A stretch of DNA of 27,429 nucleotides, taken from a virus. The stretch covers positions 1 through 27,429 of IMG/VR virus record IMGVR_UViG_3300028196_002454; one strand, 5' to 3'. The position numbers and the translations under genes are program-made. Numbering within the stretch: the stretch's first letter is position 1; each line of letters opens with the position of its first letter. Below are positions 1-27,429 of the stretch, in pieces. The notes beneath the pieces are model-generated. The model was not told the DNA's origin. It searched no databases and saw nothing but the letters and a program-made list of their open reading frames with translations.

Positions 1-311
1 TTCTTGTGTTGCCACCCGTGTATAAAACTAAAGGCAATTGCGTAAAGATACACACCGATTAACATCGGGACAGAGAAAAACCAAAGTGGTATGTGTATAA
101 TAAGGAGTGCTACTAACCCAACTGTTTCGACAGGCGATTCTGTTAAATCAACAAATCCTTGTTTCTTTGCTAGGCGGTGATGCCCTTTAAGATGATAACT
201 CCAGATTGACCCTTTTTTTCGTCCCCATTTGTGAAAAACATAACGATGAATAAAGTATTCTAATAAGTTTCCGTAGAACAACCCAAGACAAAAAAAGACA
301 ACAATATCCAT
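1..311 (-). CDS. Fatty acid hydroxylase / sterol desaturase family protein, 3'-truncated by window edge
   Basis: Reading leftward from the ATG at 311-309 gives 103 open codons that run off the left edge. The protein starts with a hydrophobic stretch and shows the histidine clusters of the membrane-bound di-iron fatty acid hydroxylase superfamily: H22-RYVF-H27 (HX4H), H40-LKG-H44-H45 (HX3HH), and H98-GWQ-H102 after a second hydrophobic stretch (about residues 63-97). Members insert hydroxyl groups or double bonds into lipids, sterols or carotenoids in the membrane; the substrate cannot be read here. No convincing Shine-Dalgarno precedes the ATG. The T-run of the terminator-like hairpin at 322-354 lies only about 10 bases upstream, so expression would need readthrough, or the true start differs. 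The histidine pattern makes the family assignment good; the function beyond the family is unknown. Confidence 0.8.
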   Translation of the reverse strand, partial: MDIVVFFCLGLFYGNLLEYFIHRYVFHKWGRKKGSIWSYHLKGHHRLAKKQGFVDLTESPVETVGLVALLIIHIPLWFFSVPMLIGVYLYAIAFSFIHGWQHK

Positions 312-321
312 AGACAACACC

Positions 322-354
322 AAAAAAAAAGAACCTATAATATTACATAGGTTC
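322..354 (-). terminator. Rho-independent terminator of the 512-aa gene
   Basis: On the minus strand the arms gaacctat and ataggttc (347-354 and 331-338) form a perfect 8-bp stem with an 8-nt loop, followed by nine T residues (330-322). It lies about 25 bases beyond the stop codon of the leftward 512-aa gene. It also sits immediately upstream of the hydroxylase start at 311, so it could act as an attenuator for that gene. Confidence 0.8.
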
Positions 355-378
355 CTTAATGAATTGACTATAAATTAA

Positions 379-1917
379 TTAATCATTTAAGTCAAAAATA
401 TAAAGAAATTTATTTTTTTTGTTAACGCACCATACTACGTTTTGCTTTCGTGGTTCATAATTATCAGGTATTTTTTGATCAGATACTAGTGTATTCGCTT
501 TTTTAATATCGCTAAATTGCCTATCTACACCAGAAAGTTTAATATTACCCCAAGTTTGTGGCGAAACATAGAAGCATATCCAAGCTTGATTTGAACCTAC
601 TGGGCCAAAACCATCTCCGGGCTTGTCAATTAATGGGACTGTTTTTGTTGAATTATTTTGAGGATTTACTTTTCTCATATAGTAATTAGGAATTCGTGTC
701 TTCTTATAGGTTATGTATTCACCTGCAGATGAGGCATTCCATGGGAATTTTAAAGCAGCATTTTTATCAAAAACAAATGTTTTATATCCGGATTCCATTT
801 TGAGCGCTTTCTGTGAATTTTTCTTGCCATGGGCTGTTATCTTTTCTACCATTTTTACGCCGAGATCTTTAGTTTCTTTTAAAGCTTGTTCTCTTTTAAT
901 TTTTTCTTGTCTTTCCTTTTCGAGTCGTTCTGCCTCTTCAGGTGTCTCTTCAGGATTTGGATTCTGATTTTTTCCTCTTTGATATTCATTAAGTTTTGTT
1001 AAGACATAAATAAGTTTTCCATAAGGTTTTTTACTTGTTCCTTTTTTAAAATCTTCTGATCCTGCTCCTTCAGCCACTACACCTTTAGTTAGCTTAAGTA
1101 CTGCAGATGACCATCTTCCGGCGCCTCCTGCTTTTTTTGTATTTAGACCACTAGCTGTTATTACTTTAAATCCGGATTTATTTCTTAAGTCAGCCTGTGT
1201 GAAAAGAGAAAGAGCTTTAGAGGTAGCAGATCTTGTTCTACTTCCCCACTTACCATCTTCATCTAATTTTTTACTTTGATAATCTCCGTTTATTGTTCCT
1301 GCAGTTGTTGCTACATTTAACAATTTTTGAATTTTTTCAATTAATCTATTAGGACTTGCTTTCTTTTTGATCTTCTTTTTAGGTTTTGTTTCTTTCTCGA
1401 CTTTTTTTACAGTGCTGGTGGCAGAAGGATTAGTACTTTTTTCTCCTTCACCTGATTCTGGATTGGGTTCTTTTTTACTTGGAGTATTGTCAACTTTAAG
1501 TTGGTTTTGCATATTCTTATATGCGTAAGCTTCAGCATCTTTAGGTGAGGTTTTTGGTTCATCTTTAACAATTTTATTGTAATATTTCAAATACAATTCT
1601 AATGCATCAATATTAAGACTGAAATCATTTCCTTTGCGCAAATCTATTACTGATAGATCAAATCCTTTTTTTCTTAATTTTTCTAAAGTGTTTGGTATTT
1701 GTCCATCTGCGCCTTGCTTTTCAGATTTTCCCAGGGCTTTTTGATATATAGGATTCCCTGTTCCGATGTCCCGACCACCAGCATGATTTCTAATTATCTT
1801 TTCTATTTTAGCGTTTGTAGATAAAGATGTTTTAAACCCTTTAGGTTTATTTTCTGTTTTTTCGTGAAGTAAATGTTTTCTAATTATACTTCTAACGACT
1901 GATTCGTTTACCAACAT
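379..1917 (-). CDS. Probable virion protein with N-terminal LLxE element and peptidoglycan-binding-like module
   Basis: A 512-aa protein without a firm family. It begins MLVNESVVRSIIRKHLLHE, a basic amphipathic helix ending in LLHE that resembles the start of the 655-aa protein at 4875 (LNENTLRTI... ILLEE). A Lys/Glu/Pro/Ser-rich low-complexity linker fills about residues 120-190. Residues about 190-280 (LIEKIQKLLN ... DGKWGSRT ... GAGRWSSAV) match in pattern a stretch of the 655-aa protein and look like a divergent peptidoglycan-binding domain, in which DGxWGxxT is typical. The next 40-60 residues are charged and probably coiled coil; the C-terminal 150 residues (YKTFVFDKNAALKFPW and onward) are unrecognised. 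An AAGGG Shine-Dalgarno lies about 10 bases before the ATG, and a TATAAT box (minus strand, near 1950) may be its promoter. It ends in the terminator at 322-354. A structural or entry role is inference. Confidence 0.75.
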   Translation of the reverse strand: MLVNESVVRSIIRKHLLHEKTENKPKGFKTSLSTNAKIEKIIRNHAGGRDIGTGNPIYQKALGKSEKQGADGQIPNTLEKLRKKGFDLSVIDLRKGNDFSLNIDALELYLKYYNKIVKDEPKTSPKDAEAYAYKNMQNQLKVDNTPSKKEPNPESGEGEKSTNPSATSTVKKVEKETKPKKKIKKKASPNRLIEKIQKLLNVATTAGTINGDYQSKKLDEDGKWGSRTRSATSKALSLFTQADLRNKSGFKVITASGLNTKKAGGAGRWSSAVLKLTKGVVAEGAGSEDFKKGTSKKPYGKLIYVLTKLNEYQRGKNQNPNPEETPEEAERLEKERQEKIKREQALKETKDLGVKMVEKITAHGKKNSQKALKMESGYKTFVFDKNAALKFPWNASSAGEYITYKKTRIPNYYMRKVNPQNNSTKTVPLIDKPGDGFGPVGSNQAWICFYVSPQTWGNIKLSGVDRQFSDIKKANTLVSDQKIPDNYEPRKQNVVWCVNKKNKFLYIFDLND

Positions 1918-1977
1918 AAATTATTGTCCCTTATAATGTTTAATTTTATTATACGATCTTAATTATGTCCTATATTG

Positions 1978-2478
1978 TTAATTTACATTAGTTAATGAAG
2001 GTTGCATTACATCATTTTTAGAAAAGTGAGAATGTGAATAACCTAAAGCATGTCCTAATTCGTGAACAATTAATTTGTGTGAATAGTTAGGTTGTGATTT
2101 TATTTTTTCTGGGTTGATTTCGCAGATTGCAGAAGCTATCAGGCTTTTATTTTTTGGAAACGTATATTTTACAGTCCATCCATTATATAGAGACGTGTCT
2201 AAGAATCTTGTGTCTTTTGTGATTAAAATGTCGCCTGTTTCTAAATAAGACCATTTTTTTTGACATTCATCTTGATGCTGACTTCTTACTTCGTTAAATT
2301 CGACTCCTTTTTCTTTCCATTCGTCAACAGCTTTTTGAACTTGAGATAAAGAAACAGGTGAATCTTTACATACAACAACGTTTGGAGGTGTTTCCCAAAT
2401 CTTTTCTTTTTTATACTTATCAATATGTATATCTAAAGCATGAGCACTTGATATTAAAGCTAGTAAACAAAAAAACAT
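1978..2478 (-). CDS. Secreted matrixin-like zinc metalloprotease (metzincin, M10-type)
   Basis: A 166-aa protein with a very short Sec signal (MFFCLLALISSAHA, cleavage predicted after AHA at residue 14) and a C-terminal metzincin zinc site, H139-E-L-G-H143-A-L-G-Y-S-H149 (HExxHxxGxxH). Met158 in the following DVMQPS fits the Met-turn. This defines a small matrixin or archaemetzincin-like endopeptidase that should act outside the cytoplasm. There is no recognisable pro-domain with a cysteine switch and no C-terminal targeting domain, so it is near the minimal catalytic size. The start is fixed by GGAG seven bases upstream and an in-frame stop just before. The minus strand carries TATAAATA about 28 bases before the ATG, which would suit a T4-type late promoter. 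It shares the leftward direction with the 512-aa gene. The substrate is unknown; host envelope or extracellular proteins are guesses. Confidence 0.82.
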   Translation of the reverse strand: MFFCLLALISSAHALDIHIDKYKKEKIWETPPNVVVCKDSPVSLSQVQKAVDEWKEKGVEFNEVRSQHQDECQKKWSYLETGDILITKDTRFLDTSLYNGWTVKYTFPKNKSLIASAICEINPEKIKSQPNYSHKLIVHELGHALGYSHSHFSKNDVMQPSLTNVN

Positions 2479-2505
2479 TTTAACTCCAAAATAAAATTAG
2501 TTGAA

Positions 2506-2513
2506 TATTTATA
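2506..2513 (-). promoter_or_regulatory. Possible T4-type late promoter (TATAAATA) for the matrixin gene
   Basis: The octamer TATAAATA reads on the minus strand and lies about 28 bases upstream of the matrixin ATG at 2478, a normal distance for a T4-like late promoter. The same octamer is expected about a dozen times by chance in a window this AT-rich, so only its position supports it. Confidence 0.25.
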
Positions 2514-2552
2514 TTAATATTATAACAATTTTAATTAAAACTTGCACGCGCT

Positions 2553-2876
2553 ATGAGCTTTTCAAATTATAAAAAAATCAAAACAAATATTAGAGGCCGG
2601 TCGGGAATATATTCTTTGTGGGTAGCTGATACATTTAAGAAACGACACTTAGGTTTATCTAAAATAAAAAAATTGTCTAAAAATTCAGGAATGATATTTG
2701 TTTATGAAAACGATGAGCCAAGAAGTTTTACAATGAAAAATACATTTATTCCACTGCAGATAATATTTCTTGATCGTGATTTTAATGTTGTGTATCAAGA
2801 AATTGGTATGCCTAAGCAGTCCAGGGCTATTATTTGTAAAGAGAAATGTAGATACGTTGTAGAAATTTCAGGTTAA
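2553..2876 (+). CDS. DUF192 family protein
   Basis: A 107-aa protein matching DUF192 along most of its length: an early LWVADTFKKRHLGLS segment (family pattern A-T-x-x-x-R-x-x-GL), then SGMIFVYENDEPRSFTMKNT followed by FIPLQIIFLD (family pattern GMlFvf...FwMknT.iPLDiiFid), and a closing YVVEISG. Many bacterial DUF192 proteins are exported; this one has no signal peptide and stays cytoplasmic or virion-bound. The molecular function of the family is not established. It is the first gene of the rightward run to 8420, divergent from the matrixin gene across 74 bases. No clear Shine-Dalgarno precedes the ATG (the bases before it are GC-rich, gcacgcgct), so initiation may be weak. The next gene starts two bases after its stop. 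Confidence 0.85.
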   Translation: MSFSNYKKIKTNIRGRSGIYSLWVADTFKKRHLGLSKIKKLSKNSGMIFVYENDEPRSFTMKNTFIPLQIIFLDRDFNVVYQEIGMPKQSRAIICKEKCRYVVEISG

Positions 2877-2878
2877 AA

Positions 2879-3109
2879 TTGGTTAATATAAAAATTGGTG
2901 ACATTGTAACTTTTAAAATAATTAGAAAAATCAACATTAGTGATTTAATTGCTAGAAAAGATTATTCTAAGTATATGTTAGTAGTTGATATCATATATAG
3001 TCATAAAGATTCGAGAAAACCGATGGCAGCATGTAAAGTTTTATGTGCAAACGGAGAAGTTAATTGGGTTTCTATAAATTCTGTAGAAAGAACGATACCG
3101 GTTACATAA
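2879..3109 (+). CDS. Small hypothetical protein, SH3-like beta fold suspected
   Basis: A 76-aa protein of unknown function. Its KIGDIVTFK opening, MLVVDIIYS middle strand and CKVLCANGEVNWVSINSVE ending alternate hydrophobic and polar residues, like a small SH3-like or KOW-like barrel. The reading starts at TTG (2879), two bases after the DUF192 stop. There is no ATG nearer than residue 33, and only a weak AGGT upstream, so translation is probably coupled to DUF192. Three cysteines are present, without a metal-site spacing I can defend. It lies between DUF192 and the block of probable virion proteins. Confidence 0.6.
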   Translation: MVNIKIGDIVTFKIIRKINISDLIARKDYSKYMLVVDIIYSHKDSRKPMAACKVLCANGEVNWVSINSVERTIPVT

Positions 3110-3144
3110 TTAAGATAGATAATTAATTAATAAGGAATTATGAC

Positions 3145-4113
3145 ATGGATAACATATACTCACATAAATCTAATGATTTATTGACAAAGATGATAATTGA
3201 TGCAGAAATTAAACTACTGAATGAAGGTATCTTGGATTTTTTTTTAGACAAAAATGATTCTTCTGTTAGAAAAAGACAAGCTGTCAATAAAATGAACACT
3301 GATCAAAAAAATAAAGAAAGGCAAAGACTTTATTACATTAATAAAGGTTTACCAATACCAGCTAGCTTTCATAAAGAAAAACTAAGAAAATATTATAAAA
3401 AAAACAAATTAGCAGTTCCAAAACATTTACAAGGCGCTGAAGATGAAGATACAGACCCGAGAGGCGAAGAAGCAGGTGTTAACAACCTTATATCATTTTT
3501 TGCAAAAAAGCTTAATATGCATCCCGGCCAAGAAAAGAAAATAAAGTCAGGTTTAGAATCAGCAGGTGGTGGTATAGCTACAGCAGGAAGCTTTCTCGCA
3601 GGTCTTTATAAAAAGTCAACTGGCAATGATTTTTTCCCAGGAGGAAAAGTTCCTCCCGTAGAAGAATTAACTGCTATTGCTTCAGATGAAAGCAATCTAA
3701 AAGATTTAGGTGATGACATGATAACCAGTTATACTTCAAGTAAAATTGCAGGTTTTCCCGGAAAACATAAAATGTTTTATTTGTTTATAAGTAATTTAGA
3801 AAATTTTATGTATTCATCTGGTCAAGAAAACACAGGAGACATTGAAGCTGATGCTATGGCTTTTATTAAAGGATATGTAGAAGAAGACGTTTTTGTTAAT
3901 GGAGCTTCTAATGTTATTGAAGAAAAATTTGCAATGAAAAAAAGAATACATTGGGAAAAAATTGCTAAATTCATTAAAACAGAAACTTCTAATGATAAGA
4001 CAGATTTAAAAGCTTTTAAATGTGGCCACTATTTTGTTGATAAATCTGGTGGTAAATTGCAATTAAAACCGATCGGATTGATACCGAATATTATAGAGGG
4101 AGAACTTAAATGA
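3145..4113 (+). CDS. Hypothetical protein, probable virion component (322 aa)
   Basis: A 322-aa protein I do not recognise. The N-terminus (MDNIYSHKSNDLLTKMIID, then AEIKLLNEG) is an amphipathic helix ending in LLNE, loosely like the LLxE ends of the 512- and 655-aa proteins. A very basic helix follows (about residues 50-95, many KK and YY pairs), then an acidic patch EDEDTD. Around residues 125-155 a Gly/Ala-rich segment (GLESAGGGIATAGSFLAGLY) could be a weak membrane-interacting helix. The rest is mixed. AAGGA eight bases before the ATG is a good ribosome site. The stop overlaps the next start as ATGA, so the two are translationally coupled. Position in a gapless operon with the 248- and 655-aa proteins and the zinc peptidase suggests an internal or ejected virion protein; this is inference. 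Confidence 0.65.
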   Translation: MDNIYSHKSNDLLTKMIIDAEIKLLNEGILDFFLDKNDSSVRKRQAVNKMNTDQKNKERQRLYYINKGLPIPASFHKEKLRKYYKKNKLAVPKHLQGAEDEDTDPRGEEAGVNNLISFFAKKLNMHPGQEKKIKSGLESAGGGIATAGSFLAGLYKKSTGNDFFPGGKVPPVEELTAIASDESNLKDLGDDMITSYTSSKIAGFPGKHKMFYLFISNLENFMYSSGQENTGDIEADAMAFIKGYVEEDVFVNGASNVIEEKFAMKKRIHWEKIAKFIKTETSNDKTDLKAFKCGHYFVDKSGGKLQLKPIGLIPNIIEGELK

Positions 4114-4856
4114 CTTTAACAAGAAAACAAACACGAAAATTATTGTTGCGAGAAATTAAAAAAGAACAAACTAAAAGAAAAAAATATGTTAAATTATGCG
4201 ATCACGTTTTAACCGAAAATAAAAAATTAATCGTTAATAAAAAATATTATACACAACAAGAAATTAACGAAGATATTATGTCAACTTTAATGTCAGCAGG
4301 AGGATCATTATTAGGAAACCTTCTTCCGGGACTAATATCAGATGTTAAGCAAAAAATAGCTACAACACTGCTTAGAAATTTAGGCCTAAATCCAAAAAGT
4401 AAGTTTGGCAGAATCGTGGTTAACGTTTTTGAAGAATTTCAGTATACAGAAATAATGGAATATTTTTCTGATTGGAAAACTGGTTGCCCTAAGTTTATTG
4501 ATACCTTTTTAAGAGCTCTATCTGACGCATTGATAGAAGGTTTAATCGAAGATTTTCTTGGTGCGCCTGGCGCGGATGAGCAATCAGGAATCGCAGGTAC
4601 TTTTAGAGAAACTTTAACAAAAACGCTTGATGATCAACTTATTCCTAAAATTGCTCCTAAAATTAGTAAATTTATTTGCAATATGAACATGGGCGGAATA
4701 ATAACAAAAATTAAAGATGTAGCTTCCGGAAAGACAACAATGAAAGACGCTTTTGCTGACATTGGTAAGAGTACAAGTAAGCCTGCTGATAAAGTTGCTG
4801 ACACAGCTGCTGACATAGCTGCAAAAAAACCTTCAGCTTTAGCTGGTAAATTTTAA
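4110..4856 (+). CDS. Hypothetical protein with basic N-terminus and hydrophobic glycine-rich segments (248 aa)
   Basis: A 248-aa protein not assigned to a family. The first 25 residues (MTLTRKQTRKLLLREIKKEQ and onward) form a strongly basic helix with LLLRE, comparable to the N-terminal elements of nearby proteins. A second LxE occurs in HVLTEN. Residues about 55-80 (IMSTLMSAGGSLLGNLLPGL) are hydrophobic and Gly/Ser-rich, and about 130-160 (FIDTFLRALSDALIEGLIED) form an amphipathic helix. The C-terminus is Ala/Lys/Asp-rich (DKVADTAADIAAKKPS), like an amphipathic tail. The start overlaps the preceding stop by four bases behind GAGGGAG, a strong Shine-Dalgarno. The mixture fits a membrane-active or internal virion protein, but that is inferred from composition and neighbours only. 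Confidence 0.65.
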   Translation: MTLTRKQTRKLLLREIKKEQTKRKKYVKLCDHVLTENKKLIVNKKYYTQQEINEDIMSTLMSAGGSLLGNLLPGLISDVKQKIATTLLRNLGLNPKSKFGRIVVNVFEEFQYTEIMEYFSDWKTGCPKFIDTFLRALSDALIEGLIEDFLGAPGADEQSGIAGTFRETLTKTLDDQLIPKIAPKISKFICNMNMGGIITKIKDVASGKTTMKDAFADIGKSTSKPADKVADTAADIAAKKPSALAGKF

Positions 4857-4874
4857 AATATTACTGGAGTATTT

Positions 4875-6842
4875 ATGAAAAAAACTGTATTGAATGAAAA
4901 TACATTAAGAACAATTGTAAATAAAGTTGTTAGAAAAAAAATATTACTTGAAGAAACCGAAAAGGTAGATCAAAAAAATGAAGAAGAAAAATCTAAACCT
5001 AAAGTTGAAGTTGAAGTTGAAGTTAAAAAAAATAAAGGTGCAGGAGCTGTACCCGATGTTGGTATTATCAAAGACGCTTTAATTGCAGGCGGAACAGATA
5101 AATTAGCACAACAAGAAACAAATAATATGCAAAGAGGAGGTGAATCATTAGTAGCAGGAGGGACAGCTGCAGCTATTGCGTACAGTGTGGTTTCTTATCT
5201 TGCAATGGGTACTGGCGTTGTTTTAGGTCCTACAGTTGGATTACCTCTTGCACTTGGGGCTGGCCTTTATTATGCTTTTAATTCTGACGCGATTGTAGGT
5301 TCAGACGCGGTTAAAGAAGCTTTGGACACATCACTTTATGATAGAATATCACAAGCTTTTAAACAAATTTATGATAAGTTTAATGATTCAAAAAGTCCTA
5401 AGGTGAAAGAAAATGCTCAATTTTTTAATCCTAACGTGTGTCTCAAACAAGGAATATTAACGCCAGAGGCACAATCATCTATTGCGCAAGAAATTTATGA
5501 TGCAACACAAGGTGGTTCCTTAGGATTAGGAATAGGAACAAATGAAGATGAAGTTAAAGCTGCTTTGAAAAAGTGCAAAACTTTTTTAGGGGTTTCACAA
5601 GTCTCCAAGCGTCATGCAAATAAATTTGCAGGTGGTATTATTGATGATGGTAATCTTTACAAAGTGTTAATAGGAGAATTTAATACTTCTGACTTTGATA
5701 CATATGTTTCTTCAGTTATTGAGACACTTCCTTTTATTTATATTGGAGACAAACCATATAGCCGATCAGAATTCGGATCTTGGATTGAAGAAACTAAGGC
5801 AATTGTAGATGATTTACCTAACAGGTATCCTGAGCCAAATCCTGAACAGGGAGAAGGGGAAGGTGATGTTGCTGATGATGTTGATAATTACGTTAAAGCA
5901 ATTCAAAAATTAATGAACGAGTATTGTGCAAACAAAGATTTGGAATACACCCCAATTAAGCCTGATGGTGTGTGGGGACCAAAGACTAACAAATTGTGGC
6001 TTAATCCATATCTTTCGCACGTATTGGAAAATCATCCTGACATCTCAAAATCAAATGTCACTATTTCTGGCAGAGGCAGGTGGTCAGATATATCTGCTCA
6101 GCTAATTGGAACATTCCCAGGTTATACTCCGGGAGAAAAAGGTTGTTATAGATTTTGCAAAGATGCAATATCTGGAAAAAGTTCATTAGGGCAAAAAAAA
6201 GGTGGAAACGATAATCCTATTAAATATTTTGGTGGAGGTTCACGTGGTGGCAGAAAAGACAATTCTAAACAAAAGGTAATCGATAATACTGAAGTTATAG
6301 GCGGTGCAGATAATAATCAATCAGTTGGAAACAAAAGAGCAAGGTCAGATGGTAGATTAGATTATAGAAACATATTTGTTAATGTCGAGTATCCAGGTGA
6401 AAATATGATAACATTAGATGAAGCTGGTTTAGGTAACGTTGAAGAATTTGCTAGGAAATTTATATCTGCTTTTAATTCAGATAGATTGAATGCAAAAGAT
6501 GAAGAAACAATTAAAATGCAAATATATCCTAAAAAAGATTTTTTCGATAATAAAAAAATAACCGGTGTAGGTGTAGGAAAAGTAGAAGGATCTAGGTGGT
6601 TTACAGGTTTTGGTATTAAAAATTTTAAAGGTATTTTTAGAAGACATTTCAACACCCAAGAAAGGTTAAAAACAATCAGTGATAAAGGTGTAGTTAATAA
6701 AAGAGATAAAAAACTGATTGTTTCTGTTACAATGCCTCAAGGTGTTTACACAGCAGCAACTAATAAATTAAATGAAGAAAAAATAAATAAAATTAAAAAA
6801 TTAATCAAAGAAATTAAAAATATTAAAAGAACAGTTTATTAA
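4875..6842 (+). CDS. Large probable virion/entry protein with LLxE N-terminus, hydrophobic hairpin and peptidoglycan-binding-like module
   Basis: A 655-aa protein. The N-terminus MKKTVLNENTLRTIVNKVV then RKKILLEE aligns with that of the 512-aa protein at 379-1917. A Glu/Lys/Val low-complexity stretch follows, partly coded by the GTTGAA repeat. Residues about 92-135 (two runs rich in A, G, V, L, Y, including SVVSYLAMGTGVVLGPTVG) could be one or two membrane helices. Residues about 340-440 (YVKAIQKLMN ... DGVWGPKT ... GRGRWSDIS) form a module shared with the 512-aa protein and resembling peptidoglycan-binding domains. The last 170 residues are a separate unrecognised domain with a Lys-rich tail. 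Membrane segments plus a wall-binding-like module fit a DNA-ejection or cell-entry protein. GGAG lies nine bases before the ATG. The next gene begins right after the stop. Confidence 0.7.
   Translation: MKKTVLNENTLRTIVNKVVRKKILLEETEKVDQKNEEEKSKPKVEVEVEVKKNKGAGAVPDVGIIKDALIAGGTDKLAQQETNNMQRGGESLVAGGTAAAIAYSVVSYLAMGTGVVLGPTVGLPLALGAGLYYAFNSDAIVGSDAVKEALDTSLYDRISQAFKQIYDKFNDSKSPKVKENAQFFNPNVCLKQGILTPEAQSSIAQEIYDATQGGSLGLGIGTNEDEVKAALKKCKTFLGVSQVSKRHANKFAGGIIDDGNLYKVLIGEFNTSDFDTYVSSVIETLPFIYIGDKPYSRSEFGSWIEETKAIVDDLPNRYPEPNPEQGEGEGDVADDVDNYVKAIQKLMNEYCANKDLEYTPIKPDGVWGPKTNKLWLNPYLSHVLENHPDISKSNVTISGRGRWSDISAQLIGTFPGYTPGEKGCYRFCKDAISGKSSLGQKKGGNDNPIKYFGGGSRGGRKDNSKQKVIDNTEVIGGADNNQSVGNKRARSDGRLDYRNIFVNVEYPGENMITLDEAGLGNVEEFARKFISAFNSDRLNAKDEETIKMQIYPKKDFFDNKKITGVGVGKVEGSRWFTGFGIKNFKGIFRRHFNTQERLKTISDKGVVNKRDKKLIVSVTMPQGVYTAATNKLNEEKINKIKKLIKEIKNIKRTVY
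5004..5024 (+). repeat. Short GTTGAA tandem repeat in the 655-aa gene
   Basis: Three and a half copies of GTTGAA encode the VEVEVEV run in the linker of the 655-aa protein. It lies in frame and in low-complexity sequence, so copy-number changes would be tolerated. Confidence 0.7.
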
Positions 6843-8420
6843 ATGAAATTATTTTTAAGTGATCAATTAGGTTACGATGAAGAAAAGGCTAGACTTTTGT
6901 CTGAATTTATTTTGTTTTGTGCACATGAATTGCCGATAGAAAATAACTTTGAAGTTCATGTAGTTTACAACAGAAAACCTCACGGTATTTCAACAACTGC
7001 TGTATACGAGTGTGGCAATAATGTTTGCAAGATATATGCAAAAAATAGAGCTTTTGTAGATGTTTTAAGATCAATAGCTCATGAAATGACGCATATGATG
7101 CAAGATGAAATGGGCCTTCTAGTAGGTCATATTCAGGACGCCGGAGGTTTTCATGAAGATCAAGCAAATTCAAAAGCAGGAGAGTTAATAAAACTATTTG
7201 CTAAAAGCAAAGAAGATCGCAAGGCAATATATGAATCATGTTATAATAATGCAATAAATAATTTACCAAGTTACAATAAGCTTTTTGAAGGTCCTGGTAA
7301 ATTAAATACTCAGTTTCAAGGAGCAGAAGTTAATTTTAACAATTACTATAGCGATTTAGAAGAAGGTGAAGCTATTAATCCGGATGCATCAGCTGTCATT
7401 AAAGGAAAATATTTTACTGTTCACGGGGTAAATTTCCAATCAGAGCCGGCTGAAGGTGCTGGAACAACTGCTTTTGAACTTTATAAAAGTGCTGAAAAAG
7501 CCGGACAGACTTCACCGAAGGTAAAAAGTTGGGAAGCAACGCCGGCTGGCAGAGATTGGGTATCAAAAAATATTTATGATGCATCAAAATCAGGTTCTGG
7601 TAAAACTTACGGTCCATTATTAGGCACATCTTCAGAATCATATTGGAGTAGCTGGTTTTTTTCTGTTGCTTATAAGGGATTCAAATCAGAGGACGGTGGA
7701 GGCTCTAATCATTTTGACTACGGCGCTGATGAGGGAATAAAAATAAGAAAAGATGTCTTAGAAAACCCGGATGCTTTTAAGAATAAAATAGTTTTTATGA
7801 CCTTTTCACCTAACGAAGCACCGCTTTACAAGGGAGACTCAGTTTTTGCACACAGAGCAGGTCAAAAAGGGAAAGGTTTCGGAGGTATATTACCTGTAGG
7901 TCCTGCGCATATGAGAATTCTAGTAGATGATGCAGGTACAGTTATGGGTGGTAATGAAAGTCAAAGAATAGGAAAGGGAAAAGTAAAGCTGTCAGGAAAT
8001 CGTTCTCTGATGCCTGGTCAAAAATATAGCGGAGAAGAATATTCTGCTGTTTATAAGCGTGTCAAAGTACTTGGGAAAAACATTCCAGAAGAAAAAGAAA
8101 AAAGCACAAATGTAAATAAAAATGAATTCTCAGGCATAGAATATTTTAATGTGTCGCCAGATAAACCTTTCAAACCGAAAGGAAAAACAAAAGAACAGAT
8201 AGGTGATGATGCTGCTAAATATAGTTACAGAAAGTACAAACAGTCTGGTAATAAAAATATTGTAATAGTTGCATGGGACAAAGGCAGTGGTAATGTAATC
8301 AAAGCCTTTAAGAAAGACATGAGTACAAATAATACATACGAATCTATCAGCGCAAAAGATATAAAGAACATAAAAGCTATAGACTCTAAATGGTCTTCTT
8401 ATTCAAAAGACAATGCTTAA
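6843..8420 (+). CDS. HExxH zinc metallopeptidase with a second hydrolase-like C-terminal region (525 aa)
   Basis: A 525-aa protein. The N-terminal 130 residues are a compact zinc-peptidase domain: H80-E-M-T-H84 within AHEMTHMMQDEMG, and a likely third ligand in FHEDQAN (E105, spaced as in gluzincins). A domain of this kind is common in phage proteins annotated as metallopeptidases. Residues about 255-375 form a second domain: YWSSWFFSVAYKG, a GDSVFAHRAG segment and AHMRILVDDAGTVMGGNES. These follow the order seen in DUF2272/CHAP-like cell-wall hydrolases (aromatic SxxF helix, GD turn, central His, GGN), but the usual catalytic Cys is not obvious, so that link is tentative. The tail is Lys-rich. 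It begins at the base after the preceding stop, with no Shine-Dalgarno of its own, so reinitiation is likely. It overlaps the convergent protease gene by four bases. Confidence 0.72.
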   Translation: MKLFLSDQLGYDEEKARLLSEFILFCAHELPIENNFEVHVVYNRKPHGISTTAVYECGNNVCKIYAKNRAFVDVLRSIAHEMTHMMQDEMGLLVGHIQDAGGFHEDQANSKAGELIKLFAKSKEDRKAIYESCYNNAINNLPSYNKLFEGPGKLNTQFQGAEVNFNNYYSDLEEGEAINPDASAVIKGKYFTVHGVNFQSEPAEGAGTTAFELYKSAEKAGQTSPKVKSWEATPAGRDWVSKNIYDASKSGSGKTYGPLLGTSSESYWSSWFFSVAYKGFKSEDGGGSNHFDYGADEGIKIRKDVLENPDAFKNKIVFMTFSPNEAPLYKGDSVFAHRAGQKGKGFGGILPVGPAHMRILVDDAGTVMGGNESQRIGKGKVKLSGNRSLMPGQKYSGEEYSAVYKRVKVLGKNIPEEKEKSTNVNKNEFSGIEYFNVSPDKPFKPKGKTKEQIGDDAAKYSYRKYKQSGNKNIVIVAWDKGSGNVIKAFKKDMSTNNTYESISAKDIKNIKAIDSKWSSYSKDNA

Positions 8421-9247
8421 TTTTTTCTTAATAATTCTTTAATGTAATATTGTCTAGGCCCTGCAGATATTTCTGGAAAGGGTCCTAATGTTATTGATAT
8501 TAAACTTACTAATTCGCCTTGTTTGTTAAAAACTCCGCTACCGGAAGATCCTGGTGCTGCAGGTATTGAAAAGTAACAGAAATCTGATTTTGATAAATTT
8601 TTATTGTCACAACCTGCATATGCACCGTGGAAATGAAACCTTGTTGTTTTAGAATACATTGATAATGGTGAACTAATCGTGTACAATGTTTCCCCTATTC
8701 TTGGTAATGATTCTGCTATTTTAATTTTTTTTGCTTTATAAGCATATTCAGATTCTATTTCTAATAAACATATATCATTTTCTACGTCGTAATCAATAAT
8801 TTTTGCATTATACTTTTTTCCGTAAAAACTTGCAATTAAACTAAAATGAGGATAATCATATGAACCGTCCCTTTTTTTATAGATAAGACCTAAAGCTTCT
8901 TCAGTTACTTCACCACAGACATGATGTGCAGTCAATATCCTTACATAATTTTTTTCATAACCTATAGCGATTGCTGAACCTGTTGCATATTCTTTGAATG
9001 TACAAATAGCGTCAGATTCTTTTTTTTCGCAAAATCTTTCATTAAATTTATCAGCATATATAAACTTTTCTAAGAAAATAAAATTTTCATTAGGTAAAAA
9101 ATTATCATCGTAATTTTTAAATATTTTTTCCATTTTTCGAACATGGAGTAGGTGTGGTTGTTTTTTTGTTAAATTCGTGCATGCACTAAAAAAAAATAAT
9201 ATAATATAAATAAACAATACAACCCCCAACAAAATACGATTTAACAT
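8417..9247 (-). CDS. Lipoprotein trypsin-like serine protease
   Basis: A 276-aa protein. An N-terminal hydrophobic helix ends in the lipobox FSAC (lipidated Cys23), so the protein should be anchored to the membrane after export. The rest is a chymotrypsin/HtrA-type protease domain: His109 in LTAHHVC, Asp158 in NDICLLEI, Ser235 in APGSSGSGVF. The oxyanion-turn GxSGSG form is common in bacterial trypsin-like proteases. No PDZ domain follows, unlike DegP/HtrA. Several cysteines (73, 82, 111, 160, 213, 224) could form disulfides outside the cytoplasm. The gene converges on and overlaps the 525-aa gene by four bases, and diverges from uvsE across 39 bases. It may cleave host envelope proteins or other phages' receptors; this is speculation. 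Confidence 0.85.
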   Translation of the reverse strand: MLNRILLGVVLFIYIILFFFSACTNLTKKQPHLLHVRKMEKIFKNYDDNFLPNENFIFLEKFIYADKFNERFCEKKESDAICTFKEYATGSAIAIGYEKNYVRILTAHHVCGEVTEEALGLIYKKRDGSYDYPHFSLIASFYGKKYNAKIIDYDVENDICLLEIESEYAYKAKKIKIAESLPRIGETLYTISSPLSMYSKTTRFHFHGAYAGCDNKNLSKSDFCYFSIPAAPGSSGSGVFNKQGELVSLISITLGPFPEISAGPRQYYIKELLRKN

Positions 9248-9286
9248 TTTGCACCCCTAAATTTACCTATCTCAAAAGGAGTTTTT

Positions 9287-10228
9287 ATGACCGAACAAAT
9301 TCAATTAGGTTATGCATGTATCAACATGGAACTATCATCTCAAAAGCCTCGAATAACAACAAATCGAGGTATGATTAAAAGAACTTTTAAGAAGAAAGGC
9401 ATAGAGTATGCGTCTGAGTTAGCCCTATTAAATGTAAGTAACCTCCTTCCTATCTTCCAATGGAATATAAAGAATAAAATTAAAGTATTCAGAATGTCAT
9501 CCTGTTTATTCCCATGGGCTTCTGAATATGAACTATGTGAATTGCCTGATTATGAAATGATATGTAATAAATTATCTGAAGCGGGTAATTATGCCTTGAA
9601 AAACGGTCTTCGTTTATCTTTTCACCCAGGCCCTTTTAATATTCTTTCTTCTCCTACAGAAAAAGTAGTATTGAACACTATTAAAGATTTGTCAACTCAC
9701 GGCGAAATTATGGATTTATTACACCAACCTCGAGATCATCGCGCTAAAATTAATGTGCATGCCGGAGGTGCTTATAAAGATCATGATAATGCGCTTAAGA
9801 GAATGTGTGCTAATTTTAAAAGGTTACCTGAAAACGTTCAGTGTAGATTAACTTTGGAGAATGATGACCGAGCTAACTTGTTTTCAGTTCGTCATATTTA
9901 TGAAAACGTTTCTAAGAAAATTGGCGTTCCAATTGTATTCGATTATCATCATCATAAATTTTGCACTGGTGATTTAACAGAGCAGGAGGCCCTCGAGATG
10001 GCGGCATCGACATGGGGTGATATTGTTCCAACATGTCACTACTCTGAGTCTGCTGCATGGAAGGAAAATAAAGAGGCAAAACCTGGTCGCTTAGTAAAAC
10101 CAAATGCTCATTCTGATTATGTATATGAAAAGATAAATAATTATGGTTTGCGACTTGATATTGTGATTGAAGCAAAAGCCAAAGAATTGGCAATTGCAAA
10201 ATATAGAAAAGATCATTGCGCGGCATAA
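9287..10228 (+). CDS. uvsE: UV damage endonuclease UvsE/UvdE
   Basis: A 313-aa protein, the full length of bacterial UvsE. It is a TIM-barrel metalloenzyme that nicks DNA 5' of UV photoproducts to start alternative excision repair. Family signatures run from GYACINMEL at the N-terminus (family pattern GYaci...) through FRMSSCLFPW, SFHPGPF, INVHAGG, LTLENDD, VFDYHHHKF, CHYSES, AHSDY and VIEAKAKE. Expected metal ligands are present: H113, H158, E191, D219, H222, H251, H275 and E295. AAAAGGAG is a strong ribosome site seven bases before the ATG. It is transcribed alone, between two leftward genes. A TATAAATA octamer at 9205-9212 could drive it but is weak evidence. A phage would use it to protect its own genome in sunlit water. 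Confidence 0.95.
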   Translation: MTEQIQLGYACINMELSSQKPRITTNRGMIKRTFKKKGIEYASELALLNVSNLLPIFQWNIKNKIKVFRMSSCLFPWASEYELCELPDYEMICNKLSEAGNYALKNGLRLSFHPGPFNILSSPTEKVVLNTIKDLSTHGEIMDLLHQPRDHRAKINVHAGGAYKDHDNALKRMCANFKRLPENVQCRLTLENDDRANLFSVRHIYENVSKKIGVPIVFDYHHHKFCTGDLTEQEALEMAASTWGDIVPTCHYSESAAWKENKEAKPGRLVKPNAHSDYVYEKINNYGLRLDIVIEAKAKELAIAKYRKDHCAA

Positions 10229-10230
10229 AA

Positions 10231-10279
10231 AAATGTATCATTAATCACTCTTTTTTGTTTGTTGATTAATAATACATTT
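10231..10279 (-). terminator. Terminator of the lysine-rich protein gene
   Basis: Two arms of about 17 nt (10231-10247 and 10263-10279) pair across a 15-nt loop. On the minus strand the single imperfection becomes a U-G wobble and the stem runs into the T-run opposite 10227-10233, as expected for a terminator of the leftward gene ending at 10305. On the plus strand the same spot is a C-A mismatch with no strong T-run, so it serves uvsE less well. Confidence 0.7.
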
Positions 10280-10304
10280 CAATTCTTAGATTTACAAAAT
10301 AATA

Positions 10305-11153
10305 TTACTTTTTCTTTGATTTTGATTTCTTAACAACAGCCCAGGATTTTGAAGGATTAGCTGAATTTACACGTGCATGGGCCCACTGATGTGCGCTCAT
10401 TCCTTTTCTTGATCCGGAGCTGTAATAAGCTGCCAGACCCTTTCTATACTCAGCATAAACAGAACCTGGAGTCAGGCCTCTTTTCTTTGCTTTCTTCTTT
10501 AAGGTTTCTTTAGTCGCAGCACTTAAACCACCAGCTGAGGATTTCTTTTTCTTTTTAGTAGATTTCTTTCTTTTCTTGCGTTTTTTTCTTTCATCTAACA
10601 TTTCTACAAATGTATCTAATTCTCTTTTCTTTGTTTCTGATAAGTACATACCCGTATCGAACCTCTGTTTAGATATATATCCTTTCTTTTTCCTTTCAGC
10701 AGTTTCAGAATCATCTCGAGCCTTATAGTCTGCTTTTGTTAATTTTTTGCCTTTCTTAATTTTACTAGACAACCTTGCCATTGTATCACCTCTTCGAGTA
10801 CCTGATCTTGCTTTGTACTTTTTCCTTTGGTATTTGTTTGGGGCAGGTTTTTTAGATTTTCTTTTTTTCTTTCTACGTTTTTTTCTTTCATCTAATTCTT
10901 TAACAAAATTATCAATATTATTTAATTCTGAGACTTGTTTTTCATTTTTATCAATAACAGCGTCAGCTTCAGGATCTGTATAGAGGTAATCTTTTACTGG
11001 AATTGTTTCTTTGTTGTAAGTAAAATTTTCCTTACCATCTTTTTTTGCCAAAGCAGCTTTATATTCTTTTTTTTTATTTATTTCATCTTGTTCTTGTAAA
11101 TATTGTAAATTTTGTAGTAATCTATATCTGTCATCATTTAACATACTAATCAT
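10305..11153 (-). CDS. Highly basic lysine-rich protein with duplicated LDERKK motif and conserved C-terminal domain
   Basis: A 282-aa protein, extremely Lys/Arg-rich. Two copies of an element (FVKELDERKKRRKKKRKSKK and FVEMLDERKKRKKRKK), each an amphipathic acidic-basic helix followed by a polylysine run, lie about 100 residues apart. The last 75 residues form a more ordered domain: LSAATKETLKKKAKKRGLT, then GSVYAEYRKGLAAYYSSGSR and KGMSAHQWAHARVNS. I recall similar endings in marine phage proteins, but cannot check this. The composition suggests nucleic-acid or polyanion binding, perhaps packaged with DNA. The start chosen is the ATG at 11153, with TAAGG eight bases upstream; a second ATG lies three codons in. 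It is divergent from the yeaH operon and ends in the hairpin at 10231-10279. Function unknown. Confidence 0.7.
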   Translation of the reverse strand: MISMLNDDRYRLLQNLQYLQEQDEINKKKEYKAALAKKDGKENFTYNKETIPVKDYLYTDPEADAVIDKNEKQVSELNNIDNFVKELDERKKRRKKKRKSKKPAPNKYQRKKYKARSGTRRGDTMARLSSKIKKGKKLTKADYKARDDSETAERKKKGYISKQRFDTGMYLSETKKRELDTFVEMLDERKKRKKRKKSTKKKKKSSAGGLSAATKETLKKKAKKRGLTPGSVYAEYRKGLAAYYSSGSRKGMSAHQWAHARVNSANPSKSWAVVKKSKSKKK

Positions 11154-11166
11154 TATATAACCTTAT

Positions 11167-11195
11167 TTAACTTTAATATTAATTCATACTATAAT
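11167..11195 (+). promoter_or_regulatory. Candidate sigma-70-type promoter of the yeaH-spoVR operon
   Basis: TTAACT (11167-11172) and a perfect TATAAT (11190-11195) are separated by 17 bases, and the -10 box lies 34 bases before the YeaH start. It is in the divergent gap with the lysine-rich gene. AT-rich sequence produces such boxes by chance, so this is moderate evidence only. Confidence 0.4.
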
Positions 11196-11229
11196 TATAT
11201 TAATAATTATTTTAAAACTCAGAGATTAT

Positions 11230-12402
11230 ATGTCTATATTTAAAAAACATAATACTAATGCTGATCGATCAGCATCTGATAGAAGACGTCATAAAGAAAA
11301 AATAGAAAAAGCAATCAAGGAAGGAATCCATGATATTGTTGCTGAAGAATCTATTATTGGACAGTCAGGAAAGAAGAAAATAAAAATACCTGTAAGAGGT
11401 ATAAAGGAGTATCAATTTGTTTTTGGAAAGAATCAAGGTAGTAAAGGCGTAGGTTCAGCACAGGGTCAAGACATTAAAAAAGGCCAAAAAATAAAAGAAG
11501 GCCAAAAACAAAAAGGAAAAGGTAACGGAAAGAAAGCTGGTAATGAAAAAGGTGAAGAGTTTTATGAAGTTGAATTAACCTTAGATGAATTAGCAAAATA
11601 CCTCTTTGATGATTTAAATTTACCTGATTTAGAAAAGAAATCTGATGCATCAGTATTAGCAGAAAAAATTAAAAGAAAAGGTTATAGAAGTAAAGGAATA
11701 AGAGCTAGACTTTCCAAAAAAGAAACTCTTAAAAATAAAATTAGACGTCAAAAACAAGCTGTTAAAAACAAAACTTGGGATCCTGAAAGTGACGAAAGGT
11801 TTACTTTCCATGATGATGATTTAAAATACAAACACATAGAAATTAAACATAAGCCAATAACAAATGCAGTTATATTTTTTGTGATGGACGTTTCAGGATC
11901 GATGGGAAAACAAAAGAAATTTCTTGCCAGGTCTTTTTTCTTTTTATTATATCAGTTTATTAGATACAGATACGAAAAAATAGACATTGTTTTTGTTGCA
12001 CACACAACAGAGGCTAAAGAAGTAAATGAAGATGATTTTTTCCAAAGAGGATCCTCAGGTGGCACATTCATTAGTACTGGCTTAGACAAGTCTTTAGAGA
12101 TTATTAATGAAAGATATAACCCTAACTCTTGGAATTTATATGCTTTCCATGGATCTGATGGTGAAAACTGGTCTGAAGATAATGAAAAAGCTAAAATGTC
12201 AATGCAAAAATTAATAGATATTTGCCAGCTAGCTGGTTACATACAAATCATACCTGACGGAGAAAAAGTTTATGGCACAGAAATGGCAAATGTCTTTTCT
12301 CCATTGGTAACAGACAACTTTAAAGTTTTAAAATTAGGAAAAAAAGAAGACATATGGCCTCAATTTTCTAAGCTTTTTGGAGGAAAATATGACCTCAAAT
12401 AA
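11230..12402 (+). CDS. yeaH: YeaH/YhbH family protein (DUF444, von Willebrand A-like)
   Basis: A 390-aa protein, the usual length of this family. It opens with a basic segment (NADRSASDRRRHKEKI) and IHDIVAEESIIG, followed by IPVRGIKEYQFVFG, all typical of YeaH/YhbH. A Gly/Lys/Gln-rich linker sits near residues 75-105. A von Willebrand A-like domain with the metal-site motif D220-V-S-G-S-M follows, then FVAHTTEAKEV, RGSSGGTFISTGL and YAFHGSDGENW, all strongly conserved in the family. In bacteria YeaH works with the kinase PrkA/YeaG and SpoVR in starvation, stationary-phase and sporulation responses; the mechanism is not settled. Here it is the first gene of the operon and overlaps spoVR by 14 bases. 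The presence of the family in a phage-like context is the notable point. Confidence 0.93.
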   Translation: MSIFKKHNTNADRSASDRRRHKEKIEKAIKEGIHDIVAEESIIGQSGKKKIKIPVRGIKEYQFVFGKNQGSKGVGSAQGQDIKKGQKIKEGQKQKGKGNGKKAGNEKGEEFYEVELTLDELAKYLFDDLNLPDLEKKSDASVLAEKIKRKGYRSKGIRARLSKKETLKNKIRRQKQAVKNKTWDPESDERFTFHDDDLKYKHIEIKHKPITNAVIFFVMDVSGSMGKQKKFLARSFFFLLYQFIRYRYEKIDIVFVAHTTEAKEVNEDDFFQRGSSGGTFISTGLDKSLEIINERYNPNSWNLYAFHGSDGENWSEDNEKAKMSMQKLIDICQLAGYIQIIPDGEKVYGTEMANVFSPLVTDNFKVLKLGKKEDIWPQFSKLFGGKYDLK

Positions 12403-13714
12403 CAATTATACAATTGATGATTTAAAAGTGTGGGATGATAAAATCTGCAGCATTGCCAAGAAATTTGGTTTAGATTGGTATCCTATAAATTATGAAATCT
12501 GTAATTATTATGAAATGATAGGACACATGTCCTATCATGGTATGCCAAGTCATTATAATCATTGGTCTTATGGTAAATCATTTGAAAGAACACATTTTAT
12601 GTATAATCAAGGCCAATCTGGTTTACCGTATGAGTTAATAATTAATTCTGATCCGTCTATAGCATATTTAATGTTGCAAAATGAATTTTTCCTTCAAATC
12701 CTTATTATGGCACATTGTGTCGGTCATTCAGACTTTTTTAAGAATAATAGGTGTTTTAAAGAAACAGATGCTAAAAACATGGTTTCTAAAATGAGAAATG
12801 CAAAAAAACGGATTCAAGGGTATGCTGAAAATCCTCTAATTGGCCAAGATAGAGTAGAAAACTTTCTTGATGATTTGCACGCCATACGTTTTCAAACACA
12901 AAGATATAACATTCCAAGAAAATCAAAATCAGAAATCTTGCAAGAAGAAATACAAAGGTATAACAGGATGAAAGATGAGGGTATACAATTAGACTATTCT
13001 AAATTAGAAGGAACTCTTTTAAGACCTGATCATGATATTCTTTCTTTTCTTTTAGAATATAAAAATAATTTAAAAACATGGCAAATGGATTTGATAGAAA
13101 TTGTTAGAGATGAAAGCTTTTATTTCATGCCTCAAATAAAAACAAAAATATTAAATGAAGGGTGGGCTTCTTTTTGGCATTATAAAATACTTCATGAATT
13201 AAATCTAACTGAAGATTTTCATGTTCCATTTATGAAAATGCACAATGCAGTAGTCAGACCTCACATCGGAGGAGTTAATCCTTATCATTTAGGTTTTTAT
13301 ATTTTTCAAAAACTTGAAAGAGAGTATGGTTTAGAAAAATGTTTTGAAGTTAGAGCTACTCATGACGATGTAGCAGCAATTAGGTTGTTTTTGGATGAAG
13401 ATGATTTTAGAGAATTAAACTTCTTTTCACATGAAAAACAAAAAAACGGAGATGTGTTAATATCTGAGGTAGCTGATCACGATGACTGGAAAGTGGTCAG
13501 AAGTGACTTGATTAAGAATACTGGTATAAATACTATCCCTCAAATTTACGTTGACAGGATTGAAAAACAGGGCGGCTTAGTTCTCAAACATGAGCATGAC
13601 GGTCGCGATTTAGAGATCCAATATGCGGAAAGAGTTGTTAAGCATATTGGAAATCTTTGGGGAAAAGAAGTTAAACTTTATACCATACTCGAAGATGAAA
13701 TATGGGAAGTTTGA
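12389..13714 (+). CDS. spoVR: SpoVR family protein
   Basis: A 441-aa protein belonging to the SpoVR/YcgB family. The N-terminal hallmark runs from FGLDWYPINYEICNYYEMIG through YHGMPSHYNHWSYGKSFE, PYELIINSDP and LIMAHCVGHSDFFKNN; the middle has EILQEEIQRYN, LLRPDHDILSFLLEY, MPQIKTKILNEGWASFWHY and HIGGVNPYHLGFYIF. The start is taken at the ATG 12389, not the in-frame TTG at 12377, because GGAGG at 12379-12383 is ideally placed six bases before that ATG. SpoVR was named for a spore-cortex defect in Bacillus, but the family is widespread in non-sporulating bacteria and goes with PrkA and YeaH. It overlaps yeaH by 14 bases, so translation is coupled. The C-terminus is followed one base later by the sulfotransferase start. 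Confidence 0.95.
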   Translation: MTSNNNYTIDDLKVWDDKICSIAKKFGLDWYPINYEICNYYEMIGHMSYHGMPSHYNHWSYGKSFERTHFMYNQGQSGLPYELIINSDPSIAYLMLQNEFFLQILIMAHCVGHSDFFKNNRCFKETDAKNMVSKMRNAKKRIQGYAENPLIGQDRVENFLDDLHAIRFQTQRYNIPRKSKSEILQEEIQRYNRMKDEGIQLDYSKLEGTLLRPDHDILSFLLEYKNNLKTWQMDLIEIVRDESFYFMPQIKTKILNEGWASFWHYKILHELNLTEDFHVPFMKMHNAVVRPHIGGVNPYHLGFYIFQKLEREYGLEKCFEVRATHDDVAAIRLFLDEDDFRELNFFSHEKQKNGDVLISEVADHDDWKVVRSDLIKNTGINTIPQIYVDRIEKQGGLVLKHEHDGRDLEIQYAERVVKHIGNLWGKEVKLYTILEDEIWEV

Positions 13715-13715
13715 A

Positions 13716-14351
13716 ATGAAAAAAATAATTTTTTGTATTGGTACTGGCCGTTGTGGATCTGCATCGCTTTCCTTTCTTTTGAATAGTCAGGAGTCTGCTT
13801 TAGTTACGCATGAACTTTTTCCAATTCTTCCTTGGTTAGAAGAATCAAAAATGACTCCGCATGCGGCAGAACTATTACAATTCAGAATATTTCAAATGTC
13901 ACACCAGTTACACAACTATGATATTGTAGGTGATTCAGGATCTTATTATCTCCCTTATTTAAAATATATTATTAAAACGTTTCAAGGTAACACCCAGTAC
14001 GATTTAAAAATTTTAGTCTTAAAAAGAGATAAAAATAAAACAGTTGATAGTTTTAAAACAAAGTTTAGTATACAAAACAATAATCCACTTCAAAATCATA
14101 GTGGCCTAAAAAATGAATGGGATAATTCTTTTCCGAAATATAACGATGTCTGGACGTTAACAGAATCAATAGAAAAATATTATGATGATTATTATAAATT
14201 AGCAGAAAAATTATCTGCCCAACACCCAGAAATAATTAAAATTTTCGATACAGAAACTTTAAATTCAGAAAAAAAACTTAAAATATTATTCAATCATTTA
14301 GGGATAAACGACCCAAGATTTATAAAAAATATAAGAAAAAATTCTGGATAA
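13716..14351 (+). CDS. PAPS-dependent sulfotransferase-like protein
   Basis: A 211-aa protein with sulfotransferase signatures: the 5'-phosphosulfate-binding loop IGTGRCGSASL (G9-L18) right at the N-terminus, preceded by a beta strand IIFCI, and the 3'-phosphate-binding strand-loop LVLKRDKNKTVDSF further on. Family members move sulfate from PAPS to sugars, lipids or proteins. The protein is short for the family (usually 250-300 aa), and the C-terminal part is poorly conserved. I start at the ATG 13716 because the loop must lie near the N-terminus and SpoVR stops at 13714; an ATG five codons earlier (13701) is possible. It interrupts the otherwise continuous yeaH-spoVR-prkA set. The acceptor is unknown; host surface glycans are a guess. 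Confidence 0.78.
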   Translation: MKKIIFCIGTGRCGSASLSFLLNSQESALVTHELFPILPWLEESKMTPHAAELLQFRIFQMSHQLHNYDIVGDSGSYYLPYLKYIIKTFQGNTQYDLKILVLKRDKNKTVDSFKTKFSIQNNNPLQNHSGLKNEWDNSFPKYNDVWTLTESIEKYYDDYYKLAEKLSAQHPEIIKIFDTETLNSEKKLKILFNHLGINDPRFIKNIRKNSG

Positions 14352-14408
14352 AAATTTTTAATCTACGTAATTTTTAAAAAAAATTAAACATAAACTGGTC
14401 TTATTGTA

Positions 14409-14414
14409 TATAAT
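14409..14414 (+). promoter_or_regulatory. Candidate -10 box upstream of prkA
   Basis: A TATAAT sits in the 90-base gap between the sulfotransferase and prkA, 27 bases before the ATG, with no convincing -35 (TTAAACA at about 18 bases). It suggests prkA may have its own promoter besides readthrough. Low confidence in such AT-rich sequence. Confidence 0.3.
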
Positions 14415-14441
14415 TAATCAAGAGATAAACAAAGAGGACAA

Positions 14442-16370
14442 ATGAGTAAATTTTTAGATTTGATTCAAAAGCAAAGAAGTAAGAAAAAGAAAGAAAAGTT
14501 CGAAGGTACATTTATTGAGTATCTTGAAATGATTAAAGAAGAACCCGAAAAAATAAAACTTGCGCATAAAAGACTTTACGAGTCAATATGTAATTTTGGA
14601 GTTGATACTGTTGATGTTGACTCTGACGTGTATAGAGATATTTATAATGGGGATAAAATCAGAACATATGATTATTTCAGAAAAGAATATTTTGGAATGG
14701 AATCAGTAATAAATAAATTAATGAGATTTTTAAAATCTGCAGCACATAAAGGAGAAGAGAGTAGGCAAGTACTCCTTTTAATGGGCCCGGTTGGAGCTGG
14801 TAAGTCTGCATTAATTGACGGTGTTAAAAGAGCACTCGAAGTCGCAGAGGATTATTATTACCTTGACGGTTGTCCAATTAGAGAAGAGCCTTTACATCTT
14901 TTACCAAGGAGCTTAAGAGCAGATTTTAAAGAAATATTAGGTGTACATATTGAAGGCGATTTATGTCCTGTGTGTCGTCATCGCTTAATGAACGAATATG
15001 ATGGAAAGTATGAAAATTTTAAAGTAAAACAAACAAGTTTTTCTCAACGTGGTAGAAGAGGCATTGCTGTAGTCCCACCAATGGATGCAAATTCTCAAGA
15101 TGTTAGTGTTCTTATTGGAACAGAGGACATATCAAAACTTGATCTCTATCCTGAAGATGATCCTCGAGTTTTATCTCTAAACGGCGCTTTTAACGTCGGC
15201 AATCGAGGTATTGTAGAATTTGTAGAGGTTTTTAAGAACGAGATTGAATTCCTGCACACAATGCTTACTGCCACCCAGGAAAAACGAGTTCCATCACCCG
15301 GTAAAAATGACATGATTTATTTCGATGGAGTAATCTTATCTCATTGTAACGAATCAGAATGGAATAGGTTTAAATCGGAACATACAAATGAAGCTATTTT
15401 AGATCGTGTATTAAAAATTGAAGTTCCTTATGTCTTAGAATTAGATCAGGAAATGAAAATTTATCAAAAAATGATTCATCGATCTGATTTTAGAAATGCT
15501 CATATTGCACCTCACACTCTCGCAGTAGCATCGATGTTTTCTGTTATGAGTCGTCTCAAACCTACAAACAAGTGTGATTTACTAACTAAAATGAAAATTT
15601 ATAATGGTGATGCTATTATAGAAAAAGGTAGGGTCAAAAAAGTCGATATTAGAGATCTTAAAGATGAAGCAAAACATGAAGGTATGGAAGGTATTTCAAC
15701 TCGATTTATCATGAAAGCATTAGACGCAGCTTTATCAGATTCTGATAAAGATATGATTACACCGATCAACGTGATTGATTCAATGATTAAGCAAGTTAAA
15801 GAACAAATTATTGATGAAGATACAAAAACACGTTATCTTGAAATATTGCAAAAAACAATTCGCGAAGAATATCTTTCAATACTTGAAACAGAAATTGCTA
15901 AAGCATTTATTACGGCTTACGAAGAACAGGCACAATCATTATTTGACTCATACCTTGACAATGCTGAAGGTTATACGACAAAAACAAAATTTAAGGACAA
16001 AATTACAAGAGAAGAAAGATCACCGGATGAAAAGTTCATGAGAGCAATCGAAGAACAGATTGGTGTCGTAGGGTCTGCAAGAGACGGTTTTAGGTCAGAT
16101 GTGACAGCTTATATGTTTTCTAAGCTAAGAAAGAAAGAAACTGTAGATTATAAATCATACGGTCCGTTAAAAGAAGCAATTGAAAATTATCTAATAATGT
16201 CAGTAAAAGATATATCAAGAATTGTTACAAAATCAAAGTCAAGAGATGATGATCAAAAAAAGAAGTACAATGAAATGGTAAAAACATTAATTGATGATTA
16301 TGATTATAATGAATATTCTGCAGAGGAAATAATAACTTATGCATCAAACAATCTCTGGAGAGACTCTTAA
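14442..16370 (+). CDS. prkA: PrkA serine protein kinase / AAA+ protein, CxxC-containing subtype
   Basis: A 642-aa full-length PrkA. Order: N-terminal helical segment (GTFIEYLEMI, then KLAHKRLYESI); AAA+ region with Walker A G115-PVGAGKS122 in LLLMGPVGAGKS; insert IEGDLCPVCRHRLMNEY with C175 and C178; QDVSVLIGTED; GIVEFVEVFKNEIEFLH; FDGVILSHCNESEW; DRVLKIEVPYVL; then PHTLAVASMFSVMSRLKP; and the C-terminal PrkA domain GMEGISTRFIMKALDAALSD. The CPVC insert is typical of PrkA from Bacillus and many deltaproteobacteria, and I do not recall it in E. coli YeaG. PrkA has been described as a serine kinase and, in Bacillus, as an ATP-dependent protease. AGAGGA precedes the ATG. It overlaps the next gene by 32 bases. 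Confidence 0.95.
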   Translation: MSKFLDLIQKQRSKKKKEKFEGTFIEYLEMIKEEPEKIKLAHKRLYESICNFGVDTVDVDSDVYRDIYNGDKIRTYDYFRKEYFGMESVINKLMRFLKSAAHKGEESRQVLLLMGPVGAGKSALIDGVKRALEVAEDYYYLDGCPIREEPLHLLPRSLRADFKEILGVHIEGDLCPVCRHRLMNEYDGKYENFKVKQTSFSQRGRRGIAVVPPMDANSQDVSVLIGTEDISKLDLYPEDDPRVLSLNGAFNVGNRGIVEFVEVFKNEIEFLHTMLTATQEKRVPSPGKNDMIYFDGVILSHCNESEWNRFKSEHTNEAILDRVLKIEVPYVLELDQEMKIYQKMIHRSDFRNAHIAPHTLAVASMFSVMSRLKPTNKCDLLTKMKIYNGDAIIEKGRVKKVDIRDLKDEAKHEGMEGISTRFIMKALDAALSDSDKDMITPINVIDSMIKQVKEQIIDEDTKTRYLEILQKTIREEYLSILETEIAKAFITAYEEQAQSLFDSYLDNAEGYTTKTKFKDKITREERSPDEKFMRAIEEQIGVVGSARDGFRSDVTAYMFSKLRKKETVDYKSYGPLKEAIENYLIMSVKDISRIVTKSKSRDDDQKKKYNEMVKTLIDDYDYNEYSAEEIITYASNNLWRDS

Positions 16371-17580
16371 AAAAACTAAAGTCTTTAATTATAATGACAT
16401 TAAAGGCTTTTTAGAAAATCAAGAGGAAATATTTTTAAAATTTAAAGAAAACTGTTTATATGATTCTCTTGATTTTCTAAAAAGCCAACATATTAATTAC
16501 TTTAATTTTGTCGATGATAAAAAAGAATATAAAGTTTTAAAACAGATTATTAAAAAAGAATATTACGATTTAGAAAAATTATATCCCTATTTGGGAGATT
16601 TTTTATTATCTATGATTTTGAATAAAAAATCAATTAAGCGAAAATACAAAACTTTTAAATTTAAAAAAAATCAAAAAAACAAATTTGTTAAAAGCTTAAA
16701 ATACGAAATCAATAAAAAGATAATAGAACTATTTTTTGACAAATTTTCTTTAGAATATTTTGTAAAAATAGATTTTAGAAAAAATCTTAACGAAGGATTT
16801 GTAATCAAAGAAAACAAAAATAACTTTGATTTGTTTTTTGAAAATGAATATTACGAAAAAGAAGAAACGATCTTTAATTACAAAGTAATTGTTTTAGATG
16901 GTGTAATACAAAACGTAAGTGAAATACACCATGTTTTACACGAATCAGCAGAAAATAAAACACCTTTTGTTGTGTTTTGTTACGGCACATCAGACGAAGT
17001 AAAACATAATATCATTACAAATAACAAAAAAGGAATCACTCAAGTATTCCCTATCTGCTTTAACTTTGATGAAGATTCTTTAAATGTTTTAAATGACTTA
17101 GCTGTTATGCATGATTGTGATTTAATATCAGCAAATAACGGTCAGAGTATATCAACAGAAGTCAGAAATCTAAAAACAAAAGGTAAAAAAATTACAATAT
17201 CAAAAAATTGTTTTTCATTTACACCTGTTTGTTCAGAATTAAAAATTAATGCACATAAATTATTTTTAGATAAAAGAATTAAAGAATGTAAAATCGATTC
17301 AAATAAAGATGTAATTATTAACCGTTATAAAAGATTATTTTCTAAAAGTGTAAAAGTAGTTTTACCGGAAGAACTTAAAATAAATTCTGATTTTATGAGA
17401 GAATTTGATTATATTTTTAAATTTATGTCTAATTTGAAATACGAAATGACAACTATTAAATCTTTTGGTAGTAAAAAAGATTTATATATACCTTTACATT
17501 TTTTAAAAATATTGAAAAATAAAGATAAGTCTCTAAAATATATTTTCAATAACGTTGAAAAAGTAATAATAGAAATTTAA
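16339..17580 (+). CDS. GroEL-apical-domain-like protein lacking the ATPase domain
   Basis: A 413-aa, very Lys/Asn/Phe-rich protein. Residues about 150-340 follow the GroEL apical-to-intermediate order: LNEGFVIKENKNNFDLFFEN (GroEL FDRGYLSPYFIN), YKVIVLDGVIQNVSEIHHVL (FILLADKKISNIREMLPVL), NKTPFVVFCYGTSDEV (GKPLLIIAEDVEGEA), ITNNKKGITQVFPI (VVNTMRGIVKVAAV), LNVLNDLAVMHDCDLIS (MLQDIATLTGGTVIS), GKKITISKN (AKRVVINKD), then LFLDKRIKECKID. The first 150 residues show no equatorial GDGTTT or GDGT-like ATPase motifs and nothing else recognisable; the end also lacks the second equatorial half. So it may bind non-native protein or the host chaperonin but cannot be a normal ATPase. The start overlaps prkA by 32 bases behind AGAGGA. 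The similarity is remote and was found by eye, so confidence in the fold is moderate. Confidence 0.62.
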   Translation: MHQTISGETLKKTKVFNYNDIKGFLENQEEIFLKFKENCLYDSLDFLKSQHINYFNFVDDKKEYKVLKQIIKKEYYDLEKLYPYLGDFLLSMILNKKSIKRKYKTFKFKKNQKNKFVKSLKYEINKKIIELFFDKFSLEYFVKIDFRKNLNEGFVIKENKNNFDLFFENEYYEKEETIFNYKVIVLDGVIQNVSEIHHVLHESAENKTPFVVFCYGTSDEVKHNIITNNKKGITQVFPICFNFDEDSLNVLNDLAVMHDCDLISANNGQSISTEVRNLKTKGKKITISKNCFSFTPVCSELKINAHKLFLDKRIKECKIDSNKDVIINRYKRLFSKSVKVVLPEELKINSDFMREFDYIFKFMSNLKYEMTTIKSFGSKKDLYIPLHFLKILKNKDKSLKYIFNNVEKVIIEI

Positions 17581-17593
17581 CAAAGAGGAAAAA

Positions 17594-17791
17594 ATGAGCA
17601 ATAACATAAGAAAAGCTTCAGAATTACTAAGTTTCATAAAAGAAAGATTAGCAGCAGATTTATCAGAAGCACAAGCAAAGAACATGTTTAAGATTGAAAT
17701 TGAAGAATTGAAGAAACTAATTAGCCTTGCTGAAATGAGCATTGATAATAATTTTTCTAAAAGCGTAGATACTATCTTTAGTGAAAAATAA
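17594..17791 (+). CDS. Small helical hypothetical protein (65 aa)
   Basis: A 65-aa acidic/basic helical protein (RKASELLSFIKERLAADLSE, then AQAKNMFKIEIEELKKLISL) with heptad-like hydrophobic spacing, probably a coiled coil. AGAGGA lies six bases before the ATG. It is in the operon 13 bases after the GroEL-like gene. No family is recognised. Confidence 0.65.
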   Translation: MSNNIRKASELLSFIKERLAADLSEAQAKNMFKIEIEELKKLISLAEMSIDNNFSKSVDTIFSEK

Positions 17792-17796
17792 AAAAA

Positions 17797-18267
17797 ATGC
17801 CAGGTATTAAACACTTGATTGAATGTCATTGTTACTTAGCAATTTATAAAAATAACTCGATACCTATTAATCACAAGTTTCCTGTTTACTCAAAAATAAA
17901 TGAAGACAACGTTGTTATTAAAAAAAATGTTAAATGCAACAATTGTGAAGCTTTTCATCATGTTTATGATTTATGCAAATCTGAAATAAAAGCTGGTAAA
18001 GATCAATCATCTTTAATTATAAGTAAAGAAGATATAGCTGCGATGTTACCAAATGAAATTGTTAATTTTTTAACTTCAAATAATTGCGATATATCAATTT
18101 GGGAGCACATAAAAGATATAATAGACGAAAAAAGATGGGAAGAACAAGTAGTTATTAAAAGAGATATAATAGACGAAAAGCAGCAAATAAAATACATAAA
18201 AATTACCAGAAATAAAAATATTAAAGTTAGTTTAGCTGTTATAGACGATTTAATATTACCGGAGTAG
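17797..18267 (+). CDS. Hypothetical protein with Cys/His zinc-binding-like N-terminus (156 aa)
   Basis: A 156-aa protein opening MPGIKHLIECHCYLA, with C10 and C12, then KCNNCEAFHHVYDLC with C47, C50, H54, H55 and C60. These could form one zinc site. The rest contains LPNEIVNFLTSNN, ISIWEHIKDIIDEKRWEEQVV and a basic strand-rich tail. I recall closely similar openings (MPGIKHLIECHC) in unnamed marine phage proteins, unverified here. It starts five bases after the previous stop without a clear Shine-Dalgarno, which suggests coupled translation. Function unknown; a small zinc-stabilised regulator or adaptor is possible. Confidence 0.7.
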   Translation: MPGIKHLIECHCYLAIYKNNSIPINHKFPVYSKINEDNVVIKKNVKCNNCEAFHHVYDLCKSEIKAGKDQSSLIISKEDIAAMLPNEIVNFLTSNNCDISIWEHIKDIIDEKRWEEQVVIKRDIIDEKQQIKYIKITRNKNIKVSLAVIDDLILPE

Positions 18268-18269
18268 AT

Positions 18270-18524
18270 ATGCACATAGAATTAGAAAGAAAAGCTAAAA
18301 AAAGAAAAGAATCTCGAGATATTGTAATAGAAATTATTAATTTTGGTGTAACTGAAGAACAAAAATATGATATTATGCTTAACTTAGCATTAACTCTTGA
18401 AAACAATAACGCAATGAAAAACATAACCAAAGAATTAAAAAATTTTATTACTGCTATTAACAATGAACAAGAAGATAATACAATAAAAATAGATAACAAA
18501 AAAAGTAAAATTATTATCGAATAA
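18270..18524 (+). CDS. Small conserved-looking hypothetical protein (84 aa)
   Basis: An 84-aa charged protein: a basic start (ELERKAKKRKESRDIVIEII), an ordered helix-turn segment NFGVTEEQKYDIMLNLALTL, and a Lys/Ile tail. The RKESRDIVIEIINFGV pattern looks conserved to me among phage small genes, without a known function. It starts two bases after the previous stop, with GGAG upstream inside the preceding gene. Confidence 0.65.
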   Translation: MHIELERKAKKRKESRDIVIEIINFGVTEEQKYDIMLNLALTLENNNAMKNITKELKNFITAINNEQEDNTIKIDNKKSKIIIE

Positions 18525-18535
18525 AAGGAGAACTT

Positions 18536-18721
18536 ATGAACGATAAACTAGTTGAACAATATGAAGAACTTAAGCTATTAGTAGAAAGTATTCAAGTTGA
18601 TTTAGTAAAAAACGCCTCTGGTAATAAATCAGCAGGAATCAGAACAAGAAAAGCACTAAGAAGTTTAAAGAAGATCGCTGCTGATCTAGTTAAATCAAGT
18701 CTTAGTGCTGATAAGGGATAA
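18536..18721 (+). CDS. Histone H1-like protein (Hc1 family)
   Basis: A 61-aa protein whose sequence YEELKLLVESIQVDLVKNAS, then GNKSAGIRTRKALRSLKKIA, matches the core of the Hc1 family (GNKaAgxRxRKaLqdLKklA), known from Chlamydia nucleoid condensation and short homologues in Bacteroidota. The short form, without the long Lys/Ala tail of chlamydial Hc1, matches the Bacteroidota type in length. It should bind and bend or compact DNA. AAAAGGAG six bases before the ATG is the strongest ribosome site in this cluster, and a perfect terminator follows 27 bases after the stop, so the protein may be made in quantity. Confidence 0.75.
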   Translation: MNDKLVEQYEELKLLVESIQVDLVKNASGNKSAGIRTRKALRSLKKIAADLVKSSLSADKG

Positions 18722-18747
18722 TTTTAAAATTTAATATTATCAAACTT

Positions 18748-18778
18748 AAATCAGAGAATTAATTCTCTGATTTTTTTT
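18748..18778 (+). terminator. Strong terminator after the Hc1-like gene, overlapping the convergent sigma-like gene
   Basis: A perfect palindrome with 13-nt arms (aaatcagagaatt and its complement, 18748-18773) runs straight into an eight-T run at 18771-18778. It closes the rightward operon. Its bases 18751-18773 are also the last codons and TGA stop of the leftward sigma-like gene. Confidence 0.88.
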
Positions 18779-18975
18779 ATTGCTTTTTTCTCTATTTGAC
18801 ATATTCTCATTCTTGTGACATTAAAAAAATTTCCTATTTCTTCTAATGTCATTTTATTTTCTTTTTGTGCTATTAGTATACCACAACCAAAAGTTTGATT
18901 CGATTCAATCCAATACCTGCAGGTTTTTCTTTCACATTTTAGTTTATTTTTTTTATGATAGTCAAAGCATTTCAT
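18751..18975 (-). CDS. Small Cys-rich sigma-70 region-4-like regulator (74 aa)
   Basis: A 74-aa protein. Residues 42-72 (MTLEEIGNFFNVTRMRICQI, then EKKAIKKIREL) match sigma-70 region 4.2, the helix-turn-helix that reads -35 elements (family pattern mTLeEIG..fgvTReRiRQIE.kAl.KLR). The N-terminus has C3, C14, C19 and C31 (CERKTCRYW ... FGCG), a likely metal site, with no region 2. It cannot melt DNA alone; it may act as an anti-sigma-like competitor, a class of co-activator, or a late sigma-like clamp factor (compare T4 gp55/gp33 as an idea, not a homology). It is divergent from phoH across 83 bases that hold an inverted repeat. Its last codons lie in the terminator palindrome. Confidence 0.78.
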   Translation of the reverse strand: MKCFDYHKKNKLKCERKTCRYWIESNQTFGCGILIAQKENKMTLEEIGNFFNVTRMRICQIEKKAIKKIRELIL

Positions 18976-18987
18976 AATTATCTATAC

Positions 18988-19018
18988 ATCCTTATAGTTC
19001 TATGTGTATTATAAGGAT
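18988..19018. promoter_or_regulatory. Inverted repeat in the divergent sigma-like/phoH gap
   Basis: ATCCTTATA (18988-18996) and TATAAGGAT (19010-19018) are a perfect 9-bp inverted repeat with a 13-nt spacer. The gap serves both genes. TATAATAATCC and TATAATAC sequences on the minus strand look like -10 boxes. It may be an operator, or a hairpin in the leftward leader that holds the AAGGA ribosome site of the sigma-like gene. Confidence 0.45.
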
Positions 19019-19058
19019 TATTATACTACATAACAGAAAAATTAACAAAAGAGATTAG

Positions 19059-20405
19059 ATGACTACAGAATCAAAAAAAAGAAAAACATTTATTATAGAT
19101 ACTTCAGTCTTACTTTATGATAAGTGTGCAATTCATTCATTTGGGAACAACGATACTATCATACCTATAGCAGTTTTAGAAGAATTAGACAGATTTAAAG
19201 ATAAGAAAGGAGTAATAGGTGAAAATGCAAGATATGTCAATAGATACTTAGATAATTTAAGAACACAAGGTAGTTTGCATGGTGGGATTAAAATACAAAG
19301 TGGTCAAAAAATCAAAGTTGCAATTAACGGTTTTAAAAAAGTACCTGTTGGATTAGACCCGGATCAAGTTGACAATCAAATAATTTCTTTAGCACTGAGT
19401 ATATCAAAAAACAATAACAACGATATTATATTAGTAACAAAAGATATTAATTTTAGAGTTAAATGTGACTCCCTGGGTATAACAGCGGAAGATTATCACA
19501 AAGACAAAGTTGTTTTAGAAGAATCCGAGTTCTACAGAGGTTATGTTGATGTTGAAATAGAAGATGGAGATATTATCAACATGCTTTATGAAGACGGAAA
19601 TTCAGATTCTTCTATTGGTGTTGTAGAAGTTATTGAAGAAAAAATAGGTAGAAATCTTCATAACAATGAGTTTATTTCAATTAAATGTGGTAGTCAATCT
19701 TTTCTTGGTTGTTATTTCAATAATAGTGTAAATAAAGTGTCCAAATCAGAAGATTTACCTGGTTTAAGTTTTTTAGGGATTAAAGAAAAAAATAGAGAAC
19801 AGTTATTTGCTTTAAACTTATTATTTGCTGAAGATGTACCTTTAGTTTCAATAACAGGATTAGCAGGTAGCGGTAAGACTTTTTTAACATTAATGGCCGG
19901 CCTGTCAGGATTAAATGAAGGGAGGTATAAGAGAATTGTCATAACAAGAAACGTTCAACCAGTAGGCAAGGATATAGGTTTTTTACCTGGAGACATTAAT
20001 GAAAAAATGATGCCTTGGATGTCACCAATAACTGACAATTTTAGGCAAGGTCTGAAAGATAAGGATTTAACTTATTTTAAAACAATGAGAGATAAAGGTC
20101 AAATAGAAATCGCTCCTTTGTCTTTTATGCGGGGTAGAACTTTTGCTGATACGTTTTTTATTGTTGATGAAGCACAAAATGCTACAATTCATGAGTTGAA
20201 AACAATCATTACAAGAATTGGTGAGAATTCTAAAATAGTTTTATTAGGAGATGTTGAACAAATTGACACGCCTTATATTGATTCTTTATCAAATGGTTTA
20301 ACTGTTGTAGGTGAAAAATTTAAAAATGAATATATTGCGGGCCATATACAGTTAAAAAAAGGTGAAAGGTCATACTTATCTGCAGTAGCAGCAAAAATCT
20401 TATAA
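19059..20405 (+). CDS. phoH: PhoH family ATPase with N-terminal PIN domain
   Basis: A 448-aa protein of the PIN-PhoH type (YlaK-like). The N-terminal PIN nuclease domain has D14 in FIIDTSVLLYD, EELDRFKDKKG and later ILVTKDINFRVK, which supply acidic active-site residues. The C-terminal PhoH/RecD-like P-loop domain has Walker A G267-LAGSGKT274, RNVQPVGKDIGFLPGD, FMRGRTFADTFFIVDEAQNA (Walker B with the DEAQ box) and TRIGENSKIVLLGD. PhoH genes are very common in marine phages. The PIN fusion suggests an RNA-unwinding nuclease, as shown for PhoH2-type proteins. AGAGATTAG before the ATG is a modest ribosome site. It opens the rightward run to the window end. Confidence 0.95.
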   Translation: MTTESKKRKTFIIDTSVLLYDKCAIHSFGNNDTIIPIAVLEELDRFKDKKGVIGENARYVNRYLDNLRTQGSLHGGIKIQSGQKIKVAINGFKKVPVGLDPDQVDNQIISLALSISKNNNNDIILVTKDINFRVKCDSLGITAEDYHKDKVVLEESEFYRGYVDVEIEDGDIINMLYEDGNSDSSIGVVEVIEEKIGRNLHNNEFISIKCGSQSFLGCYFNNSVNKVSKSEDLPGLSFLGIKEKNREQLFALNLLFAEDVPLVSITGLAGSGKTFLTLMAGLSGLNEGRYKRIVITRNVQPVGKDIGFLPGDINEKMMPWMSPITDNFRQGLKDKDLTYFKTMRDKGQIEIAPLSFMRGRTFADTFFIVDEAQNATIHELKTIITRIGENSKIVLLGDVEQIDTPYIDSLSNGLTVVGEKFKNEYIAGHIQLKKGERSYLSAVAAKIL

Positions 20406-20418
20406 TTAAGGAAATTTC

Positions 20419-20742
20419 ATGGCTGGCAACAGAGATAAAAATAGATTTAGAAAAATTTATAGATACATAAGAAGAAAACCGATTTTAGAAGGAGTACCAG
20501 ACGACGTGTTAATAGAATCAGGAGAAATAACATTAACTGCAACAGATGAAGGATCATATACGTTCACAAAGGCATTTGCATCAGCACCTTTTGTAACAGC
20601 CACAGCATATGACTCAGCAACAAATGATGAAGCAAATGTTAATGTATATATAAAATCAGTATCAACAACAACAGTAACGTTTGGTACCAGTGCAGCTTTT
20701 ACTGGTAAAATACATTTGCAAGCAATTGCTGTGATTGGATAA
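20419..20742 (+). CDS. Small probable virion protein (107 aa)
   Basis: A 107-aa protein: a basic N-terminal 30 residues (RDKNRFRKIYRYIRRKP), then a Ser/Thr/Ala/Val-rich beta-sandwich-like part (ITLTATDEGSYTFTKAFASA, then PFVTATAYDSATNDEANV, VYIKSVSTTTVTFGTSAAFT). The F.. aPfVtAta plus tvtfgtSAaFtG pattern resembles small receptor or H-type lectin-like folds on phage fibres. AAGGA precedes the ATG. It sits just before the long fibre gene, whose Shine-Dalgarno overlaps its final codons, so a fibre accessory role is plausible but inferred. Confidence 0.65.
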   Translation: MAGNRDKNRFRKIYRYIRRKPILEGVPDDVLIESGEITLTATDEGSYTFTKAFASAPFVTATAYDSATNDEANVNVYIKSVSTTTVTFGTSAAFTGKIHLQAIAVIG

Positions 20743-20752
20743 GGAGTTAGTT

Positions 20753-23700
20753 ATGGCAGCATCAAAATTTAGAATAGCATCCGGATCTTTCACAAGCGAC
20801 ACAGTCTTTTCTGGGAGTGCAACATTTGCTAAGGATGTAACAGTAGAAGGCACACTTAATGTGCATGAAATGAAGACAACACTAGTTTCTTCAAGTATTA
20901 TTTTTAAAAGCGGGTCAACAAAATTTGGTGATACGTCAGACGACTTACATCAATTTACGGGTTCAGTTGAATTTTCGTCTGGGTTATCCGGATCTTTAAC
21001 GAACCTAACAGATGGAACTTCATATTTGCTAGCTGGTAATAATGTGACAATTGCATCATCTTCAAATGGACAGATTACTATTGCTTCATCTGGCGGAGCT
21101 TCAGATGTTTTTAAAACAATATCTGTCTCTGGTCAAGATGATGTTGTTGCTGATTCAGCAACTGATACACTAACTTTAGCAGCAGCTGGCGGAATGACAA
21201 TAACAACGACAGCTGGTTCAGATACTGTTACATTAAGTTCAGCCGATACAAATACTCAAAATACTACTACATTATCATTTGTAGATAGTTCTGATGACAT
21301 TATACTTAGAAATACAACGGGCGGTGCAGGTAGTGGAACAGATGATATTAAATTTGTCGCCGGATCAAATATTACATTGACACACACAGATGCTGACAAC
21401 ATAACAATAGCAGCTGCTGGCGGCTCAAGTGCAGCTGGTTCTGATACACAGGTTCAGTTCAATGATGGAGGCTCTTCATTAGGCGGAGACGCAGGCCTAG
21501 TTTATAATAAAACTAGCAATACATTAACTTCTACTAATATATCCGGTTCATTAACACAACTATCAGATGGTTCTTCTTATTTAATTGCTGGAACAAATGT
21601 AACAATAACGACTGCTTCAAATGGATCTGTCGCAATAAGCTCAACAGCAGATCAAAATGTTTTTAGTACAATAGCAGTATCAGGCCAGACAAACGTTGTC
21701 GCAGATGCGGCAACAGATACTTTGACACTTGCAGGCGGATCAAATGTTACAATTACAACAAATGCTGGAACAGATACAATTACATTTGCTGCATCCGATA
21801 CAAATACAATGGGGTCAGGTTTTACTGTTTCTGCTACAACAGATTCAAATGCAACGACAATAACGCAAGGTGATGATTTAATGTTTGCAGCAGGAACAGG
21901 TATCACTTGCGAAACAACAGCAGATGGCACTGTTACAATATCTTCCACTGTGACAGATACAGATACAAATACTCAAAATACTACTACATTATCATTTGTA
22001 GATTCCTCAGATGATATAATATTAAGGAATACAACAGGCGGAGCTAGTAGTAGTACTCAAGATATTAAATTAGTAGCCGGCTCAAATGTAACATTAACAC
22101 ATACAGACGCAAATAATTTTACAATAGCAGCATCAAGTGGCACAGATACAACTTATACAGCCGGCACCGGAATAGATTTGAGTGGAACAGAATTCACAGT
22201 CGATGTGTCAGATTTCATGGCTAATGGTTCAAATAACAGAGTTGTGACAGCAACTGGAGCTGATGCAATGAACGCTGAAGCTAATTTAACTTTTGATGGG
22301 ACAGACTTGAGTGTTAGTGGGAAAGTTAAAACAACAGGAATCGAATACACAGACGGCGACGAAGCAATTACTGTACAAGATGGTGGTTACATTAAATACG
22401 AAGCAGGTGTTACACATTCTCCAGCTGTCAGAGTTAACGCAGCATCTACTGCAACTAATGACCAATGGATAAAAATAGCAGAAGCTTCAACTTCAACAAG
22501 TGGTGATACAATTATAACTAATTTGCTTGTTACTATTTGCGGTCAAGAACTAGGAACAGATGAAGATCCTGCCATGTACTGCTCTTTCATAATACATGCT
22601 GAGTTTACACCAAAATCAACTTCACCGTATTATGAAGCAGCTGGTACAGCTTTGATTGTTGATACTTTTTCAAAAAACAATCTATTAGCTTGGGGCCCCA
22701 GGGCTGATATATTTATTTCTTACGAAGAAGATTCTACACCTTTGCATAATCTTTATATAAGAGTTAAAGAGGCAAATAAAGATGTTTATGTTACTCACCT
22801 AGGCGGAACAGACACAGACGGATTATTAAGAACAGACCCAGCAATGAGTATATGTACTGGACAATCCTTCGAGGCCGGTGGGGTTGATACATTTTCCCTA
22901 GGTGGAGAAATTTACGGTGAATATGCATCGAAAATACTAACAGGTTTAACAGTTTTAGGCGCAAATGCAGGATCTCCGTCTACGATTAATCTTGGAGATG
23001 ACGTAGACGGCTTTGATAGACTTCTAGTGTTAGGTCACTCAACAAATAAAATGGCGCTAGGTATTCATGATCCAACAGATAAATTTGCTATAAATTCAGG
23101 TGGCGTACTATCAGCAGCTAGTGACTTTCAAATGGATGCGTCAGGCAATGTAACTTTAAGCAACGGAAGCTTAACTCTCGGCGCATCTTCCGGAGGGAAC
23201 ATAACAGTTGGTTCTGATGCAGATGGAAATGATAGGACTGTTACGTTCGGACATTCTACTTTGAAGTCTGTGGTCGGTATAGATGATTCACAAGATAAAT
23301 TTGCAATCAATACAGACGCTTCTTTTGAAACAGATAACGATTTCGCAATTGACGCAAATGGTAATGTAACAATGCCAAACACATGTTTCGTATCAGCACA
23401 ATTAAGTACATCTCAAACAAATATAGCAATAAACACATCGACTGATGTTGTATTCGATACAGAGCACTTTGACAATAGAAATGCATATAATAACACAACG
23501 GGTGTTTTTACAGCACCTGTAGATGGCTATTATTTAGTAATGGTAAGACTACAAATAGAATCTATAGATACAGCTGCAACAGAGTACAATGTTAGAGTTG
23601 TAGGCGGTGAGACAACAGTCAAGCCTCAATCCATGTATTATCAATTCGATCCTAATTTTAGTGCTGACACATCAAACGTATACCAGTGGTCAATTGGCGG

Positions 23701-23839
23701 TACTTCAATGCACTACATGGATGCAAATGATACAATCAAAATACAGTTTAGACAATCCAGCGGTACTCAACAAACAGATCTAGACGGCACCACATCAGAG
23801 GGAATAGGATCAATCCTTCAGATAAGGCTTTTGGGGTAA
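20753..23839 (+). CDS. Long repetitive fibre protein with C-terminal C1q-like domain
   Basis: A 1028-aa Ser/Thr/Gly/Asn/Asp-rich protein. I start at the ATG 20753, seven bases after AAGGAG, rather than the in-frame TTG at 20735. The N-terminal part has SSSIIFKSGSTKFGDTSDD, a motif common in phage fibres. Two copies of a block of about 185 aa follow (SLTNLTDGTSYLLAGNNVTI and SLTQLSDGSSYLIAGTNVTI; SGQDDVVADSATDTLTLA and SGQTNVVADAATDTLTLA), each followed by TNTQNTTTLSFVDSSDDIIL. The middle domain (about residues 530-740) is unrecognised. Two more copies of a motif with DKFAINSGG / DKFAINTDA lie at about residues 775-865. The end (about 880-1028) is C1q/TNF-like: GVFTAPVDGYYLVMVRLQIE and a final SILQIRLLG. 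The trimeric tip is the probable receptor-binding part. No stop or frameshift is seen. Confidence 0.85.
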   Translation: MAASKFRIASGSFTSDTVFSGSATFAKDVTVEGTLNVHEMKTTLVSSSIIFKSGSTKFGDTSDDLHQFTGSVEFSSGLSGSLTNLTDGTSYLLAGNNVTIASSSNGQITIASSGGASDVFKTISVSGQDDVVADSATDTLTLAAAGGMTITTTAGSDTVTLSSADTNTQNTTTLSFVDSSDDIILRNTTGGAGSGTDDIKFVAGSNITLTHTDADNITIAAAGGSSAAGSDTQVQFNDGGSSLGGDAGLVYNKTSNTLTSTNISGSLTQLSDGSSYLIAGTNVTITTASNGSVAISSTADQNVFSTIAVSGQTNVVADAATDTLTLAGGSNVTITTNAGTDTITFAASDTNTMGSGFTVSATTDSNATTITQGDDLMFAAGTGITCETTADGTVTISSTVTDTDTNTQNTTTLSFVDSSDDIILRNTTGGASSSTQDIKLVAGSNVTLTHTDANNFTIAASSGTDTTYTAGTGIDLSGTEFTVDVSDFMANGSNNRVVTATGADAMNAEANLTFDGTDLSVSGKVKTTGIEYTDGDEAITVQDGGYIKYEAGVTHSPAVRVNAASTATNDQWIKIAEASTSTSGDTIITNLLVTICGQELGTDEDPAMYCSFIIHAEFTPKSTSPYYEAAGTALIVDTFSKNNLLAWGPRADIFISYEEDSTPLHNLYIRVKEANKDVYVTHLGGTDTDGLLRTDPAMSICTGQSFEAGGVDTFSLGGEIYGEYASKILTGLTVLGANAGSPSTINLGDDVDGFDRLLVLGHSTNKMALGIHDPTDKFAINSGGVLSAASDFQMDASGNVTLSNGSLTLGASSGGNITVGSDADGNDRTVTFGHSTLKSVVGIDDSQDKFAINTDASFETDNDFAIDANGNVTMPNTCFVSAQLSTSQTNIAINTSTDVVFDTEHFDNRNAYNNTTGVFTAPVDGYYLVMVRLQIESIDTAATEYNVRVVGGETTVKPQSMYYQFDPNFSADTSNVYQWSIGGTSMHYMDANDTIKIQFRQSSGTQQTDLDGTTSEGIGSILQIRLLG
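21245..21286 (+). repeat. Direct repeat copy 1 inside the fibre gene
   Basis: 42 bases identical to 21962-22003, 717 bases (239 codons, in frame) apart. It encodes DTNTQNTTTLSFVD. Identity at the DNA level, including third positions, points to recent duplication or gene conversion. Confidence 0.9.
21962..22003 (+). repeat. Direct repeat copy 2 inside the fibre gene
   Basis: 42 bases identical to 21245-21286. The flanking protein stays similar (SSDDIILRNTTGGA in both) although codons diverge. In-frame recombination between the copies would delete 239 codons without breaking the frame. Confidence 0.9.
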
Positions 23840-23881
23840 AATAAATAAAAATTTTAACTCTCTGAAAAATAGAGTAATATT

Positions 23882-23914
23882 CTCCAATAAGTAAATTATT
23901 TTTGGAGGTTTTTT
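23882..23914 (+). promoter_or_regulatory. Hairpin covering the ribosome site of the glycosyltransferase gene
   Basis: CTCCAA (23882-23887) pairs with TTGGAG (23902-23907), and TAA/TTA can extend the stem with a three-T bulge. The Shine-Dalgarno GGAGG (23904-23908) lies in the 3' arm, six bases before the ATG at 23915. A T-run (23909-23914) follows, so the same element also resembles a weak terminator for the fibre gene. Either translational gating or partial termination is possible. Confidence 0.4.
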
Positions 23915-25852
23915 ATGTTCTCGCAAAGTGTGTTTGAGACTAAAAAAGAAAGAAATGAAATTAAATTTGAAGAAGCAGATGTTATCTTTGTGGCTGACCT
24001 ATTCACTGATGAATACTCTGGAGGTGCTGAGCTTACGACAGAGGCATTGTTCGGAACTAGCCCCTATAAAACCTATAAACTTAAATCTAATGAATTAACA
24101 GAACAACTGGTTCAACAAGGCGTCAATAAAACATGGATCTTTTTTAATTTTTCACAAATGAATTTAAACCTGATTCCTGTCATTGTAGCAAATCTTTATT
24201 ACTTTATAACAGAATATGATTATAAATTTTGTAGGTATCGTTCAATAGAATTGCACAAAAAAGAAACAGGTGAAGAATGTAACTGTCACAATGAAGATTA
24301 TGGTAAATTTATTTCATCTTTTTTTGCCGGCGCTGAAAAAATATTTTGGATGTCTGATAAACAAAAAGAAAGACATCAAGAAAGGTTTCCATTTTTAACA
24401 GATGAAAAGTCAATTCGCTTATCATCAGTTTTTAACGTTAGTGATTTAGAACAAATTGAAGCTTTAAGAAAGTCAAGAGAAAAAAATGGACACAATAAAA
24501 AGTGGGCAATTATTAGTTCTAATTCTTGGATAAAAGGTGTAAAAGAATCGAAACATAGATTAGAAACATTTTTACCTGAAGAACACGATTATGATGTACT
24601 CTCAAATTTACCGTATAGTGATTTACTAAAAACGTTATCCAAGTACGAAGGTTTTTGTTTTCAACCTTTAGGAGGAGATACATGCCCAAGAATAGTAATT
24701 GAAGCACAACTTTTAGGATTAAAACTCTTAATTAACAAAAACGTCCAGCATTTAGGTGAAGAATGGTTTAGTAAAGACCCAAATGATGTTGAAGCTTACC
24801 TACTTGACGGACATAAACGTTTTTGGGACGAGATTGAACGACATGTTAATAAAGAAATAAAAATAAGTGGTTATACCACGACAAGAAATGTAATCAACAG
24901 TGATTATCCGTGGAAACAGAGTATACAATCAATGCTCCAGTTTTGTGATGAAGTTGTAGTTGCTGACGGTGGATCCGATGACGGTACATGGGAACAATTA
25001 ACAACATGGGCAAATAAAGAAGAAAAACTAAAAGTGTTCCAGCATATCAAGGATTATTCTGATAAAAGATTTGCCGTTTTTGATGGTGAACTTAAAGCAG
25101 ACGCTCGAAGCCACTGTACTATGAATTGGTGTTGGCAACAAGATTCTGATGAAATAGTTCATGAAGATGATGCAGCAAAAATAAAAGTACTTGCGAAAAA
25201 ATTACCCAAACCTGTTCATTTATTGGCATTACCTGTTATTGAGTATTGGGGAGGAGAGGAAAAAGTTAGGTGTGATATTAATCCGTGGAAATGGCGTTTA
25301 AGTAGAAACCATAGTTACATTACACACGGGATTCCAGGTCAATTAAGAAAAATAGACAAAGACGGGAAACTCTACGCATTGCAAGGCACAGATGGATGTG
25401 ACTATATCGATCGGACAAACTTTAACCCAGTCCCATGTACTAATTTTTATACGCCTGATGTACATCAGGTTAGGACGCAGATGTTACAAGAAGATAGGCA
25501 GGATTTACTTAAAAGTTATCAAACATGGTTTAATAAGGCAATTAAAGAACTGCCCTCTGTTCATCATTACAGTTGGTTTAATTTAGAACGAAAAATTAAA
25601 ACTTATCGGGATTATTGGACAAAACACTGGTTATCTTTATACGACATAAAACAAGAAGACACTGCAGAAAATAATATGTTTTTTAACAAACCATGGTCTA
25701 AAGTTTCTGAGCAAGAAATCAAAAATATGTCAATTAGACTTAAAAATGAAATGGGTGGTTGGATATTTCATCGTAAAATAGATTTTAGTCAGCCTACACC
25801 TTTTTTGAAAATTTCAAAAAAACAACCTAAGATAATGATTAAAGAGGATTAA
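23915..25852 (+). CDS. Two-domain glycosyltransferase (GT-B-like half plus GT2-like half)
   Basis: A 645-aa protein. The N-terminal half (about 1-310) resembles GT4-type enzymes: DVIFVADLFTDEYSGGAELT near the start, KKWAIISSNSWIKGVKES, then FCFQPLGGDTCPRIVIEAQ, LLGLKLLINKNVQHLGEEWF, an acceptor-side E-x7-G/N pattern. The second half (about 320-560) is GT2-like: TTRNVINSDYPWKQSIQSML, EVVVADGGSDDGTWEQL and the metal motif D410-S-D412 in QQDSDEIVHEDD. The last 90 residues hold HHYSWFNLERKIKTYRDYW. Two-headed transferases of this kind often build alternating sugars on surface glycans or on proteins. It starts 75 bases after the fibre gene and is followed directly by the cupin at the next base. 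Substrate unknown; fibre or host-surface decoration is inference. Confidence 0.82.
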   Translation: MFSQSVFETKKERNEIKFEEADVIFVADLFTDEYSGGAELTTEALFGTSPYKTYKLKSNELTEQLVQQGVNKTWIFFNFSQMNLNLIPVIVANLYYFITEYDYKFCRYRSIELHKKETGEECNCHNEDYGKFISSFFAGAEKIFWMSDKQKERHQERFPFLTDEKSIRLSSVFNVSDLEQIEALRKSREKNGHNKKWAIISSNSWIKGVKESKHRLETFLPEEHDYDVLSNLPYSDLLKTLSKYEGFCFQPLGGDTCPRIVIEAQLLGLKLLINKNVQHLGEEWFSKDPNDVEAYLLDGHKRFWDEIERHVNKEIKISGYTTTRNVINSDYPWKQSIQSMLQFCDEVVVADGGSDDGTWEQLTTWANKEEKLKVFQHIKDYSDKRFAVFDGELKADARSHCTMNWCWQQDSDEIVHEDDAAKIKVLAKKLPKPVHLLALPVIEYWGGEEKVRCDINPWKWRLSRNHSYITHGIPGQLRKIDKDGKLYALQGTDGCDYIDRTNFNPVPCTNFYTPDVHQVRTQMLQEDRQDLLKSYQTWFNKAIKELPSVHHYSWFNLERKIKTYRDYWTKHWLSLYDIKQEDTAENNMFFNKPWSKVSEQEIKNMSIRLKNEMGGWIFHRKIDFSQPTPFLKISKKQPKIMIKED

Positions 25853-26206
25853 ATGAAACCAAAAATTATTAAAAAACCGTGGGGTTGGGAAGAAATATGG
25901 GCTGATGTTCCTGGTAAATATTTAGGAAAAACATTAAACATCAATATGAAACAAAGGCTATCACTACAGTATCATGAAAAAAAAGAAGAAACAATTTATG
26001 TTATGAGAGGCGTTTTAGTTCTTTATATTAAAAATAAGTTCACAGACAACGTAAAAAAAATTGATTTAGGACCCGGGCAATGCTATCATATTCCACCTTG
26101 TACAATTCATAGATTTTCTGCAGAAAAAGGAGATGTTGCATTATGTGAAGTTAGCACTTATTTTCCTGATGACGTTGTCAGATTAGAGGATGATTATAAT
26201 AGATGA
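25853..26206 (+). CDS. Cupin, mannose-6-phosphate isomerase type II-like
   Basis: A 117-aa single cupin. PWGWEEIW opens it, as in phosphomannose isomerase/GDP-mannose pyrophosphorylase C-terminal domains (kPWGxee). Metal-site motifs are SLQYHEKKEETIYVMRG (H41, E45) and GQCYHIPPCTIHRF (H86), ending LCEVSTYF. The full bifunctional enzyme has an N-terminal nucleotidyltransferase that is absent here, so this is a stand-alone isomerase or sugar epimerase-like cupin. It begins at the base after the preceding stop (GAGG upstream within that gene) and overlaps the next start by four bases. It probably supplies or modifies a sugar for the flanking transferases. Confidence 0.85.
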   Translation: MKPKIIKKPWGWEEIWADVPGKYLGKTLNINMKQRLSLQYHEKKEETIYVMRGVLVLYIKNKFTDNVKKIDLGPGQCYHIPPCTIHRFSAEKGDVALCEVSTYFPDDVVRLEDDYNR

Positions 26207-26928
26207 GTGAAAAAATCCTTGTTACTATTTGCAATTACAATCATGAAGATTATTTAAAGCAATCAATTGAATCGATTCAAAATCAGTCATATGATAACTT
26301 AGATATATGCGTCTACGATGACGGGTCAAAAAATAAAGATTTAATACGTTCTATTATTAATGAATTATCAAGTGATAAAAGAATAAGATTTATTGATGAA
26401 GAAAACAATATCGGTAAATGGCATGGGTTAAATCAAGCAATTAAAACATCAAATGCAAAGATTTGTACATCACAAGATGCAGATGACATATCACTTAAGT
26501 ATAGAATTGAAAAACAATATCAGGCGATGAAAGCTACTCAAACTTATCATAATTTATGTGGTTTTTATCACTGCTGGAATGAAAATGATGTAAATAAATT
26601 TTTAAATAGTTATAATAATGATACAAATTTTAAAATAATTAAAAAAGAAGACGTATACAAAATGGTAATGTCTGGATATCATCACCCTGGCATTAATCAC
26701 TATTACACAGGTGAAGTTGAAACTGCAGGAGTATCTTCAATGTTTTATAAACAGCTTTGGCTATTTGGTTTGAGATTTAACCCGCCAGGTATGGGACTAA
26801 GAACAATAATGTCAGAAGACTCTGATTTTAATTTTAGGGCAACTTGCATGTTTAATTCAACTTCAATATTATCAGAAAAACACTATCTATATAGAAGAAA
26901 TACTAGCACTAACAAGGAGCTAATGTAA
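26203..26928 (+). CDS. Family 2 glycosyltransferase
   Basis: A 241-aa GT-A fold enzyme: ILVTICNYNHEDYLKQSIES at the start, nucleotide-binding D39-D-G-S in ICVYDDGSKN, ENNIGKWHGLNQAIKTSNAK and metal-binding QDADD (D92, D94). These are standard GT2 motifs. The C-terminal half has GYHHPGINHYYTGEVETAGV, SEDSDFNFRATCMF and HYLYRRN, the acceptor side, where ED is a plausible catalytic base. Donor and acceptor are unknown. It overlaps the cupin by four bases (ATGA), and the GT25 gene starts two bases after its stop. Confidence 0.9.
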   Translation: MSEKILVTICNYNHEDYLKQSIESIQNQSYDNLDICVYDDGSKNKDLIRSIINELSSDKRIRFIDEENNIGKWHGLNQAIKTSNAKICTSQDADDISLKYRIEKQYQAMKATQTYHNLCGFYHCWNENDVNKFLNSYNNDTNFKIIKKEDVYKMVMSGYHHPGINHYYTGEVETAGVSSMFYKQLWLFGLRFNPPGMGLRTIMSEDSDFNFRATCMFNSTSILSEKHYLYRRNTSTNKELM

Positions 26929-26930
26929 AA

Positions 26931-27429
26931 ATGAAAAAAATTGATATGATATACTGGATCAACTTAGAAAAATCAACTGATAGAAAAAAGGCTTTCGAAA
27001 AAGATGTGCTACCTATATTCAAAGATTACGACACACAAAGATTCCAGGCAGTAGACATGACTGCAGAAAAAACAAGTGGCAGGAGGACAGCCGGTTGCTC
27101 ATTGTCCCATCTAAGCTGCTGGAGACATGCAATTTTTAAAAACTATAAGCACATAATGATCTTAGAAGACGATTTAAAAATAACAGCTGCCAAAGATGAT
27201 GTCTTTAACACAGTTGATAATCTATTTAAATACTATGAAGATTTTAACATCTGTAACTTGGCCTACAACCATATTGGAAAAAAAGAGGAAAATAGAAAAC
27301 TTAAGCATAATTTTTATAATTATGAAAACATACAGACAACTTCTGCTTATATTGCAAATGTTGATTTTTTAAATACAATATACAGTCACATGCTCGAGTC
27401 TACAATGAACCTGTTCATGAACGGTTCAA
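26931..27429 (+). CDS. Family 25 (LPS-type) glycosyltransferase, 3'-truncated by window edge
   Basis: From the ATG at 26931, behind AAGGAG, 166 codons stay open to the window end. IYWINLEKSTDRKKAF at the start (family pattern viNLdrs.dR...), GCSLSHLSCWRHA (G55-H60) and MILEDDL (E79-D80-D81, the GT25 metal and donor site) identify the family. Members add galactose or glucose to lipopolysaccharide, or to collagen-like lysines in giant viruses. It closes the visible sugar cassette. The missing C-terminus holds part of the acceptor site. Confidence 0.85.
   Translation, partial: MKKIDMIYWINLEKSTDRKKAFEKDVLPIFKDYDTQRFQAVDMTAEKTSGRRTAGCSLSHLSCWRHAIFKNYKHIMILEDDLKITAAKDDVFNTVDNLFKYYEDFNICNLAYNHIGKKEENRKLKHNFYNYENIQTTSAYIANVDFLNTIYSHMLESTMNLFMNGS

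Follow-up and report, generated by a model that had tools for sequence, protein, structure and literature searches.

The question raised by this locus, a 27.4-kb fragment of an uncultured virus with 27 predicted proteins (the whole stretch is called the window below), is why several of its proteins begin with a similar N-terminal helix ending in an L-x-E-type motif. A preliminary description had aligned the N-termini of a 512-aa and a 655-aa protein, recognized looser versions on a 322-aa and a 248-aa protein, and proposed that the element may be a packaging or propeptide tag marking these four as the ejected set. Here we report an analysis of the element in the window and in related viruses, whose genome sequences indicate that one group of T4-type marine phages, large and for the most part uncultured, most likely marks dozens of proteins with dissimilar bodies in this way for loading into the head and for delivery to the bacterium along with the DNA.

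Occurrence of the N-terminal element in related viruses

Relatives of the virus were reached only via a conserved gene of the window, that of its PrkA-type kinase, with which 32 related viral contigs were retrieved. Five of these are longer than 110 kb (G028, 267 kb; G031, 193 kb; G001, 136 kb; G015, 123 kb; G026, 114 kb), and their proteins repeatedly start like MKITKRQLRRIIKEEKAKLLREE. We trained a 17-residue profile on N-termini, using equal-size windows inside the same proteins as the null, and called a tag at a threshold passed by 0.2% of internal windows. In seven long genomes, namely the five listed above, the cultured Flavobacterium phage immuto and the 484-kb metagenomic phage LR756508, taken together with the window, 97 of 1961 proteins are tagged against 3.9 expected, a 25-fold excess over internal windows. 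In immuto, tags lie at positions 102294, 102880, 113188 and 123355 of NC_055915. Among random viral contigs (IMG/VR loci), none of 1002 proteins passes the threshold. The tag consensus, M(K/R)(I/L)(T/S)xxQLRxIIxEExxxLLxE, corresponds to a basic amphipathic helix of about 14-20 residues. A degenerate DNA pattern of the tag matched at least 120 viral stretches, as against only 8 stretches in 257 billion bases of bacterial assemblies, and two of the four bacterial assemblies matched also hold an S77 protease.

Many tags were observed in loci L243-L248, on contigs (NHDW01000006 and PBIO01000025) filed under Methylococcaceae and Halobacteriovorax assemblies that also contain an S77 protease; these are probably phage contigs binned into bacterial assemblies. 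Further N-terminal dialects are common to unrelated genes as well, such as MKLLREYIRxLLxE in G028 (205556-209145, locus L057) and FDLKKFLVENKLT in phage immuto (genes at NC_055915 positions 1803, 103806, 117631 and 118632).

Tagged proteins of the window

The window proteins were scored with a profile trained without any of them and compared against internal windows. The N-termini of the 512-, 248- and 655-aa proteins gave p = 0.0032, 0.0010 and 0.0010, respectively (window scores 15.9-22.4), these p-values being conservative since genuine tags inside proteins raise the null slightly, and none of the remaining proteins among the 27 predicted in the window fell below p 0.02. By this measure the earlier reading was right on three of its four proteins: the element shared by the 512- and 655-aa proteins is confirmed, and of the two looser versions the one on the 248-aa protein holds, while the 322-aa protein (p = 0.15 with the full matrix) was rejected as a tag carrier by its profile score and has only an LLNE↓G site (arrows stand directly after the glutamate of a site). 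The features of the window are listed in Table 1.

Table 1. Features of the 27.4-kb window considered in this study
Feature	Position	Strand	Observation
512-aa tagged protein	379-1917	-	ORF as earlier described; residues ~190-290 resemble a peptidoglycan-binding repeat (DGKWGSRT)
Tag of 512-aa protein, MLVNESVVRSIIRKHLLHE	1861..1917	-	Predicted cut after LHE (residue 19)
322-aa protein	3145-4113	+	ORF as earlier described
LLNE↓GILD of 322-aa protein	3178..3225	+	Residues 24-31; motif scan; no tag by profile
248-aa tagged protein	4110-4856	+	Family and position conserved across relatives
Tag of 248-aa protein, MTLTRKQTRKLLLREIKKE	4110..4166	+	LRE at residues 13-15
Second predicted cut site of 248-aa protein, INE	4263..4271	+	Residues 52-54; family alignment and motif scan
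655-aa tagged protein	4875-6842	+	Tag, one annexin-like repeat (5463-5810), peptidoglycan-binding-like stretch (~5871-6194)
Tag of 655-aa protein, MKKTVLNENTLRTIVNKVVRKKILLEE	4875..4955	+	Predicted cut after LLE (residue 26 or 27)
525-aa protein	6843-8420	+	Zincin fused to a second domain
282-aa basic protein	10305-11153	-	DUF5824-like (Pfam, 3e-5)
N-terminal helix of 282-aa protein	11091..11153	-	Ends in LQE (residue 21)
Phage-borne gene set	11230-16370	+	Includes YeaH/DUF444-like protein and PrkA-type kinase
PrkA-type kinase	14442-16370		Query for the search of relatives
413-aa protein	16339-17580	+	Partial match to phage GroEL-like chaperonins

The INE of the 248-aa protein aligns with a conserved INE↓G(I/L)MD at the point where the conserved body of its family begins, and the LLNE↓GILD of the 322-aa protein resembles this site. 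The pattern [LIV]xEG(I/L)(M/L)(D) is more frequent in tagged proteins (6 of 101) than in untagged ones (14 of 1738) but is too rare to carry weight by itself. Related N-termini were seen in the family alignment of the 655-aa protein. In the 282-aa protein, the N-terminal helix differs from the tag, and its relatives (phmmer family members) read ILkiILeDLqkLnE↓KKK.

None of the 512-, 322-, 248- and 655-aa proteins matched a Pfam or PHROG family above chance, and for the 512- and 655-aa proteins direct sequence searches found no relatives among named phages, nor did short-peptide searches in viral contigs. A peptidoglycan-binding-like motif is common to these two proteins. The annexin-like repeat of the 655-aa protein (residues 197-312) bears a GTDE signature and is conserved in loci L008, L001, L009 and L005; a five-sequence profile of the repeat matched annexin A7 at E 1.4e-4, and nearly all further matches were annexins. 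Annexins were also top-ranked by Foldseek, at E-values above 0.04, which are not significant. The structure model of the whole protein, with a low-confidence predicted helix at residues 8-38, is poor (mean pLDDT 50), so that nothing said here about this protein depends solely on the model.

Three observations concern the neighboring genes. The two parts of the 525-aa protein are encoded by separate genes in relatives (L024:5670-6167 and L008:3691-4653). The phage-borne set downstream also includes a protein that we read as SpoVR-like. The chaperonin match of the 413-aa protein is to phrog_5725 (1.5e-11).

The tag as a transferable module

When the tag is removed, clustering of 119 protein bodies gives 99 clusters among which no similarity is detectable; in G028, each of the 25 tagged proteins has a body unrelated to the others. 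The small zincin gene lacks a tag in most relatives and is tagged in L024. Together, these patterns identify the tag as a module, a short element at the very N-terminus of otherwise unrelated proteins, and not a domain inherited with the protein. Tags were also observed inside reading frames, mostly as a second copy (L057:2674-3354, L055:18207-18665, L025:453-1319, L086:18182-19564 and L011:5375-6430), which may mean that more than one tagged unit is synthesized within a single chain that is later cut apart.

For most tagged proteins no domain was recognized. Peptidoglycan hydrolases (VanY/M15, M23 and DUF2272) predominate among the remainder and could alternatively be ordinary endolysins; single matches were obtained to an HD domain and a dual-specificity phosphatase. 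The tagged protein at L025:453-1319 carries an HD_4 domain, a domain type found in ppGpp hydrolases. The tag would be hard to reconcile with a role in packaging if it were borne by enzymes made only early, and such enzymes were sought among 110 tagged proteins: the recognizable enzymes are mainly the peptidoglycan hydrolases, and the sole sign of a replication enzyme is a weak Rep_fac_C match. The median pI of tagged proteins is 5.0-5.8, as against the small basic internal proteins (IP) of T4, and the carriers are therefore not classified as IP homologues.

Predicted cleavage site at the end of the tag

In T4, the prohead protease gp21 cleaves after L/I-x-E, the targeting propeptides of internal proteins comprise 10-19 residues, and those of head proteins range from 7 to 65 residues (PMC9026906). 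An aspartate in place of the final glutamate is reported to leave loading intact in T4 while preventing the cut (PMC9026906). The tag described here ends in the same motif. In 120 non-redundant tags, positions 1-14 carry 1-3 bits of information, which drops to a background of about 0.1-0.3 after about position 18. An [LI]xE stands where conservation stops in 66 of the 120, compared with 31.6 +- 3.8 expected from shuffled columns (z 9.1), and none of the other pairings of spacing with residue type did as well (36 tested; the runner-up reached z 4.2). The result was reproduced in a hold-out set drawn from other viral contigs by means of a DNA pattern confined to the stretch of the tag that precedes the site: 100 of 146 new non-redundant tags have [LI]xE against 51.3 +- 4.0 expected (z 12.1), again the best of the pairings tried (42; runner-up 3.4). 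Alanine, glycine and serine are the commonest residues after the glutamate in this set. Across the first and the hold-out sets, a clear L/I-x-E within reach is missing from some 30-45% of tags.

Head protease, capsid protein and gene neighborhood

An S77 (gp21-type) prohead protease and a Gp23-type capsid protein are encoded by all five long relatives; no S77 match was obtained in the 27-kb fragment that forms the window. Among long contigs picked solely by the tag pattern, 15 of 16 encode an S77 protease, compared with 4 of 10 random long contigs, these controls being shorter than the tagged contigs. An (L/I/V)-x-E site near residue 60 is kept in the capsid proteins of all seven long genomes (e.g., VLRE↓A and LLRE↓A). 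Small tagged genes directly adjoin the gp21-type protease in G028, G001 and G015, a tagged 73-aa protein is encoded two genes upstream of the protease in immuto, and the capsid gene of LR756508 is flanked by tagged genes. Clustering of tagged genes was found in 4 of 6 genomes tested.

Discussion

On these observations, the tag most likely serves to guide its carriers into the core of the prohead, after which the S77 protease would cleave it off. In this reading, the basic amphipathic N-terminal helix would bind the assembling prohead core, so that its carriers become enclosed; the gp21-type protease would then cut after L/I-x-E, and the mature proteins thus set free within the head would presumably be ejected with the DNA. 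No virion proteomics for a tag-bearing phage, including immuto, was found in the literature. The original proposal of a packaging or propeptide tag is supported in part, by a shared, transferable N-terminal element that ends in a gp21-type site and by carrier phages whose prohead protease and capsid are of the T4 type. Its designation of the four proteins as the ejected set was too exact: relatives carry up to ~27-31 tagged proteins per genome, the case of the 322-aa protein is weak, and the 282-aa protein, with a family-conserved helix ending in L-x-E, is a further candidate.

The helix might instead dock proteins on the portal, neck, tail, baseplate or scaffold without being a removable propeptide, as the clustering of tagged genes near structural genes and the presence, on some bodies, of peptidoglycan hydrolase domains typical of tail or lysis proteins would suggest; however, docking predicts neither the specific enrichment of L/I-x-E, immediately behind which conservation drops, nor so many and such diverse bodies, and we regard it as unlikely. 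Slightly less probable still is binding to a common partner in the infected cell, such as the host polymerase, the membrane or a replication site, with no role in the virion. Many tagged proteins are indeed small, variable and without assigned function, like early host-takeover proteins, but the L/I-x-E enrichment, the co-occurrence of the tag with the S77 protease, the location of tagged genes inside the head gene cluster and the near absence of replication enzymes among the carriers all argue against such a partner. Chance similarity, or a tendency of N-termini in general to form basic amphipathic helices, would fit the modest scores of the window tags taken by themselves and the failure of the 322-aa protein, but it is very improbable given the excess over internal windows, the untagged random viral proteins and the distribution of the DNA pattern, and for the group as a whole the tests with internal windows, random contigs and the hold-out set rule out pure chance.

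Targeting propeptides as such are known, and the element is best read as a capsid-targeting propeptide that works like the CTS of T4 but is longer, helical and present on more carriers. Like the tag, the CTS of the T4 internal proteins IPI, IPII and IPIII is N-terminal, precedes diverse bodies and ends at L/I-x-E (PMC9026906, PMC3012670), in a phage with a gp21-type protease and a gp23 capsid. The T4 CTS comprises 10 residues (PMC9026906), whereas the tag is a basic amphipathic helix of ~18-22 residues with the consensus ITxxQLRxIIxEE; we do not claim common ancestry, 10 residues being too short for a statistical comparison. The two systems also differ in the much larger number of carriers per genome here and in the cargo, which is acidic to neutral and includes peptidoglycan hydrolases. 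In phage P1, an N-terminal packaging signal of 10-30 residues from DarB suffices to carry a foreign protein into the head, but no common sequence was found among the Dar proteins (PMC9024508), in contrast to the single consensus across dozens of proteins reported here. Head proteins of phiKZ and SPN3US, which belong to a different phage lineage, lose their propeptides to a gp21-like protease that cuts behind a short motif with a final E, and the parts of that account available to us describe no shared tag on many unrelated proteins (PMC9026906). The long helical form, spread over dozens of proteins per genome and a large uncultured group, was not found described in the searchable literature, which is weak evidence of absence.

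A broader reading, for and against which we see about equal odds, is that of a general cargo-loading system of large marine T4-type phages, in which one interchangeable, cleavable helix, existing in several dialects, brings at least 25 unrelated proteins per genome into the head for delivery with the DNA, the cargo including proteins that act on the cell envelope (peptidoglycan hydrolases and the annexin-like-repeat protein) and possible host regulators such as the HD-domain hydrolase. If the packaging interpretation is true, a sequence rule would point to the injected proteins of a large set of marine phages that are almost wholly uncharacterized. Ejection would become a testable prediction for dozens of proteins per genome now called hypothetical, and prohead protease sites could be predicted independently from sequence. 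Capsid targeting would then be much more extensive than in T4, and delivery studies in cultured relatives, Flavobacterium phage immuto among them, would gain a new packaging tag.
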